Assembly: GCA_944390805.1 (NCBI GenBank)
Contig: CALXQW010000037.1
Coordinates: forward strand, 1 to 64,000
Length of the DNA: 64,000 nt
Origin: an uncultured Opitutales bacterium
GTDB lineage: Bacteria; Verrucomicrobiota; Verrucomicrobiia; Opitutales; Intestinicryptomonadaceae
Direction: 5' to 3'
The translations under genes were made by a program, and so were the position numbers. The notes beneath the pieces are model-generated. The model was not told the origin of the DNA. It saw only the letters and a list, made by a program, of their open reading frames with translations, and searched no databases. Below are positions 1-64,000 of this stretch, in pieces; position 1 is the first letter of the stretch; each line of letters opens with the position of its first letter.

Positions 1-182
1 CAGTAGAATTTACCGAGAGCGACTTTGGCTATACATATAATGGAGAGATAAATTCGTTAAATGGGAGTTTTCTAATAGAGAACAATTCATTATATTTTGT
101 GTCTGTGCCAGAGCCAGCCGAGTATGCCGCAATATTTGGCATGCTGGCGTTGGGTCTTGCCTTGTGGCGCAGACGAAAATAA
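1..182 (+). CDS. PEP-CTERM surface protein, C-terminal fragment (5' end outside window)
   Basis: Only the last 60 codons are present; the gene enters from the left edge and stops at TAA 180-182. The translation ends in the tripartite PEP-CTERM tail: VPEP, a hydrophobic segment, then a basic WRRRK end. In this family the tail is a sorting signal processed by an exosortase after Sec export. The fragment closely matches the C-terminus of the next gene: their last 78 bases differ at only three positions. The two genes are therefore tandem paralogues, 20 bases apart and probably co-transcribed. No exosortase gene is visible in the window. The function of the missing N-terminal part is unknown. Confidence 0.85.
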   Translation, partial: VEFTESDFGYTYNGEINSLNGSFLIENNSLYFVSVPEPAEYAAIFGMLALGLALWRRRK

Positions 183-202
183 TTGTACGGGAGAAATGGC
201 CT

Positions 203-2674
203 ATGAAAAATAAGTTCTATTACATAGCATTTTTTCTAACTTTACAAGTGAGTGCATGGGCTGCTCCTCTAACGCAGTCTGATGTTACTGGGTATTGGGC
301 TGCAAACCAGACTTCCTTGAAAGACGCTAATATTGCTTATATAAGCGTTGATTATCTTACGGCTGACTCTTCTTCAAGGGTTAATCCTGAAACATGGAAT
401 GTTTCTTCTGCTCCGGGAACAGAGGTTTTGGGTAAGGCTTTGCTTTTTTCTGGAAGTACTTACATGACTCAGATAGACGGAAATGTCTATCTGGCGGGCA
501 TATACAACGGATCGGTCTCTGGAGAGTTCGGCTCTTATGACACTTCAATACCAAATAAGTGGGAGTTTTACGGCGGGGCAGATAATTCTACATTGTATGT
601 AGGGAATATAACATCCACATTGGGAAAAGCTGAAAAGAACAACTTGGTCATAAGGAAAAAAGCTTCTGGCAAAAACTTTTCCTTAGTTGCAGGAGAGGTC
701 TGGGTTCTAAATAGTGGAAGCGTATCTTTAGGCTCATCTTCCGCTGGATGTTTCTTGACAAATCTAACTTTTGGAAATCAAGAGACTGGAGGATCTATAA
801 ATCTGACTGGAGAGAGCGATTCTTCTAGATCTGTATTATATGTTAGGGCTTCAAATATTACCAGTTATATATCTGAAATAAATCTCAATAATGGAGAGTT
901 TGACATATATAAAGGAACCTCTAATGATACTGAAGCTTTTACAGATCCTACGGTTGATTTTTCATCTGCCTCTCTCAATGTTTCAGGATCAAACATATTC
1001 CGTTTTGGTTCAAGCAGCACAGACAAGATGTCTACGAATTTCTCATTGGGAGATATTAATGTATTAGAAGGTGCATTTCTTGGATTTGCGGCATATACAA
1101 CAGGGGATATCTCGCTGGGAAATGTAAATGCCTCTGATAATGGATCTATAACTGTCCAAGCAAATAATTTTTCCATAGGAAATATTAACACGTCCAATAC
1201 TTTTAATTTTAACGTAGGCGCTCAAGCGATAGGTAGTGGAATAGAGACTGTTTCATTGGGAACTAAAATAAACTTAAATGGAACTAGTAATACTTCCCTA
1301 TCTAATCTAAATATATACACTCATTATTTGCAGAATGCTTCTGAAATAACAGATATTACTCTCAATAATGCAGGTTTGGCATTCTACGGGGCTGCATATG
1401 ATAATGGCGGTACAACCGCATATTATGGTTATGATGTAGATTTGTCTAATGCCACGATAACCTTAATGGGCAAGAACACTTTTAAATTTGGATATGCCCA
1501 TAACAACAAAATGGAAGGTACATTGACTTTGGGTGATATTGTACTTGCTTCATCCGATATAAATAGCGATTGGAGCATATATACTTCAAAAGATTATATT
1601 TATGCAAATAGCATCTCTACTACGGTAAAAGGAGAAGCAGGCAGTTCTATATATTGGAAATTAAACAATAGGACTCTTTCTGTTTCAAAGGATGTAGAGA
1701 TTGCTGTAGAAACTTTCCAATTATATGGAACATTGGATGTCGCCGGGAACTATGTTAACAGTTTTGAGGGAGATACATTTTTACGTTTTCAATTTGCGTA
1801 TAATGGGTTAATAAAAACTGCTGGAACATTTGAGACACAGGGAACATTTGTTATAGGAATTGCAGATGGCACTCTTTGGACAACTTCAAATACGGCCTTA
1901 GATCTTGGTGGCATAGTAGGTAGCACATCCGGTTCTAAGATAACCACTGGATACAATTATGCCGAGTATGCAGGTAATACAGGTATAGCGATGATAACAT
2001 TAACAGGTGCCGGCAATTATAGCACAACAACTGCGCTTGTGGATTTTGCATCTGGAGGGAATCCTGCGGAGCTTGCATTGAACGGAGCTTTAGGAATAAA
2101 TAAGACCGGAGAAGGAGTGCAGTATTTAAGGGGCGAGAATATGTACCGCGGTCAGACGACAGTTTCCGCCGGAGAGCTATATATAAATGCGTCAGGCAGC
2201 GGCAACAGTGCAGGTTGGGGCATAGGTGCAGTTTCTTTGGAAGGCGGCAAGTTTGGAGCAGTAGGAGCAAGTAGCAACATAGGCAAGGTAGTTGCGACAG
2301 ACTTGACATGGTCCAACTCTGCGATGATAGCAGTAGATTTTGCAGCGGACGGCACGAGCGATTTAATAAGCCTCAGCGGAAACTTCTTAAAGGCAGAGGG
2401 AGACGCAGAGGGGCAGTACATGTTTGATTTCAGCGGTGTATTTGCTGCGGAGGAGACCCGGTACGAGATAATGAACTGGGCAGCAGATTCTACAGTAGAA
2501 TTTACCGAGAGTGACTTTGGCTACATGTACAACGGAGAAGAGAACTCTTTAGACGGGTATTTTGTTATGGAGAACAATTCGTTGTACTTTGTATCTGTGC
2601 CAGAGCCAGCCGAGTATGCTGCAATATTTGGCATGCTGGCGTTGGGTCTTGCTTTGTGGCGCAGAAGAAAATAA
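203..2674 (+). CDS. PEP-CTERM surface protein with autotransporter-like beta-strand repeats
   Basis: Predicted exported surface protein of 823 residues. I place the start at ATG 203 (MKNKFYY) because it begins a signal peptide ending near AWA and is preceded by GGGAGAA at good spacing; an in-frame ATG at 164 lies inside the upstream gene. The body is rich in Ser, Thr, Asn and Gly, with repeated short strand-like units, as in secreted beta-helix proteins with autotransporter-associated repeats. The C-terminus has a conserved module (GGKFGAVGAS onward) followed by the PEP-CTERM tail VPEPAEY, a membrane segment and WRRRK. The same module appears in the protein at 21675-23447. Its ligand or role is unknown; attachment to the envelope or export to a matrix is the family expectation. 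Confidence 0.85.
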   Translation: MKNKFYYIAFFLTLQVSAWAAPLTQSDVTGYWAANQTSLKDANIAYISVDYLTADSSSRVNPETWNVSSAPGTEVLGKALLFSGSTYMTQIDGNVYLAGIYNGSVSGEFGSYDTSIPNKWEFYGGADNSTLYVGNITSTLGKAEKNNLVIRKKASGKNFSLVAGEVWVLNSGSVSLGSSSAGCFLTNLTFGNQETGGSINLTGESDSSRSVLYVRASNITSYISEINLNNGEFDIYKGTSNDTEAFTDPTVDFSSASLNVSGSNIFRFGSSSTDKMSTNFSLGDINVLEGAFLGFAAYTTGDISLGNVNASDNGSITVQANNFSIGNINTSNTFNFNVGAQAIGSGIETVSLGTKINLNGTSNTSLSNLNIYTHYLQNASEITDITLNNAGLAFYGAAYDNGGTTAYYGYDVDLSNATITLMGKNTFKFGYAHNNKMEGTLTLGDIVLASSDINSDWSIYTSKDYIYANSISTTVKGEAGSSIYWKLNNRTLSVSKDVEIAVETFQLYGTLDVAGNYVNSFEGDTFLRFQFAYNGLIKTAGTFETQGTFVIGIADGTLWTTSNTALDLGGIVGSTSGSKITTGYNYAEYAGNTGIAMITLTGAGNYSTTTALVDFASGGNPAELALNGALGINKTGEGVQYLRGENMYRGQTTVSAGELYINASGSGNSAGWGIGAVSLEGGKFGAVGASSNIGKVVATDLTWSNSAMIAVDFAADGTSDLISLSGNFLKAEGDAEGQYMFDFSGVFAAEETRYEIMNWAADSTVEFTESDFGYMYNGEENSLDGYFVMENNSLYFVSVPEPAEYAAIFGMLALGLALWRRRK

Positions 2675-2696
2675 TTCAATAAGTTATTTTAAAAAG

Positions 2697-2721
2697 AAGG
2701 CGGTATAAACCGCCTTTTTTT
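2697..2721 (+). terminator. Rho-independent terminator after the PEP-CTERM pair
   Basis: An 8-bp perfect stem (AAGGCGGT / ACCGCCTT) with a 4-base loop is followed by a run of T. It lies 22 bases after the stop of the second PEP-CTERM gene. Confidence 0.9.
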
Positions 2722-3024
2722 GTATAAATACGCTTCTGCTATAAACCAATTGTAATGTTTTTTTTAGCAGATTAATACTGCTAAGTGCTATGTAAGCACG
2801 CCGATCTATTTGTTCTTATGGATTTGTACTCTAAGTAGCAGTGTTTACAGATATGTACGTAGTGCTTTTCTTCCTGACAAGTATGGATGAAAGGCTCTTT
2901 CTAATATTGTTTTGTCGCAACCTTACTTAGCATTTTACCCTAATACCATAAAAATAGAAGATTTTTTTCTACGAGAGTTGATATTTATCTTTATGGCGCT
3001 ATCTTTTTTTGAAAATATATTGAT
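2722..3024. other. Intergenic stretch with no gene recognised
   Basis: About 300 AT-rich bases between the PEP-CTERM terminator and ybaK. The only open frame (2912-3100, plus) has no recognisable product and overlaps ybaK in another frame. I see no tRNA, riboswitch or repeat. The ybaK promoter presumably lies in the last 100 bases. Confidence 0.5.
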
Positions 3025-3501
3025 ATGCCGCAGAAGACAAATGTCGTTAGAATTTTCGATTCGCACAAACTTTGCTATGAGTTTGCCCAGGTTGACATAA
3101 CTCCGCCATTTACGGCGGAGGATATGGCATTGGCCATGGGGTTGGATCCAGCATCTGTATTTAAAACTCTTGTTACCGTTGCCACAAAGACGCGCAGAAA
3201 TTATGTATTCATGGTGCCGGCAAACGCAGAGTTAGATTTAAAGAAAGCAGCAACAGCCGTAGATGAAAAGGCCTTAGAGATGCTTAAGCAAAAAGAACTT
3301 TTGCCGCTTACTGGCTATGTACACGGCGGATGTTCTCCCGTTGGAATGAAAAAAACTTTTCCCACCGTCATAGACGAAAGCGCCAACGGATTTGAAATCA
3401 TAACATTTAGCGCCGGAAAAATAGGCATGCAGGTAAGAACATCTCTTTCTGAATTGGCTAAAGTTTTAGATTTCTCATTAGCTGATATAGTTGTAAGATA
3501 A
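3025..3501 (+). CDS. ybaK: Cys-tRNA(Pro) deacylase, YbaK/EbsC family
   Basis: Predicted cytoplasmic trans-editing enzyme that hydrolyses cysteine misattached to tRNA(Pro). The 158-residue length matches the stand-alone YbaK/EbsC family. Family features are visible in order: the N-terminal YEFAQVD segment, the ASVFKTLV motif that contains the conserved catalytic-region lysine, and the G-C-SPVGMKK loop near residue 107, followed by the C-terminal core with the GKIGMQVRTS strand. The start ATG at 3025 gives a full-length protein, although the Shine-Dalgarno match is poor. The gene stands alone, convergent with the membrane protein on the minus strand. Editing of other tRNAs by relatives (ProX, YeaK) is possible, but this branch is best matched by YbaK. 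Confidence 0.9.
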   Translation: MPQKTNVVRIFDSHKLCYEFAQVDITPPFTAEDMALAMGLDPASVFKTLVTVATKTRRNYVFMVPANAELDLKKAATAVDEKALEMLKQKELLPLTGYVHGGCSPVGMKKTFPTVIDESANGFEIITFSAGKIGMQVRTSLSELAKVLDFSLADIVVR

Positions 3502-3613
3502 GCTTACAGTAATCTGGCCGATAATTCCTCTATACGAGACATACTAAATACCATCAAGCGCAGCATTAAATATGCACGTATTTTAAGTGTGCCCATGTAG
3601 TTATATCTATTGC

Positions 3614-4693
3614 CTAAAATTCCATACCAAGCGCATCCAGTTCAAGAGTGCTCATGAGGGGAGATTTCATTAGACTGCCTGGGATTGAAGTGGGCTTTTT
3701 ATTGTAATATGTTTTTCCAATCTGCCTTTTTACTATCTTGTAAAGCCGGGTGTGGTATAGGCTTTCAGGATGAACTCCTATATTGCGCATTTCATAGTCT
3801 CCAACAACGGAGAATTTCGGGTCGAACTGTACTGCAAATAAGAACCTATATGGAGTGCCGGGCATATATATGCTTCCGTGCACTAGCCCTATAAAAACTG
3901 TATCTTTCTTTAAATCGCCAAGAGTGCAGGCCGCGTTTATCTGCGGTTTGTAGAAACCTTGGGCGTCGTACTGCTCGCGGTTGTTGTTGTATATACCATC
4001 AGGTATGGGCAGGGCAGTAGTGGTGCGCACATTAATGTTTAGGTCTTTTGAAAGTTTAGATGCCAAGGCCGCTGCAAGAGATTCTGAAAAACCGTAAAAA
4101 GGCATAAGATATACATCGGCAATACCTATCTTTGCTTGCTCGACACTATCCATATATTCATTTAAGTTTATTTGTGGAAAGCCGGTTATATTAGCCTTTA
4201 TTTTCTCAATTAGGTAAAATCCCCACTGTATTCCGTATATGCTAAGCACAACTACGCAGACTGTAATAACAGAAATAGATACTATTGATTTCACTGCCAA
4301 TATTGCAGTTTGCAACATCATACGGCCCATCTTTGGCTGTGATGGAATATCGCTTATTTCTCCGGTAAGAAAACCGATGAAAGATGTCGCCTCCCAATTT
4401 ATATATGAGGCGTCTACTTCTGGTATTATGCGCGAATCAATGGAGGTTTTTAACTGAAATTTCAGAGTTTCTCCTTCTAAAACTATGCGCGCCTGACGCC
4501 AATGAACTACCGGATTTGCAGACAATACATTCCATATTTTTGAACCAGCTTTGAGTATGATTAAGTTTTCTTCCTCAGTTTTTAGCTCGTATCCCAATCT
4601 GCCAAAGAAAGATTTAGCGCCTTCTTTCCAGTCTATCGCTATATCGGCATGTGGAATTTCAAAATACGGAGCGTATAAATTCTCATCTGTCAT
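3614..4693 (-). CDS. Membrane protein with a degenerate archaemetzincin-like domain (predicted pseudo-protease)
   Basis: A 359-residue protein with three parts. Residues 1-120 form an uncharacterised soluble domain, residues about 127-152 a hydrophobic membrane segment, and residues about 188-355 a domain I align by eye to archaemetzincin (peptidase M54). Shared landmarks are the opening strand VYLMPFYGF, the NNNREQYDAQ segment (236-245; archaemetzincins have an R-QY motif here), the GLVHGSIYMPG strand (269-279) and a closing LM-S-LELD element like the family VM-S-V-D. Where active enzymes have HExxHxxGxxH, this protein has IVKRQIGKTYY (320-330), so the zinc ligands and catalytic Glu are missing. 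I therefore predict a non-catalytic, perhaps binding, domain. It is a single gene, convergent with ybaK. The fold assignment is an inference without a search. Confidence 0.6.
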   Translation of the reverse strand: MTDENLYAPYFEIPHADIAIDWKEGAKSFFGRLGYELKTEEENLIILKAGSKIWNVLSANPVVHWRQARIVLEGETLKFQLKTSIDSRIIPEVDASYINWEATSFIGFLTGEISDIPSQPKMGRMMLQTAILAVKSIVSISVITVCVVVLSIYGIQWGFYLIEKIKANITGFPQINLNEYMDSVEQAKIGIADVYLMPFYGFSESLAAALASKLSKDLNINVRTTTALPIPDGIYNNNREQYDAQGFYKPQINAACTLGDLKKDTVFIGLVHGSIYMPGTPYRFLFAVQFDPKFSVVGDYEMRNIGVHPESLYHTRLYKIVKRQIGKTYYNKKPTSIPGSLMKSPLMSTLELDALGMEF

Positions 4694-4726
4694 TCCTTAA
4701 TATTTATGCACATATTTCTATAAAGC

Positions 4727-4765
4727 AAAAAAAAAAGCGGGGAAACTCTAAAAAGATTTCCCCGC
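4727..4765 (-). terminator. Rho-independent terminator of the secG-metY run
   Basis: A perfect 9-bp stem (GCGGGGAAA / TTTCCCCGC) with a 10-base-pair-rich loop region lies next to ten A residues on the plus strand, which read as a U tract on the minus strand. It sits just after the metY stop. Confidence 0.9.
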
Positions 4766-4798
4766 ATATTATATGCGCATTTGCTATGCCTAAATTTA

Positions 4799-6076
4799 TT
4801 AGCAATCTACCTTATCGAGAGCTTGTTTAAAGTCTTCAATAAGGTCTTGAGAATCTTCAATTCCAGCCGATAGGCGGACAAGCTCAGGAGATATGCCGCA
4901 CTTTTTCAAGTCGGCATCTGACAGCTGCCTATGGGTTGTGCTTGCCGGGTGCAGTACGCATGTGCGTGCGTCTGCAACATGTATCAGCTGGGCTGCTAGC
5001 TTGAGGGAATCCATCAGCTTTTCGGCAGCTTTTGCTCCGCCCTTTACGCCGAATGTAAGAACTCCGCCATAAGCCTTCAGATATTTTTTCGCTTTCTCGT
5101 GGTCGGGAGAAGACTCCAACCCCGGATAGTTTACCCACAACACCTTTGGATGGCTCTCCAGGAACTGAGCAAGCGCAAGAGCATTTTGGCTGTGCTTTGC
5201 CATTCTAAGCGGCAATGTTTCCAGATTCATATTTATCAGGAAGGCATTCATCGGAGATAGTATATTGCCAATATCGCGCATTACATGTGCGCGAGCCTTC
5301 GTGAGAAACGCGAACTTCCCGAATGTCTTTGTATATATGAGGTCGTGATAGCTTGGATCTGGCGTGGATAAAACGGGAAATTTTGGCGTGTCGAAATCGA
5401 AAGAGCCGTTGTCAATTATCATTCCGCCCATTGCGCATGCGTGCCCATCGCTATATTTTGACAAGCTGTGCGTTATTATGTTTGCGCCGTAATCGAACGC
5501 TCTGCAAAGAGCCGGAGTTGCAAATGTGTTATCCACCACAAGCGGAACTCCTGTTTCCCTTGCCGCCTGAGAGAACTTCTCAAAATCCAAAACCTTTACG
5601 CTCGGATTCGATAACGTCTCGGCAAATATGAATTTTGTATTCGGCTTTACTGCGGCCTTAATCTCTTCAAGGGAGGCGTCTTGGTCTATAAAGGTTACAT
5701 CAACTCCAAATTGCTTGAACGTATGCCCAAAGAGATTGAAGGTTCCTCCATATATTGTAGCCGAGCTTACAATATGGTCTCCCGCACGGCAGAGATTCAT
5801 TATAAGTGCAGTTGTAGCGCTCTGGCCGCTTGAGAAAGCTATTGCACCTATTCCTCCCTCGAGCGCCGCAAGACGTATCTCGAGAGCATTTATTGTTGGA
5901 TTCCCCAGACGCGTATAAAAATATCCGCTCTCTTTCAAATCAAAAAGCTTTGCAAGTTCAGCCGCGCTTTCATATTTGAAAGTGGTGCTCATAGATATCG
6001 GAACAACGCGTTCCTGCCCGTTCTTGGGTTCCCAGCCCGCCTGTACGGCGAGAGTGTCAAGCTTGTAGTTCTTCAT
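4799..6076 (-). CDS. metY: O-acetylhomoserine sulfhydrylase (PLP-dependent)
   Basis: Predicted cytoplasmic enzyme that makes homocysteine from O-acetylhomoserine and sulfide, giving direct sulfhydrylation for methionine synthesis. The 425-residue length and N-terminus (TLAVQAGWEP) fit the Cys/Met-metabolism PLP family, MetY branch. Visible motifs are YTRLGNPT near residue 54, SSGQSA at 82-87, the PLP-binding Asp in VVDNTFATP near 182, and the Schiff-base lysine Lys207 in HSLSKYSDGH. It is the last gene of the minus-strand run, five bases behind the pseudouridine synthase gene, and a strong terminator follows. There is no room for a SAM riboswitch directly upstream. A cystathionine gamma-synthase role is less likely given the MetY-type length and sequence. 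Confidence 0.92.
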   Translation of the reverse strand: MKNYKLDTLAVQAGWEPKNGQERVVPISMSTTFKYESAAELAKLFDLKESGYFYTRLGNPTINALEIRLAALEGGIGAIAFSSGQSATTALIMNLCRAGDHIVSSATIYGGTFNLFGHTFKQFGVDVTFIDQDASLEEIKAAVKPNTKFIFAETLSNPSVKVLDFEKFSQAARETGVPLVVDNTFATPALCRAFDYGANIITHSLSKYSDGHACAMGGMIIDNGSFDFDTPKFPVLSTPDPSYHDLIYTKTFGKFAFLTKARAHVMRDIGNILSPMNAFLINMNLETLPLRMAKHSQNALALAQFLESHPKVLWVNYPGLESSPDHEKAKKYLKAYGGVLTFGVKGGAKAAEKLMDSLKLAAQLIHVADARTCVLHPASTTHRQLSDADLKKCGISPELVRLSAGIEDSQDLIEDFKQALDKVDC

Positions 6077-6081
6077 CTTTT

Positions 6082-7038
6082 TTACTCCGTGTATGTATAT
6101 GTTTCCTTTAAAAGTTTTGCTAGATTTTTAAAATCTTCAGGCGGCGGTGCCTCAAAAGTCATAAGTTCTCCACTTGCGGGGTGGGGCAGCTCAAGCTTCC
6201 AGGAATGCAACATTACCCGCTCAGGAGGGGGTATCTCGCGGAATTTGTTCCTCTGAAATTTATATGTGTAGTCTCCAAAAATTGGATGACCCATATCCGA
6301 CATGTGCACCCTTATCTGGTGGGTTCTCCCCGTAAATATCCTGCATGCCACAAGAGAGGCCCTGCCGCCGTAGGAATCCAACACCCGCCAATCCGTACGG
6401 GCGTCTCTCGCATCTGGGCCTTCCGATATGCACATCTTTGTCTTGTGCACTGGATCTCTGCCTATAGGCTTTTGTATGGACCCGTTGGATACGTGAAATG
6501 CCCCGCTTGTAAGCGCCAAATATTCCTTGTGCGTCAGCCTCTGCGAAAACGCCTCAACAAGCTTATAATACGCTTCGTCGCTCTTTGCCATAACCATCAC
6601 CCCCGAGGTCTCTTTGTCTAGCCGATGAACTATCCCAGGCCTCATGCTCCCTCCCGCTAGGCTCAACTTGCCATTGCATATGTGCATCATTGCATGCACG
6701 AGAGTGTCGTCGGCTGTGCCGCTTCCGGGGTGCACCGTCATTCCAGACGGTTTGTTTACAACAACTATATCTTCGTCTTCAAACAGCACATCAACCGCTA
6801 TGTCGACCGGCTCAACAACCGTCTTTGGCGCATCAGGAATCTCAACGGTTACCTCGTCTCCAACCTTAAGAAGATATTTTTTCGCTATCGGAGTTCCGTT
6901 TAATAGAACCTTTCCAGACTTGAAACTATCTTCAAGACGCGTCCGCGAAATTTCTCCAGACAAAAACGCCGATAGCGCCTTGTCGGCTCGCATCTCCTCC
7001 GCGCCTTCCGGATGTGTATATGTGCGTGTGCGGGGCAT
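6082..7038 (-). CDS. RluD-type 23S rRNA pseudouridine synthase
   Basis: Predicted RluA/RluD family enzyme of 318 residues that isomerises uridine to pseudouridine in large-subunit rRNA. An N-terminal S4 RNA-binding domain (about residues 17-75, with LLNGTPIAKKYLLKVGDEV) precedes the catalytic domain. The catalytic aspartate is Asp141 in the HRLDKETSG motif, and the GRTHQIRVH motif lies near residue 235. The start ATG overlaps the upstream aminopeptidase stop by one base (TAATG type), indicating translational coupling. It belongs to the minus-strand run that ends with metY. The exact target uridines (RluD or RluC/RluA type) cannot be decided from sequence, so no gene symbol is assigned. Confidence 0.92.
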   Translation of the reverse strand: MPRTRTYTHPEGAEEMRADKALSAFLSGEISRTRLEDSFKSGKVLLNGTPIAKKYLLKVGDEVTVEIPDAPKTVVEPVDIAVDVLFEDEDIVVVNKPSGMTVHPGSGTADDTLVHAMMHICNGKLSLAGGSMRPGIVHRLDKETSGVMVMAKSDEAYYKLVEAFSQRLTHKEYLALTSGAFHVSNGSIQKPIGRDPVHKTKMCISEGPDARDARTDWRVLDSYGGRASLVACRIFTGRTHQIRVHMSDMGHPIFGDYTYKFQRNKFREIPPPERVMLHSWKLELPHPASGELMTFEAPPPEDFKNLAKLLKETYTYTE

Positions 7039-8150
7039 TATTTAAGCAGAAAATCTCTGTTCAATTTGTCGGGCCCTGAAACCACAAATTCTCCGTCTTT
7101 TCTGATGAGAACATCGTCAAACCAGACCTCGCCGCCGCCGTATTCAGGCGTTTGTATGCATACTAAATCCCAGTGGATTTTCGATATGTTCCCATTGTCA
7201 GCCTCAACATAGGCTTGTCCAGGAGTAAAATGCAAAGACCCTGCAATCTTTTCGTCGAACAGAATATCCCTCATCGGAGTTGTTATCAGCGGGTTAAAGC
7301 CGAGGGAAAACTCTCCTATGTACCGAGCGCCATCATCTGTGTCCAATATCTTTACAAGTTCTTCTGTGTTTCCAGAGGCCTTCGCAGAAATTATCTTTCC
7401 ATCTTTGAACTCAAGAGTGATTCCGTCGAAGGAAATTCCGTTGTATATTGTGGGCGCATTGTACGTTATTTTACCATTTACGCTGTCTTTTACGGGCGCA
7501 GTGAAAACTTCTCCGTCGGGTATGTTGTACTGCCCACCGCAGGTTATGGCGTTTAACCCTTTTATTGAAAAACTCAAGTCTGTGCCGGGGCCTTTTATGC
7601 GAACCTTGTCGGTTTTATCCATAAGCTCTTTGAGTGCATTCATTCCTTCGTCGAAGCGGGAATAGTCGTATGTGCACACTTTGAAGTAGAAATCTTCAAA
7701 AGCTTCCGTACTCATGCGCGCCTGCTGGGCGAAAGCCGCCGTAGGCCAGCGCAGAACAACCCATTTTAACTTGTTTACCCTAAAATCGTTGACGGGGCGC
7801 ATTGCGGTTGATATGCGCCTCATCTGCTCTGCGGAAATATCGCTGTTCTCAAATATGTTGTTTGAACCGCGCACAGCTATGTAGCAGTGCATTTTCTTTA
7901 GGGTGTACAAAAGGGCATCGGCTTCGGTGTCGAGCTGCTCTTGGCTGGCTAAAAGCGACAGTTTCCTTGACACCCTCGGACTAGTCAACCGCAGATGCGC
8001 ACTTGCTCCCCTTGCCGATATCTCCTCTATAAGAGCTTCGGCCATATCATCGGGCGTTTCCGACAAGTCCAAAAATACATGTTCGCCTTTTTGTACCTTT
8101 ACGGAATGTCCGCAAAGCAATTTTGCAAGTTTTTTGAAGTTTTCGTTCAT
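7038..8150 (-). CDS. M29 family aminopeptidase
   Basis: Predicted cytoplasmic metallo-aminopeptidase of 370 residues, of the thermophilic aminopeptidase T / AmpS / PepS family (MEROPS M29), which releases N-terminal residues from peptides. The conserved C-terminal metal-binding half is intact: NIPDGEVFTAP carries the first Glu ligand, IGEFSLGFNP the second, AGSLHFTPG a His, and the IHWDLVC segment the His and Asp ligands. The gene lies between the LolA-like exported protein gene (5 bases upstream) and the pseudouridine synthase gene (one-base overlap). The cluster does not point to a shared pathway, so this looks like a housekeeping run rather than a functional unit. Confidence 0.88.
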   Translation of the reverse strand: MNENFKKLAKLLCGHSVKVQKGEHVFLDLSETPDDMAEALIEEISARGASAHLRLTSPRVSRKLSLLASQEQLDTEADALLYTLKKMHCYIAVRGSNNIFENSDISAEQMRRISTAMRPVNDFRVNKLKWVVLRWPTAAFAQQARMSTEAFEDFYFKVCTYDYSRFDEGMNALKELMDKTDKVRIKGPGTDLSFSIKGLNAITCGGQYNIPDGEVFTAPVKDSVNGKITYNAPTIYNGISFDGITLEFKDGKIISAKASGNTEELVKILDTDDGARYIGEFSLGFNPLITTPMRDILFDEKIAGSLHFTPGQAYVEADNGNISKIHWDLVCIQTPEYGGGEVWFDDVLIRKDGEFVVSGPDKLNRDFLLK

Positions 8151-8155
8151 AATTA

Positions 8156-9019
8156 TTAAAGTCTTTCCATCTTCGGCTTATCGGGCAATGCGCAGGCATT
8201 CTTTTCTATCGACGTTTTGTCGAAAATTTTATCCGGAGCGGTAAAATTTTGTTTTACCGCAGCCTTTGTTATTCTTAGAACGTCTTTATCGCGCAAAGTT
8301 TCATCTCTTACCTCTAATTTCGAAACAAACCATAATCCGTCCTGCTTTTTTACAGCAGATACACTCAATGTCCTTAGCGGATTGGAATTTTCATCGAGGG
8401 TTTGCGTCTGCACTGGGCTTCCAAAATCTCTGCCCAATGCCGCGCGCACAAACGCAAATTTTGCCCCGGAATATTTCTCCGGAACGGGAATGTCGAACAG
8501 ATGCACAGCCTGGCCTATGCGGTCGGGTCCCATATATTTTACTCCAGGCCAAGAGCGGTACGGCATTGCCAAATCAAGCGGAGTTAAAATCAGCCCGTCT
8601 ATAAAGGGCTTAGATATGTCGGAGTCGCCTATCTTTACCGCTTTTCCGTCCTCAAATTTAAAAATTTCGCAAGAGCCGTCGGGCTTTGAAATTGCAAGAT
8701 AATCGGAATATTTGTCCTCGCCAGACTTTTGTATTACTATTCGCAAGGCATTGTTGCCCTTGTGAAATCCGCCCCATAAAGTGCCTATGTATTCCACGGC
8801 TTCTCCTCTGCGGGGCAGGTGGGATATTTCAAAGTCCATGCAGTATCCACCGGAAGGGTTAGATCTTGAGAATCTATCCCACATCTGCATTGCGTCTTCC
8901 TGCGGAATGCGCGACACCTTTCCCGCAGACACACCTCCACGCGGAGCGCTATATGCGCTCAAGGCGGGGAAAAAAAAGAGCACCGCAAGAGTGCTCAATA
9001 TAAATAGGTTTTTTAACAT
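8156..9019 (-). CDS. Exported LolA-like lipoprotein-sorting-type protein
   Basis: A 287-residue protein with a clear N-terminal signal peptide (MLKNLFILSTLAVLFFFP, cleavage near YSA). The mature part resembles the bacterial 'outer membrane lipoprotein-sorting protein' group of LolA/LolB fold. It has a long run of beta strands, a PLDLAMPYRSWPG segment near residue 160, and a late YD-type stretch where a test on an intermediate is expected (LDENSNPLRTLSVSAVKKQDGLW). No lipobox is present, so it should be periplasmic. It lies 3 bases after secG and 5 bases before the M29 gene, in the same run. The fold assignment is from pattern only; a role in carrying hydrophobic ligands is the family expectation. 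Confidence 0.6.
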   Translation of the reverse strand: MLKNLFILSTLAVLFFFPALSAYSAPRGGVSAGKVSRIPQEDAMQMWDRFSRSNPSGGYCMDFEISHLPRRGEAVEYIGTLWGGFHKGNNALRIVIQKSGEDKYSDYLAISKPDGSCEIFKFEDGKAVKIGDSDISKPFIDGLILTPLDLAMPYRSWPGVKYMGPDRIGQAVHLFDIPVPEKYSGAKFAFVRAALGRDFGSPVQTQTLDENSNPLRTLSVSAVKKQDGLWFVSKLEVRDETLRDKDVLRITKAAVKQNFTAPDKIFDKTSIEKNACALPDKPKMERL

Positions 9020-9022
9020 CTG

Positions 9023-9427
9023 CTATTTTTTCTGATTGTTTTGCGGATTGGTGCTTGCCGGAGCCGCAGCCTCTTGCTTTTCCGCCGCTGAACTCTTTGC
9101 CGCTTCTGTCTTTTCCGGAGTTGTCTGCACTATGGCGTTTATTCCCGGCGCAGTTGCCTCTATTGCTGGAGCCTTATGAGCGTTTGTGTACAAATATGCC
9201 AAGTACAGTCCGAAAGATATAACAAAGTACAAAACTATGCATCTTACCGTAACTTTTGTAAGCACATTTCCGGTTTCTCCGCCAAATACGCCTTCAGCTG
9301 CTCCGCCGCCGAGAGCCGCGCCCATGCCTGCATCGGCATTGGGTTTTTGCATCAAGACCACGAGTGTCATGAATACGCACACAAGCACGAGTATAAATGT
9401 AAATATTCCTATAAGAATAGAGCCCAT
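9023..9427 (-). CDS. secG: Preprotein translocase subunit SecG
   Basis: Small inner-membrane subunit of the SecYEG channel that supports SecA-driven export. The 134 residues hold two membrane helices: residues 4-26, then 58-80. The hallmark cytoplasmic loop between them has LMQKPNADAGMGAALGGG followed by VFGG. The C-terminal tail (residues 88-134) is Ala/Glu/Lys/Gln-rich and longer than in E. coli SecG, which is common outside Proteobacteria. AAGGA lies about 7 bases before the ATG. It heads the five-gene minus-strand run, and its promoter must lie in the 106 bases between it and purL. Confidence 0.95.
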   Translation of the reverse strand: MGSILIGIFTFILVLVCVFMTLVVLMQKPNADAGMGAALGGGAAEGVFGGETGNVLTKVTVRCIVLYFVISFGLYLAYLYTNAHKAPAIEATAPGINAIVQTTPEKTEAAKSSAAEKQEAAAPASTNPQNNQKK

Positions 9428-9533
9428 GTTATTTTCCTTAAATTTTTAAAATATGATATATTGACGCTTTTCCTTTAGAGTTCAACAATATTTTAATCTA
9501 TTTGAATCTGTATTTTCACAAAAACTCCTTTTA

Positions 9534-12500
9534 TCATTTAAAGTATTTTACTCCAGATGCAAATATTGGCTGTACTTTCTCGCCTGGCACATTTTTGCCG
9601 ACAAATTTTGCAGCTCTTTCCGAATGGCCCATTTTACCGAGCACAAGTCCGTCCGGACTAGTTATTCCCTCTATCGCCCATGCCGATCCGTTCGGATTGA
9701 ACGGGCGCGCCATAGTTGGCTTACCAAGAGAATCTACATACTGAGTGGCAATTTGTCCATTCATTGCAAGCTGCTCCAAAACTTTGGGCGATGCTGTAAA
9801 CTTACCTTCTCCGTGTGAAAAAGCCACCGTGTGCACGTCTCCTATGTTGCTGTCGGCAAACCATGGAGAAAGCTTGCTTGCAACCCTCGTGAAGGCGTAG
9901 CAACTGACGTGTCTGGCAATGTCGTTATAATATAGCGTGGGGCTATCGTCGTCTTGGGCGCGAATTTCTCCAAACGGTACTAAACCAAGCTTTATAAGGG
10001 CTTGGAATCCGTTGCATATTCCCAAAATAAGACCCTTGCGATCCTTCAGAAGCCTCATTACGGCGTCTGAAAGCTCCGGATTCCTGAATACAGCGGCTAT
10101 GAATTTGCCAGATCCGGCAGGTTCGTCTCCGGCGCTGAATCCGCCAGGTATCATCAGTATCTGAGAAGCGTCTATACGCTTTGCCATCTCAGATATAGAC
10201 TCTTTTACCTCTTCGTCTGAGGCGTTCCTAAAGACTAAAGTCTCCGCCATTGCTCCGGCATTTTCAAAGGCTCTGGCTGAGTCGTACTCGCAATTAGTGC
10301 CGGGGAATACAGGTATGAATACGCGCGGTTTTGCAGTCTTAAAGGGGCTTATGCATATATCTTTAGGCTCGAAACTCTCAGCCTTTAGGCATTCGTCCTT
10401 AGTCTTTGTTTGGGTTGGGAATACACCTTCCAATGGAAGGTCCCATGCATGAATTAAGCCTGCAATCTTTACGGCGCACTTCCCGCATTTTATGCGAGGC
10501 TCTTCAATGGTTGTCCCAATTTTTCCCGCGCCCAGATCAGATGCCGAAACTCCGTCGGCAAGCTCGGCAATTATGCTCCCCGGCATAAAGTTGAAAATTC
10601 CGCCTTCAAACGACGGGTCAAACTCCATTCCAATCTCATTGCCAAAAGACATCTTTGCAACAGCCTCTGCTATGCCGCCGTACGTTACCGTTTGGGCCGA
10701 GACTATCTTGCCTGCCTTTATGGCATTGCGTATCTTGGCATACAGCGCGCGGACTTTTTCAAAATTTGGAGTGAAAGTTTCCCTGTCGAGCTTAACTTCA
10801 AAAAGCGCAAGTTCCCTGCCGGCAGATTTAAACTCGTTAGATATAACATTTGATACATCGCACGGGCATATTGCAAAACTTACAAGGGTGGGGGGGACAT
10901 CGAGATTGTTGAAGGATCCAGACATGGAGTCTTTTCCTCCTATTGCCGCGGCCAACAGTCCCTTCTGGGCCTCAAGAGCTCCCAACAGAGCCGCAAGCGG
11001 CTTGCCCCAGCGTTCCGGATTTGCCCTTAGTTTTTCAAAATATTCCTGCAATGTAAGTCTTATTCTTTCCGGATCTCCTCCGCTTGCCGTTATCTTTGCA
11101 ACAGACTCCAACACCGCAAACATTGCTCCATGGAATGGACTCCAGCTGGAAATATCCGGATTAAACCCAAACGCAAACAAAGTTCCCGTCTTTGTTTCTC
11201 CCTTTAGAAGGGGCAGCTTTGCGCACATAGCCTGAGCCGGAGTTGACATCGTTTTTCCGCCGTAGGGATGCAGAACAGTTCCCGCGCCTATGGTGGAATC
11301 GAACATCTCCACAAGCCCGCGCTGCGAGCAGCAGTTCAACGATGAGATATTTTCAACCCATTCTTCGTGGGAAGATTCTCCCGCCTTTATCCGCGGCTTA
11401 GCCAAAGGATTCTCCGCAGCTTTAGGCGCCTGGACCTTCGCGCTCGATTTAGCCGTGGTGCCATTGGTATCCAAAAACTTTCTTGTCAGGTCTACTATTG
11501 CCTTGCCTCTCCATTTCATTACAAGAGAGCCGCTGTCTGTCACGTCGGCAACATGCGTGCATTCCAGATTTTCCTCGTTGGCAAGCTTTGTAAAACTTTC
11601 AGCATCGGCCGCGTCAACAACAACGGCCATTCTCTCTTGCGATTCTGATATTGCAAGCTCGGTGCCGTCCAGCCCGTCGTACTTCTTGGGAACCTTGTCT
11701 AGGTCTATCTCGAGGCTAGGGGCAAGCTCTCCTATTGCTACAGACACCCCACCTGCGCCAAAATCGTTGCAGCGCTTTATCATTGCGCTTGCCTTGGGAT
11801 TGCGGAAAAGCCTCTGCAGCTTGCGCTCCATAGGGGCGTCTCCCTTCTGTACCTCGGCTGAGTTTTCAAGGGCGGTATCTGTATGGTCTTTTGAAGATCC
11901 GGTTGCTCCGCCTATGCCGTCTCTGCCTGTTCTACCTCCAACAAGAAGAATTTTATCCCCGGGTTCAGGCGTGCCGCGCCTTACCATGCTCCGCGGTGCC
12001 GCCGCCACAACTGCGCCTATCTCCATGCGCTTTGCCACATAACCGGCATGGTATATCTCTGTAACCTGCCCAGTGGCAAGGCCTATCTGGTTGCCGTAGC
12101 TGCTGTATCCGCGCGCAGCTTCCGTTACTATCTTGCGCTGTGGAAGTTTGCCGTGCAAAGTCTGCTCAAATGGAGTCCGCGGATCTGCGGCTCCGGTCAC
12201 CCTCATAGCCTGGTATACATAGCTCCTTCCCGACAGCGGATCCCTTATCGCACCACCCAAACATGTTGCCGCGCCTCCAAAAGGCTCTATCTCTGTGGGG
12301 TGGTTGTGGGTTTCATTCTTGAACATAACAAGCCATTGCTCAGGCTTGCCGTCTATATCGGCTTCAACTACTATGCTTGCCGCATTTATCTCCTCTGACT
12401 CCTCCAAGTCGTCAAGCTTGCCCATCTTCTTCAACGCCTTGGCGCCGATAAGGGCTATGTCCATAAGGCAGATTTTTTTGCCTTTTTTGTCGAGCCCAAG

Positions 12501-13277
12501 AGTGGTTCTGTCGTCCAAATATCCGCGCCATGCGGCCATAGCCGGCTTGTTTAACGGAGCGTCTTCAAATGAAACGTCCTCAAGTTCTGTTAGAAATGTT
12601 GTGTGCCGGCAGTGGTCGCTCCAGTAGGTGTCGAGAACGCGTATTTCTGTTATTGTAGGATCTCGATGACGGTCGTTCTTAAAGTACTCGCGACAGAATT
12701 CCAGATCTGCCTTCGACATGGCAAGAGCCATTTTCTTATGCAATTCTCCTATCTCGTCGGAGTTCATTTTGGTAAATCCGGAGAGAATTTTTACATCGTC
12801 CGGACGCTTTGCATCGCGCTTGAGCGTAAGGGGTTTATCGAGGCTGGCTATCCTGCTGTCTACAGCGTTTACAAGATATTTCTTTACCTTTTCAAAATCT
12901 TCCTCGGTAAGCTCGCTACCCTTGAGCACATATACCCTCGCGCAGGATACGGAGGGCCGGCTTTTGGCTGTAATTTGAATGCATTGCTCGGCAGAGTCTG
13001 CCCTTTGGTCGAATTGTCCAGGAAGATATTCCACTGCAAATACTCTGTCGCCGCAATCAACAGGGAATGTCTCTTCGTAGAGAGTTTCTATGGGAGCTTC
13101 GCAGAGTATGGTGTATTTTACGGCATCGAATGCTTCGTCTGAAAGGCCTTCTATGTCGTAGCGCTGAAGAACGCGCACCCCTTCGAGCCGCTTTAGCCCG
13201 AGGTTTGTTTTAAGGTCGGCAAAAAGCCTCTTTGCGTTGAAACCGTCTTTTTGTTCTACAAAAACTCTGCGAATCAT
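9534..13277 (-). CDS. purL: Phosphoribosylformylglycinamidine synthase, long clostridial-type
   Basis: Predicted single-chain FGAM synthase of 1247 residues for step four of purine synthesis: FGAR + ATP + glutamine to FGAM. The N-terminus (MIRRVFVEQKDGF...) and length match the clostridial-type single-chain PurL rather than the split PurL/PurQ/PurS set or the E. coli enzyme. In order it has an N-terminal PurS-like region, two AIR-synthase-type ATP-binding halves (DTYWSDHCRHTTF near 215, FKNETHNHPTEIEPFGG near 310) and a C-terminal class I glutaminase. The glutaminase triad is visible as Cys1088 in GICNGFQ with His1218 and Glu1220 in GHSER. The gene is monocistronic, with divergent spacing to the barrel gene. 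Several long frames on the opposite strand are shadows. Confidence 0.95.
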   Translation of the reverse strand: MIRRVFVEQKDGFNAKRLFADLKTNLGLKRLEGVRVLQRYDIEGLSDEAFDAVKYTILCEAPIETLYEETFPVDCGDRVFAVEYLPGQFDQRADSAEQCIQITAKSRPSVSCARVYVLKGSELTEEDFEKVKKYLVNAVDSRIASLDKPLTLKRDAKRPDDVKILSGFTKMNSDEIGELHKKMALAMSKADLEFCREYFKNDRHRDPTITEIRVLDTYWSDHCRHTTFLTELEDVSFEDAPLNKPAMAAWRGYLDDRTTLGLDKKGKKICLMDIALIGAKALKKMGKLDDLEESEEINAASIVVEADIDGKPEQWLVMFKNETHNHPTEIEPFGGAATCLGGAIRDPLSGRSYVYQAMRVTGAADPRTPFEQTLHGKLPQRKIVTEAARGYSSYGNQIGLATGQVTEIYHAGYVAKRMEIGAVVAAAPRSMVRRGTPEPGDKILLVGGRTGRDGIGGATGSSKDHTDTALENSAEVQKGDAPMERKLQRLFRNPKASAMIKRCNDFGAGGVSVAIGELAPSLEIDLDKVPKKYDGLDGTELAISESQERMAVVVDAADAESFTKLANEENLECTHVADVTDSGSLVMKWRGKAIVDLTRKFLDTNGTTAKSSAKVQAPKAAENPLAKPRIKAGESSHEEWVENISSLNCCSQRGLVEMFDSTIGAGTVLHPYGGKTMSTPAQAMCAKLPLLKGETKTGTLFAFGFNPDISSWSPFHGAMFAVLESVAKITASGGDPERIRLTLQEYFEKLRANPERWGKPLAALLGALEAQKGLLAAAIGGKDSMSGSFNNLDVPPTLVSFAICPCDVSNVISNEFKSAGRELALFEVKLDRETFTPNFEKVRALYAKIRNAIKAGKIVSAQTVTYGGIAEAVAKMSFGNEIGMEFDPSFEGGIFNFMPGSIIAELADGVSASDLGAGKIGTTIEEPRIKCGKCAVKIAGLIHAWDLPLEGVFPTQTKTKDECLKAESFEPKDICISPFKTAKPRVFIPVFPGTNCEYDSARAFENAGAMAETLVFRNASDEEVKESISEMAKRIDASQILMIPGGFSAGDEPAGSGKFIAAVFRNPELSDAVMRLLKDRKGLILGICNGFQALIKLGLVPFGEIRAQDDDSPTLYYNDIARHVSCYAFTRVASKLSPWFADSNIGDVHTVAFSHGEGKFTASPKVLEQLAMNGQIATQYVDSLGKPTMARPFNPNGSAWAIEGITSPDGLVLGKMGHSERAAKFVGKNVPGEKVQPIFASGVKYFK

Positions 13278-13380
13278 AAGGCGCGTAGGATTGTATCTTT
13301 TTACCCCTTTCGCAATTCTTTTTTCTTTCGTGCATTAATTTTGTTGATTGATGCCCCTAAAAAAGGTTTATAGCTCTGCC

Positions 13381-14307
13381 ATGAAATTTACCCTACCTAT
13401 CTTTATGGCAGCCTTATTTGCGTTTACGGCGGCAAATGCACGTATTATGACATATGGATTGCAGTCTGAATACGGCATAAAAGACCTATCTGGTGAAGAT
13501 TCTCCATTATATATAAATCCCAATGCGTGGGACGTGTTCACTAGCGGAGATGTTGAGACAATGCTTGGGATAAACGCAACAAAGTCTTATTCGGTATTCC
13601 AAGTTGAATACTCCAGCACTATGGTAATGGAGGGAGTAAAGATAGGCGGAAACACCATGACGGCAGTTTTGCAGGATAGGCGCCCGCTTTTTGGCGGAGA
13701 GGGGTATCTCGATTGCGCCATGATAACCCCGCTTGATACTTACTATTCAAAGCAGCTTAGAGTTCTTGGCGGCTGGAAATACAATCTGAACAAATATCTG
13801 GATTTGGACTTGGGCGGAACCATAAATTACGCTTTCGACGGCATCGCCGGAGCTGGGTTGCCCGCCAAAAATGGTTATCTTTTTGGAGGGGACATATACG
13901 CCGGGCTTACCTTGCGCGACATATATATAGCTCCTTTTGTATATGTAGGCTACAACTCGCCCTGCGATGCCTTAAAATTGATGGCGGGTTTTGCGCCTGT
14001 GGTATCTTTGTACGACATCACCCACATAGAGGATTTGTATATAGAAACATGCATATACTACGGATACACAAGTGCAAACAGATACGCCGGAGACCATGAA
14101 ATAGGCGGGCACTACTGGCGTAATGAATATTCCTATGTTCAGGCAGAGGCAAACTTGGTGTATGTGTACAAGAAACATTGGAAGTTTCTTGTCGGAGTAG
14201 GGTATTCTTACAATAATGACGGCTATGGATCTGTCGGGCAGGGCGGATTCGATATGGGGCCCGACAGCAATGTATGGACTACGATAGCTGTTGGATATGT
14301 GTTTTAA
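13381..14307 (+). CDS. Predicted outer-membrane beta-barrel protein
   Basis: A 308-residue exported protein. I place the start at ATG 13381 because the resulting N-terminus (MKFTLPIFMAALFAF) is a typical signal peptide with cleavage after ANA; the ATGs at 13348 and 13351 would add a non-signal leader. The mature part has many alternating hydrophobic/aromatic strands (such as YLDLDLGGTINYAF and WKFLVGVGYSYNN) and ends in VGYVF with a terminal Phe, as expected for Bam-inserted barrels. I do not recognise a specific porin family. It lies upstream of pyrB but has its own terminator, so it is probably transcribed alone. A transport or structural role is only a guess. Confidence 0.65.
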   Translation: MKFTLPIFMAALFAFTAANARIMTYGLQSEYGIKDLSGEDSPLYINPNAWDVFTSGDVETMLGINATKSYSVFQVEYSSTMVMEGVKIGGNTMTAVLQDRRPLFGGEGYLDCAMITPLDTYYSKQLRVLGGWKYNLNKYLDLDLGGTINYAFDGIAGAGLPAKNGYLFGGDIYAGLTLRDIYIAPFVYVGYNSPCDALKLMAGFAPVVSLYDITHIEDLYIETCIYYGYTSANRYAGDHEIGGHYWRNEYSYVQAEANLVYVYKKHWKFLVGVGYSYNNDGYGSVGQGGFDMGPDSNVWTTIAVGYVF

Positions 14308-14336
14308 CTTATCTGACACATAGTTAGAAATTTTTG

Positions 14337-14370
14337 AATGCGCGGAATACGTATTGTTCCGCGCATTTTT
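14337..14370 (+). terminator. Rho-independent terminator after the barrel gene
   Basis: A perfect 11-bp stem (AATGCGCGGAA / TTCCGCGCATT) closes a loop containing TACGTA and is followed by T residues. It separates the barrel gene from pyrB. Confidence 0.9.
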
Positions 14371-14471
14371 ATGCCTCTGCAAAGAATTCTTATTGGTGGG
14401 GTAATGTTGAGTGGAGAAATTCATTCTTGTTGACAGACGGCAAGCTTGGAATAGCGTTTTTTAAAACTCGT

Positions 14472-15440
14472 ATGATTTCCAAAGAATTTTTAAAGAACGT
14501 AAAGTGGACTCGTAAGGATTTGACAAATTTGCAGTCGTTGTCAATCGACGAGCTCGAGGAGATTTTTTCTCTTGCGGAACTATTCAAAGAGTCTGTCTTG
14601 GGCGGGGAAGGCAAGCTGGATTACCTCCACGGCAAGACAATAGTAAACCTGTTTCTCGAACCGAGCACTCGCACGCGCACCGCGTTTGAGATGGCTGCCC
14701 ACAGGCTAGGGGCGCACGTTATTACGATAACTTCGAGCGCTTCATCGATAGTCAAGGGAGAAACTCTCCGCGACACGGCAAAGAACATAGAGGCGCTTAC
14801 TACAGACATGATAATAGTTAGGCACAGCGCAGCAGGTGCTGCCGATTATCTTGCCAGCAGGCTTTCTATTCCCGTTATAAATGCTGGCGACGGCGCACAT
14901 GCGCACCCAACGCAGGGTCTGTTGGACACTTTCACCTTAAGGGAGCATTTCGGGAAAGATTTACGCGGAATAAAGATTACCATTTTGGGCGATGTACTGT
15001 TCAGCCGCGTAGCCAGGTCGGACATACAGGTGCTGAAAAAATACGGTGCTGAGATAACGGTATCTGGGCCGGCAACTTTAGTTCCGCCGTCGGTTGCCGA
15101 CGCTTTTGGCGTTAAAGTTAGCTACAATTTGCGCGATGCCGTTAAAGATGCCGACGCAGTCATACTTTTGCGCATACAGCACGAGAGGCAAGACATGGCC
15201 TATTTCCCTTCCATAGCCGAGTACGCAAATATTTTTGGGTTAAATGAAATGCGCGAAGACTGGCTTAAGAAAGACGCAATAATAATGCATCCAGGGCCCA
15301 TAAACAGGGAAGTTGAGCTGGATAGCACCCTTGCAGATTCAGCCCGTTCGGTGATACTCCGCCAGGTCACCAACGGGGTTGCAGTCAGAATGGCGGTAAT
15401 AAACCTTTGCATGGCGGCAAAGAACAAGGCCTCGATATAA
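14472..15440 (+). CDS. pyrB: Aspartate carbamoyltransferase, catalytic chain
   Basis: Predicted cytoplasmic enzyme that condenses carbamoyl phosphate with aspartate in UMP synthesis. The start at ATG 14472 (MISKEFL) gives 322 residues, the usual size; the open frame continues upstream through the barrel-gene terminator, so earlier starts are unlikely. Carbamoyl-phosphate-binding motif FLEPSTRTRTAFE lies near residue 58, the AHPTQGLLDTFT motif near 139, and HPGPINREVE near 275. No regulatory pyrI gene is adjacent, which suits the class B/C type that works with or near dihydroorotase. pyrC begins 2 bases after its stop, forming a pyrBC operon. The Shine-Dalgarno site is weak, as for many genes here. 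Confidence 0.95.
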   Translation: MISKEFLKNVKWTRKDLTNLQSLSIDELEEIFSLAELFKESVLGGEGKLDYLHGKTIVNLFLEPSTRTRTAFEMAAHRLGAHVITITSSASSIVKGETLRDTAKNIEALTTDMIIVRHSAAGAADYLASRLSIPVINAGDGAHAHPTQGLLDTFTLREHFGKDLRGIKITILGDVLFSRVARSDIQVLKKYGAEITVSGPATLVPPSVADAFGVKVSYNLRDAVKDADAVILLRIQHERQDMAYFPSIAEYANIFGLNEMREDWLKKDAIIMHPGPINREVELDSTLADSARSVILRQVTNGVAVRMAVINLCMAAKNKASI

Positions 15441-15442
15441 CC

Positions 15443-16729
15443 ATGAACGACATTTCAAAGAAAAATTCAAAGAATTTGATAGTGCGCGGAGCGCGCGTGA
15501 TAGATCCGCAAAACGGCGTCGACAAGATTGCCGACGTGTATGTTAGCGACGGTGTTTTTGTGGATAAATTCTCCGGTTCGGCAGAGGAAATCGACGCCCG
15601 CGGGTTAGTTCTTGCGCCTGGGTTTATAGACGCCCATGTGCATCTGCGCGAACCCGGCCAGACCCGCAAAGAGACTGTAAGAACAGGAACTATGGCTGCT
15701 GCGGCTGGAGGGTTTACATCGGTAGTTGCAATGCCAAATACGTCTCCGGCAATGGACAATGCAGCGTCGGTAAAGCTTTTGAAGGAGATAGTCGCGTCTG
15801 ATGCGTTTGTAAGGGTGTATCCGACAGGGTGCATAACTGTCGGCCGCGAAGGCAAAGCGCTTGCACCAATAGGTTCGCTTAAAAATGCCGGTGTAATTGC
15901 CATTACCGACGATGGCTCATGTGTGCAGAATAATGAACTGATGAAGCGCGCCCTTGAGTACGCCAACATGTTTTCCCTGATAGTCATGGATCACTGCCAA
16001 GATGCATCTCTTACGGCAAAGGGTCAGATAAGGGAGGGCAAATACTCTCTCCTTACAGGGCTTAAGGGTTGGCCCAATGCGGGGGAAGACATCATTGTTG
16101 CCAGAAATGTGATACTTTCAAAGTACACGGGAGCACGCATACATTTGCAGCATATTTCAAGTGCACTTTCGCTTGAGATAATAAGGGGGGCAAAGAAGCG
16201 TGGCATAAAGGTTTCGGCGGAAGCAACGCCGCACCATTTGGCTCTGTCTGACAAATATGCGGTTGGGTACGACACCAATTTCAAGATGAATCCGCCGCTT
16301 GGTTCGGAAGACGATAGGCTTGCGCTAATAGAGGCCGTGAAGGACGGCACTATAGATGTAATCGCCACAGACCATGCGCCCCATTCTATCACCGATAAAG
16401 ACAAGGAGTTCGACTACGCCGCCTTCGGCATAACAGGGCTTGAAACTGCCTTTGCCGTATGCAACGAGGTTCTCGTATGCGGCGGGCATATAACGCTAAA
16501 TAAGCTCATAGAACTTATGACATCTGCTCCGGCAAAATTGTTTGGGCTGAAGGCAGGTGCGCTTTCGGAAGGATACGCAGCAGACTTTGTCCTGCTAGAT
16601 CCAGAAAAAAGTTTTGTGTTCGATAAGACCTATTCTCGCTCTACAAATACGCCGTGGCTCGGCAAGACTCTGAAAGGTAAAGTTGAGGCTACATATGTAG
16701 GCGGAGTGCGTGCATACCCATTTGCATGA
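15443..16729 (+). CDS. pyrC: Dihydroorotase, type I
   Basis: Predicted zinc amidohydrolase of 428 residues that closes carbamoyl-aspartate to dihydroorotate. I choose ATG 15443, two bases after the pyrB stop; the frame's earlier ATG at 15407 lies inside pyrB. The metal motif HVHLREPGQTRKET follows a FIDAH strand near residue 64, MPNTSPA appears near 97, and the late metal-binding Asp is in ATDHAPHS near 312. The sequence belongs to the longer, CAD/Aquifex-like class, often found as a partner of ATCase. It overlaps the downstream CPBP protease gene by 4 bases (ATGA), so pyrB, pyrC and the next two genes form one transcription unit. Confidence 0.95.
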   Translation: MNDISKKNSKNLIVRGARVIDPQNGVDKIADVYVSDGVFVDKFSGSAEEIDARGLVLAPGFIDAHVHLREPGQTRKETVRTGTMAAAAGGFTSVVAMPNTSPAMDNAASVKLLKEIVASDAFVRVYPTGCITVGREGKALAPIGSLKNAGVIAITDDGSCVQNNELMKRALEYANMFSLIVMDHCQDASLTAKGQIREGKYSLLTGLKGWPNAGEDIIVARNVILSKYTGARIHLQHISSALSLEIIRGAKKRGIKVSAEATPHHLALSDKYAVGYDTNFKMNPPLGSEDDRLALIEAVKDGTIDVIATDHAPHSITDKDKEFDYAAFGITGLETAFAVCNEVLVCGGHITLNKLIELMTSAPAKLFGLKAGALSEGYAADFVLLDPEKSFVFDKTYSRSTNTPWLGKTLKGKVEATYVGGVRAYPFA

Positions 16730-17553
16730 TGTCACAGGTACTATTTACGCTTGAAGAGGTTATTTTTGGCGGCGCCGTTGCGGCGGTGCTGCTTGCGATT
16801 TCTGCGTATGTTCTTTTTCGCCTGTGGCGGACAGGAACGGGAATATCGGCAATAGTGCTAAACGGGCGGGACGCACTGATATTATTGTCTATGGTATTCG
16901 TAGCCTTTGCGTTTTCAGTTGAGTCTTTCAGGCATACTGCGGCTCTTGGGGACGGAGAGTGGTTTTTTGCAAGGAATATTCCGGGGCAGATATGTTATAT
17001 TATATGCGCTCTTCTATTTGTAAGGCTGATATCTGAGCGGGCGTATTTTTCAGAAACGTTTACATCGCCGCTCAAAGCGTCGCTTACGGGAATTGGATAT
17101 GCGGTGTTTATACCGGCAGTGTTTGCGGCGTCGCTTTTTTGGCTGGAATTTGCACAGTATTTTCTTGCGATAGATCTTCAAAAGCAGGAGAGCATAGATA
17201 TATTCTCGTCTATAAAAAGTCCGTGTGCATTTGTAAGCGCGGCTCTGTGCGTATGTGTATTGGCGCCAGTATCGGAAGAACTGGTGTTTAGGGGAGTATT
17301 TTACAGAAGCTTAAAATGGGTGATAAATCCGGTGGTGGCGGCAATTATTACGTCGTTTTTATTCGCGCTTATACACGGAAATATGTTTGCATTCCCGGCG
17401 CTGTTTCTGTTTTCAATTTTGCTTACGCTGGCCTATGAAAAAAGCGGGAATATATGTTCGCCGATAGTATTGCATGCGCTGTTCAATATAGTAAATGTGG
17501 GGGCGATAGTGGTGGAGTCGGATATATATGAAGTGCTTTTTAAAAACGTCTAA
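16726..17553 (+). CDS. CPBP-family intramembrane glutamic protease (CAAX protease-like)
   Basis: A 275-residue inner-membrane protein with about eight hydrophobic segments. The family signature is present: the EELVFRG motif (Glu-Glu-x-x-x-Arg) near residue 184, then the LIHGN motif (FALIHG) near 215 and the LHALFN motif near 251, which together form the Abi/CPBP active site in the membrane. Substrates of bacterial CPBP proteases are mostly unknown; some relatives act in bacteriocin immunity or protein maturation. Its ATG overlaps the pyrC stop by 4 bases and its 3' end overlaps thiL by 26 bases, so it is embedded in the pyr-thiL unit. Confidence 0.85.
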   Translation: MMSQVLFTLEEVIFGGAVAAVLLAISAYVLFRLWRTGTGISAIVLNGRDALILLSMVFVAFAFSVESFRHTAALGDGEWFFARNIPGQICYIICALLFVRLISERAYFSETFTSPLKASLTGIGYAVFIPAVFAASLFWLEFAQYFLAIDLQKQESIDIFSSIKSPCAFVSAALCVCVLAPVSEELVFRGVFYRSLKWVINPVVAAIITSFLFALIHGNMFAFPALFLFSILLTLAYEKSGNICSPIVLHALFNIVNVGAIVVESDIYEVLFKNV

Positions 17554-18487
17554 AGGATCGTGCGGAGAGCTTGGAGAAAAGCGTCTGATTTCCAAAATAA
17601 CGGAAATTATGCGTTCGTATGGCGTTGCCGAAGCATCTCCGCGTGGGCCTGGCGATGATTGTGCCGCTATACCTTCCAAGGCCTTTGGCAAAAATATGCT
17701 GTGCACTTCCGACGCAGTTATACTTGGCGTGCATTTTTCCGAGGAGGATAATCCCCGTTCTGCCGGGAAAAAACTTTTAAAACGCAATGTAAGCGATATT
17801 GCCGCAATGGGTGGAAAGCCCCTTTATGCATTAAGCTCTGCTATAATATCAAAAAATCTCTCATCAAGATGGCTTGAAGAGTTCTGCGAAGGGTTGTGCG
17901 AGTCGGCAAAAGAATACGGCGTGAAATTCTGCGGAGGAGATCTTGCGCGCGTAGATGGAAAATTCTTTTCCATGCATCTTTCCCTTTTAGGAGCTTGCAA
18001 TGGTAGAATCATGACGCGTTCCGGAGCAAAAGAGGGAGATGTTATATATGTAACATCGCGCTTGGGTGGTAGTTTTGAAACGGGAAAGCACCTGCATTTT
18101 ATTCCGAGATTAAAAGAGGCGGAATTTTTATCTAATACAAGCGGTGTTTGCGCGTGCATGGATATAAGCGACGGAGTTGCCTCAGATCTAAAGCATCTTA
18201 TACCGCATGGGTGCCGAGCCGTGTTGGATAGAGTTCCGCAGACTGTCATTAACGGCAAAGAGGTAGGACTACGCAAAGCTCTGTGCGACGGCGAAGATTA
18301 TGAGCTTTTATTTGCGTATTCGGGTAGCTCCGATAAATTGGAGAAATCTTACAAGCGCAAGTTCGGCTGCGAATTATATAAGATAGGGCGCTTTGAAAAA
18401 GCTGCAAAAAAGAGCGACGCTGGAAAGATATTTATACAGACTAATTCCGGTGTTAAAAAATTTTTAGGTTCGGGCTTTGAACACTGA
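17528..18487 (+). CDS. thiL: Thiamine-monophosphate kinase
   Basis: Predicted cytoplasmic kinase of 319 residues that phosphorylates thiamine monophosphate to the cofactor thiamine diphosphate. The AIR-synthase-type fold is indicated by GELGEKRLIS at the N-terminus, GPGDDCAAI with the metal-binding Asp pair near residue 41, NVSDIAAMGG near 92, GGD near 137, and the late DISDGVASDL motif near 216. No alternative start preserves the GELGEKRLI segment, so the 26-base overlap with the CPBP protease gene appears real. No other thiamine genes or TPP riboswitch are visible nearby. Weak hairpins follow before the convergent fluC pair. Confidence 0.93.
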   Translation: MKCFLKTSKGSCGELGEKRLISKITEIMRSYGVAEASPRGPGDDCAAIPSKAFGKNMLCTSDAVILGVHFSEEDNPRSAGKKLLKRNVSDIAAMGGKPLYALSSAIISKNLSSRWLEEFCEGLCESAKEYGVKFCGGDLARVDGKFFSMHLSLLGACNGRIMTRSGAKEGDVIYVTSRLGGSFETGKHLHFIPRLKEAEFLSNTSGVCACMDISDGVASDLKHLIPHGCRAVLDRVPQTVINGKEVGLRKALCDGEDYELLFAYSGSSDKLEKSYKRKFGCELYKIGRFEKAAKKSDAGKIFIQTNSGVKKFLGSGFEH

Positions 18488-18492
18488 CAATT

Positions 18493-18563
18493 CGGCGTGT
18501 GCGCACACATGTGTATACGCCAAAATTTATTTTGAATTTATCTGCGCATGAGTGTGCAGAATT
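18493..18563. terminator. Two weak hairpins between thiL and the fluC pair
   Basis: A GGCGT/ACGCC-based hairpin (18494-18521) and a TCTGCGC/GTGCAGA hairpin (18541-18560) occupy the convergent gap. Neither has a clean U tract, so termination is only a suggestion. Confidence 0.35.
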
Positions 18564-18568
18564 TTAAC

Positions 18569-18952
18569 TTAAAGATTCATTGCCGCCAAAGTAAGAAGCA
18601 GACCCGCAAAAATAGAGATAAGCGCATATGCAAAAGCATCATGGTATTTCTTTAATTTTAGCATTTGGGCAAGTTGAAAGGCGAATGCAGAAAACGTAGA
18701 AGCGCTTGCGCTAAACCCCATTGTGAGGGCAAAGAATAAGTGCCTCTGGCCGATTAAATCTAAAGCGCTTTCGGAATGCAGCCAACCGAGGGAAAATGCA
18801 GCAATGAGGTTTGCAGCCAAAGTTCCCAAGGGAATTCTTCTTTGAATTCCGTTTGAGGAGTCTAAAATATCCGCAAGAAACATTCGCAAGAGAGCGCCAA
18901 ATCCGCCGCCAATTGCTATGAAGAAATATAAAAGTGCGGTATCCATACTCAT
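18569..18952 (-). CDS. crcB: Fluoride channel FluC/CrcB subunit 2 (divergent)
   Basis: A 127-residue protein with four membrane helices, the size of a FluC/CrcB subunit; dual-topology FluC channels export fluoride passively. Family motifs are partly kept: GGGFGALLRMF near residue 15 and GTLAANLIAAFSLG near 43. The central GFCGGxTTFST motif of the family appears here only as GFSASASTFSAF. It overlaps the upstream fluC gene by 4 bases (ATGA). In genomes with two adjacent fluC genes the products form heterodimers, which would explain relaxed sequence in one partner. The pair is read in the order 18949-19350, then this gene. Confidence 0.85.
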   Translation of the reverse strand: MSMDTALLYFFIAIGGGFGALLRMFLADILDSSNGIQRRIPLGTLAANLIAAFSLGWLHSESALDLIGQRHLFFALTMGFSASASTFSAFAFQLAQMLKLKKYHDAFAYALISIFAGLLLTLAAMNL

Positions 18953-19350
18953 TTAGACGCCTTTCCGAATTTGTCCGCAAGCGAGTCTATAATATGTATC
19001 GAAGCCACACAAAACAGCAGGTTTAGCGCAAAAATTGCAAACGACAAAAGAAATTCTCCGTCTTGAATGGAAACCGCACCGTCTTTGCAGACAGTTGAAA
19101 ATGTTGTAAGACCACCGCAAAAACCCGTTGCGGCAAAATCTTTTACAAGTTTAAGATTTTTTCCGCATATGCGTGCGGCAAAGATGTATAGCACGGAACC
19201 TGTAATATTACATAAGAATACTGATATTAACGGGTTTATAGCCAAAGGAATCACTATGGCTGCTCTTGCCAAAGAGCCTATAGCTCCACCCAAAAATACA
19301 GCTAGCAGTCTGATAAAACTATCGGAAAAAATGCTTCTTTTAATATACAT
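18949..19350 (-). CDS. crcB: Fluoride channel FluC/CrcB subunit 1
   Basis: A 133-residue four-helix membrane protein and the more canonical of the two adjacent FluC/CrcB subunits. It carries GGAIGSLARA near residue 21, a CNITGSVLY segment near 47 where the conserved Asn of the fluoride path lies, and the full GFCGGLTTFST motif near 76, whose TTFS break is the central sodium-binding site in FluC structures. The 4-base overlap with the second fluC gene indicates co-expression. I looked for a fluoride (crcB) riboswitch in the 139 bases upstream and saw none, so regulation is unknown. Confidence 0.92.
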   Translation of the reverse strand: MYIKRSIFSDSFIRLLAVFLGGAIGSLARAAIVIPLAINPLISVFLCNITGSVLYIFAARICGKNLKLVKDFAATGFCGGLTTFSTVCKDGAVSIQDGEFLLSFAIFALNLLFCVASIHIIDSLADKFGKASK

Positions 19351-19489
19351 CTTTTGATGAAAGTGGGTATGCTTAATTTATATAAAATTTTTGTCCAGAA
19401 TAAATGTCTGAGGGGAACAATGTAGATTATTCATTAGTCTTGAAAAATATCGGCAGTACAAAATAATTGTCGGGTTAAAATAAAAATCT

Positions 19490-21337
19490 ATGTGTGGTAT
19501 AACTGGGTATATAGGGTCCAGGCAGGCGGCTCCAATATTGTTGGAGGGTCTGTCTAAACTGGAGTACAGGGGCTACGACTCCGCCGGGCTTGCGCTTTTG
19601 CGCGGTTCTGTCATGGACGTAAAAAAGAAAAAGGGAAGGGTATCAGTGCTTGCACAGGAGGTGCAAAAGCATCCATTCGATTCCCATTTGGGCATAAGCC
19701 ACACCCGCTGGGCTACGCATGGCGCCGTTACAGATGCAAATGCACATCCGCATGTATCCTCATGCGGGAACTTTGCAATGGTGCACAACGGAGTAATAGA
19801 GAACTATGAGAATATAAAGAATTTTCTTCTTGGAAAAGGTTATACGTTTTACAGTCAGACAGATTCTGAGACTCTCGTAAACTTGATTGCCTATCACTAT
19901 TATAAGCTTCCGGAGAATACGGAAAACCGTTTTTTGGAATCTGTAAGAAGGGCACTTATGCATGTTGAAGGAACATACGGCATTGCAGTTATATGCCGCA
20001 TGCACCCAGACGAAATAATAGCTGCCCGCAAAGGATCCCCGCTTATAATAGGAATAGGAGAAGGAGAGCGCATGGTTGCAAGCGACGTGCTTGGATTTGC
20101 CGGGCGTGCTCGCAGTGTGATATACTTGGACGATGGACAAATTGCAAAGGTTACCGCTGATTCATGCGAGATAGTCTCCGCAGCAAATGAGCTTGTTCCG
20201 TGTGTAATGAACAGTGTTGATTGGGAGTCGGACTCAGCAGAGCTTGGGAATTTTTCAACCTACATGGAAAAGGAGATATTCGAGCAGCCTAAAGTTGTTG
20301 AAAACGCACTCAGGGGCAGAATATCAGACGACGGTTCCACTGCGGTTTTGAACGGCTTGAATATGACTCCGTCTGAAATGCGCCAAGTTGACAGGATCTT
20401 ATTTTGTGCCTGTGGAACAGCATGGCATGCATGTCTTGTTGCGGAAAATCTTATAGAAAAGTACACAAGAATTCCCGTAGAGGTTGATTACGCAAGCGAG
20501 TTCAGATACAGAAATGCTCCGCTAGATAAGAACACATTGGCCTTTGTGATAAGCCAAAGCGGCGAGACCATAGACACGCTTGAAGCGTTAAGAGAATCGA
20601 GGCGCAAAGGTTTTAAGACTTTGGCAATAACAAATTCTGTTGGATCTACCATTGCGCGTGAGAGCGACGGCGGATTGTACCAACATGCCGGCAGGGAGAT
20701 AGGTGTGGCTTCTACAAAGGCGTTTACATCGCAGATAACAATATGCATACTTATAGCCTTGTACATAGCCAGAATGAGGGATCTTTCATTTTCTCAGGGC
20801 AAGGAGATAGTATCCGCCTTACAATCTTTGCCGTCCGCCGTCGAGGAGACTCTAAAGCTTGCTCCTGAAATAAAGAAACTATCCTCAAAATATTGCCGCT
20901 ACAAAGATTTTCTCTTTTTGGGCAGGCTGGACGAGTTTCCCATTGCTCTTGAGGGTGCGCTTAAGCTTAAGGAAATTTCATACATTCATGCCGAAGGTTA
21001 TCCGGCAGCCGAGATGAAGCATGGCCCTATCGCATTGGTATCTCCTGAGTGTCCAACATTGCTCTTTGCCAATGCCGGAGACATATTCAATAAGGTAATT
21101 TCCAACGCCCAAGAGATAAAGGCTCGCAAGGGACCTCTTATAATAATAACCGACTCGCCCGACAAATTCCCTTCCGGCCTTGCGGACGATATGGTTGTTA
21201 TACCAAAGGTTCACGAATCTGTAAGAACTGTAGTTTCAACTATTCCCATACAGCTTTTTGCATATTATATTGCGCAGGAACTTGGCTGCGATGTCGATAA
21301 GCCTCGCAACCTTGCAAAAAGCGTTACGGTGGAGTAG
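19490..21337 (+). CDS. glmS: Glutamine--fructose-6-phosphate aminotransferase (isomerizing)
   Basis: Predicted cytoplasmic enzyme of 615 residues that makes glucosamine-6-phosphate from fructose-6-phosphate and glutamine. This is the entry step to UDP-GlcNAc for peptidoglycan and lipid A. The N-terminal nucleophile Cys2 (MCGITGYIG) starts a class II glutaminase domain, with the RWATHG motif near 74. Two SIS sugar-isomerase domains follow: SQSGETIDTLEALRE near 351, and a second with ALKLKEISYIHAEGYPA. The C-terminus DKPRNLAKSVTVE is the conserved tail. The gene is monocistronic with a strong terminator. No glmS ribozyme was seen in the 139-base leader. Confidence 0.97.
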   Translation: MCGITGYIGSRQAAPILLEGLSKLEYRGYDSAGLALLRGSVMDVKKKKGRVSVLAQEVQKHPFDSHLGISHTRWATHGAVTDANAHPHVSSCGNFAMVHNGVIENYENIKNFLLGKGYTFYSQTDSETLVNLIAYHYYKLPENTENRFLESVRRALMHVEGTYGIAVICRMHPDEIIAARKGSPLIIGIGEGERMVASDVLGFAGRARSVIYLDDGQIAKVTADSCEIVSAANELVPCVMNSVDWESDSAELGNFSTYMEKEIFEQPKVVENALRGRISDDGSTAVLNGLNMTPSEMRQVDRILFCACGTAWHACLVAENLIEKYTRIPVEVDYASEFRYRNAPLDKNTLAFVISQSGETIDTLEALRESRRKGFKTLAITNSVGSTIARESDGGLYQHAGREIGVASTKAFTSQITICILIALYIARMRDLSFSQGKEIVSALQSLPSAVEETLKLAPEIKKLSSKYCRYKDFLFLGRLDEFPIALEGALKLKEISYIHAEGYPAAEMKHGPIALVSPECPTLLFANAGDIFNKVISNAQEIKARKGPLIIITDSPDKFPSGLADDMVVIPKVHESVRTVVSTIPIQLFAYYIAQELGCDVDKPRNLAKSVTVE

Positions 21338-21358
21338 TAATAAGATTATTTTATATAC

Positions 21359-21399
21359 ATATTCCCGCGCTATTTTATAGCCTGCGGGAATATTTTTTT
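21359..21399 (+). terminator. Rho-independent terminator of glmS
   Basis: A perfect 10-bp stem (ATATTCCCGC / GCGGGAATAT) is followed by eight T residues, 22 bases after the glmS stop. Confidence 0.92.
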
Positions 21400-21612
21400 G
21401 TACACATAGATTTTAAAATTTTTATCTATAATCTATTAATATCTTTAGAGTAAAAAGACTCATCTTCTTTAGAATAGAGCTTATATATTGAATATCTTTT
21501 TTTCTTTATACAAATTCTTGCTGTTTTTTTGTGGTCCACAGCTTTCTTCATTTCTTCTATAAATGTAGCAATCAGATATTGCCTTCATGTTACTTGAACT
21601 CTCTTGAGCATA
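21400..21612. other. AT-rich convergent gap, nothing recognised
   Basis: About 210 AT-rich bases lie between the glmS terminator and the terminator of the PEP-CTERM gene on the opposite strand. They are part of a 337-base gene-free stretch (21338-21674). I see no open frame of note, RNA gene or repeat. Confidence 0.5.
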
Positions 21613-21653
21613 GAAAAAAAAGAGCGCAGGTCTTTAAAAAACCTGCACTCTTT
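21613..21653 (-). terminator. Rho-independent terminator of the PEP-CTERM gene
   Basis: An 11-bp stem (AGAGCGCAGGT / ACCTGCACTCT, with one G-T pair) is flanked on the plus strand by eight A residues, which form a U tract in the minus-strand transcript. Confidence 0.88.
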
Positions 21654-21674
21654 ATAACAGTTTGCAAAGTTTGT

Positions 21675-23447
21675 TTAGTTGCGTTTTGCACGCTTGCGGT
21701 ATGCCGCAAAAGTCAGGGCAACAAATCCCAAGAGCGCGGCAATTTGCGAAGGTTCCGGTATCTGGGAAAAATCTGCGTAAAGGGCGTTATCCCTCATCGA
21801 GAATATTATTTTGTCTGTTTCTTCACCATTTAACATGGCTGTGAAATCCGATGCGGTAAAGTCGGTTGTATCCCAACTCATAATTTTATATTCTCCCAAT
21901 GGATCGCTTCCATCAACGGTAAAGTCGAACACAAACTGGTCTCCGTCTCCCTTGGCGAACATACCATCTATAATAATTGTATCAGCATTGCCGCCCTCCA
22001 CATCAACAAGTATTTTGGCAGATCCAGACCACGTTAAACTTTCAGCTTTTACTACACCAATATTGTTTACAGACGAAATATCTTGTCCTGCACCCACAGC
22101 ACCGAAAGCTCCACCGTTAAGATATATGTTTCCAACACCTTTCCCGGCTGCGTTAGTTGTGCCATCGGCATTTAACATCAATGTACCATTTATAACGGAA
22201 ATATCACCCCTTATGTAATTTTGTCCGGTAAGATATTGCTTTAAGGTTGAATCTCCGTTTACCACCAAATTTATTTTTGCACCTAAGAGAGATGTTATAT
22301 TATCGGCGGTTGTATCTTTGCCAAAATCGTGTATGCGTGAAGAATACAGGCTTTCTCCGCCGCCATTTATGTTTATAGTCAAATTACCATATTCAGTTGT
22401 ATCTGAATATGTGGTGTATATGCGTACATTTTCAGTTCCGTCGCCACCGGATATGTTTCCTACACTGATTTCATAATCTCTAAGATTTGCACCGTTGTAA
22501 TAATCATCAAATCCAAAAGAACCGTTTACTGTTAAAGATTTCTCTATTACAAATCCTCCGCCAACACCGCGCACCTTAACTCCGGCGTCTTTATTGACTA
22601 TAAAATTTCCTTTTACTGTATATACAGAAGTTGCACTTCTTGCTAAATTGAGGGTGATGATTTGAGTGTTTCCTTCGGCATCTGTCTTGGAAAGAATTGT
22701 ATGATCCCCCAGTGTAGTTATTGAACCGCCGCTGGATGTAACAAAAGTAAGGTAGTTTTTCTGATCTATAGAACCTACATTCACTGTGGAATTTGTTGCG
22801 TCAAAATCAAGATTTGATTTTAAATTCAATTCCCCGAAATACGCCTGTTCTGTAGCGTGTATGTTTATGCTTCCGTTCCTATTTGTAGTCAGCGTATTAA
22901 CGCTTAGATTACGTACTGTATTTGTTGAAGATGAACCAAATTTTATTGTTCCTGTATTTGAGAAAACAAGGTTATTTATTTCTACATCAAGCGTGGATTT
23001 TGTTGCTTTTCTAAGGTTTACTGTTCCCTTACCGAGCTGTTCAAATGTGCCGTTTATTATCAACTTACTGCCAATATCATTGGCACTGTTGGAACAGATT
23101 TCAAAAAGTCCTGCACTTGATGTTGGAGTGTAATCTATTGTTAGATTGTTGTATTCGGCAATGTATTGTGTCCTATCTGCATTTAGGATATCATCTCCCA
23201 TAATCAGGAATTGATTAGCTTTTGTAAGAGACGATATGCCGGTTGTAAAAAATACATTGTCGCTAGCACCGGGAAGAGCTGGTGCAGAATCTCCATCTGT
23301 TGAACCTATCCTCCATATACTCAAGTCGCCAGCTTTGGGCTGGGTTGTAGAACTTGGATAATTCAGATAGAAATTCTCTTGCGCAAAAGCAGCAGAGGCA
23401 ATTAAAACTGAAAAAACAATAATTTTAGATAGGATTTTCTTATGCAT
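21675..23447 (-). CDS. PEP-CTERM surface protein with beta-strand repeats
   Basis: Exported protein of 590 residues. The signal peptide (MHKKILSKIIVFSVLIASAAFA) is cleaved near AFA-QE. The mature region is rich in Asn, Thr, Ser and Gly with repeated strand-like units (NGTFEQLGKGTVNL, VNGSFGFDDYYNG), as expected for a secreted beta-helix. The C-terminal module GGAFGAVGAGQD...LTWSGSAKILVDV matches the module in the protein at 203-2674. The end is IPEPSQIAALLG, a hydrophobic segment and a basic tail (RKRAKRN), a PEP-CTERM sorting signal. The neighbours on the same strand are an SGNH hydrolase and glycoside hydrolases, but a long gap separates them. The ligand is unknown; adhesion or matrix formation are family guesses. 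Confidence 0.85.
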   Translation of the reverse strand: MHKKILSKIIVFSVLIASAAFAQENFYLNYPSSTTQPKAGDLSIWRIGSTDGDSAPALPGASDNVFFTTGISSLTKANQFLIMGDDILNADRTQYIAEYNNLTIDYTPTSSAGLFEICSNSANDIGSKLIINGTFEQLGKGTVNLRKATKSTLDVEINNLVFSNTGTIKFGSSSTNTVRNLSVNTLTTNRNGSINIHATEQAYFGELNLKSNLDFDATNSTVNVGSIDQKNYLTFVTSSGGSITTLGDHTILSKTDAEGNTQIITLNLARSATSVYTVKGNFIVNKDAGVKVRGVGGGFVIEKSLTVNGSFGFDDYYNGANLRDYEISVGNISGGDGTENVRIYTTYSDTTEYGNLTININGGGESLYSSRIHDFGKDTTADNITSLLGAKINLVVNGDSTLKQYLTGQNYIRGDISVINGTLMLNADGTTNAAGKGVGNIYLNGGAFGAVGAGQDISSVNNIGVVKAESLTWSGSAKILVDVEGGNADTIIIDGMFAKGDGDQFVFDFTVDGSDPLGEYKIMSWDTTDFTASDFTAMLNGEETDKIIFSMRDNALYADFSQIPEPSQIAALLGFVALTFAAYRKRAKRN

Positions 23448-23578
23448 ATATTAGATAAAGTCTTCTCCAATTTTTGCATAACTTGCATGAAGTCAAGCAT
23501 TTTTTACTCAACATTTCCTCAACTTTTTTCTTCTTTATTGTTTTTGACTATATTTTTAGCCCAGATGAACTGATCATT

Positions 23579-24973
23579 TCAATTTTCTATTGTTACTTCA
23601 AATATATGAGGTTTTGGCTGCGCAGCAGTGTATGCTTCTGATATTGTGGATGATATTTCTTCTTCAAGCTTTTTCTTGTTCATGCGGTTTCTGCAGTAGA
23701 AATCGTGTACGCCCTTGTAATATGCTGACCCTTTGAAACGCTTGTCTTCTGGAAATTTTGTCTTTACATATTCTATAGCTTTCTGTGGATCGGAAGTAAT
23801 AGAACTATCTTTTATATGCTTAAGCTCCACATAGGCAAAATTTCTGTATTTTGAGTATTTGTCGCGCCAGATTTCACACAAATCCAAAACTTTTTTTGCC
23901 TGCCAGTATTGAGGAGTATTGGTATTTTCGGCAAGATTTATTCCATTTGAAAGCTCCTCAGACGAATATTTGCCGACGGTTTTCCCGTCTATTTTTACGG
24001 AGTATATACGGTTCTTTTCGAGATTCTTTATCTTTAAAATCTGTCGATTCATATTGGTGTTAAAATCTATAAGCTCAGCAATCTGCTTGGTGTCGTCCAA
24101 TATGGGGAAGGGCAACGCATGCTCAATGCTCGTAAACGAAAGAGAGTTTTTCCCTTTTTTTAAATCGGATATTTTGCAGTTTGTCTGTTTTGAGATTTTT
24201 GCTGATAGAAAATCTATCTCTGTTTCCGATACAATGGAAGGTTCTCCGGCATCTTTTATATACTTTGCCGCTATGGCAAAACCGCCCGGATTTTGCGGAT
24301 GAACACGGTCTGAACTTATTATAGAAGCAGATTTATCCTCCTTTTGCATCTCTTCATTAAGACTATTTGTGCAGCTCCAAATGTCCGCCACTATTGCTCC
24401 GTACTTTGGCGCCGTTTGTTTTACTATCTTTCCAAATTCAAACAAAACTTCATTTGCTCCTACGAGCGGTTTTGGCTTAACTCCAGAACTTGTCTCATCG
24501 TAGATAGATGGGGTAAAGACAATTATACGATTTATTCCCTTACCGTTAAACTCCTTAAGCATGCGATTTATATTGTATTTGTAGTAGTCTATAACATATT
24601 TTCTAACTTTAGCTATCTTCTCTGGAGGTCTCGGATTATCCGTCGAAAAAATATCGCGTGCGGAATCATTCATGCCTGTCATGAGCATTATAACATCGGG
24701 CTTTGGAATTAGAACATCGCTATCCATCCTCTTTAAGATTCCCTCTGCTGTATCTCCGGAAATCCCCTTCGATACGAAATTTATGCGCATGTACGGAAAG
24801 CGTGTGATGTAATATGCTGTAATATATTTCCCGTAGCGTCCGCCATGCGTTATGCTGTCTCCCAGATATGTGAGCGTATCGGAATCTTTTAAAATTTTGG
24901 AGTTTATGTTCTCGCTTCCAAAGAGCGTGAATACCCATAATAAGCTCAAAATTACCAGCAAATGTCTTTTCAT
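23579..24973 (-). CDS. Exported SGNH/GDSL hydrolase (putative carbohydrate esterase)
   Basis: Predicted secreted esterase of 464 residues. I choose ATG 24973 because MKRHLLVILSLLWVFTLF is a signal peptide; a GTG at 25027 would add an unlikely leader. The SGNH blocks are visible: catalytic Ser40 in YLGDSITHGG, the Gly block near KGISGDT, the Asn in TGMNDS, and the Asp/His pair in SDRVHPQNPGG. The C-terminal 200 residues form an extra uncharacterised part. Similar two-part SGNH proteins occur in polysaccharide loci and remove acyl groups from sugars. It lies downstream of the GH78-GH31 pair on the same strand but behind a terminator, so it may be expressed separately. Confidence 0.8.
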   Translation of the reverse strand: MKRHLLVILSLLWVFTLFGSENINSKILKDSDTLTYLGDSITHGGRYGKYITAYYITRFPYMRINFVSKGISGDTAEGILKRMDSDVLIPKPDVIMLMTGMNDSARDIFSTDNPRPPEKIAKVRKYVIDYYKYNINRMLKEFNGKGINRIIVFTPSIYDETSSGVKPKPLVGANEVLFEFGKIVKQTAPKYGAIVADIWSCTNSLNEEMQKEDKSASIISSDRVHPQNPGGFAIAAKYIKDAGEPSIVSETEIDFLSAKISKQTNCKISDLKKGKNSLSFTSIEHALPFPILDDTKQIAELIDFNTNMNRQILKIKNLEKNRIYSVKIDGKTVGKYSSEELSNGINLAENTNTPQYWQAKKVLDLCEIWRDKYSKYRNFAYVELKHIKDSSITSDPQKAIEYVKTKFPEDKRFKGSAYYKGVHDFYCRNRMNKKKLEEEISSTISEAYTAAQPKPHIFEVTIEN

Positions 24974-25084
24974 AAGATATAATCTATAGAGTGTTTTACA
25001 GTTTAAACAACTTTTATTTTTAAACACTAAAGCCTTGTTTTTTCTTGGTTATTGCAAACTATCATCTAATATCTTCAGCTGATA

Positions 25085-25125
25085 TATAAAAAAAGAGGAA
25101 TCTATTTCTCAAGATTCCTCTTTAT
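25085..25125 (-). terminator. Rho-independent terminator after the GH31 gene
   Basis: A perfect 12-bp stem (AAAGAGGAATCT / AGATTCCTCTTT) has an A run on its left side, giving a U tract in the minus-strand transcript. It separates GH31 from the SGNH hydrolase gene. Confidence 0.9.
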
Positions 25126-25149
25126 ATAAATATCAAATAAAATATCAGT

Positions 25150-27315
25150 TTATTCCACTATATAATTCTCCCCCTCGCTAACAGGAAAACTTATGTATGC
25201 GTCTTGATGTTTTTTTGCGGGAACAGATTTGCCGTCTGAAAGTTTTTTTACAATTGCGGAAAATATATTGGGATTTTTTACGCTTATAGAAAACTTTTTG
25301 CCGTCTTTTAGGGAATAGAAATCTTCATTTACAGTTTTTCCAACAGCGTAAATTCTCGCGGTAAGACTTCCGTTCTTATCTCTTAGTATGATAATTCCTT
25401 TTCCTCCTACAAAGCATGGAGTTTTATCTGTTGGCATTTCAACAGATTTTAAAACTTGTCCGCCGGAAAATTTCTTCGAAGAGTCGAAGTCAAACCAGAC
25501 TCCACTTGGAAGATATATATCTCGTTTTCCGTCTTTATATTTTGCAAGAAGCGGAGCCGCCAATATGCTCTCTCCTATAAGCCATTGGTAATCATCTAAA
25601 GAATAGACATTAACATTCTCTGGCTCGGTAAGGCACATAGGGGTTAGAGTGTAAGGGAAGCCTGTCTTATAGCTCTTCATTGCGGCGCTGTAAAGATAGG
25701 GAACAAGCGCATGGTGGAAGTCTGCTATTTTCTTGAATGTGTGTTTGTCGTTTTCGGGCCAGTTGTCGGGATAGGCTCCAAGAGCATATCCGGCAGTTAG
25801 CGATATAAGCCAGCTTTGCCTAAGCGAGTTCTGTGTATCTTTAAGCTTGTGCATATTGTGAACTCCCGCTACGTCAGAATAGACATTCGGAGCTCCGCAT
25901 ATTGCATACTGCAAGTAGTTTATCGGCATGCGAGAGGCAAAATCCGACACACGGGTGTCATTTATTCTAAGGAGTGTTCCCGGCGATGAGAATTCTCCGC
26001 ACCTAGCCATAACAAGAGCCCCGTTAGATTCCAAATTTGAGATTGTCTTGTTGAATATTGAAGTCTCGTACCCGAGGGGCATCATCGTGTCTTCCTTTAT
26101 TCCGTCGACGCCCCATTTTTTATATTGCTGCAAATACCACTCTGCCGCTCCTGGTCTATTGCCATCTACCAGATAGCAAGGTACTATTGGGAATACGTGC
26201 GATGTAAGCTTAAGAGGCGAACCATCCGAACCTAATAGGAGAATATCTTTTGATTTTGCTTCGTCGGAAAGGGGATTTCCGTAGAATGAAACCACCTTCA
26301 AGTTTCTGTCTCTCTTTTTTGTCTTTGGATAATACGGGCCTCCTGATGGAATAAGATTTACGCGCAGGCCTATCATCCAGGCTATGTCGTTTAAACGCAT
26401 GAATGAGCGGAATTCCTCCGGATTTGGAAATTTTGCCCCGAAACGTCCAAAACTTGTGGTTGTGCCTCCTTCGTCCCAAAAGCCTGAACCTACAACAGCC
26501 CATTTTATTGGATAGCCTTCTTTGAGAAATTTGGAGAGTATTTTTGATACGGAGTTCTGGTTTGTATTCCAGCCAAGCGCGTCCCAAGATTCCCAACCTA
26601 TCTCAAATAGCCTGGGTTTGGGTAGTAAGTCTACGTATCCATGTTTTGATTTTATGCTTTTGAAGCTTGAATATATCTCTTGTGGCGTTCCTATTATTAA
26701 ATAGAATGTCGTCTGGCCATTTCTTGTTGACGACATAGAAAAAATTTCTTTCCCAAGTTTTACAGAGCGTTTTCCTCTGTCAAAAAATACAGCAGCTGCC
26801 GAATTTCTTGGAAACAAAGTAAATGTACTAGCCCAGCGTTGTCCACCGCCATTATTTATAATCTCGTATGTTTTTTCTTTGTCGCCGACAAGATTGAAAT
26901 TGCCTGAAAATCCACCAGCATCTCCCAATCCGTATGCAGTATCAACACCTCCAAATTTCAGCTCAACCGTGTTTGTATCCGAATTTTGCGGCTTTATACA
27001 AATTGCGCAAACGCCGTCTGCTAAGGATACATCGGCTTTTGCACTTGTGCCGTCTTCAGTTTTTAAAATAAAAGTTTTGCTCTTTTCTTTTGAGGATGCA
27101 ATCTTTGCAGATACTACGGGAGACCCATTTATAAAAAGGCCGGCTCCATTAGCAGGGGAAAAAGCAGTTTTCCCATTTTTGTATTTTGCGGAAACCGCAA
27201 AATTATCTGTATCTACAGATACTCTCGCTCGGCTATCTACAATAGATTCCTTAACTGCATATACGCACTGGATACACATTAATAATAATAAAATAACAGT
27301 CTTTAATGTCTTCAT
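25150..27315 (-). CDS. Exported glycoside hydrolase family 31 enzyme
   Basis: Predicted secreted or periplasmic alpha-glycosidase of 721 residues. A signal peptide (MKTLKTVILLLLMCIQC) ends near residue 20. An N-terminal beta-sandwich of about 220 residues precedes a TIM barrel. The likely nucleophile is Asp409 in GVDGIKEDTM, where GH31 enzymes have their catalytic Asp. Other barrel landmarks are KWAVVGSGFWDEGG near 271 and RVNLIPSGG near 318. C-terminal beta domains follow. The substrate cannot be read from the sequence; family members act on alpha-glucosides, alpha-xylosides or alpha-galactosides. It begins 24 bases after the GH78 stop, so both are co-transcribed and probably degrade the same rhamnose-containing glycan. 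Confidence 0.85.
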   Translation of the reverse strand: MKTLKTVILLLLMCIQCVYAVKESIVDSRARVSVDTDNFAVSAKYKNGKTAFSPANGAGLFINGSPVVSAKIASSKEKSKTFILKTEDGTSAKADVSLADGVCAICIKPQNSDTNTVELKFGGVDTAYGLGDAGGFSGNFNLVGDKEKTYEIINNGGGQRWASTFTLFPRNSAAAVFFDRGKRSVKLGKEIFSMSSTRNGQTTFYLIIGTPQEIYSSFKSIKSKHGYVDLLPKPRLFEIGWESWDALGWNTNQNSVSKILSKFLKEGYPIKWAVVGSGFWDEGGTTTSFGRFGAKFPNPEEFRSFMRLNDIAWMIGLRVNLIPSGGPYYPKTKKRDRNLKVVSFYGNPLSDEAKSKDILLLGSDGSPLKLTSHVFPIVPCYLVDGNRPGAAEWYLQQYKKWGVDGIKEDTMMPLGYETSIFNKTISNLESNGALVMARCGEFSSPGTLLRINDTRVSDFASRMPINYLQYAICGAPNVYSDVAGVHNMHKLKDTQNSLRQSWLISLTAGYALGAYPDNWPENDKHTFKKIADFHHALVPYLYSAAMKSYKTGFPYTLTPMCLTEPENVNVYSLDDYQWLIGESILAAPLLAKYKDGKRDIYLPSGVWFDFDSSKKFSGGQVLKSVEMPTDKTPCFVGGKGIIILRDKNGSLTARIYAVGKTVNEDFYSLKDGKKFSISVKNPNIFSAIVKKLSDGKSVPAKKHQDAYISFPVSEGENYIVE

Positions 27316-27339
27316 TTTTGTATCTATAAAATTATATTT

Positions 27340-29796
27340 TTAAAATCCATTATTACCTGTTTTTAATTCCGTCTGTTTTCCGTTTGCGAACAGGATGGCA
27401 GAAAGCCCTGCTGGAACCTTTATATCGCCGCTTATGTTTCCGTCTTCTGACTTTTTTATATCCAGCTCTATATATCCCTTCGGATGTGGAAATTTTGCCT
27501 TAACATAGGATAAATTTCCAAGTCTTGGCGTTATCGATACTTTTAAAAAACCTTCTCCACAGGATTTAATTCCGCATACAGTTGCAAGAAGTTCGTATAT
27601 GGGGCTTGCGCTCCACGCATGGCATTCACTCCTGACTGGATCTGGTCTCTCCGCAAATGTGCTTAAGCCCAGATCAAGCATTTCTTTCCATGGATTTATG
27701 GTATTCAAATATTCGTCGCCCATACCAGATTCGACAAGAGCCCTAGTTAAGTAAAATCTGTAATAGTATGTTGCCTGCGCTATGTTTTTGTCTGCCATTA
27801 TGCGCAACATCAAGTTGGGCGCTTCTTCTTTGGATATTGCTCCGGAGAGAACCCCCATTATATTTGCGTGCTGGCTGAACTTATCTGCGCCTTTGTAGTC
27901 TGATAGCATTTTTCTTTCGGGATTCCAGCAATTCTTATAGACGCTATTGGTTATTTTGTCGGCAAGTTTCTCGTATTTAGCGGCAGTATCACTATTCCCA
28001 AAACTTCTCATAATTGCCGCAGCATCCCTTAAAGTTATCGCAAAATGTAGTGTGTGGGTTGAACTTCCAGAGGTTTCTCCAACAGGGGCATTCCCTGTTG
28101 CCCATCCTGACCAATCCAAGAAGTTCCAATGGGGCATATCTGCCTTTAACATTCCGGTTTGAGAATCTATCTGATTTTCAAACCACGCAATAATACCCTC
28201 AACTGTGGAGAGCTGCGAATACACAAATTCCATGTCATCAACATGCATTTGGTAGTCTCTTAACATGTTTATCCAGTATAGGCAAAATGGAGGTATTATC
28301 TGCGGTGCGCTCGACGGATACCTGCTCTGAAGCAGGCCTTCAGGAGTCTTTGATGAAGACATTATCTTCAAGGCCCTGCGCATCAACCTGGAATCGCCCG
28401 ATATGTAAAGCGATATTAGCGCCTGTATTCTGGTGTCGCCAATGTATTGAAGCCGCTCGTAATAGGGACAATCCATATAGGTGTCGACAGCGCATAGGCG
28501 GGCTGTTCTCCAGGCAACCTCCCATATTTTATTTAGAGTTTTGTCCGAAGATTCAAAACTTGCGTTCTCCTTAAACGGATATCCTGTAAATATTCCGTGA
28601 AAATCTGACAGTTCGAGAGGATCTTTTCCTGTCTGTATATCAAGCCCTATATATCTATATGTGCGCCAGTCGTTAGTAATAAAGCGCCTGGCTGGGCCTC
28701 CGTCGAAAATGAACTCGTTGCGTATTGTTGCATTTGGATGGAAGTCTTTTTTTTCTATGTCGTTCCTGTTGCCCCTGTCTTGCCTGAAAGTCTTTAGCAA
28801 ATCAACAGGACATAAATTCTCCGCATATTTTACCGTCATTTTTGCGCCTTTCCCGCCGCTTGCAACAAAGCTTAGATATGCGTTTGTAAGGACTTCTCCA
28901 TCTAGCAATATCGAGCACTTAGTATTTGACGGAATTTTTATAGCTTTTCCTCCGCGCTTTAAAAATGTATCGTCGACAGAAATATTTTCCGACTTCCGCA
29001 CCTTTAAACTGTAGATGCTTTTTTCTTCCATAAAAGGAATATCCCTTTGTTCAAGACCGTAAAAAACCTCTCCGGTTCTATCGCACCCATAGGCTGAAGC
29101 CCTGTGGAAAATATCTGGATTATCCCACGAGGAGTCATCGAAATCTTCGTTCTGCCATCCAAATTCAAATTTAGACGCGTCCATTCGTTCCAATTTCCCC
29201 ATATATGGTATATGCGGTATTGTTATGGGAGAAAATGCGTATGAACGCCTTACCTTCCAGCCTTCGGGCGTATTTACATCTTTTTCGGCTTCGCCTTGGC
29301 CTTGTACTAGCAATCTTGCCCTTGTCCAGTTTGACATACATGAATAAGGCTTGTATTCGCCGTAATTCATCACTTGGACCGCCAGTGTGTTCTTACCCGA
29401 CTTTAAAAATTTTGCTATGTCTACTGTGTCGAAACTCCAGTTAAATATATCCCCCTTTATAGGGAATCTAAGCACCAAAATTCCGTTAACATAAAGATTG
29501 GCTTTTATATCTGCTGTAAGATTTATTATAAAAGTATCGGGCTTTTTGTCTAAATTAAAGCTCTTCCTAAAAAAAGATACATCCATAGTTTTTATATCTT
29601 GCCTCTCCCTTGGCGACACGCACCACCGAGCTTTCCACATGCTCTTATTCCAAGGAGATTTAAGTATGGGCAAATCCCCGTTTATGGCAGAGACGCCATC
29701 ATCGCTGGCGTTTTGCTCGTTCCCTAAAGCAAGCAAGCTTGAAAACAGAATGTAAAGAATTCCCCCTAATATACAATTTTTTCTATACATAAACAT
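27340..29796 (-). CDS. Exported alpha-L-rhamnosidase, GH78 family
   Basis: Predicted secreted enzyme of 818 residues that removes alpha-L-rhamnose from plant or algal glycans and glycosides. A signal peptide (cleavage near LALG) is followed by an N-terminal sugar-binding-like beta domain (residues about 50-150, FRKSFNLDKKPD and LYVNG), a second beta domain, and an (alpha/alpha)6 barrel typical of bacterial rhamnosidases. The barrel holds MDCPYYERLQYIGDTRIQ near residue 450, which carries the conserved Asp/Glu acid residues of GH78 (family motif CPYRE-GW-GD). A C-terminal beta-sandwich closes it. It is the first gene of the GH78-GH31 unit. The substrate is inferred from family only. Confidence 0.88.
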   Translation of the reverse strand: MFMYRKNCILGGILYILFSSLLALGNEQNASDDGVSAINGDLPILKSPWNKSMWKARWCVSPRERQDIKTMDVSFFRKSFNLDKKPDTFIINLTADIKANLYVNGILVLRFPIKGDIFNWSFDTVDIAKFLKSGKNTLAVQVMNYGEYKPYSCMSNWTRARLLVQGQGEAEKDVNTPEGWKVRRSYAFSPITIPHIPYMGKLERMDASKFEFGWQNEDFDDSSWDNPDIFHRASAYGCDRTGEVFYGLEQRDIPFMEEKSIYSLKVRKSENISVDDTFLKRGGKAIKIPSNTKCSILLDGEVLTNAYLSFVASGGKGAKMTVKYAENLCPVDLLKTFRQDRGNRNDIEKKDFHPNATIRNEFIFDGGPARRFITNDWRTYRYIGLDIQTGKDPLELSDFHGIFTGYPFKENASFESSDKTLNKIWEVAWRTARLCAVDTYMDCPYYERLQYIGDTRIQALISLYISGDSRLMRRALKIMSSSKTPEGLLQSRYPSSAPQIIPPFCLYWINMLRDYQMHVDDMEFVYSQLSTVEGIIAWFENQIDSQTGMLKADMPHWNFLDWSGWATGNAPVGETSGSSTHTLHFAITLRDAAAIMRSFGNSDTAAKYEKLADKITNSVYKNCWNPERKMLSDYKGADKFSQHANIMGVLSGAISKEEAPNLMLRIMADKNIAQATYYYRFYLTRALVESGMGDEYLNTINPWKEMLDLGLSTFAERPDPVRSECHAWSASPIYELLATVCGIKSCGEGFLKVSITPRLGNLSYVKAKFPHPKGYIELDIKKSEDGNISGDIKVPAGLSAILFANGKQTELKTGNNGF

Positions 29797-29861
29797 AATA
29801 GAATAATAATTGCATATTCTTTATATTAAAAGCTTTTTTTAACAATTTGTCCATTTAGATA

Positions 29862-29904
29862 TAAAAAAAGCGCGGAACCGTATAAGAGCTCCGCGCTTTT
29901 TTTG
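29862..29904 (-). terminator. Rho-independent terminator of the Pal-like gene
   Basis: A strong stem (AAAAAAAGCGCGGA / TCCGCGCTTTTTTT) sits 15 bases past the stop of the minus-strand Pal-like gene, with a U tract in either direction. Confidence 0.92.
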
Positions 29905-29919
29905 AAAGCTATATAAGCT

Positions 29920-30477
29920 TTACTTTAACTTTACAACATCTACACGCCTGTCGTGGGCAGCTTCTGGAGAGTTCTTAGCAACATCTGGCGTAGCGCCTGC
30001 TTCGCCGCGGGCAACCGTCTCCGCACCAGCCGGATTTGCTCCGAGACTTGTTATGTAAGATGCAACAGCATCTCCGCGCTTGCCGGAAAGCAGCAGGTTG
30101 TATTCTTCAGTTCCATACCAGTCTGTATGACCAACCAAAACTATCTTCAAAGAAGGATCAGCTATGAGAGCCTCTGCAACAGGCTTTACCTTTGCGCGCT
30201 CTGCCGGAGGTATGGCATACTGGTCAAATCCAAAGTATACCGTGCACATAATCATCTCCGGAGGTATGTTTTCCGGATCAAATGGCAATCCGTCTACGCT
30301 ACGCGGAGCCAAACCAGGATCGGAATCTCCAAAAGAATCTCCCGGAATATCCGCACCGTTCATGCCCATGGCCGATGCAGATTGCGTGTCCAAAGGCGAG
30401 GGCTTGTCCATATCGCTGCAAGCGGTAAATAACATTAGAAAACTTGCAAGCGCCGAAACGAGAATGAGTTTTTTCAT
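29920..30477 (-). CDS. pal: Peptidoglycan-associated OmpA-family lipoprotein (Pal-like)
   Basis: Predicted outer-membrane lipoprotein of 185 residues that binds peptidoglycan from the periplasmic side. The signal peptide ends in a lipobox with acylated Cys20 (LFTAC). After a Pro/Gly/Asp-rich linker, the OmpA-C domain (residues about 78-185) contains VYFGFDQYAIPP, the VLVGHTDWYGTEEYN motif with peptidoglycan-contacting Asp, LSGKRGDAVASYI, and the closing RRVDVVKL. Length and layout fit Pal of the Tol-Pal system, but no tol genes are in the window, so it could be a separate OmpA-type anchor. It is monocistronic and has a strong terminator. Confidence 0.88.
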   Translation of the reverse strand: MKKLILVSALASFLMLFTACSDMDKPSPLDTQSASAMGMNGADIPGDSFGDSDPGLAPRSVDGLPFDPENIPPEMIMCTVYFGFDQYAIPPAERAKVKPVAEALIADPSLKIVLVGHTDWYGTEEYNLLLSGKRGDAVASYITSLGANPAGAETVARGEAGATPDVAKNSPEAAHDRRVDVVKLK

Positions 30478-30576
30478 ATTTTATTCCTTAGAAATGTTCT
30501 TCCTTTATGTCTATATTTGTCGTAGTTTTTACGGATTTTGCAAGCCAATTTTGGCTTTTATTTCTCAAAAGTACTC

Positions 30577-32022
30577 TTAATTCATATATTCCATCAACGG
30601 AATTATCACACAGTAAAGCGCAGTTGCTACAAGTAGGGCAGCGGTGGAGAATCTAAGTATTGAGTGCCCGCGGTGTATGTCGGATTTGGGCTGTATTGTC
30701 CGTATCAAGATTGCAGCAAAAGTAGCCGCCAGGAATGCCGCCGAAGGAGCCGAGGCGCAATTTGAAAATGTTGGCAAAATTAAAAACGCCAAAAAAGCCA
30801 TAAGAGCGGAGCCTGTATGTATGGTCTCATCCGGAGTTATACTCTTATTTAACACAGCATGCCGCATATTCATAAGCAAGCGGTTTCTCTCTCTGTCGGA
30901 CAAATTTCCCTCCATAAGCGCCATAGGCCATTTTTCTATACTCAATGTGCGCCAGTATAAATACGCCCTTGCAGCAAGAAATAACATGGGCAGCGCTATA
31001 AACGCAAAACCTATCCAACCAAAAGCATAGATCGCCCCAGCTGCGGAAGAGGGTAAATTCTCCGGAATCGTTCCGGTTCCGATTAGCGGAACCATAGATG
31101 CACCGTCTAAAAAGCTGAAAAACTGCCCAAAACGCTCTTTAAATATGGAGAAGAAATCCGTTTCAGTAAGTTTGCAAGCATAGTATTTGTCTATGATAAT
31201 TGCAATAAAAGTTCCTGTGCATAAAAACAGATTACGGGCAAAGTGTCTGTATCTTATGTGTCTTGAGCCTATGTACATAAATGGTGCCGACAAAATGCAT
31301 ATAGACGCGTACACAAAGGCTGGAATACTGCCAGAGAAGGCAACTCCTATCCACATAAATGCAAATATCAAAAGTGCGAATATCTTCTTTTGAGACTGGT
31401 AATTCCTGACGGAAATTATCGATACGGCAAATGGGATAATGGCGCACATAAACAAGGCAAGCTCTTCAGGCGACGGGAAATATCCTCCCTTCATCAGCCC
31501 CGAAAAATAATAGGCGTTCAAGTCGTGCGCCATAATCCAGATTTTTTCTTTTGTATTTTGAGAAAACCCTATAAGCACTGCTATTGCGGCTATCACACCC
31601 AATACGTTTTTCAGCAGGGCAAGCTCATAGCGCATTCTAAGCATATGGCATATTATAAATGCCAATATGGAAGCTCCTATTGCAGTTTGCAAAAATATCT
31701 TATCTGCGCCGCCAAATCCGACGGCTATTGCCGCGGCTGCCGTGGGAGCTATGAACAGCAGCCATAAGAGATTCAGTCTGTATCTGCGCGAACCTTTTAA
31801 AATATACCATAGTGCCGCGGCAAAAACGCATATGGGAAATGAAAATACCAACCCGTCTTGAAGGAAGAACGTCTCGTACAAATCTGCGCTGCGAACTGTA
31901 TAATATAGGCATACAACAACCATTATGCCCACTAATCTTTCCAGAATTACACTCGCAAGCGAGTCGCTCGGAGACAACCTTCTAAAATACGGACGTACAA
32001 TTTCTATTAAAGCCCTCAGCAT
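30577..32022 (-). CDS. Polytopic membrane protein, O-antigen ligase/polymerase-like
   Basis: A 481-residue inner-membrane protein with about twelve hydrophobic segments. The layout resembles the WaaL/Wzy superfamily: helices, a large non-membrane loop (residues about 275-320), then the LIGTGTIPENLPSS segment followed by AIYAFGWIGFAFIALPML, which recalls the G-G-N / E-G-G-x-G region that ends the loop in O-antigen ligases. Such proteins join or polymerise lipid-linked glycans on the periplasmic face. There are no glycosyltransferase neighbours. It begins 12 bases after a coiled-coil membrane protein gene, and the pair is probably co-transcribed. Assignment is by topology and one motif only; another multispan transporter is possible. 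Confidence 0.5.
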   Translation of the reverse strand: MLRALIEIVRPYFRRLSPSDSLASVILERLVGIMVVVCLYYTVRSADLYETFFLQDGLVFSFPICVFAAALWYILKGSRRYRLNLLWLLFIAPTAAAAIAVGFGGADKIFLQTAIGASILAFIICHMLRMRYELALLKNVLGVIAAIAVLIGFSQNTKEKIWIMAHDLNAYYFSGLMKGGYFPSPEELALFMCAIIPFAVSIISVRNYQSQKKIFALLIFAFMWIGVAFSGSIPAFVYASICILSAPFMYIGSRHIRYRHFARNLFLCTGTFIAIIIDKYYACKLTETDFFSIFKERFGQFFSFLDGASMVPLIGTGTIPENLPSSAAGAIYAFGWIGFAFIALPMLFLAARAYLYWRTLSIEKWPMALMEGNLSDRERNRLLMNMRHAVLNKSITPDETIHTGSALMAFLAFLILPTFSNCASAPSAAFLAATFAAILIRTIQPKSDIHRGHSILRFSTAALLVATALYCVIIPLMEYMN

Positions 32023-32034
32023 GGCTACACTATC

Positions 32035-32715
32035 TTAATTTGACCTTAAATTTGGAGACAACAGCCTCTTATGACGCGGGAGCATGATCTCTCCGCCTAT
32101 CTCTATTATGTGCTTTTCCGTCAGCATTTGTAATTGCTCGGCCTTAGCCCGCAATGCTTCAAGATCTTCTATCTGTTTTTTTAGCTTTGTTATTTCTGAG
32201 TCTTTTACGCTCAAGAGCTTCTTTATGCGATCTATCTCTGCATTGGTGCTCATATTGTTCTTAAGTTTCAATTCTTCGAGAGCCTTGCGGGTGTTTTCCA
32301 TTGACTCTTTAAGCTTATCGCGCTGCAAGGAAAGCTCTTTAGAGGCGTTTTCGGCGGCAAGTCTGGCTTCGGCCTCGCGCTCGAGCTGGGCATTTAGACT
32401 TTCAAGAAGCTCTTTCTTTGTTGCAGCACTTTCAGACTTCATCTTTTCGAGCATCTTTGCCGCGGTTCTGGCCTTTTCAAGATTTTCGCTTGCCTTTCTG
32501 CGCTCCGATTCCGACAACATCTCCGCCTTGGAAACCATCTCCATAGCAGCCTTTGCCTGCTCGTCTATATTCTCAAGTCTCATCTGCGCGCTTTTATTCT
32601 CCGCCTCGAGCATCTGGGAATTTGTCCGCTCCTGGCCGTATTTAAAAAAGAACACGACGGCTGTGAACGCCAAAAGGCACAATCCAATAAGAAGGCTTTT
32701 ATGTAAATCGTTCAT
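32035..32715 (-). CDS. Membrane-anchored coiled-coil protein
   Basis: A 226-residue protein with one N-terminal membrane helix (residues about 7-24, LLIGLCLLAFTAVVFFF). The next 175 residues are almost entirely Glu/Lys/Ala/Leu heptads, a long parallel-type coiled coil pointing away from the membrane. The last 20 residues (IEIGGEIMLPRHKRLLSPN) are not coiled coil. No enzyme motif is visible. It precedes the O-antigen-ligase-like gene by 12 bases and is divergent from prfB. Coiled-coil partners of polymerase or ligase-type proteins can set chain length or clustering, but that role here is speculation. The orientation of the coil in periplasm or cytoplasm is not determined. Confidence 0.7.
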   Translation of the reverse strand: MNDLHKSLLIGLCLLAFTAVVFFFKYGQERTNSQMLEAENKSAQMRLENIDEQAKAAMEMVSKAEMLSESERRKASENLEKARTAAKMLEKMKSESAATKKELLESLNAQLEREAEARLAAENASKELSLQRDKLKESMENTRKALEELKLKNNMSTNAEIDRIKKLLSVKDSEITKLKKQIEDLEALRAKAEQLQMLTEKHIIEIGGEIMLPRHKRLLSPNLRSN

Positions 32716-32859
32716 CGCATTTTTATATTATTAGTGGTGCGGAAAAGCTTTTATTCGCTCGCAATGACACAATCAACCCGAAACTATCCTCCGTGTAAAT
32801 TTCAAAATAAAAAATTTTAATGTTGAAAAACAAAAGCTCCGCCCCAAAACATCATCGAT

Positions 32860-34000
32860 ATGATTATAGACGCCGAAGTAAAAAATGCCATAGAGGAAAT
32901 CAAGCGCAGAGCCGGACACTTGTGGAGGTTTCTTTGACGTAGAGGATAAGCAAAAAAAGATAGACGAGCTTGAAAAAGTAATGTCGGCGCCAGATTTTTG
33001 GGACTCGCAGAGCGCCGCGCAGGAGACGATAGCCCAATCTACGGCACTTAAGTCTGTGGTAGGGCCGCAGTTAAAGTTTAAAAAGCGCATAGAAGACTTG
33101 CAGGCCCTTGCAGAGCTTGTTGAAGAGTCTGAGGACGACCCAGACTTGGCCGCCGAACTTAAGAATGAGACTGACGATATGTTGTCGGCGGTAGATTCCC
33201 TCGAGATAGAATCATTTTTAAGCGGCAGGTTAGATTCCTCAAACGCAATTATAACTGTTCACGCCGGAGCTGGCGGAACAGAAAGTTGCGACTGGGCAGA
33301 GATGCTGTTGCGCATGTACACTCGCTGGGCCGAGCGCAGAGGATTTGGTTTTGAGCTTGAAGACATAATGCCTGGCGAGGAAGCCGGCATATCCAAGGCA
33401 ACATTCAGGCTTGTAGGGCGCAACGCCTACGGATACTCAAAATCTGAGCGCGGGGTGCACAGATTGGTTAGGATAAGCCCATTTGACGCCAATAAGCGCA
33501 GGCATACGTCGTTTGCATCGGTTGATGTAATAGCCGAGATTGACGACGATATAAACATGGATATTCCCGACAGCGATTTGAAAATAGACACATATCGCGC
33601 AAGCGGCAAGGGAGGCCAGCACGTCAATAAGACTGAGAGTGCTGTACGGATAACACACATACCTTCCGGCATAGTTGTGACCTGCCAGAATGAAAGGTCG
33701 CAGTTTAAGAACAAGGCTTCAGCGATGAAAATCTTAAAGAGCCGCCTGTATGAAAAGACTCTCGACGACAAGCGCGCCGAGATGGATAAATTCTACGGCC
33801 AGAAAGGCGAGATTTCCTGGGGGAACCAAATACGCAGTTATGTTTTGCAGCCATATCAGATGGTCAAGGATTTGCGAACCGGGGCCGAGACAGGAAACGT
33901 GCAGGCTGTTTTAGATGGAGACATAGATTTATTTGTAAATGCCTGGTTGCGCGCGGGCTGTCCGACTGCGCGCAATAAGAATATCAAAATTGAAGATTGA
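32860..34000 (+). CDS. prfB: Peptide chain release factor 2, with programmed +1 frameshift
   Basis: Release factor for UGA and UAA stops. The gene is read in two segments: 32860-32934 (25 codons from ATG) and, after a +1 shift, 32936-34000, giving a 379-residue protein. The zero frame ends at CTT TGA (32932-32937); skipping the T at 32935 continues as GAC GTA GAG. GGAGG (32924-32928) lies three bases before CTT, the spacing known from E. coli prfB, and the shift falls at the same codon. The product has the RF2-specific SPF tripeptide ([10 protein letters not shown]), which reads the stop codon, and the GGQ motif ([12 protein letters not shown]), which drives peptide release. Low RF2 slows termination at UGA and favours the shift, so expression is autoregulated. 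Confidence 0.96.
32924..32938 (+). promoter_or_regulatory. prfB programmed +1 frameshift site
   Basis: GGAGG, a three-base spacer, CTT and in-frame TGA followed by C form the recoding signal. The internal Shine-Dalgarno is GGAGG rather than the common GGGGG, but the spacing is unchanged. Confidence 0.95.
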
Positions 34001-34036
34001 ACTTGCCACGGGCTCTTGCATACTAATTTTAAAAAT

Positions 34037-34534
34037 ATGGATTGGCAAATAAGACCTTTGGCAAGAAAATCTTCGCTCAGCGGGAAGAGTTTTACCCCCG
34101 GAGACAGGGTTGTTTGCGCAATTTTCATGGACGATGCCGGCAATCTTGACAGGGTAGATATACTCAAGGACGAGCTTGAAGCTTTCAAGCTGGACAAGAA
34201 GATTCTCGGAAAATGGGAACGAGAAGTTAGCGCCAATCCAGAGGCCGACGAGCGCGCCGCCAGACGCATGGCACTTGCAGGTTCAGAAGACTTCTTCCTT
34301 TCATTGTTTGACGAATCCTCCCAAATAGACGCCGACGAAAAAGATGTAATAAAGCAGATGTTGGCGCTTCTTCTTGAGAGAAAACGCATAATCAGGCCTG
34401 TGGGAAGGCCCAGTGGAGGGATTCAGAAATATGTTCACTGCTCAACAAAGAGAATTTTGGAGGTTCCTCAAAACGAGCTGGACGAGTCTCTTGTAATGAA
34501 GATAAAATCTCAATTGGACTATCTAATAATGTAA
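34037..34534 (+). CDS. Uncharacterised conserved protein (PVC-type) downstream of prfB
   Basis: A 165-residue soluble protein with no recognised enzyme motif; the start may be ATG 34037 (MDWQIRP) or 34016. The pattern SGKSFTPGDRVVCAIF...RVDILKDE near the start, FFLSLF near residue 85 and LALLLERKRIIRP near 115 recalls a conserved PVC-group protein family. As I remember it, that family begins with a Cys-rich SG-x-F-x-GD motif and ends in an LALxLMRKR-type helix. Here the N-terminal cysteines are absent. The gene lies 36 bases after prfB and 4 bases before the lipoprotein gene, so it starts a four-gene run. Function unknown. Confidence 0.7.
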   Translation: MDWQIRPLARKSSLSGKSFTPGDRVVCAIFMDDAGNLDRVDILKDELEAFKLDKKILGKWEREVSANPEADERAARRMALAGSEDFFLSLFDESSQIDADEKDVIKQMLALLLERKRIIRPVGRPSGGIQKYVHCSTKRILEVPQNELDESLVMKIKSQLDYLIM

Positions 34535-34538
34535 GTAT

Positions 34539-35081
34539 ATGAAAAACGTGTTAAAATTTATATCGCTTGCCTTTGTATGCGCGGTTTTTTCCGCATGTGT
34601 TTCCGATGATAATCCGGAAATGATAATAGGTTTTTACGTTGGGGATCAGAACACAAACATACCTACGGGTGTTAGCCGGCAGATAGATTATCTGCCTCTG
34701 AGCAAGACTTCTGTTGTTGTGGATAAGAAACCCTTTATGCTTAACGGGGAATTGATAGATGTAAATGTTGCAAAGATTCCGATTTCCCAGAGAGATTTTC
34801 TATATGGATTCCAATTCCAGTGCAATGCGCAAGGAGCAAGAAAACTTGCCCAAGTTATGGGATCAAATATGAACAAGCTCATTGTTGTAAAGAGCGGCGA
34901 TACCATATTGGGAGTTAGACCCATAGATACGGTTGTTGGCGATGGAAGATTGTTTGTAGTTTCCGAAGTGGAAAACAAAGATCCGGGGAATCCTGATATG
35001 GGTGTTGAAACAATGCAAGAATTGTCTGTACAGATGAATAAATCCATCAAGCGCGCCCAGGAAATTTTGAGCGAAAAATGA
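34539..35081 (+). CDS. Lipoprotein with a SecDF P1-head-like domain
   Basis: A 180-residue predicted lipoprotein with lipobox Cys20 (FSAC). The next residues are Asp-rich (VSDD), which in some Gram-negatives favours inner-membrane retention. The domain at about residues 85-145 (FQFQCNAQGARKL through IVVKSGDTILGVRPIDTVVGDGRLFVVSEV) resembles the P1-head subdomain of SecD. There, a GA-F helix precedes a conserved strand reading roughly 'lAIvldg-vlsaP-I'. The rest is not recognised. The end overlaps the M23 peptidase gene by 4 bases (ATGA), suggesting joint function in the envelope. The domain call is from pattern only. Confidence 0.6.
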   Translation: MKNVLKFISLAFVCAVFSACVSDDNPEMIIGFYVGDQNTNIPTGVSRQIDYLPLSKTSVVVDKKPFMLNGELIDVNVAKIPISQRDFLYGFQFQCNAQGARKLAQVMGSNMNKLIVVKSGDTILGVRPIDTVVGDGRLFVVSEVENKDPGNPDMGVETMQELSVQMNKSIKRAQEILSEK

Positions 35082-36094
35082 TTTATAGCCAGAAGAATGC
35101 TACATTTGCAGATAAAATGCTAATACTATTGATATTTAGCATTTTATTTGTGGGAAGTTATGCAAGAGCGGACATTGTATGGCCTACAGATTCTCCGCTA
35201 TTTGCGCAGGGTAGGCCGTTTTCGGAGTTTATTCAGCCAACGCAGTCTGGAATTCCGTCGAGCGGGTTGTGGGGCGATGTGCGGTCGAGCGGATACAGAT
35301 TTCACGAGGGCATAGACATTAAAGCGCAGAGGAAGAATCGCAAGGGAGAGGCTCTCGACGATGTCTATGCAGCGATGGACGGCACCGTTAAATTTGTAAA
35401 CCGCTATGCTGGGAAAAGCTCTTACGGCAGATATGTCGTTATAGAGCATGAGAATCTGGACGTTCCTGTATATACTCTTTACGCCCATTTGGCGTCGGTT
35501 GAAAACCGCATAGAAAAAGGTGCTAAAGTTGCGGCAGGTACTCGGTTGGGGACAATGGGCAGAAGCGCATCTACGGGTATTCCCAAATCAAGGGCTCATT
35601 TGCATTTTGAGATAGGGCTACGCATGGCAGATAACTTTGAGCCGTGGTACAAATCTCAAAAATTTGGTTCGCCAAATTACTGTGGTAATTTCAACGGAAT
35701 GAACTTGTTTGGGTTTGATCCTCTCGAGGTGTTTACAAAGGCAAAAGAGGGCAGGCTGACAACTATGAAAGACCATATACAGGGGTTGAAGACAGCGTAT
35801 GTTATACGCGTATATACGCGCTCAACGCCTGATTTTGTCCGCAATTATCCGGCACTTGTCGAAAATGACGGGGAAAAGGTTGGCTGGGATATATATTTTA
35901 CATGGTTTGGAATGCCCCAGAAGTTTGCGAGAATAAAAGATCCGCGCCCAGGCGCAAGGGAAGGAGAAGTTGAGATTATTCTCTATGATCCGGCTGAGAT
36001 AACTCGCAAATGCAGGAAGTTTGTCGTCAAAGACAGGAATGGCAACGTTGTGATGACAAACGATATGAAAGAACATCTTAAGCTTATATTTTAA
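35078..36094 (+). CDS. Exported M23 (LytM-type) zinc metallopeptidase
   Basis: Predicted periplasmic peptidoglycan endopeptidase of 338 residues. A hydrophobic signal segment (MLILLIFSILFVGSYARA, residues about 14-31) sits behind a short leader; ATG 35117 is an alternative start, but the 4-base overlap with the lipoprotein favours 35078. The M23 domain (residues about 65-200) has zinc ligands in YRFHEGIDI and the HLHFE motif, plus the catalytic-region His in YTLYAHLAS, so it appears active. The C-terminal 120 residues (from about TTMKDHIQGLK) are a beta-rich domain of unknown type. Its position between a lipoprotein and a small membrane protein suggests a local cell-wall remodelling unit. Confidence 0.85.
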   Translation: MIYSQKNATFADKMLILLIFSILFVGSYARADIVWPTDSPLFAQGRPFSEFIQPTQSGIPSSGLWGDVRSSGYRFHEGIDIKAQRKNRKGEALDDVYAAMDGTVKFVNRYAGKSSYGRYVVIEHENLDVPVYTLYAHLASVENRIEKGAKVAAGTRLGTMGRSASTGIPKSRAHLHFEIGLRMADNFEPWYKSQKFGSPNYCGNFNGMNLFGFDPLEVFTKAKEGRLTTMKDHIQGLKTAYVIRVYTRSTPDFVRNYPALVENDGEKVGWDIYFTWFGMPQKFARIKDPRPGAREGEVEIILYDPAEITRKCRKFVVKDRNGNVVMTNDMKEHLKLIF

Positions 36095-36097
36095 GAT

Positions 36098-36334
36098 ATG
36101 TTTCTTCGCAGAAACAAGGCGCTTACAGTAAAGAAGAATCTCGGCAAATACGAGAGTATCGAGGCTAAAGATCCGTTGCGTAAGCATACTTCGCTAAAGC
36201 AGAGCGAATTTACTAAAAGCGATATTCCCGAAGAAAATGCAAAGTCTATAAGAAAGTTAATTCTTCTGGCTTTGGCACTTGTTTTATTTTGGTTTCTCAG
36301 AGAGTGTTGGTTGTCTTGGAATATATTTTCTTAA
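36098..36334 (+). CDS. Small membrane protein after the M23 peptidase
   Basis: A 78-residue protein starting 4 bases after the M23 gene, in the same run. The first 50 residues are charged (Lys, Glu, Ser, Asp) and the C-terminus is one hydrophobic helix (about residues 52-68, KLILLALALVLFWFL). This predicts a tail-anchored or N-in single-span topology. No family is recognised. Close spacing to the upstream gene and good codon use support that it is real. A 9-bp imperfect hairpin (36339-36364) without a U tract follows. Confidence 0.65.
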   Translation: MFLRRNKALTVKKNLGKYESIEAKDPLRKHTSLKQSEFTKSDIPEENAKSIRKLILLALALVLFWFLRECWLSWNIFS

Positions 36335-36510
36335 AAAATACCTTTTGCTACAATGCTAAAAGGTAAGTTTCATAAAAAAGCGGTAAATCTAGCCAAAATA
36401 GTTTTTATACAATCTTGATTTATCCTTCTTTCTCATTAAGATTTTCGATATGTTCTTAGGATAAATAAAAACGGTTTATAGATGCGGAAATTTTTCGATA
36501 TTATATAAAT

Positions 36511-37809
36511 ATGGCTAAGATCTCAAAAATTGTTGCGCGCGAGATATTAGATTCGCGCGGGAATCCAACTCTAGAAGCAGACGTACTGCTCGACAGCGGA
36601 GCTTTTGGGAGGGCTTCGGTTCCAAGCGGAGCGTCGACTGGTAAATTTGAAGCTCTTGAATTGAGGGACGGCACAAAAGGAAAAGTTCAGCGTTTCGGAG
36701 GGCTTGGTGTTCTAAATGCTGTAAAAAATGTAAATACAAAAATAGCCGCGGCACTATGCGGAATGGATACCAAAGATCAGGCCGCCGCAGACTGGGCAAT
36801 GGTTGCCTTGGACGGCTCCGAAAACAAAGGCAATCTTGGCGCAAACGCAATTTTGGGAGTTTCTTTGGCTATTGCAAAAGCCGCTGCTGCCGATGAAGGT
36901 ACAGAATTGTTCAGGTATATAGGTGGGGTAAACTCGAAGGTATTGCCGGTTCCTATGATGAACATTCTAAATGGCGGAGCTCATTCTGACGCGCCCATAG
37001 ACATTCAGGAATTTATGATAGTACCGCTTGGCGCAAAAGATTTTCCCTCCGCTTTGAGAATGGGCGCAGAGGTATTTCATGCCCTAAAAGGGGTTTTGAA
37101 AGGGGAGGGGCTTTCAACATCTGTTGGCGACGAAGGCGGATTTGCCCCCCATGCCGACGGAAACGAGGCCGCCTTGGAGCTGATATCAAAGGCTGTAAAA
37201 AGCGCAGGATACAAACTCGGTAAAGACATATTTTTTGCGCTCGATATAGCCTCCAGCGAGTTCTACGACGAAAAAGGCAAACTTTATGTATTTAAGAAAT
37301 CTGACGGGAAAAAATATTCGTCAGATGAAATCATAGAATTTTATAAAGGTTTAAAGAGTAAATATCCTATAATTTCCATAGAAGACGGTTGCTCACAGAC
37401 AGATTGGTCTGGTTGGAAGAATTTGACCCTGTCTTTGGGGGCGAATACCATGCTTGTCGGGGACGATTTGTTTGTTACAAATACAAAATTCCTAAATCGC
37501 GGCATATCTGAGGGAGCTGGGAACGCCATACTTGTAAAGTTCAACCAAATCGGAACATTGACAGAGACTCTCGATGCCGTTGAAACCGCAAAACGCGCGG
37601 GGTTTGCCGCAATAATATCCCACAGGTCAGGCGAGACTGAAGATACAACTATTGCCGATATAGCAGTTGCTACAAACGCCGGCTGGATAAAGACCGGTTC
37701 TCTCAGCCGCACAGATAGAATTTGCAAGTACAACCGCCTGCTGCGCATAAATGAAACGTTGGGGAATAGTGCTATTTACGGTGCGGAACTTGTAAAAGGA
37801 AAGTTTTAA
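36511..37809 (+). CDS. eno: Enolase
   Basis: Predicted glycolytic enzyme of 432 residues that interconverts 2-phosphoglycerate and phosphoenolpyruvate, with two magnesium ions. The N-terminal domain opens with ARQ-type [11 protein letters not shown] and SVPSGASTG. The barrel has the metal-ligand Asp in [11 protein letters not shown], then PIISIEDG, then the metal-ligand Asp in VGDDLFVTN, and the catalytic Lys in LVKFNQIGT. The [17 protein letters not shown] signature lies near residue 370. It is monocistronic with a bidirectional terminator shared with the convergent DUF1080 gene. Length matches standard bacterial enolase. Confidence 0.98.
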
Positions 37810-37824
37810 CTAAATTCGTTATAT

Positions 37825-37859
37825 AAAAAAGCTCCCGTCGTTTAGGCGGGAGCTTTTTT
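37825..37859. terminator. Bidirectional terminator between eno and the DUF1080 gene
   Basis: A 13-bp stem (AAAAAAGCTCCCG / CGGGAGCTTTTTT) with a 9-base loop has U tracts in both directions and sits between two convergent genes. Confidence 0.93.
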
Positions 37860-37876
37860 GTATAATGCAAAAAATA

Positions 37877-38677
37877 TTATAATGGCTCTATGGCTACACG
37901 TCTGAAGAATACTTCTGCGTCTTCGCTCTGAAGCTGAATTTTTCCCTTGGCAGGGCGGACATTGTAAGCCTTGTTTACAAATTTTCCGTTCACAAACACT
38001 TCTATTGTGTCTCCGCGGGCGTACACCTCAAGCTTGTTCCATTCTCCTGCTGGATTTTCCGCATCTTTTATGCCGCGGAACCCTTTTATGTCCTTAAAGT
38101 TTACATCTTTATCCTGCCACTCTATCGATGCGGTATGTATGGTTTTGGGTTTTCCATTTTTAGGATCGAACTTGCTGAAGGTTTTCCCGTCTCTTTGGTA
38201 GTCGGAGGCAAGCACGGTGAGGGAGTATTTGTCGGACTTGTCCCCAACAACCCAGAAATCTCCGGTGCAACCCTCCTTTATGTTGACTTCCAAAGAATAC
38301 ATCCATGTCTTGTGAAAACCGCCGTCTGGGCCTACCGAATGAATCAGAAGGCCGGTATCTCTTGCCTTGTCCTTGCGGGGGGGATGTGTATCTTCTCCCC
38401 ACTTGTATTCAAGGGTTATCTTGTAGTTCTCAAATTCGTCCTTGGTTGTTATACACCCGCGCCTGACTCCGGATATGCGTATGGCGCCGTCTTCAACTGA
38501 AAATACATCGGCGTCGGCAGGGGAAGCCGTTCCGTTCAAGCGGGTATATGTATAAAAGTTGTCGAGATCCTTGCCGTTAAAAAGCTCGACGGATTTTGAG
38601 TGCTTGTCTGGCGACGCTGCGCATCCGGCAAAAGTTGCCGTTAAAATAGATAAAATTGCAATATTCTTTAGTTTCAT
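37877..38677 (-). CDS. DUF1080 (3-keto-disaccharide hydrolase-type) lipoprotein
   Basis: A 266-residue exported lipoprotein. I place the start at ATG 38677 because it begins a lipoprotein signal with lipobox Cys19 (TFAGC); the open frame upstream (to 38770) has no signal. The rest is a single concanavalin-like beta-sandwich of the DUF1080/3-keto-disaccharide hydrolase family: LFNGKDLDNFYTYTRLNG near residue 33, then YKITLEYKWGED near 90, GEWNKLEVYARGD near 200, and a final FFRRVAIEPL strand. These proteins are expanded in Planctomycetes and Verrucomicrobia and are linked to sugar degradation. A catalytic role in this copy is not shown by sequence. Confidence 0.88.
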   Translation of the reverse strand: MKLKNIAILSILTATFAGCAASPDKHSKSVELFNGKDLDNFYTYTRLNGTASPADADVFSVEDGAIRISGVRRGCITTKDEFENYKITLEYKWGEDTHPPRKDKARDTGLLIHSVGPDGGFHKTWMYSLEVNIKEGCTGDFWVVGDKSDKYSLTVLASDYQRDGKTFSKFDPKNGKPKTIHTASIEWQDKDVNFKDIKGFRGIKDAENPAGEWNKLEVYARGDTIEVFVNGKFVNKAYNVRPAKGKIQLQSEDAEVFFRRVAIEPL

Positions 38678-38848
38678 CAAATGAAGTTTGTCGATGTGTA
38701 TGAGGTTGATAGGAGACTCAGAAATATTACATAAAAACAGTTGCCTGTAAATTATAAAATCACGCTCCAATAGGTTTTTTTAGAAAAGTTGGACAAAAAT
38801 AAAAATAGTCTTGAAGGGAATGTATAAATGTTCTTCATTTCCGTGAAT

Positions 38849-40384
38849 ATGGAAAAGCGAGCCTTAATCTCCGTAAGCGATAAAACAGGTGTCGTGGATT
38901 TCGCCAAAGCATTGGTTGAAAAACACGGTTTCAGCATTCTCTCGACAGGCGGCACAGCCGCCCTCCTTGCAAAATCGGGCGTTCCCGTGACGGAAGTCAG
39001 CGATTACACCGGATTCCCGGAAATGATGGACGGAAGGGTAAAAACCCTGCACCCCAAAATTCATGGCGGCCTATTGTCTTTGCGCTCAAATCCAGACCAT
39101 ATGGCGCAGGCAAAAGCGCATGGGATAGACATGATAGACATGGTTGTTGTAAATTTGTACCCGTTTGAAGCAACCGTAGCAAAGCCGGACTGCTCTCTTG
39201 AAGATGCCATAGAGAATATAGACATAGGTGGGCCTTCAATGCTCAGAAGCGCCGCAAAGAACCATGCATCCGTAACTGTAATTTGCGATTCGGCAGACTA
39301 CCAGCGAGTTCTCGATGCAATGGACAAGGGCGATGAAGCAGAGCTTAAGGAGCTTCGCAGGCATTTGGCTTTGAAGGTATATCAGCGCACAAGCTCTTAC
39401 GACGCTGCTATTGCAAACTATCTGCATTCAAAGTTCGATACCGCCGGAACTATGCCAGATACTCTAAATATAGGCATGCCGCTTGTGCAGTCTCTAAGAT
39501 ACGGCGAGAATCCGCACCAGAAAGCCGCTCTATACGGCGATTTCGACAAGCGTTTCAAGCAGCTTCAGGGCAAGGAATTGTCTTACAACAATATAATAGA
39601 CATATCTGCTGCGGCGGAACTCATAAGAGAATTTTCCGAAAAGCCAACTGTGGCAATATTAAAGCATACAAATCCGTGCGGAGTAGCTTCTGCGGAAACC
39701 TTGCTTGAGGCATGGAATCAGGCATTTGCAACCGACACCCAAGCCCCGTTTGGCGGCATAATTGTTGTAAATAAGCCTCTCGATGGTCAGATAGCCGCAG
39801 CAATTGCCCATATATTCTGCGAAGTTATAATAGCCCCGCAGTTTGCCCCCGAGGCTCTCGATATACTTACAAAGAAGAAGAACTTGCGTCTTATGATAGA
39901 TCTTGGGGCGCCGAAATCTCCGATACAGTGCAAGAGCGTATTTGGAGGGATACTCGTGCAGGATTCCGACTCTATCGAAGAGCTCAAGGCAAACATGAAA
40001 GTTGTCTCAAAGCGCGCGCCTACGGAGGAAGAATGGAAGGCAATGCTCTTTGGCTGGAAAGTTGTAAAGCATGTCAAGAGCAACGCAATAGTTTACGCTG
40101 GGTGCGAGCGCACTTTGGGTATAGGCGCCGGTCAGATGTCGAGGGTTGACAGTTCGAAGATAGCCGTATGGAAGTCTGAACAGGCTGGGTTGTCATTGAA
40201 AGGCAGCGTTATAGCTTCCGATGCATTCTTCCCCTTTGCCGACGGGCTTGAGGCTGCTGCTGCTGCCGGAGCCACCGCTGCAATACAGCCGGGCGGATCT
40301 ATCCGCGATGCGGAAGTAATTGCTGCGGCCGACAAGAACAATATGGCCATGGTATTCACATCAGTTCGCCATTTCAGGCACTAA
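38849..40384 (+). CDS. purH: Bifunctional AICAR transformylase / IMP cyclohydrolase
   Basis: Predicted cytoplasmic enzyme of 511 residues for the last two steps of IMP synthesis. I choose ATG 38849 ([11 protein letters not shown]); ATG 38828 or GTG 38843 would add a few residues. The N-terminal MGS-like cyclohydrolase domain includes [16 protein letters not shown] near 36 and the [19 protein letters not shown] motif near 58. The AICAR transformylase part carries [13 protein letters not shown] near 210 and the LKHTNPCG motif near 268, which holds the catalytic Lys-His, and TKAPYGG-like DTQAPFGG. The family end PGGSIRD...VRHFRH is present. The gene stands alone; purL and purC are elsewhere in the window. 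Confidence 0.97.
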
Positions 40385-40393
40385 TGCTTAACT

Positions 40394-40434
40394 TGCGCAT
40401 GCGGCAGCGCCATTGCCGCATGCGCACTCTTTTG
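40394..40434 (+). terminator. Strong hairpin after purH, weak U tract
   Basis: A perfect 13-bp stem (TGCGCATGCGGCA / TGCCGCATGCGCA) with a 7-base loop is followed by CTCTTTTG. It lies between purH and the LysM lipoprotein gene and may act as a terminator of moderate strength. Confidence 0.7.
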
Positions 40435-40463
40435 CGAAGGCAATATTTTACGATAGATTAAGA

Positions 40464-41318
40464 ATGTTTATATTTGGGCCGAGGAAATCTAAGAATGGAA
40501 CCTTGCTTGCAGTTTTGCTTGGGGTTTTGTGCGCGATGTACATGTTTTCAGCGGGCGGGTGTGATTCTGGTTCGACGCAGGTTGTAAAGGAAACATCAGA
40601 GCCGCATTTTCTTAGAGGGCAGGAAGAGCTCAGGCGCGGAAACGACGCTGAGGCTATGAGCGCATTTTTAAAGGTAATAGAAAAGCGCAAAGATGCACCA
40701 GAGAGCCATCTTGAGGTCGGAAGGCTGTCTCTTGATAAAATGAATGACCCAATACAGGCAATCTATCATTTCAGGAAATATCTTGAGAGCAAACCAAATT
40801 CCCAGGCGTCGCAGATGGTGCGCGCAATGATAGAGACGGCGCAGAAGAAGTTTGCTGCGTCTTTGCCGGAAAGTCCGTTTGACTCAAACATAAAGAGAAT
40901 GGAGCTTGAGGAGATTGTATCAAAGCTCAGAACGGAAAATCTTGAGCTCAAGCAGAAGCTTGCCGCGTCAATAGAAAACTACGAGAAGCTTGAAGCGCTA
41001 AGCCGTGCGGCAATTCCCGCACCAAAAGTCTCTGCCGACTCATCAGCTGCGCAAGCTTCCAAGCGTAGCAATTCTAATGTTAGATCTGCGGAAAGCGTGC
41101 AGTTAAAAACTCAAAGAAATACGACAGAAAGAGATATTGTTGTAAAAAAGGATACGCCGTCTTCCTATGTGGTAAAGCCTGGCGATACGCTCAGCAGCAT
41201 TAGCCGCAAGGTCTACGGAAAGAGTTCCAGATGGAAAGAAATATACAATGCAAACAGGGATAGGCTCGTAAGCCCTGAGGCACTTAAGGTTGGGCAGAGT
41301 TTGCGCATTCCAAAATAA
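40464..41318 (+). CDS. Lipoprotein with TPR-like region, coiled coil and LysM domain
   Basis: A 284-residue envelope lipoprotein. I choose ATG 40464 (MFIFGPR), which is in front of a membrane segment ending in a lipobox-like site at Cys33 (SAGGC); ATG 40413 would overlap the purH terminator region. Residues about 45-115 form tetratricopeptide-type helices (HFLRGQEELRRGNDAEAM, ESHLEVGRLSLDK). Residues about 135-175 are coiled coil, followed by a Ser/Ala-rich linker. The C-terminal LysM domain (YVVKPGDTLSSISRKVYG to VGQSLRIPK) binds peptidoglycan. The protein thus links the lipid layer to the wall. No catalytic domain is visible. It could be an assembly scaffold. Confidence 0.8.
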   Translation: MFIFGPRKSKNGTLLAVLLGVLCAMYMFSAGGCDSGSTQVVKETSEPHFLRGQEELRRGNDAEAMSAFLKVIEKRKDAPESHLEVGRLSLDKMNDPIQAIYHFRKYLESKPNSQASQMVRAMIETAQKKFAASLPESPFDSNIKRMELEEIVSKLRTENLELKQKLAASIENYEKLEALSRAAIPAPKVSADSSAAQASKRSNSNVRSAESVQLKTQRNTTERDIVVKKDTPSSYVVKPGDTLSSISRKVYGKSSRWKEIYNANRDRLVSPEALKVGQSLRIPK

Positions 41319-41337
41319 CATTTATCATTTTTTGCGT

Positions 41338-41362
41338 GCCGGCATTTGCCGGCTTTTTTTTA
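41338..41362 (+). terminator. Rho-independent terminator of the LysM lipoprotein gene
   Basis: GCCGGC-ATTT-GCCGGC is a 6-bp GC stem followed by eight T residues, 20 bases after the stop. Confidence 0.9.
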
Positions 41363-41621
41363 TAAAGAAAGCAGGGAAGGGAGTGTTTCTTGCTTAAAAT
41401 GCGGCTTATAAATCTAAGCACTATCGATGTTATAAGATAACATTTGGGAAATTTTTAGGGATACAGTTTACAGGTATGCAAATTAGCAGTATCGCATTTG
41501 AATTTTCAGTATAACTTAAGACTATAACTGCTTAATTTTTCAGAAGAGATACCTGCTTTTATTAAGCGATAAAATCTTATTGCTTGATTTCGGCCGTAGC
41601 ATGGATTTTTATTATGGATTT

Positions 41622-42518
41622 ATGAAAAACTTTACTCTTCCCAAAGAGCCGCTCATGACCATAGACGACCTTCCCTTTAAGAAGGTATCAAAAGGGAAAG
41701 TTCGCGAGAACTTCGACTTGGGCGACGAACTGTTGATTGTCGCGAGCGACAGAATATCCGCTTTCGACGTAATCATGCCCAACGGTGTTCCCGGCAAAGG
41801 CGTTCTTCTTACACAAATTAGTCTTTGGTGGTTTAAGCAGACGGAGTCTATCATGCAAAATCACCTTGCAAAAAACCACGACGAAAAGCTCCGTGAGCTT
41901 CTTAAAGATTATCCGCATCTGATAGACCGTTCAATGATAGTTAGAAAGCTCAATCCCATGCCTATAGAGGCTATAGTTCGCGGATACTTGGCTGGCAGTG
42001 GCTGGAAAGAATACAAGAATACGGGCAAGCTTTTCGACTTTAATCTTCCGGCCGGAATGCAGGAGTCTCAGATACTTCCAGAACCTCTCTTTACCCCCAC
42101 AACAAAAGCCGCAGAAGGCCACGATATGCCTATAACCAATAAGCAGTGTGCCGAGCTTTTGGGAGATGAAACATTTGAGAAAATCAAATCTGCAAGTATA
42201 GCACTATACAATTTTGGCAGGGAAACTGCCAAGAAGTGCGGGGTTATATTGGCGGATACAAAGTTCGAGTTCGGAAAAGATTCCGACGGAAATATATATC
42301 TTATAGATGAGGTATTAACTCCTGATTCATCGCGCTATTGGCCGGCCGACAAATACCAGGTGGGGCGTTCTCAGCCGTCTTTCGACAAGCAATATGTTCG
42401 CGATTGGCTTGAAACTTTAGACTGGAATAAACAGGCTCCAGGGCCAGTCCTCCCGCCTGACGTTGTGGAAAATACCATTAAGTGCTATTCCACAGCTTTA
42501 AATCTGCTTATGAAATAG
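41622..42518 (+). CDS. purC: SAICAR synthase
   Basis: Predicted cytoplasmic ligase (phosphoribosylaminoimidazole-succinocarboxamide synthase) that joins aspartate to CAIR in purine synthesis. ATG 41622 (MKNFTLPKEP) gives 298 residues; ATG 41580 is possible but adds an unconserved leader. The sequence is the longer, yeast/Gram-negative-like type: GKVRENFDLGDELLIVASD near 33, DRISAFDVIMPNG, KGVLLTQIS, the AIVRGYLAGSGWKEY motif near 115, and DEVLTPDSSRYW near 235. The gene is monocistronic. About 260 bases upstream, between it and the LysM terminator, hold nothing else recognised. Confidence 0.96.
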   Translation: MKNFTLPKEPLMTIDDLPFKKVSKGKVRENFDLGDELLIVASDRISAFDVIMPNGVPGKGVLLTQISLWWFKQTESIMQNHLAKNHDEKLRELLKDYPHLIDRSMIVRKLNPMPIEAIVRGYLAGSGWKEYKNTGKLFDFNLPAGMQESQILPEPLFTPTTKAAEGHDMPITNKQCAELLGDETFEKIKSASIALYNFGRETAKKCGVILADTKFEFGKDSDGNIYLIDEVLTPDSSRYWPADKYQVGRSQPSFDKQYVRDWLETLDWNKQAPGPVLPPDVVENTIKCYSTALNLLMK

Positions 42519-42530
42519 CCCACTTTACAA

Positions 42531-42577
42531 AAGCAAAAAAATAGGCCCGGTGGAATTTCCGCCGGGCTTATTTTTAT
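42531..42577. terminator. Bidirectional terminator between purC and the CE7 esterase gene
   Basis: A long stem (ATAGGCCCGGTGGA / TCCGCCGGGCTTAT, with two G-T pairs) has seven A residues on the left and five T residues on the right, serving both convergent genes. Confidence 0.9.
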
Positions 42578-42644
42578 AGCTCGCAAGCGTGAAAATATTT
42601 TTCTGTTGCAAGCTAATATCGGTTTTAAGTAGCTGTATTTATAT

Positions 42645-43958
42645 CTATTTTACCGAATCGAGAATCATTCTATTAGTCTCGTTTCTTGCCTTTGTAGTTA
42701 CAGTATGGGTTGTGTCTGGCATTGGAATTATGGTTTTTTTGCATTTGAGATTTGCATAGGTAGCATATGCGGTTGTAGGCGGACAAACAGTGTCTCTGAG
42801 ACCTACAGTTATAACAGTGGGGCATTTTATGAATGCGGCCATGTTCATGCCGTCCCAATAACGGCTTTCTTCTGCTTTCTTATGGTCGAAATTGCCGTCT
42901 TTATCTAGAGGGGCAACACGAGGCCAACCAACTGTGCGCCCTATGCGGTTTCCGGTGTGGTCGCACAAGGCTGGTATATGTGCCACAGCAAATGATACGC
43001 GTTTATCGAGCGCAGCGGCGGCAAGAGTTTGTCCGCCCCCTTGCGAACCTCCAGTTACAACAAGATGTTTGCCGTCCCACTGCGGTTGGGAGCAAAGTAC
43101 GTCTATCGCGCGCATTAACCTCATGTATAGGGTTCTGAAAAACACCTTGTTGCGGTCGTCGTTATGCTTATTCTGATATAATTTTAGTTCACCATTTCTA
43201 AGGTCTTCGTAAAATTCTTTCGGTTTTCCGTTTGGCAGGCCGTGCGCGTTGAAGTCCATGGCTATAAACCCGTTCTTAGCCCAGTATATTGGAGTTGAGC
43301 TGTTAGAACTTCTAACTCCAGCTCCATGGCATGTCAGTATGGCTGGCAGGCTCTTTGGTTTTGCTCCTTTGGGATATGCCATGTATCCTGAAACTTTTCC
43401 GCCAAAGGTGTCGGCTTGAACATCGAAAACTTCCAGGCCTTCGGCATTGGCCTTTTGAACAGGAGTTAGTTTTATATTCATCGGAATCTTTGAAAGGATA
43501 TCTTTTTGCTTCTCCCAAAAAGACACAAAATCTTCCGGAACTGGCGCGCTTGGCTTTATCTCCAGAGGGTCAAACGCAGCCCCAGCTGTAAGAGTGCGGC
43601 TCTTGCCGTTTGAAGGCTGTTTGAATGTTGCCGTGCAGCGCAATATTCCGCACTTGTCCAAAGAACCTTCTATGGAAGCTTTCCCATCTTTTGTATTTCC
43701 CGTTATGCGCTTTTCCGTGGGTGCGCAACCGTCTTCTGTCAAAATAGAAACAAACGATATATCTTCTATTTTTTGTCCGTCTTTATTTTCTATGGACAAG
43801 GTGAAAATGCATTTTTCTCCCTTGTTATACATTCCGTCTGACTTGTCGGGCAAAAGGGAATATTTGTAATTCCCGTCGTTTACAACTTCAGCATTTAGGC
43901 AAACTGCCGCAAAAGCAACCACAGATGCGGCTACAAATTTTAATGAGCATCTAAACAT
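42645..43958 (-). CDS. Exported acetyl-xylan-esterase-type hydrolase, CE7 family
   Basis: Predicted secreted carbohydrate esterase of 437 residues that removes acetyl groups from xylan or xylo-oligosaccharides (CE7, also cephalosporin deacetylases). A signal peptide (MFRCSLKFVAASVVAFAAV, cleavage near LNA) precedes an N-terminal beta domain of about 110 residues. The alpha/beta hydrolase begins around APVPEDFVSFWEKQKD. The nucleophile Ser lies in GGSQGGGQ near residue 302, the Asp in GLRDTVCPP near 390, and the His in PDTTHTVT near 419. The extra N-terminal domain is typical of Bacteroidetes/Verrucomicrobia versions. It is monocistronic. Other acyl esters are possible substrates. Confidence 0.9.
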   Translation of the reverse strand: MFRCSLKFVAASVVAFAAVCLNAEVVNDGNYKYSLLPDKSDGMYNKGEKCIFTLSIENKDGQKIEDISFVSILTEDGCAPTEKRITGNTKDGKASIEGSLDKCGILRCTATFKQPSNGKSRTLTAGAAFDPLEIKPSAPVPEDFVSFWEKQKDILSKIPMNIKLTPVQKANAEGLEVFDVQADTFGGKVSGYMAYPKGAKPKSLPAILTCHGAGVRSSNSSTPIYWAKNGFIAMDFNAHGLPNGKPKEFYEDLRNGELKLYQNKHNDDRNKVFFRTLYMRLMRAIDVLCSQPQWDGKHLVVTGGSQGGGQTLAAAALDKRVSFAVAHIPALCDHTGNRIGRTVGWPRVAPLDKDGNFDHKKAEESRYWDGMNMAAFIKCPTVITVGLRDTVCPPTTAYATYANLKCKKTIIPMPDTTHTVTTKARNETNRMILDSVK

Positions 43959-44007
43959 GTATTTCTCCTTGTTGATGAATTAAATTTTGGAAAAATATTT
44001 AATTTTG

Positions 44008-44343
44008 TCAATGAATAGAAACTCCTTTTGAAAATAAATTGGCTACAAGCACACCCGATATAATTAGAGCAAATCCCAAAATTGCGGCAAAATCGAGTTT
44101 CTGTCCAAAAAGTATCGACGATAAAACCGCAACCAAAACAATCCCCACTGCACTCCATGTCGCATATATTATGGCCACTGGCAGAGTTTTCATAACAACG
44201 GACAGCAAAAAGAATGAGCATGTGTAAAATATCACAACCACAGCCGCAAATATGGGCTTAGTGAACCCATCAGAATATTTGAGCATCATGGTTCCGGCAA
44301 CTTCAAAGGCTATTGCAAGGCTTAAAATCAGATAACTTCTCAT
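44008..44343 (-). CDS. Small multidrug resistance (SMR) family transporter
   Basis: A 111-residue inner-membrane protein with four helices, matching SMR family size. The essential membrane glutamate is present in the first helix (AIAFEVAGTMMLKYSDGF), in the place of EmrE Glu14. Other family marks are the Trp-containing IIYATWSAVGIVLVA helix near residue 60 and the LFGQKLDFAAILGFALIISGV segment. Such proteins are proton-coupled drug/cation exporters; related Gdx proteins export guanidinium. The sequence is closer to the EmrE/SugE group but I cannot separate the two with certainty. It lies downstream of icd on the same strand, behind the icd terminator. No partner SMR gene is adjacent, so it probably works as a dual-topology homodimer. 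Confidence 0.9.
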   Translation of the reverse strand: MRSYLILSLAIAFEVAGTMMLKYSDGFTKPIFAAVVVIFYTCSFFLLSVVMKTLPVAIIYATWSAVGIVLVAVLSSILFGQKLDFAAILGFALIISGVLVANLFSKGVSIH

Positions 44344-44381
44344 ATTGGCTTATTACTGTTTTTACACTTTTATAAGGCAAT

Positions 44382-44420
44382 AAAAAACGCGCTTTTGCCG
44401 TGTTTTTGCAAAAGCGCGTT
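44382..44420 (-). terminator. Rho-independent terminator of icd
   Basis: A perfect 13-bp stem (AACGCGCTTTTGC / GCAAAAGCGCGTT) has A residues on its left, giving a U tract in the minus-strand transcript, just past the icd stop. Confidence 0.93.
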
Positions 44421-44439
44421 TAGTGCCAATAAAGACAAA

Positions 44440-45681
44440 TTACATATTGTTTATTATTTCTGTACCGAACTGCGAGCACTTTACCTCAACTGCGCCTTCT
44501 ATCAGACGGGCGAGATCGTAAGTGACCACCTTCTTGGATATAGCGCCTTCAAGACCCTTTATAACCAAGTCTGCCGCCTCGTTCCAGCCCATGTAGCGGA
44601 ACATCATCTCGCCGGAGAGTATCAGCGAACCCGGGTTTACTTTGTCGAGCCCAGCGTATTTGGGAGCGGTACCGTGGGTAGCTTCGAAAATCGCCGCACC
44701 GTCCATATAATTGATGTTTGCTCCGGGAGCTATGCCTATGCCGCCAACCTGCGCGGCAAGAGCATCGGAAATATAGTCTCCGTTCAAATTGAGCGTGGCA
44801 ATTACATCGTATTCCGACGGCCTTGTGAGAATCTGCTGCAGGAAAGCGTCGGCAATTACGTCTTTTACTATTATTCCGTTGGGGAGCTTGCACCACGGAC
44901 CTCCGTCTATCGGAGTTGCCCCAAACTGTTCGCGGGCAACCTCGTATCCGACATCGCGGAAAAATCCCTCGGTGAACTTCATTATGTTCCCCTTATGAAC
45001 TAGTGTTACGCTCTTGCGGTTCTGCGCTATGGCGTATTCTATGGCAGACTTAACCAACCTCTTTGTCCCCTCTCTAGAGACAGGCTTTATGCCTATGCTG
45101 CAAGTGTCGGGAAAACGGATCTTTGCATATCTAGCCGGGAAGTTTTCCTTCAAATAAGCCTTGAACTTCTCTGTGTCAGGATCCCCATCCTTAAACTCTA
45201 TGCCTGCGTAGATATCTTCTGTATTCTCGCGGAATATCACCATATCAACAAGTTCCGGATGCTTAACTGGACTTTCTATCCCGTCGAAATAGCGCACCGG
45301 ACGCTGGCATACATAAAGATCCAAAGTCTGCCTTAAGGCAACATTCAAAGAGCGTATTCCACCCCCGATTGGAGTTGTCAACGGCCCCTTTATTCCAACT
45401 AGATATTCCTTAAAAGCTTCTATAGTATCGTCAGGCAGCCATGTGCCGAATTTGTCGAAAGCTTTCTGCCCGGCGAAAACTTCAAACCATTTTATCTTGC
45501 GCTTTCCGCCGTAGGCCTTTTCAACGGCCGCGTCGAATACTCTCTGCGAAGCCGCCCATATGTCTGGGCCTATGCCGTCGCCCTCAATGTAGGGCATCAC
45601 GGGGCAATCCGGAACGGAAAGCTTGCCGCCTGTCATTGAAATCTTGTCTCCGGCTGGAGGTTGAATGTTTTTATAGCTCAT
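44440..45681 (-). CDS. icd: NADP-dependent isocitrate dehydrogenase
   Basis: Predicted TCA-cycle enzyme of 413 residues that oxidises isocitrate to 2-oxoglutarate. I place the start at ATG 45681 (MSYKNIQPP), with AAGGA eight bases ahead; the open frame upstream runs antisense into ppgK and is spurious. The E. coli-type Icd landmarks are [12 protein letters not shown]-like [14 protein letters not shown] near 34, the active-site serine region [18 protein letters not shown] near 105, [13 protein letters not shown] near 151, [16 protein letters not shown], and the NADP-loop GTAPKYAG near 338. It is divergent from ppgK. Similar homoisocitrate or isopropylmalate enzymes are shorter and lack these residues. 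Confidence 0.95.
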
Positions 45682-45796
45682 AATTTTTTCCTTTGTTAGA
45701 TTAGCGTTAGATATTTTTTTGAGTCTTTCAAATCTATTTTTATTGCTTGATATGATAATCAAAAAACTTTTAGATTTTTTTAGAATTTTATAATTT

Positions 45797-46567
45797 ATGA
45801 CTAAGAAAGACCTCATATTGGGCATAGACATAGGCGGGTCGGGCGTAAAAGGCGCCCTTGTAGATTTGAGAAAGGGAGATTTTGCCTCGGAACGGGTAAG
45901 AATTCCAACTCCGTCACCAAAGACTCCGGAAAGCCTCCTGGGGGCTGTGAGCGAAATAATTAAAACCTTCAAATGGCACGGCGTTGTGGGGTGCACTTTT
46001 CCTGGTGTAATACGCGCGCAGGTAATAGAGACTGCCGCAAATATGGGTAAGGACTTCATAGGTGTAAATCTTGCCGAGGAAATCGGAAAGGCCTGCTCCT
46101 GCGAGGCGTGGATTATCAACGATGCCGACGCTGCCGGATGTGCTGAAATGCGCTACGGGGCAGGAAAGGGCAATAAAGATATGGTTCTTATGTTGACGGT
46201 TGGCACAGGAATAGGATCGGCTCTGTTTACAAGCGGCAAACTTGTTCCAAATACAGAGTTCGGTCAGTTAAAAATGAGAGACAAGGCTCAGTCTAGAACT
46301 CTTCCCGCGGAAAAAATATGTGCCGACAGCGCCCGCAAAAAAGGCGATATGACATGGCCTGCATGGGCAAGTAAATTCAACAAGTATCTGCAGTATGTGC
46401 ACAGCCTCCTGTGGCCAAATCTGATAATTCTCGGCGGTGGAATCTCCGCAAAGGAAGAAAAATTTATGCATCTTTTGGACGTCGATTGCGATATAGTATC
46501 GGCGCGCCTTCAGAATAGGGCAGGCATAGTTGGAGCAGCGCTTGAGGCTAAGAAAAATCTGCTCTAA
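45797..46567 (+). CDS. ppgK: Polyphosphate glucokinase (ROK family)
   Basis: Predicted cytoplasmic kinase of 256 residues that phosphorylates glucose using polyphosphate and, usually, ATP. The N-terminal phosphate-binding motif [16 protein letters not shown] is at residue 8. [18 protein letters not shown] near 75 and the catalytic Asp in NDADAAG near 110 follow, then [12 protein letters not shown] near 133 and the PpgK-type [10 protein letters not shown] segment near 150. Length (about 250) and the last segment match PpgK better than general ROK glucokinases, which run above 290 and have zinc-binding cysteines. A redox-type protein gene lies 24 bases downstream and may be co-transcribed. It is divergent from icd. 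Confidence 0.92.
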
Positions 46568-46591
46568 GTTTATATTTTTTACAGGCGGTTT

Positions 46592-47068
46592 ATGGCAGAT
46601 AGTCTGGAAATCTTTAGAAAAGGTGCAAGTTGCGCTCAGAGCGTTCTTGCGGGAAATTGCGCCTTGTGCGGGCTTTCCAGGCAGACGGCATTGAAGATAG
46701 CTGCTCCTTTCGGAGCCGGAGTAGGCCGCATGAGGCATATTTGCGGGGCCTTAAGCGGCGCTTTGATGGTTGCGGGATTAAAATATGCTACCGCTGAAAT
46801 TTCAAAAGAGGAAAAAGCCCGCATCTACAAGATGACGCGTATAATAGCAAAGAGGTTCAAGGAAAAAAACGGATCTATCATATGCGCAGATTTGCTCGGG
46901 TTGGATATATCTGGAAAGGATATGTTTTCCCTTGACGATTCCGCCGAGCCAAGCGACAGAAACAGCTCGTATTATGCCTCAAGACCCTGCCTGAAGATAA
47001 TAGCCTCCGCCGATGAAATCATAGAGGAATTTGTAAAATCCGGCGAGTTTGAAAAAGAGCGTATGTAG
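46592..47068 (+). CDS. C_GCAxxG_C_C family redox-type protein
   Basis: A 158-residue soluble protein of the C_GCAxxG_C_C (DV_1555) family, named for its conserved cysteine pattern. Visible elements are KGASCAQSVL near residue 11, then LCGLSR, the GAGVGRMRHICGALSGALM segment near 56 that carries the family Gly-Cys motif, and later cysteines ADLLG/ICADL and RPCLK. Relatives are thought to bind a metal or iron-sulfur cluster or act in redox, but their role is unproven. It begins 24 bases after ppgK. The next 220 bases hold no gene. Confidence 0.8.
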   Translation: MADSLEIFRKGASCAQSVLAGNCALCGLSRQTALKIAAPFGAGVGRMRHICGALSGALMVAGLKYATAEISKEEKARIYKMTRIIAKRFKEKNGSIICADLLGLDISGKDMFSLDDSAEPSDRNSSYYASRPCLKIIASADEIIEEFVKSGEFEKERM

Positions 47069-47291
47069 GCTTTATACTCTTATATTTCTGCGAGTGTCTT
47101 TATTTGTTTTCATAATATTCTAAACATATTTGAAATATCTATTTACGAGATGTTCTCTGGTAATTTATTTGCACTATTTTGACTTTATTTATATATTGCA
47201 AAAAATACCCTTGTCGCAGGACTTTGTCCATGTATAAGGGAAATATTCATTCCTAAACAAACAACATTAAAACGGAGTTATATTATATATT

Positions 47292-48206
47292 ATGGACAGG
47301 AGAGAATTTCTGGGAAAGTCTGTTGCTGGAGCATTTGTAGGTGCATCGTTTGCGTCTATATTATCGGCGTGTTCGTCGTGGGAAAAGAAATGCGGGCCAG
47401 ATTACAAGATTGGCATTTGCGACTGGAATTTCCGCAAAGCAGAAAACCTTGCAAATTTCGATGACGCAAAAGCTTTTGGTCTTGAGGGCATACAAATTTC
47501 CAAGAAAGATAAGAGCGCTGGAATGTTTGTTTCCCCTGATTTAATGGCAAAATACAAAGCCAAAATAAAGGAGACTGGCATTGAAGTGGCGTCGGTTGCT
47601 CCAACGCACGTCCATGTTAAGCGCATAATGGAAAAACGCGGCGAATGTGTCGAGCTTGTCTGCAGTGCCGTAGATGCCGCATACGAGCTAAACTGCACAA
47701 ATATGCTAATACCTCTTTTCCATCTTCAAGACTTTGCCACAAGAAAAACTGTGGAGCCCAATGTTCTTGCAATAATAGACTTTTTCAAAGAGGTTGCGCC
47801 ATACGCCGAGAAGAAAAATGTCTATTTGAGCATGGAAGACTCTATATCTTCAAAGGACAACAAGCGCATAATAGACGCAGTTGGAAGCGATCATTTGAAG
47901 GTGTATTTGGATATATACAACTGCATGCACTACGGGCACGATACCATTCCGGAAATTTTGGAGCTGCGCGGCGGATACATAGGGCAAGTGCATATGAAAC
48001 ACAACCAGAGCAATCTGCTTTCCGAAAAAGGCGGCTGGCCGGCAGATACTGATAAATGTATAGATGCGCTTCTCGATGTAGGCTACAAGGGCTGGCTGGT
48101 GCTTGAATTCCACGGGTACGATATGAAGAAGTACAAGATGACTTACGACGATCTTATCAAGGCAAATGTTGAATATCTGAAAAACAGTAAGTTTTTTAAG
48201 GCTTAG
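47292..48206 (+). CDS. Tat-exported sugar phosphate isomerase/epimerase-like TIM-barrel protein
   Basis: A 304-residue protein with a Tat-type signal (MDRREFLGK, twin-Arg and Phe-Leu) followed by a hydrophobic stretch and LSAC, so it may also be lipid-anchored. The rest is a xylose-isomerase-like TIM barrel (AP endonuclease 2 family): YKIGICDWNF near residue 40, FGLEGIQISKKD, EVASVAPTH near 100, LSMEDSISS near 188, the metal-site VYLDIYNCMHYGHD near 210, VHMKHNQSN near 235 and VLEFHGYD near 280. The metal-ligand Glu/Asp/His set appears retained, so an isomerase or epimerase activity in the periplasm is plausible. The sugar substrate is unknown. Such Tat-exported family members are common in Planctomycetes and Verrucomicrobia. 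Confidence 0.85.
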   Translation: MDRREFLGKSVAGAFVGASFASILSACSSWEKKCGPDYKIGICDWNFRKAENLANFDDAKAFGLEGIQISKKDKSAGMFVSPDLMAKYKAKIKETGIEVASVAPTHVHVKRIMEKRGECVELVCSAVDAAYELNCTNMLIPLFHLQDFATRKTVEPNVLAIIDFFKEVAPYAEKKNVYLSMEDSISSKDNKRIIDAVGSDHLKVYLDIYNCMHYGHDTIPEILELRGGYIGQVHMKHNQSNLLSEKGGWPADTDKCIDALLDVGYKGWLVLEFHGYDMKKYKMTYDDLIKANVEYLKNSKFFKA

Positions 48207-48239
48207 AGAATTGCCAGTAGAACAGATATTTCTGATGAC

Positions 48240-48280
48240 TGAAAGCTGAAAGGAAAATTCCTTTCGGCTTTCAATTTTTA
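48240..48280 (+). terminator. Rho-independent terminator of the TIM-barrel gene
   Basis: A 15-bp stem (TGAAAGCTGAAAGGA / TCCTTTCGGCTTTCA, one G-T pair) with a short loop is followed by ATTTTTA. Confidence 0.88.
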
Positions 48281-48498
48281 CGCTATACCTTATGAATGAA
48301 TATTTTAATTCTGCATATAGGAAATATCTTTCTATCAGCATAGGAGAATATCAGTTTAGAAGGTAATTTTGCGGAACTTTTATGAAATGGTGCTGATATA
48401 ATATTTATATAAAAAGTTAAATATTTTTGGCTGAAAAATTGCTTGATTGAATAAATCAAAATAATATTCTGCCGAAGATAATTAAGAAAGAAAATATC

Positions 48499-48975
48499 AT
48501 GAAAAAATTAATACCCATACTTCTTTCAGTTGCGTTTATAGCCGGCTGCCAAACTCCGCAGGAAACCCCTCAGAAAATTGCGGTTGATGCGGTTTATAAG
48601 ACGGATAGTCTTATAGCAAAGAATTCAAAAACAGCCGCGGAAGTTGTAGCTACAATGGAGTCTGTAAACCTTTCTGGCTGCCCGGAAGATTTTGCAAAAC
48701 AATATAAGGCATGCATAAAGCCGTGGAGAGATTTTGCAACTCTCGAAAAGCAGATGTACGGAGTAAATACGGCAAAGGCAAAGGAGGATATTGCCTCTTT
48801 CATAGCCGACTACCGTTCAAACTTCTCAAAGGCCGTGGTGAAATTAAAAGGGCAGTGGCCGCAGTTTGCCGATCAGATCTCAAAGATAACATCTGAAATT
48901 GCCGTTGCGGAGACATCTCTTAAGAATATAGGCACGGCTTCAGGAGCGGTTTATCCAAAGGGAATGTTTGACTGA
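48499..48975 (+). CDS. Small alpha-helical lipoprotein of unknown function
   Basis: A 158-residue predicted lipoprotein with lipobox Cys17 (FIAGC). The mature part is mostly helical (AAEVVATMESVNL, EKQMYGVNTAKAKEDI, QFADQISKITSEIAV) with two cysteines (in SGCPED and KACIKP) that could form a disulfide. I recognise no family. It is monocistronic with a strong terminator. The 218 bases before it contain only AT-rich sequence. Confidence 0.75.
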   Translation: MKKLIPILLSVAFIAGCQTPQETPQKIAVDAVYKTDSLIAKNSKTAAEVVATMESVNLSGCPEDFAKQYKACIKPWRDFATLEKQMYGVNTAKAKEDIASFIADYRSNFSKAVVKLKGQWPQFADQISKITSEIAVAETSLKNIGTASGAVYPKGMFD

Positions 48976-49003
48976 TTATAAGAAAATCTGAAATTTCTTA
49001 AGG

Positions 49004-49038
49004 ATACGGTTTCCATTTAGATGGAAACCGTATTTTTT
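49004..49038 (+). terminator. Rho-independent terminator before the SRP RNA gene
   Basis: A perfect 13-bp stem (ATACGGTTTCCAT / ATGGAAACCGTAT) with a TTAG loop is followed by six T residues. Confidence 0.95.
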
Positions 49039-49109
49039 GTGCGCAATAAAGAGATTTTTCAGCTCTTTTTACTTGAAATGTGGGGGGTTTTGTGCGGAAC
49101 TGTAAAGCA

Positions 49110-49210
49110 AGGTCGGGCCCCATGCAACTTCAGCTGCGACGAACCCCGTCAGGTCCGGAAGGAAGCAGCGGTAGCCGCATGCTAAGTGTGCCGTGGGAAG
49201 CCTGGCCCCT
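49110..49210 (+). ncRNA. ffs: Signal recognition particle 4.5S RNA
   Basis: About 100 bases that contain the invariant SRP domain IV hairpin GTCAGGTCCGGAAGGAAGCA (49148-49167) with its GGAA tetraloop. The 5' GGGCC and 3' GGCCC ends (near 49114 and 49204) can pair, and a CCTTTTCT stretch follows. This is the short bacterial type lacking an Alu domain. It binds Ffh and guides co-translational targeting to SecYEG. The ends are approximate. It lies about 18 bases before uppS and may share its transcript. Confidence 0.93.
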
Positions 49211-49227
49211 TTTCTAAATTTTCTTCC

Positions 49228-50004
49228 ATGAAGTTGAGTCGCACAAGAGAATCCATGAAGCAAGAAAATGCTTCCTGCGATAATGCACGCGCGGCTGTAA
49301 AGCCGACGCATGTGCGCCATGTTGCCATAATAATGGACGGAAATGGAAGATGGGCAAAAGAACGCTCTAAACCCAGAATATTCGGCCATAGACAGGGAGC
49401 TAAAGCCATAGAAAAAGTTATGAAAGCGGCGATGGAATGCGGGGTATCTTACCTAACATTGTATGCGTTCTCGTCGGAAAATTGGTCAAGGCCAAAAGAT
49501 GAAGTATCGGCTCTGATGCGTCTGCTGGTTAGCGCGGTTAGAAAATATAAATCAAATTTTGTAAAAAATGAAGTTAGAGTGCATACGATAGGGGACTTGT
49601 CGGCCCTTCCGCAAGATGCACGCAAGGCGGTTGAATCGCTGAAAGACGATACGCGCAACTTCGGTAAATTTAATCTCGTACTGGCGCTAAATTACGGCTC
49701 CCGAGACGAAATAGTCCGCGCGGTGGCAAGGCTGGCGAAATCCGGAAAGAATCTGGAGAAGCTATCTTGGAAAGATGTCGAGGAAGCTCTCGATACAAAA
49801 GGTATTCCGGAGCCAGATCTTGTAATACGCACCTCCGGAGAAAAGCGTCTAAGCAATTTTCTGATGCTCCAGGCGGCGTATTCGGAATTATATTTTACAG
49901 ACGTCTATTGGCCAGATTTCGACGAAGCCGAATTTAAAAAGGCGCTGGCAGATTTCTCGCGCAGAGAACGTAGATACGGAAAAACTGGAGAGCAGCTTAA
50001 ATGA
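49228..50004 (+). CDS. uppS: Isoprenyl transferase (undecaprenyl diphosphate synthase)
   Basis: Predicted cytoplasmic cis-prenyltransferase of 258 residues that makes undecaprenyl diphosphate, the lipid carrier for cell-wall synthesis. I choose ATG 49228; ATG 49255 is an alternative, and the ATG at 49186 lies inside the SRP RNA. The catalytic Asp is in the IIMDGNGRWA motif near residue 35, with GHRQGAKA, LTLYAFSSENW near 85, and the late RTSGEKRLSNFL and SELYFTDVYWPDF motifs. It opens the uppS-cdsA-dxr-rseP-ispG operon, all overlapping or nearly so. Confidence 0.95.
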   Translation: MKLSRTRESMKQENASCDNARAAVKPTHVRHVAIIMDGNGRWAKERSKPRIFGHRQGAKAIEKVMKAAMECGVSYLTLYAFSSENWSRPKDEVSALMRLLVSAVRKYKSNFVKNEVRVHTIGDLSALPQDARKAVESLKDDTRNFGKFNLVLALNYGSRDEIVRAVARLAKSGKNLEKLSWKDVEEALDTKGIPEPDLVIRTSGEKRLSNFLMLQAAYSELYFTDVYWPDFDEAEFKKALADFSRRERRYGKTGEQLK

Positions 50005-50837
50005 GAAAACGCATATTTAGCACGCTCGCGTTGTGGGCGGTTTTGTTTCTTGCAATTTATTACGGTGGAGTTTACGGATTCTTTGTTCTTATACTTGTGC
50101 TGAGCATGCTGAGCCTGCGCGAGATATGCGCACTTCTTCGTCACTGCGGATTTAAGCCTGCCGACATATTTGTTCAGGCAGGAGGACTTCTTATAATATG
50201 CGCTCCGATGGCTGCCCATATTGCGGGGTGCAATGTGCATGCAATAGGTTCTGCAACACTCGGTTTGCTGATGGTAGCTTTGGGAATTTGGTGCCTTAAA
50301 AGGCCTTTCGACTCTTTTATAGAAAAAAGCGTAATTCCCACATTTTTGGCGTTGGCGCTTGTGCCTTTCATGCTGCAATGGCTTGTTGTAATTGCTTTGA
50401 AATTTTCATATTCCGAATATTCCGGAGTACTCATAGCACTGTGGGCAATAGCTGCTGCAAAATTTACAGATGTAGGAGGATATGCGGTGGGGTCGGCTTT
50501 TGGAAGGCATGCTCTGGCGCCAAATATAAGCCCGAATAAGAGCTGGGAAGGATTTATAGGCGGATTGCTTTCGTCTATGGCGGTATCTATTCTATTTGTA
50601 TGGGGATTTGGAAAGATGCTTCCGGATTCCTTCGGCATCTGGACTGCGGCGTTTGCGTCGGTTCCGATAGGCGCGGCGGGGTTATTTTCCGATTTGTTGG
50701 AATCTGTACTAAAGCGCAGGGCTGGGCAGAAAGATTCTGGCGCGGTAATTCCAGGCATAGGCGGCGCTTTGGATTTGTCGGATTCTATGCTGCTAAGCGC
50801 GCCGGTGGCATATATAATTTTAACAGCTATACTTTAA
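50001..50837 (+). CDS. cdsA: Phosphatidate cytidylyltransferase
   Basis: Predicted inner-membrane enzyme of 278 residues that makes CDP-diacylglycerol from phosphatidate and CTP. It has about eight hydrophobic helices. The CDS family signature is at the C-terminus: LLESVLKRRAGQKDSG followed by IPGIGGALDLSDSML near residue 250, which holds the metal-binding Asp residues. KFTDVGGYAVGSAFGRH near 155 and SPNKSWEGFIGG near 175 are also family marks. The start overlaps the uppS stop by 4 bases (ATGA). Placement next to uppS is the common bacterial arrangement. Confidence 0.94.
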   Translation: MRKRIFSTLALWAVLFLAIYYGGVYGFFVLILVLSMLSLREICALLRHCGFKPADIFVQAGGLLIICAPMAAHIAGCNVHAIGSATLGLLMVALGIWCLKRPFDSFIEKSVIPTFLALALVPFMLQWLVVIALKFSYSEYSGVLIALWAIAAAKFTDVGGYAVGSAFGRHALAPNISPNKSWEGFIGGLLSSMAVSILFVWGFGKMLPDSFGIWTAAFASVPIGAAGLFSDLLESVLKRRAGQKDSGAVIPGIGGALDLSDSMLLSAPVAYIILTAIL

Positions 50838-50843
50838 TTTATC

Positions 50844-52013
50844 ATGCTTAAACTAAAACTTGCCATACTCGGCGCGACAGGCTCAATTGGAGACAGCACG
50901 CTAAAAGTTGCGGCAAAAAATCCGGATAGAATTGAAATTCCGGCAATAGCCGCAAATAAAAATTGGAGAAAACTTCTTAAAATAGCGCAGGACTTCAACG
51001 TTGCGCATGTGGGAATTTTCGATGAAAATGCCTATAAAGAGGCGAAGGAATCTGGACTATTTGAGGGCAAAAAGCTCTATTGCGGGTTGTCGGGACTGAC
51101 AGAAATTGCAACTTTGCCTGAAGTCAATATGGTTGTAGCCGCCGTTGTAGGGACTACGGCCCTCAAACCAACTTTGGCAGCGATAGAGGCTGGCAAGGAT
51201 ATTGCGCTGGCAAATAAAGAGCTTTTGGTGATGGCGGGGAAATTCGTGATGGAGGCGGCACGGCGTAAAAAGGTTAGAATGCTGCCGCTCGATAGCGAGC
51301 ATAATGCAATATTCCAATGCCTGCACGGCGAGCGCCGTTGCGATGTTGCAAAGCTTCTTATTACGGCCTCAGGTGGCATGTTCCGCGACTACACCTACGA
51401 ACAGATGCTTCAGATAAAGCCCGCCGATGCTTTGAAACATCCCAACTGGAACATGGGACCAAAAGTTACGATAGACTCTTCAACTCTTGCGAACAAGGGC
51501 CTGGAGGTGATAGAGGCAAAGTGGCTTTTCGATATGACGCCCGATCAGATACAAGTTGTTGTGCACCGCCAAAGCTATGTGCACTCAATGGTTCAGTTTG
51601 TTGACGGTTCTATACTTGCACACATATCGCCGCCATCAATGACCTTTGCAATATCGCACAGCATACTGTATCCTGAGCGAGGGAATCAGGTGTGCGAACC
51701 TCTCGATTTTACAAAGGTAATATCTATGGATTTCGCCCCGCCGGATACAGTTCGCTTTCCCTGTCTGAGGCACGCCTACGGCGCGCTGCGGGCTGGCGGC
51801 ACGGCTACAACTGCTTTCAACGCCTCAAACGAAGTTGCTGTTGCGGAATTTATAAAGGGCAACATACGCTGGGTGGATATAGCATCGGTGGTGGGCGAGA
51901 CTTTGTCGGCGTTTAATCCTATAGAGCCGACAAGTCTCGACGATATTCTTGAGTCTGATTCTCTTGCGCGTGCGCGCGCGGCGGAGATAATAAAAAATAA
52001 ATTCCTACATTAA
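50844..52013 (+). CDS. dxr: 1-deoxy-D-xylulose 5-phosphate reductoisomerase
   Basis: Predicted cytoplasmic MEP-pathway enzyme of 389 residues that converts DXP to MEP with NADPH. The NADPH-binding GATGSIGDST motif is at residue 9. ALANKELLVMAG near 115 and LPLDSEHNAIFQCL near 145 with the metal-binding Asp and Glu follow, and then the ITASGGMFRD and HPNWNMGPKVTIDSSTLANKG stretch, which is highly conserved (active-site region). The start is 6 bases after cdsA and the stop overlaps the rseP start by one base. With ispG three genes later, it shows that this organism makes isoprenoids through the MEP route. Confidence 0.96.
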   Translation: MLKLKLAILGATGSIGDSTLKVAAKNPDRIEIPAIAANKNWRKLLKIAQDFNVAHVGIFDENAYKEAKESGLFEGKKLYCGLSGLTEIATLPEVNMVVAAVVGTTALKPTLAAIEAGKDIALANKELLVMAGKFVMEAARRKKVRMLPLDSEHNAIFQCLHGERRCDVAKLLITASGGMFRDYTYEQMLQIKPADALKHPNWNMGPKVTIDSSTLANKGLEVIEAKWLFDMTPDQIQVVVHRQSYVHSMVQFVDGSILAHISPPSMTFAISHSILYPERGNQVCEPLDFTKVISMDFAPPDTVRFPCLRHAYGALRAGGTATTAFNASNEVAVAEFIKGNIRWVDIASVVGETLSAFNPIEPTSLDDILESDSLARARAAEIIKNKFLH

Positions 52014-53848
52014 TGTCTTCCTACGCGGATATATTTACTCAGACCTGGGCGGTGCTGTTAGTCATTTTGTTTTTTGGCGGATCGATATTCGTACATGAAT
52101 TCGGGCATTTTCTTGCCGCAAAATGGCGCGGGCTTAAGGTATTGAGGTTTTCCATAGGTTTCGGGCCAAAGCTGTTTTCATGGAAAGGAGCGGACGGTTG
52201 CGAATATAGAGTATCGCTCTTGCCATTGGGCGGATATGTCGCGCTGCCGCAACTGGCGGATATGGGCGCTCTTGAAGGGGGATCGGCTTCTGAAGGAGAA
52301 TTGCCTGAAGATTCGGATAATTCCAACTATAAAAAAAATCTAAGTTTTTTTGACAAGTTTGCAGTAAGCGCAGCTGGAGCGTTCTTCAATGTGCTTTTTG
52401 CCGCTGTGCTCGCTTGCGGCGTGTGGATTCTTGGATTGCCGGAAAGCGGAGCGTACAACACAAACCAAGTTGGATTTGTTCCGGAAAAATTAAACACTAT
52501 AGATTCTCGCACCATAGACAACCCGGCGTATCTTGCGGGGATAAAACCCGGAGATAGAATAGTTGAAGTTGATGGTAGAAAGGTGTCTAAATTTACAGAT
52601 ATTTTAGAATATGTAATGTTGGGAGCCGGCAGAACTCAAGACGGCAAGCCGAGTTGCGTTTTTACCGTTCTTCGCGATGGGAAAACTTTTGATGTTAATA
52701 TTTATCCGGTTTTATACAGCACTAATCCTCAAACTGTAGATTCGGTGAGAATGGTTGGACTGCTGCCGGCAATGAAGCTGAAAGTTTTGCAAATTCTAAA
52801 AGACTCCGCGGCGGAAAAAGCCGGATTAAAAGTTGGAGATATAGTAGTTGCGGTAGGCGGGGAAAAGATGTATTCAAACCAACATGTTTCTGCAAAGCTG
52901 GACACCTTGTCAGACGGGGAAAGCATTGATGTTGATATATTGCGCGGCGGCAAACCCATGCAGCTGAAAGCAACTCCAAGCAGAATATATACAACCAGGC
53001 CTTTATGTACAATAAAGCTTGGCAACAGAGGAGGAGAACTGAGCTTTATGACTGTTGGAGGAAATTCGCAAGAAGCCCATTCAGTAGATTTAAAGGGCAG
53101 GGCGGCTGTATATGCAGTAGATAAGTCTGATCCGCGCCTTTCACAGATAAATACCGGAGATATACTGATAAAGATTTCCGACAAATCCATAAGCACTCTT
53201 ACGCAGCTATCCATACTTGCGCAAAACGGCATCAAGAACGGAGGTACAGCACTTGTATTTTTGGGTGCTGACGGCAAACTGAAAGAATTAGTTTTGCCAA
53301 AAGATGCCTCCGTTGAAATTTCACCTGCGGGAGAAAGGGTAATGCTCGGATATGTGATAGGCTCGGATATGGTTATCGCCCACCCAAATGTCTTAGAGCA
53401 GTTTGAAGATGCCTTGCGCAAGACGTGGGATTCAATAGCAAGCTTGGTAAATCCCAAAAGCGATGTTGGAATAAGCCAGCTTGCAGGGCCTGTTGATATA
53501 GTTAGAATAATGCATAGGCTCTCGCTTTCGGACTTCTCCTTGATACTTTCGTTTGCAGTATTGCTCAATATAAATTTGGCAATACTTAATCTGCTACCAA
53601 TACCCGTATTGGACGGAGGGCATATACTCTTTGCGTTTATTGCAAAATTAAGAGGAGAGCCTCTGCCGGAAAAAATAGTGGCGTCTTTGCAGGGAATATT
53701 TATGCTGCTCTTTATGGCGCTGATGTTCTATGTGATATATGGCGGAATATGGCGCTGGGCGGGAGATAGGCAGATGTCGGATTACGACGGAATCCGCAAC
53801 GAATTTTTCATAGATATACCTCAAAATTTTAACGACGATGGAAAATAG
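52013..53848 (+). CDS. rseP: RseP-type site-2 intramembrane metalloprotease, extended form with PDZ domains
   Basis: Predicted inner-membrane zinc protease of 611 residues, related to E. coli RseP, which cuts anti-sigma factors and signal-peptide remnants. The zinc motif HEFGH is at residues 28-32 in the first membrane helix. The second catalytic motif, LLPIPVLDGGH, lies near residue 535 in the third helix. Between them are two clear PDZ domains (AGIKPGDRIVEVDG near 176; AGLKVGDIVVAVGG near 269) and a third PDZ-like segment (INTGDILIKISD near 380), making it longer than the usual 450 residues. It overlaps dxr by one base and ispG by 11 bases. Its substrates cannot be deduced. Confidence 0.93.
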   Translation: MSSYADIFTQTWAVLLVILFFGGSIFVHEFGHFLAAKWRGLKVLRFSIGFGPKLFSWKGADGCEYRVSLLPLGGYVALPQLADMGALEGGSASEGELPEDSDNSNYKKNLSFFDKFAVSAAGAFFNVLFAAVLACGVWILGLPESGAYNTNQVGFVPEKLNTIDSRTIDNPAYLAGIKPGDRIVEVDGRKVSKFTDILEYVMLGAGRTQDGKPSCVFTVLRDGKTFDVNIYPVLYSTNPQTVDSVRMVGLLPAMKLKVLQILKDSAAEKAGLKVGDIVVAVGGEKMYSNQHVSAKLDTLSDGESIDVDILRGGKPMQLKATPSRIYTTRPLCTIKLGNRGGELSFMTVGGNSQEAHSVDLKGRAAVYAVDKSDPRLSQINTGDILIKISDKSISTLTQLSILAQNGIKNGGTALVFLGADGKLKELVLPKDASVEISPAGERVMLGYVIGSDMVIAHPNVLEQFEDALRKTWDSIASLVNPKSDVGISQLAGPVDIVRIMHRLSLSDFSLILSFAVLLNINLAILNLLPIPVLDGGHILFAFIAKLRGEPLPEKIVASLQGIFMLLFMALMFYVIYGGIWRWAGDRQMSDYDGIRNEFFIDIPQNFNDDGK

Positions 53849-55670
53849 CTATACACAATCGCGTTTCAACCGCGTAAGAAGGAAGACTTCGGAAGTCATG
53901 GTTGGAAATGTTGGAATAGGCGGAAACAATCCGATAAGGATTCAATCTATGACCAACACAAAAACGTGCGACGTTGCCGCATCGGTTGCCCAGTGCATAC
54001 AACTGGCTGAGGCCGGCTGCGAGATAATAAGGCTCACCGCACAAAATCTCGATGCTGCAAGGGCGTTAAAAGACATATCAAAACAGTTCCGCGCCGCAGG
54101 ATTTTCAAATCCGCTTGTGGCGGACATACATTTTTTGCCGCAAACGGCCATGGAAGCTGTGGAGCATGTGGAGAAAATTAGGGTAAATCCGGGGAATTTT
54201 AGCGACAAGAAAAAATCTGTTCCGGTTGAATATACAGACTCTTTATATGCGGAGGAATTGGACAAGGTAAGAGAGAAATTTACTCCGCTCGTATTGCGCT
54301 GCAAAGAGCTGGGTAGAGCAATGAGAATAGGGACAAACCATGGATCTTTGTCGGACAGGATAGTCAGCCGCTATGGAGACACATCTTTCGGCATGGTGGA
54401 GGCCGCTCTTGAATTTGCCCGCATATGTGAAGATTTAAACTTTAAAAACCTGGTATTTTCATTCAAGTCCAGCAACACGAGAGTTATGATAGACACGTAC
54501 CGCCTTGCGGTAAAAATGATGGCGCAGGAAGGAATGAACTATCCGTTGCATTTGGGTGTTACTGAGGCTGGCTTCGGAAGAGACGCCCGCATAAAAAGCG
54601 CGATAGGAATAGGATCTTTGTTGCTTGACGGACTGGGAGACACCATACGAGTATCTCTTACGGAAGATCCCGTGCAAGAATTGCCCGTAGCCAGGGAGAT
54701 AGCTAGAATAGCCTCCCTTGCGGATTCGGATACGCCGTCGGAGCAGATAGCGGAAGATATAGATTTTTATTCATACAAGCGCAGAGCGGCGCAATTGGTG
54801 GAAATTTCCGACAAAGTTAAAGTTGGCGCTGGAACTATACCGTCTGTAATTGAAATTGTAGGGCAAGATAAAAATGCGTCCGAAGCAGCAGAAGTTTCTG
54901 TTAAGAAGATTTCCTGCGGCGCATATGTCGGCGGCGGTCTAATAATAAAGAAATATTCAACCCCCTCTGAGCTTGAGTCTGATTTATCCGCAAATCCAGA
55001 TAAAATAATAGCCGCGGAGATTTCATCGGCAAAAATAGATTCTTTTGCCGATGTACTCAAAAATGCGTTAAAGAGGATAATTATAGTTCCATCTGCTGCG
55101 CAGGGGAAAGATCACGCAGTTGGAGAAGCCAGAAGGATTGTTGCAAAGCTCGATTCTATGGGGCTTGCACTTCCGGTAATGCTTGTATTTAACCGTGAAA
55201 AATTGATAGATAAAAATGGAGATTTTGACTCTCGCCTAGACGAGGCGTCTATGTATTTGGGGTCTTTATTGGCTGACGGCATTGGCGACTGTGTTTGCGT
55301 AAATATCTCCGAAGACAATCTTGAGAACGCAAAAATTGCCTTAGATATTCTTCAGGGAGCGAGGGCTCGTAAGAGCAAGGCTGAATATATTGCCTGCCCA
55401 AGTTGCGGCAGAACTCTTTACAATATTCAGGAAACAGCGGCAAAGATAAAGGCTCATACGGAGCATATGAAAGGCATAACCATCGGAATAATGGGCTGCA
55501 TTGTAAATGGGCCCGGGGAAATGGCCGACGCCGATTATGGATATGTAGGCGGAGCTCCCGGAAAGATAAATTTGTACAAGGCAAAGAAATGCGTTGAGAT
55601 GAATATTCCGCAAGAAGAGGCCTTGGAGCATCTGCTTAAGCTGATTGAAGAGGATATGAAGAATAAATAG
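53838..55670 (+). CDS. ispG: 4-hydroxy-3-methylbut-2-en-1-yl diphosphate synthase, long form
   Basis: Predicted cytoplasmic [4Fe-4S] enzyme of 610 residues that makes HMBPP from MEcPP in the MEP pathway. The N-terminal TIM barrel starts after MVGNVGIGGNNPIRIQSM, with ADIHFLPQ near 97, RVNPGNF near 117 and IGTNHGSLSDR near 158. A large central insertion (about residues 280-480) makes this the long type known from plants, Bacteroidetes and chlamydiae. The cluster-binding C-terminal domain has CPSCGR near 517 and MGCIVNGPGEMADADYGYVGG near 552. It ends the operon, overlapping rseP by 11 bases, and a terminator follows. Confidence 0.96.
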   Translation: MENSYTQSRFNRVRRKTSEVMVGNVGIGGNNPIRIQSMTNTKTCDVAASVAQCIQLAEAGCEIIRLTAQNLDAARALKDISKQFRAAGFSNPLVADIHFLPQTAMEAVEHVEKIRVNPGNFSDKKKSVPVEYTDSLYAEELDKVREKFTPLVLRCKELGRAMRIGTNHGSLSDRIVSRYGDTSFGMVEAALEFARICEDLNFKNLVFSFKSSNTRVMIDTYRLAVKMMAQEGMNYPLHLGVTEAGFGRDARIKSAIGIGSLLLDGLGDTIRVSLTEDPVQELPVAREIARIASLADSDTPSEQIAEDIDFYSYKRRAAQLVEISDKVKVGAGTIPSVIEIVGQDKNASEAAEVSVKKISCGAYVGGGLIIKKYSTPSELESDLSANPDKIIAAEISSAKIDSFADVLKNALKRIIIVPSAAQGKDHAVGEARRIVAKLDSMGLALPVMLVFNREKLIDKNGDFDSRLDEASMYLGSLLADGIGDCVCVNISEDNLENAKIALDILQGARARKSKAEYIACPSCGRTLYNIQETAAKIKAHTEHMKGITIGIMGCIVNGPGEMADADYGYVGGAPGKINLYKAKKCVEMNIPQEEALEHLLKLIEEDMKNK

Positions 55671-55689
55671 TCCTAAAATTTAGAACATT

Positions 55690-55731
55690 AATACGGAGGA
55701 GCGCCGCAGTTGTATTCCTCCGTATTTTTTA
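55690..55731 (+). terminator. Rho-independent terminator of the uppS-ispG operon
   Basis: An 11-bp stem (AATACGGAGGA / TCCTCCGTATT) with a 15-base loop is followed by TTTTTATTT, 20 bases after the ispG stop. Confidence 0.9.
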
Positions 55732-55865
55732 TTTACAGACAAATTGATGTTCTTTAGATGGTTTTATGCCTTTTTGTTTTGATTGGCATTATATTATGTT
55801 TTGCAATAGCTTAAGAAAAAATATAATGTCTATAAAATCTAATTTACACATCAGGATTATCCAAA

Positions 55866-56261
55866 ATGGAATATATATTTTATCTGTTCTGTTTCTGCGT
55901 TTTATACGTGATAGTTGCAAATTTTCTATTTCTGCGCCATTTTAGCAGGAAAGATCTGCAGATTAAAGCTGAGTATTTTGACGGAATGATAAATTTGTAT
56001 ATTAAAAATAATTCCGGCAGAGATCTATATATAAACTCAGTCGGAGTATTTAATATTATAACTCAACGCAGTATAAGTTGGGGATGGATGCACGGCTCAA
56101 TTTCAATTCCCAAACATGGATATGATATAACATCGTTGCCGCCAAAGGAAAATATGCCAATTTCCCTATTTAAAGGGGGTACGGCAGAATTATCTATGCC
56201 GTTTGAAATTAACTCTACAAAACCTACCGGGGTATATATAGACGTTTCTCATTATATTTAG
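55866..56261 (+). CDS. Small membrane-anchored protein of unknown function
   Basis: A 131-residue protein. One hydrophobic helix (MEYIFYLFCFCVLYVIVANF) covers residues 1-24, followed by RHFSRK and a mostly beta-strand domain (LQIKAEYFDGMINLYIKNN, MPFEINSTKPTGVYIDV). No family is recognised. It is a single gene in an AT-rich stretch, 190 bases after ispG, with no close neighbour on the same strand. Composition and isolation suggest accessory origin. A weak GTATG/CATAC hairpin follows without a U tract. Confidence 0.6.
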   Translation: MEYIFYLFCFCVLYVIVANFLFLRHFSRKDLQIKAEYFDGMINLYIKNNSGRDLYINSVGVFNIITQRSISWGWMHGSISIPKHGYDITSLPPKENMPISLFKGGTAELSMPFEINSTKPTGVYIDVSHYI

Positions 56262-56501
56262 ATAAAAACATAGATAATTCATTGTATGAAAGAAAATACA
56301 CATACAACTTTCTCGGCAGAAGCATCAGTAAATATTATTACTTGGAAAATGTATTTTTTAGAATATATCAAAAATAAGATATATTTATAGAATATTTAAT
56401 GTTTTATAATTACATAGATGTATATTTAATTAATAATATTTTTCAAAAACAAAAACTTGCGCAATGAAATTCATGTAGATTAGGCAAAAAACAATGCTTA
56501 A

Positions 56502-58025
56502 TTAGATATTTTCAAGTTGCTTCCATGATTCTGGCCCATCGTTCTTTTGGGGATTGCCGGGAGTGCTTCTCCCAGATTTAACATAGTCGAAAAACAAGGA
56601 GCGAAGTTCGTTTACTACGTCGGGATACTTATCACATAGATTATTCTTTTCCGATGGATCGGCTTGCATATCGTAAAGCTGTAGTTTAGGCAACTGAGCT
56701 ATTATTTTATTGTCTTTGTCAGGCTTGGGGAAACTCCAGCCTCCGGACGACGGAGAAAGCAAAAGTTTCCATTTTCCTTTCCTTATTGTAAATTGCCCGT
56801 AAAAAGAGTGGAATACCGTAGCTTCTCTAATTGGCTCAATATGCGTTTCAGATTCTAATAATGGAAGTATATTATAACTGTCTTCGCCTTCGGAATCTTC
56901 CAGCTTATATCCATTTATTGCGGCAAATGTTGCATAGAAATCCGTAAGGCATATGGTTTGATTTACATAATGCGGAGCAGATTTCTGAGGCCATTTTACT
57001 ATGCATGGAATTCTATGACCTCCGTCGAATAAATCAGCCTTATGACCTCTATATATATAGTTTGGATAGTGTCCTTGAGTTTTAAGGTTGGCAATTCCGG
57101 AGGCAGGGCTGCACCCGTTGTCGGAGGTAAAGACAATTAATGTATTTTTTGCTTTACCTGATTTTTCAACAGCATCAACTATGCGGCCTACCATGTCATC
57201 AACCATTATGACGAAATCTCCATAACTGCCCAATCCGGATTTGCCTTTGTACTCTTCCGTGGGGAGTATTGGCGTGTGAGGGGCGGGAATAGGTAGGTAT
57301 AGAAAATATGGCTGTCCTAATTTTGACTTCTCCTCTATATACTTGCATGCACGCGAAATTATGTTTGGCAAAGCTTTTTCATGTTCAAAATCTGATGCCG
57401 TAGGACCTTTGCGCCAGAATGCATATTTATCTTTATTTTCCGTTTCTCTATTTGGAATAGCAGTAGGCATATTGTTTTCCACATATACATATGGAGGCAT
57501 ATCCAGAGAGCCGGTGAAACCGTAGAAATAATCGAACCCAAGAGTTGTTGGGCCATTTTTTATAGGCTTTGAGAAATCAACGTTTTCTTCTCCAGCATCA
57601 ATATTGTTCCAGTCCCAGCCCAAATGCCATTTGCCTATAGCTGCGGTTGTGTATCCTTATTTTTTTAGCATAGAGGCAATTGTCTGCCTGCCAGGCTGTA
57701 TCAAGGCTTTGCTGTATCCATATATAACGCCTTGTTTGAGGGTAGACCTCCAGTTATAACGTCCGGTTAAAATACTATAACGAGTAGGTGTGCATACTGA
57801 AGATGATGAATGGGCATCTGTAAATACCACACCTTGAGTTGCCAACCCGTCAATATTTGGAGTTTTTATTTTAGATAGTTCCTTACCCAATATTGATACA
57901 TCTCCATAACCCATGTCGTCTGCCAGAATGAAAATAATATTGGGTTTGTCAGCAGATGTGTTTTCTCCGAAAGAAATGAACGGTAAAAGTAAAGTTAAAA
58001 TGGCAATAAAAAAATCTTTTCCCAT
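56502..58025 (-). pseudogene. Exported sulfatase interrupted by one in-frame stop codon
   Basis: A sulfatase gene of about 507 codons read from ATG 58025 but cut by TAA at 57657-57659. Both halves are in the same frame and the protein runs without loss across the stop: ASMLKK, stop, then GYTTAAIGKWHLGWDW, a signature stretch of arylsulfatases. The first part has a signal peptide (MGKDFFIAILTLLLPFISF), the metal-binding ADDMGYGD motif and the formylglycine site Cys in SSVCTPTRYSILTGR. The second has FTSDNGCSP and DLFDGGHRIPCIVKWP. A single T-to-A reversal would give Lys, matching related proteins. The stop may be a recent nonsense mutation or a sequencing error. It lies in the AT-rich accessory stretch. 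Confidence 0.85.
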
Positions 58026-58434
58026 ATTATTCCATCTCTTATATAATAATCTAAGTTCGATTTATCGTTAACGAATTATCAAATATATATATGATTATAA
58101 TATAAAATATATTATGCGCAATACAAAATTTATACATGGCACTTTTACCTGAAAAACACAATAGAGTGATAAATTCTTAACTATGCGAATCTGGATAAAA
58201 TGATATTAAGAGAAATATATAAATAGACGCATGAGCCATACAGAATTTGTATGGCTCATTTTTAAGTGGTATATATTTATCTAATTCTATGTAATACGGA
58301 AGTTGATTATACCATTTTTTGTAAGATTTTGAGTGCAGATCTTTAATTATAAATAGAGCATTTAGAGTTTTACTTCCGTTAAAATTTAATTTAATAGGTT
58401 AAATATACATTGAAAACGCTTTTTAATCTGAAAT
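58026..58434. other. AT-rich gap with an orphan terminator
   Basis: About 410 AT-rich bases between the divergent sulfatase and Sel1 genes. It contains the promoters of both and the terminator-like hairpin listed separately. Only frames shorter than 15 codons are present upstream of that hairpin. No tRNA or repeat is seen. Confidence 0.5.
58231..58264 (+). terminator. Orphan Rho-independent terminator (no gene upstream)
   Basis: A perfect 11-bp stem (ATGAGCCATAC / GTATGGCTCAT) with a 7-base loop is followed by TTTTTAA on the plus strand. No plus-strand gene precedes it, so it ends either a small RNA or a lost gene. Confidence 0.75.
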
Positions 58435-60850
58435 ATGAGAAATCTATTATTCTGCATATTATTATTTTTTATCGGCAAATATATACGCATTTGACGTGGA
58501 TGCTCCAGAATTTAAGCTGAAAATAAAAGAGGGAGATTCTTCCGCTTTAAAAGTTCTAAAAGAAGAGGCCGAAAGAGGAAACCCAAGAGCACAATGTCTT
58601 TTGGGCAGGCGTTATTTAAACGGCTGGAAGATAGAAAAAAATTCCGACGAAGGCGTAAAATGGCTCAAGCGAGCCATAGAACAGGGAGATCTGGAAGCCC
58701 AATGCAATTTAGGGGTATGTTATATTAAAGGATGGGGAGTCAATGAAGATCTAAATAAGGGCTTTTCCCTAATTAAAACGGCGGCGGAGAAAAAACATCC
58801 GTACGGGCAGGCAATGTTGGGGTATTGCTATATGCAAGGTTTCGGTGTGGCGCAAAATATCGAAGAAAGCATGAAGTGGACTCGAATGGCAGTAGAACAA
58901 GGAGATTCGTTAGGCCAGTTTATCTTAGCTTACTCTTATTCTCTAGGAGTAGGTGTAGATAAAGACTTTAATGAAGCTGAAAAATACTTTAAAGCTGCCG
59001 CTCAACAAGGTGATGAACAGGCCATGAGATCTTTAGGCATACTTTATCTTCAAGGCATGGGAGTTGCCCAAAATTTTCGCGAGGCTTTTAAATATATTGA
59101 ATCCGCAGCACAATGTGGTGATGAACAAGCCCAAGGATTATTAGGCTACTTATACTTGAACGGTCTGGGAGTTGAAAAAGATCTAAATAAGGCCGTTAAA
59201 TGGTTTAAAATCGGATCAGAAAGAAATGATTCCGAATCTCAATATAATTTGGGGATTTGCTATAGCAATGGTTTGGGCGTTGAAAAAAATCTAGATGAAG
59301 CTTTTAAATATTTAACTTTAGCTGCCGAACAAGGAAATGCTGATGCCCAGTATAACTTGGGTATTTGTTATTATAAGGGAGAAGGTGTAGAAAAGAATCT
59401 CAATGAGGCATTCAGGTGCTTTGCCAGTGCCGCAAAACAGGGAAATGTCGGAGGGCAACGTAATTTGGGTATTTGCTATTATAAAGGGGAAGGTGTAAAA
59501 AAAGATCTCAATGAGGCGGTAAAATGGTTTAAAGCGGCTGCTCAACAGGGCGATTCTGAAGCACAAAAACATATGGGCATTTGCTATGCCGATGGTTTGG
59601 GCGTAGAAAAAGATTTGGAAGAAGCATTCAGATACTTCGAGCTTGCTGCAAAACAAGGAGATGTTGATGCTCAAGGTAATTTGGGCATCTGCTATGCCAA
59701 TGGTTTTGGTGTGGAAAAAAATATCGATGAGGCTTTCAAATATTTCAATCTTGCTGCAATACAGGGAAATGTTGATGCTCAATACAACTTGGGCGTTTGT
59801 TATTACGAAGGTCTGGGTGTTAAAAAAGATATCCGAGAGGCTGTAAAATGGTTTAAAGCGGCTGCTCAACAAGGTAATTTGTTGGCGCTTAGGAAATTGG
59901 GACTTTACTATTCTAAGGGGTTAGGCGTAGAAAAAGACCTCAGAGAAGCCTTTAAATATTTTGAGCTTGCCGCTAAGCAGAAAGATACAGATGCCCAGTA
60001 TAATTTGGGAGTTAGTTATTATAATGGTTTCGGCATTGAGAAGGACATCAACAAAGCCCTAAAGTGGTTAAAACTTTCGGCGGAAAATGGAAATAGTAAT
60101 GCTCAATATCAATTGGCGAAATTTTATTCTGTAGGCCATAATGTAGCGAAAGATCCCAAAGAAGCGTTTAAATGGTTTAAAGCTGCCGCCGAGAAAGGTA
60201 ATGTGCAGGCTCAAGACAAATTGGGCGGGTGTTATTATTTGGGCAAAGGCGTAGAGAAAAACTTCAATGAAGCTTTCAAATGGTTTGAAACCGCCTCAAG
60301 ACAAGGAAACATAGAGTCTTATCGGAATTTGGCCATTTGCTATAATCAAGGGCACGGTGTGGAAAAAGATCTTAAAAAAGCTTTTGAATATACTAAATTT
60401 GCTGCTGAGCATGGGGATACTTTGGCTAAGAGGCATTTGGCCATTTATTATTTCCAAGGCAGAGTCGTTCAAAAAGATATTAAAGAGGCTTTAAAATGGT
60501 TCAAAGCTGCCGCTGAAAAACAAGATGCAGTTGCTTTATATAATTTGGGTAGGTGCTACTGCGAAGGTTTAGGCGTTAAAAAAGACTTAGGAGAAGCTTT
60601 CAAATACTTTGAGGCTGCCGCCATGCGGGGATTTGTTCAGGCTCAATATACTCTCGCGGTCGTCTATACGGGAAAATTAGGCACGTTTAGAGATTATACC
60701 AAAGCTTATGTATGGTTTATGATATGCAAAGACAAAATCAATAAAGATCTTACCGAAGTACTTTCATATCTAAAGAATAATATGGATTCCACCCAAATGA
60801 AGGAAGCTGTCGAATATGAAGAAAAACTAAAACGTACAATAGGAAAATAG
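58435..60850 (+). pseudogene. Sel1-repeat protein gene with a one-base frameshift in its signal peptide
   Basis: A large Sel1-like repeat protein: the main frame (58496-60850, about 784 residues) carries about 19 repeats of 36 residues plus a worn one. A typical unit is AQYNLGICYYKGEGVEKN. Sel1 solenoids bind other proteins. The main frame has no good start; its first possible start is GTG 58496, in the region that should follow a signal peptide. ATG 58435 starts MRNLLFCILLF, but that frame stops at 58492. Removing one T from the six-T run (58465-58470) joins both as a signal peptide ending LSANIYA before FDVDAPEF. So the gene is either switched off by slippage, degenerate, or misread at that homopolymer. 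A strong terminator follows. Confidence 0.75.
58562..60710 (+). repeat. Sel1 tandem repeats (108-bp units)
   Basis: About 19 tandem 36-residue units are encoded, with moderate DNA identity. Units 9-11 and 12-14 look like a copied three-unit block: for example, GTAAAATGGTTTAAAGCGGC recurs near 59519 and 59840. Confidence 0.85.
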
Positions 60851-60896
60851 TTTATCACAAAAATCTTTGCGTGCTGGCTCTTGTATTATAATAATA

Positions 60897-60939
60897 CGCA
60901 AAAAACACCCGTTCTCGTTATTTCTCCGGGTGTTTTTTT
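60897..60939. terminator. Bidirectional terminator between the Sel1 gene and the GH43 gene
   Basis: An 11-bp stem (AAAAACACCCG / CGGGTGTTTTT) has A residues on the left and T residues on the right, serving convergent genes. Confidence 0.92.
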
Positions 60940-60976
60940 GAGTCTAAGTTAGTTGTGGCAAGAATAATATATGCCA

Positions 60977-62368
60977 TTACTCTTTTTTGAATACTTTCAG
61001 TTCCCATAACCCCCAGCGCGAGGCAGAGCCCCCTGTGAATTCTAGACGCACGAAACGCGCCTTGACAGGTTTTTCTGTTCGCTGTGGCCATTCATCTGTA
61101 TCGGCGTTATCAAGACTGCAGTAGAGCTGCCAGTTTTTAACATCGGCAACAGATCCGCTCTCAGGCTCGTCGGCCGAATATTCAATCTTGTACTTCACGG
61201 GACTGCGGACGGAGGCAAAGAACGGCTCTATTGCAGATATTTCCTCTACTTTTCCAAAGTCTGCGGATATCCATGCGCCTTTACTGTCGGCGGGTTCCCA
61301 TAAAGTACCGAAATTGCCGTCGAAAGCCTTTGATGCGTCGTAGGCGCCGGAGGTGTATTCCGCAGGGGCGGAGGACTCCGCCCTCAAAGGCTTAAGGGGC
61401 AGGGGGGCGCCTTTGCTGAGGGGGGCAAAGTCGAGCTTTACGCCGCGGTGAGTTGGAATTACCCTTTTTATCTCTCCGTCTTTATCGAAAACAAGTTCGT
61501 CTATGCATATTTGCCTGTATGTTCCGCCCCGATTTTCAGTTATTCTGGGGTATTCGAGCTTGTGGTATATTATGTAGTATTTATCCGCGATTTTTGCGGT
61601 GTAGTGGTGCCCTGGACCGTAAATATTTTTGCTCTTGTCCGTTATGAGAATGGGATTGTTCTTACCATATCTGAAAGGCCCGAGGGGAGAATCAGATACA
61701 GAATATTTTAGGCAGTAGGTGTTGTTTGTAAAAACGCCGTCGGAATACATCAGATAGTATTTCCCTCCATGCTTTAGCATGTGCGGCCCCTCAAAATATC
61801 CTTGGGGAGTGACATTCTGGGGGACAGTCTTGAACGAGGACATGTCGCTGTTTAGCTCGGCGGCGGCGCAAAGCCCGTTCTTGAAATCCCAACCGGAACC
61901 CCAGTAGAGATATGCTTTATTGTCGTCGTCTATAAATAGGTCGGCATCTATGCTGTGTATGGTGGGCGGGAAAAACTCCTTGTCTTTTATGAAAGGACCG
62001 CCGTCGGGTATGAGATTCTCAAAGGGCCCTAAGGGGGAAGACGCCTTTGCAACGTATATCTGGCTGTCCAAAGAGTAGTATAGATAGTAAAATTTTCCCG
62101 CTTTTCTTATGCACGGCGCCCATTGGCATTTTTTCTTGGTGGAGGTTGGCCAATTTAAGACGCGGTGCCTCCAGTTTACAAAATCTTTTGAATACCATAC
62201 GGTGCCGCAATCGCTGGTGGAATAGATGTAGAAAAATCCCTCGTCTATAAGCAGGGCGGGATCTGCAAAGTTGTCGGGCAGAATTGGGTTGCCTGAGTAG
62301 CGAAAGCCGTTCCCGTAAGACAGCAGACCCGCAAAAAAACACCAAAAAAACAATAGCGCAATTCTCAT
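60977..62368 (-). CDS. Exported GH43-type glycosidase with F5/8 (CBM32-like) domain
   Basis: Predicted secreted enzyme of 463 residues acting on arabinose- or xylose-containing glycans. A signal peptide (MRIALLFFWCFFAGLLSYG) precedes a five-bladed beta-propeller. The GH43 catalytic set is visible: base Asp36 in NFADPALL, the pKa-setting Asp in HSIDADLFIDDD near 140, and the acid Glu in YFEGPHML near 195. Residues about 325-463 form a discoidin-like sugar-binding domain (YDASKAFDGNFGTLWEP near 344 and VKARFVRLEFTGG near 435). The gene is monocistronic. The exact substrate (arabinan, xylan or galactan) cannot be set from sequence. Confidence 0.9.
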   Translation of the reverse strand: MRIALLFFWCFFAGLLSYGNGFRYSGNPILPDNFADPALLIDEGFFYIYSTSDCGTVWYSKDFVNWRHRVLNWPTSTKKKCQWAPCIRKAGKFYYLYYSLDSQIYVAKASSPLGPFENLIPDGGPFIKDKEFFPPTIHSIDADLFIDDDNKAYLYWGSGWDFKNGLCAAAELNSDMSSFKTVPQNVTPQGYFEGPHMLKHGGKYYLMYSDGVFTNNTYCLKYSVSDSPLGPFRYGKNNPILITDKSKNIYGPGHHYTAKIADKYYIIYHKLEYPRITENRGGTYRQICIDELVFDKDGEIKRVIPTHRGVKLDFAPLSKGAPLPLKPLRAESSAPAEYTSGAYDASKAFDGNFGTLWEPADSKGAWISADFGKVEEISAIEPFFASVRSPVKYKIEYSADEPESGSVADVKNWQLYCSLDNADTDEWPQRTEKPVKARFVRLEFTGGSASRWGLWELKVFKKE

Positions 62369-62445
62369 GGAAATTTACGCTATTTATCTCTGCCCTTTTT
62401 AAAAGCTTTTTTGCGGAAGAAATTTAATATGAAGCAGGAACCGCT

Positions 62446-63297
62446 TTACCGCCTTGCCGCCAGGTCGTACTCTTTTACCTCCTGGGGAGATTTATACGAG
62501 GCGGCGTCTTTTGAAGTGATAAATTCGGCCTTAAGCGTCATGCTTGAATCTTTGCCTTCAAAATTTATGGCTTCTATAAGATCTCCGCGCTTCTTTATGT
62601 ATAGACGTCCGACTGATAAATTAAACTCCTTCTCAGACTGGTTATTTTGCGCGAGAAAAGCGGCAACCTCCTTCATTTGCTCCTCGAGTTTATCCAAATC
62701 TGCCTTGGATATTCTGGCGCAAGCCTCCGTCAGTTGCGCTTTGAGTTTATCCCTTCCTTGGGCTTCAGGATTCTCCCGGTTTGAGACAGTACATATGCTA
62801 AGCGCATTGGTGGGCAGGTCTGTAGAATATAACAGCGTATCGCGTGTAAACGATGGAGCGTACAGCAGCCTTAGGTAAATATCCGGATATGTGAAGTATT
62901 CATTGAAACGGACTCTCGTATAACCTGAAATTTTTGAACTTTGCTCGGGCGAAAGATTCAGCGCGGGATTCACCACGGCATCTCCCATAGATAACAGCCC
63001 AAATCTCTTTGAATAGATATAGCGCGAGGAAAAGTCCTTGCTGCCAGCTGGCTTTATGGAAAGTTCCACGGTATCGTCGGCCGTCCAAACGTCGAGACTT
63101 GTCTCGGACTTTCCGTTTGGGGAACTTTGGGTAAGGGTTGTTCTTATAAATACGACACCGTTTTGTTTCATCGCGCCGAATAGCGAAGAAGAAACTTGGG
63201 TGGCTTTTGGAATCAATTTGTCGCCTTTGGCATTTGCGACAAATGGCAGAATGGCAAACGCAAATATTGCCGTAATATATGGAATGTAAGGTTTCAT
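62446..63297 (-). CDS. Exported protein of unknown function
   Basis: A 283-residue protein with a signal peptide (MKPYIPYITAIFAFAILPFVANA, cleavage after ANA). The mature part mixes beta strands and helices (NGVVFIRTTLTQS, SLDVWTADDTVELSIKP, a charged helical segment LEEQMKEVAAFLAQNNQ near residue 205, and GRLYIKKRGDLIEAINFEG). It might have a Lol-like shape, but I recognise no motif and see no clear relation to the protein at 8156-9019. It is a single gene divergent from carB, 200 bases away. Function unknown. Confidence 0.65.
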   Translation of the reverse strand: MKPYIPYITAIFAFAILPFVANAKGDKLIPKATQVSSSLFGAMKQNGVVFIRTTLTQSSPNGKSETSLDVWTADDTVELSIKPAGSKDFSSRYIYSKRFGLLSMGDAVVNPALNLSPEQSSKISGYTRVRFNEYFTYPDIYLRLLYAPSFTRDTLLYSTDLPTNALSICTVSNRENPEAQGRDKLKAQLTEACARISKADLDKLEEQMKEVAAFLAQNNQSEKEFNLSVGRLYIKKRGDLIEAINFEGKDSSMTLKAEFITSKDAASYKSPQEVKEYDLAARR

Positions 63298-63497
63298 AGT
63301 ACCACTCCCTTAACTGTTTTCAAAGGGGTAGATCGAAATTTGCCGCTTGTAAAGGATATAGTTAAATCTGATCATATAGAAATTCCTATATTTGCTTTTA
63401 CAAATTATACTTTATCCCACATGAGACTTTTTAGTGGGCACGAGAATAATATAAATTGACGAGAAGCAAAAAACAGTTTTTCATATTTTGATTAACC

Positions 63498-64000
63498 ATG
63501 CCAAAACGCACAGATATTAAATCCATTTTAATCGTGGGTTCGGGGCCTATTGTGATAGGTCAGGCCTGCGAATTTGACTACTCGGGCAGCCAAGCCTGCA
63601 AAGCGTTAAGGGAAGAAGGATACAAGGTAATATTGGTCAACTCCAATCCCGCCACAATTATGACGGATCCGCAGATGGCCGATGTAACCTACATAGAGCC
63701 TCTCGTCCCCGAAATTTTGGAAAAGATAATCGCAAAAGAGCGCCCCGATGCATTATTGCCAACACTGGGAGGCCAGACAGGCTTGAATTTGTCTGTCGAG
63801 CTATACAAAAGAGGCATACTCCAAAAATACAATGTGGAGATGATAGGCGCCGATGCCAAAGCGATAGAAAAAGGCGAGGATAGGGAAAAATTCAGAGAGG
63901 CCATGGTAAAAATAGGTCTCGATGTGCCGCTTAGCGTTGTTGTGCATTCGCTCAAGGAAGCGCTCGAATGGGCTGACTGGCATAAGAAATACCCGCTGAT
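63498..64000 (+). CDS. carB: Carbamoyl-phosphate synthase large subunit, N-terminal part (gene continues past window)
   Basis: The first 167 codons of carB are present; the frame runs off the right edge. The start ATG 63498 gives [17 protein letters not shown]. Family marks are [17 protein letters not shown] near residue 21, [11 protein letters not shown] near 48, [16 protein letters not shown] near 86 and the ATP-grasp region beginning with [16 protein letters not shown] near 117. The full enzyme makes carbamoyl phosphate from bicarbonate, ammonia and two ATP for pyrimidine and arginine synthesis, feeding pyrB at 14472. No carA is seen in the window. Confidence 0.95.

What the first reader, a model, noticed from the sequence alone, without database searches (positions are those of the whole stretch)
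3614..4693. Membrane-anchored domain resembling archaemetzincin with its zinc site replaced by basic residues
Residues 188-355 match archaemetzincin (M54) landmarks in order: an opening strand with MPFYG, an R-x-QY segment, a G-x-x-x-x-IY strand and a closing LM-S-x-LELD. At the catalytic motif the HExxH is replaced by VKRQIGK, so His-to-Lys, Glu-to-Arg and His-to-Lys changes remove zinc binding. It is joined to an N-terminal domain and a membrane helix, an unusual setting for M54. A conserved pseudo-protease could be a sensor or scaffold.
Basis: partly seen in the sequence, partly recalled or inferred. Interest (0 to 1): 0.65.

Follow-up and report, generated by a model that had tools for sequence, protein, structure and literature searches.

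The report
Membrane-anchored dead archaemetzincin (pseudoprotease)
This gene encodes a membrane protein whose outer half has the fold of a zinc protease (archaemetzincin) but has lost every zinc-binding residue, and it belongs to a small, scattered bacterial family that keeps this dead fold under selection, probably to bind another protein rather than to cut it.

Summary
The minus-strand ORF 3614-4693 (359 aa) has a small N-terminal alpha/beta domain, one membrane helix and a C-terminal domain (about 189-359) that is a genuine archaemetzincin (M54) fold. The AlphaFold2 model superposes on A. fulgidus AmzA with Z 19.1, 2.0 A over 149 residues. Profile-profile comparison with 31 HExxH-bearing M54 proteins gives 99% and E 4.8e-18. 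Thirteen family members form one clade (support 100/100). In all 13 the first zinc His is basic (R/K), the catalytic Glu is Q/A/T, the other two His are lost, no Cys-4 zinc site remains, and the Met-turn Met is kept. The dead domain is the most constrained part of the gene (dN 0.125, dS about 1.4). Four of 13 members are lipoproteins, so the domain is very probably extracytoplasmic. The window genome holds no active M54 paralogue. Three members lie beside RHS toxin fragments, so an immunity role is possible but unproven. Best reading: a new bacterial pseudo-archaemetzincin family acting by protein binding. Precedents are PIGS (eukaryotic, membrane-anchored) and CarG (bacterial, zinc-bound). 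New variant of a known kind; the function is inferred.

The parts
3614..4693 (-). whole gene, 359 aa, N-terminal domain + membrane helix + pseudo-archaemetzincin domain
   Evidence: orthologue in the same genus (63% identity) at the same place beside the MetY-like gene
4349..4693 (-). N-terminal alpha/beta domain, residues 1-115 (beta-alpha-beta-beta-beta-beta-alpha), no Pfam family; found only fused to this family
   Evidence: AF2 mean pLDDT 83.5; no Pfam hit; domain profile hits only this family in 223 genomes of the order; fold matches ambiguous, best Z 9.6
4205..4321 (-). hydrophobic stretch, residues 125-163, single membrane anchor
   Evidence: Kyte-Doolittle maximum 2.59 over 19 residues; long helix 122-153 in the model
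3617..4129 (-). pseudo-archaemetzincin (M54-fold) domain, residues 189-359
   Evidence: VIA Z 19.1, 2.0 A, 149 residues to 3zvs; Foldseek E 3.2e-9 to 2x7m; hhalign 99%, E 4.8e-18
3713..3730 (-). residues K322-R323-Q324-I325-G326-K327 in place of the HExxH motif (H1->R323, E->Q324, H2->K327)
3968..3979 (-). R239-E-Q241-Y242 segment shared with active M54 (Q in 30 of 31 M54 and 12 of 13 family members)
3635..3670 (-). Met-turn M342 and S344-P345 to L352-D353 (Met and Asp shared with M54; Pro specific to this family)
4727..4765 (-). intrinsic terminator of the upstream MetY-like gene, which makes the finding's gene a separate transcription unit
   Evidence: RNA fold -18.2 kcal/mol, z -5, followed by a run of U

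Best explanation
The gene encodes a bitopic inner-membrane pseudoprotease. The C-terminal domain is related to, and most simply descends from, archaemetzincins; it has lost the catalytic zinc, the catalytic base and the structural Cys-4 zinc, and is held outside the cytoplasm by the membrane helix (or, in other members, by a lipid anchor). It most likely uses the old substrate groove to bind a peptide or protein partner without cutting it, as a receptor, scaffold or inhibitor. A conserved basic residue occupies the position of the first zinc ligand and may bind a partner carboxylate or carbonyl where zinc once did. The N-terminal domain would then sit in the cytoplasm and pass on or anchor the signal. 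Shown: the predicted fold, the uniform loss of metal ligands, monophyly, purifying selection, fusion to the N-terminal domain. Inferred: topology, catalytic death, partner binding, the role of the basic residue.
For: Fold: AF2 C-domain pLDDT mostly 87-95 apart from one loop; Z 19.1, 2.0 A, 149 residues to AfAmzA. Homology: hhalign 99%, E 4.8e-18; a profile of the dead clade finds HExxH M54 proteins in another phylum at E 2.8e-4 to 3.9e-8. Motif: H1 R9/K4, E Q5/A7/T1, no His at H2 or H3, Cys lost, Met kept 13/13; no conserved His or Cys anywhere in the domain. One clade, 100/100. Selection: C-domain 81% identical to the congeneric orthologue, dN 0.125 vs dS 1.41, against N-domain 53% and linker 38%. 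Exposure: G031, Geomonas, G661 and G696 members are lipoproteins with a lipobox Cys. No active M54 in the window genome. Groove edge strand R-F-x-F and R-x-QY largely kept.
Against: No partner, phenotype or conserved operon was found; neighbours differ between most genomes. dS is saturated, so the dN/dS ratio (about 0.09) is only approximate. The family is rare (13 complete-domain members found) and the alignment for AF2 had 11 rows. Loss of HExxH does not by itself exclude a non-zinc activity.
Confidence: 0.6

Rival explanations
1. It is an immunity protein, or orphan immunity protein, of an RHS or other polymorphic toxin: a mobile, membrane- or lipid-anchored binder that neutralises a toxin outside the cytoplasm.
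For: In G031, G066 and G256, from three families, the gene lies next to or one gene away from RHS core fragments with variable C-termini; by a rough estimate such adjacency has a chance of under 1% per genome. Distribution is patchy (8 of 54 near relatives), and the Verrucomicrobiota-side G031 and the Geomonas proteins are 68% identical, which suggests horizontal transfer.
Against: The window copy and those of G407, G109, Geomonas, G661 and G696 are not seen beside RHS genes, and three of these genomes (G407, G109, Geomonas) have no RHS core match at all. RHS presence does not track the gene (5 of 8 positives vs 19 of 46 negatives). G066 and G256 are sisters and may count as one event. The first gene after RHS differs between them, so the pseudo-M54 may be a passenger.
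Confidence: 0.17
2. It is a catalytically active enzyme that uses another chemistry or another metal site in the M54 fold.
For: Strong purifying selection on the domain; Met-turn Met, R-x-x-K and Asp retained.
Against: No invariant His or Cys, and only one invariant acidic residue, D353, which M54 has too; there is no candidate metal triad or nucleophile.
Confidence: 0.08
3. It is a decaying gene on its way to loss.
For: Patchy occurrence.
Against: Intact frames in all complete members; dN far below dS; the same residues conserved across two phyla.
Confidence: 0.02
4. The resemblance to M54 is convergent or only superficial.
For: Sequence identity is only about 20%, and the score is below the curated NCBIfam cut-off.
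Against: Profile-profile E 4.8e-18, scores far above 3000 shuffles, and the four archaemetzincin entries at structural Z 17.9-19.1 with everything else at 10.7 or less.
Confidence: 0.01

Closest known systems
Archaemetzincin AmzA / MEROPS M54 (AfAmzA 3zvs and 4axq, MkAmzA 2x7m, MlAmzA 3lmc)
   Same: fold over the whole domain, R-x-QY segment, RxxK at the head of the active-site helix, HExGH glycine, Met-turn Met, closing Asp
   Different: all three zinc His, the catalytic Glu and all Cys-4 residues lost; about 20 C-terminal residues with the last Cys pair missing; joined to an N-terminal domain and membrane helix
PIGS/Gpi17 luminal domain of the eukaryotic GPI transamidase
   Same: membrane-anchored domain with an AmzA-like fold that lacks the zinc triad and the Cys zinc finger (PMC9098846); 8imx_S appears among the matches at Z 8.1
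   Different: much more distant in structure and sequence, eukaryotic, part of a five-subunit complex; PIGS is reported to lack the conserved active-site Met that is kept here
CarG of Myxococcus xanthus
   Same: bacterial archaemetzincin relative without protease activity that works by binding another protein, CarD (PMC3427221, PMC8156234)
   Different: the catalytic Glu is changed (HQxxH) but it still binds two zinc ions; it is a transcription-factor partner with no membrane anchor described
RHS polymorphic-toxin immunity proteins
   Same: three members lie in the immunity-gene neighbourhood of RHS C-terminal fragments; anchored, apparently mobile
   Different: no toxin partner in the window or in most members; no shown protection

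Membership tests
Archaemetzincin fold family (M54 clan relative) | metzincin fold of the archaemetzincin type | tested here: met
   Z 19.1, 2.0 A, 149 residues to 3zvs; hhalign 99%
Archaemetzincin peptidase M54 (as an enzyme family) | HExxHxxGxxH catalytic zinc motif | tested here: not met
   R-Q-I-G-K in the window; lost in all 13 members
Archaemetzincin peptidase M54 (as an enzyme family) | Cys-4 structural zinc site (HCx4CxMx17CxxC) | tested here: not met
   no aligned Cys; the protein ends before the last pair
Archaemetzincin peptidase M54 (as an enzyme family) | Met-turn methionine | tested here: met
   M342, 13 of 13
Archaemetzincin peptidase M54 (as an enzyme family) | score above the curated family cut-off | tested here: not met
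   30.2 bits vs 145 for NF033823; no PF07998 hit
Archaemetzincin peptidase M54 (as an enzyme family) | zinc-dependent proteolysis | not testable with these tools
   needs biochemistry; the absence of ligands argues against it
Pseudoprotease conserved under selection | dead site with purifying selection on the domain | tested here: met
   dN 0.125, dS 1.41 in residues 189-359
PIGS-like GPI transamidase subunit | specific similarity to PIGS beyond the shared AmzA-like fold | tested here: inconclusive
   8imx_S only at Z 8.1, 4.0 A, behind other metzincins
CarG | HQxxH and Cys zinc ligands, translational coupling to carD | tested here: not met
   no ligands; the upstream gene is MetY-like and ends in a terminator
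RHS immunity protein | gene directly downstream of a toxin-bearing RHS gene | tested here: inconclusive
   true or nearly so in 3 loci, false in the window and most others

The most novel reading that the evidence does not exclude
The M54 fold has been turned into a mobile extracytoplasmic binding protein, perhaps an immunity protein against RHS-type toxins, in which an invariant basic residue takes over the place and role of the catalytic zinc in gripping a bound peptide.
Probability: 0.15. Interest if true: 0.68.

Novelty: new variant of a known kind. Interest (0 to 1): 0.47.

Why it matters
The biological role of archaemetzincins is poorly known. A bacterial family in which the fold is kept under selection after all metal ligands are gone suggests that the fold has a binding role separable from catalysis, parallel to PIGS in the GPI transamidase and CarG in myxobacteria. 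It also gives a ready set of proteins with which to look for the ligand that the M54 groove recognises, since a dead binder can be used as a trap.

Tried and rejected
Pfam, PADLOC and NCBIfam scans gave only the sub-threshold archaemetzincin match for the C-domain and nothing usable for the N-domain; a weak CrcB-like NCBIfam hit on residues 131-211 covers the membrane helix and was disregarded. phmmer against PDB sequences found nothing relevant; the family profile ranks 2x7m first, but at E 0.095 only. No homologue in viral contigs, phages or plasmids. The idea that RHS genes track the family at genome level was not borne out. No conserved operon: window neighbours are syntenic only in the same genus. 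A decoy role for an active paralogue was rejected for the window genome, which has no second M54 match. The N-domain fold search gave only a crowd of common alpha/beta grips at Z 7-9.6, so no assignment was made. The viral structure library gave no relevant match.

Full report
What is there. The ORF at 3614-4693 is on the minus strand and encodes 359 residues. It follows a MetY-like gene (O-acetylhomoserine sulfhydrylase by my reading) whose end carries a strong intrinsic terminator (-18.2 kcal/mol, z -5, then ten U), so it is probably transcribed alone. The convergent downstream neighbour at 3025-3501 looks like a YbaK-type deacylase (my reading of the sequence, not tested). The synteny is kept only in the same genus.

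Is the M54 resemblance real? Yes. Pfam finds nothing, but NCBIfam NF033823 matches residues 194-328 at E 3.9e-7, far below its 145-bit cut-off. A profile of 31 HExxH-bearing M54 proteins scores the window protein at 24.7 bits, or 27.1 for the domain alone; 3000 shuffles reach 11.9 at most. In the reverse direction, a profile of the dead family (A4) picked out genuine HExxH archaemetzincins in genomes of the Geomonas phylum at E down to 3.9e-8. Profile-profile comparison covers the whole domain with probability 99% and E 4.8e-18. The AlphaFold2 model from the family's own sequences (11 rows) has a confident C-domain. Foldseek's five best PDB hits are the archaemetzincins, and VIA-align gives Z 19.1 with 2.0 A over 149 residues to AfAmzA, the next non-M54 hit being at Z 10.7.

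What happened to the active site? The alignment is anchored by the invariant R-x-x-K at the head of the active-site helix, by the glycine of HExGH and by the Met-turn Met. It gives H1->R323, E->Q324, H2->K327, third His->P334, Cys->T335. In 13 family members H1 is R (9) or K (4), E is Q, A or T, H2 is K, L, Q, T or E, the third His is P, R, A or T; the Met is kept in all. No His or Cys is conserved anywhere in the domain, and the only invariant acidic residue is D353, which M54 has too. So neither the catalytic zinc site nor the Cys-4 zinc site can be built, and no replacement metal site is visible. That the protein is catalytically dead is a strong inference, not a measurement.

Family and history. 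Members were found in the window's own family and order, elsewhere in the phylum, in Geomonas edaphica and in two further genomes of that phylum sample. They form one clade with 100/100 support; the tree is unrooted, so descent from active M54 is the simplest reading rather than a shown one. The G031 member and the Geomonas member are 68% identical, which across two phyla suggests horizontal transfer. Between the window gene and its congeneric orthologue, the dead domain is the most conserved part: 81% identity, dN 0.125, dS 1.41, against 53% for the N-domain and 38% for the linker. dS is near saturation, so the ratio is approximate, but neutral decay is excluded.

Architecture and side of the membrane. 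Eight members share the N-domain plus one hydrophobic stretch, and in 223 genomes of the order the N-domain profile hit nothing but this family. Its predicted fold is a common alpha/beta arrangement that cannot be assigned. Four members are instead lipoproteins with a lipobox Cys and no N-domain, which indicates that the dead domain works outside the cytoplasm. Charge bias around the helix is not informative.

Mechanism. Most likely the domain binds a peptide or protein in the old substrate groove without cutting it. In favour are the retention of the groove-edge strand (R283-F-x-F), of the R-x-QY segment and of the helix frame, with an invariantly basic position where the first zinc ligand was. 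The alternatives are an immunity role and an unknown catalytic role. The immunity idea rests on three loci (G031, G066, G256) in which the gene lies beside RHS core fragments with variable ends. It is weakened by the absence of RHS neighbours elsewhere, including the window, and by the lack of genome-level co-occurrence (5 of 8 versus 19 of 46). The window genome has no active M54 that this protein could regulate.

Comparison. Pseudo-archaemetzincins are known: PIGS of the GPI transamidase has an AmzA-like luminal domain without zinc ligands (PMC9098846), and CarG is a protease-dead, zinc-bound partner of CarD (PMC3427221; PMC8156234). The family here is a third case, bacterial, membrane- or lipid-anchored, and without any metal ligand. 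In the held library, 24 papers mention archaemetzincin and none of the titles or abstracts shown describes this family. As an M54 peptidase it fails the defining tests; as a member of the M54 fold family it passes.

Noticed in passing
L022, L025, L026, L027, L028, L038 (and L029, L033, L037): A second, separate group of M54 relatives in the same phylum has lost HExxH (e.g. SIGHA, PIGFQ, GVFAN), often behind long N-terminal regions; six of them group together with 99/97 support.
   Followed up: partly
L030, L031, L032, L036: A third group of short M54 relatives with signal-like N-termini keeps most of the Cys motif but has R-S-I-G-M-like sequences in place of HExxH. The M54 fold seems to have lost catalysis several times in these bacteria.
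   Followed up: partly
L099 1390-2157: An M54 relative reads R-A-L-G-H in place of HExGH but keeps the second His and the Cys-4 residues: it looks like an intermediate, although the tree does not join it to the dead clade.
   Followed up: partly
L061, L064, L065: RHS core fragments with variable C-termini lie, in two of the three loci in tandem, beside the pseudo-M54 gene, with different small proteins (some with membrane stretches) between them.
   Followed up: partly
L043 738-4258: In Geomonas the member sits downstream of a run of small secreted or membrane proteins of unknown function, one with a NADase-type F5/8 C domain (PF25302).
   Followed up: no
window 164-2674 (+): An 836-residue repetitive surface-type protein ending in an EPAEYAAIFGMLALGLALWRRRK tail looks like a PEP-CTERM-sorted autotransporter-like protein.
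   Followed up: no
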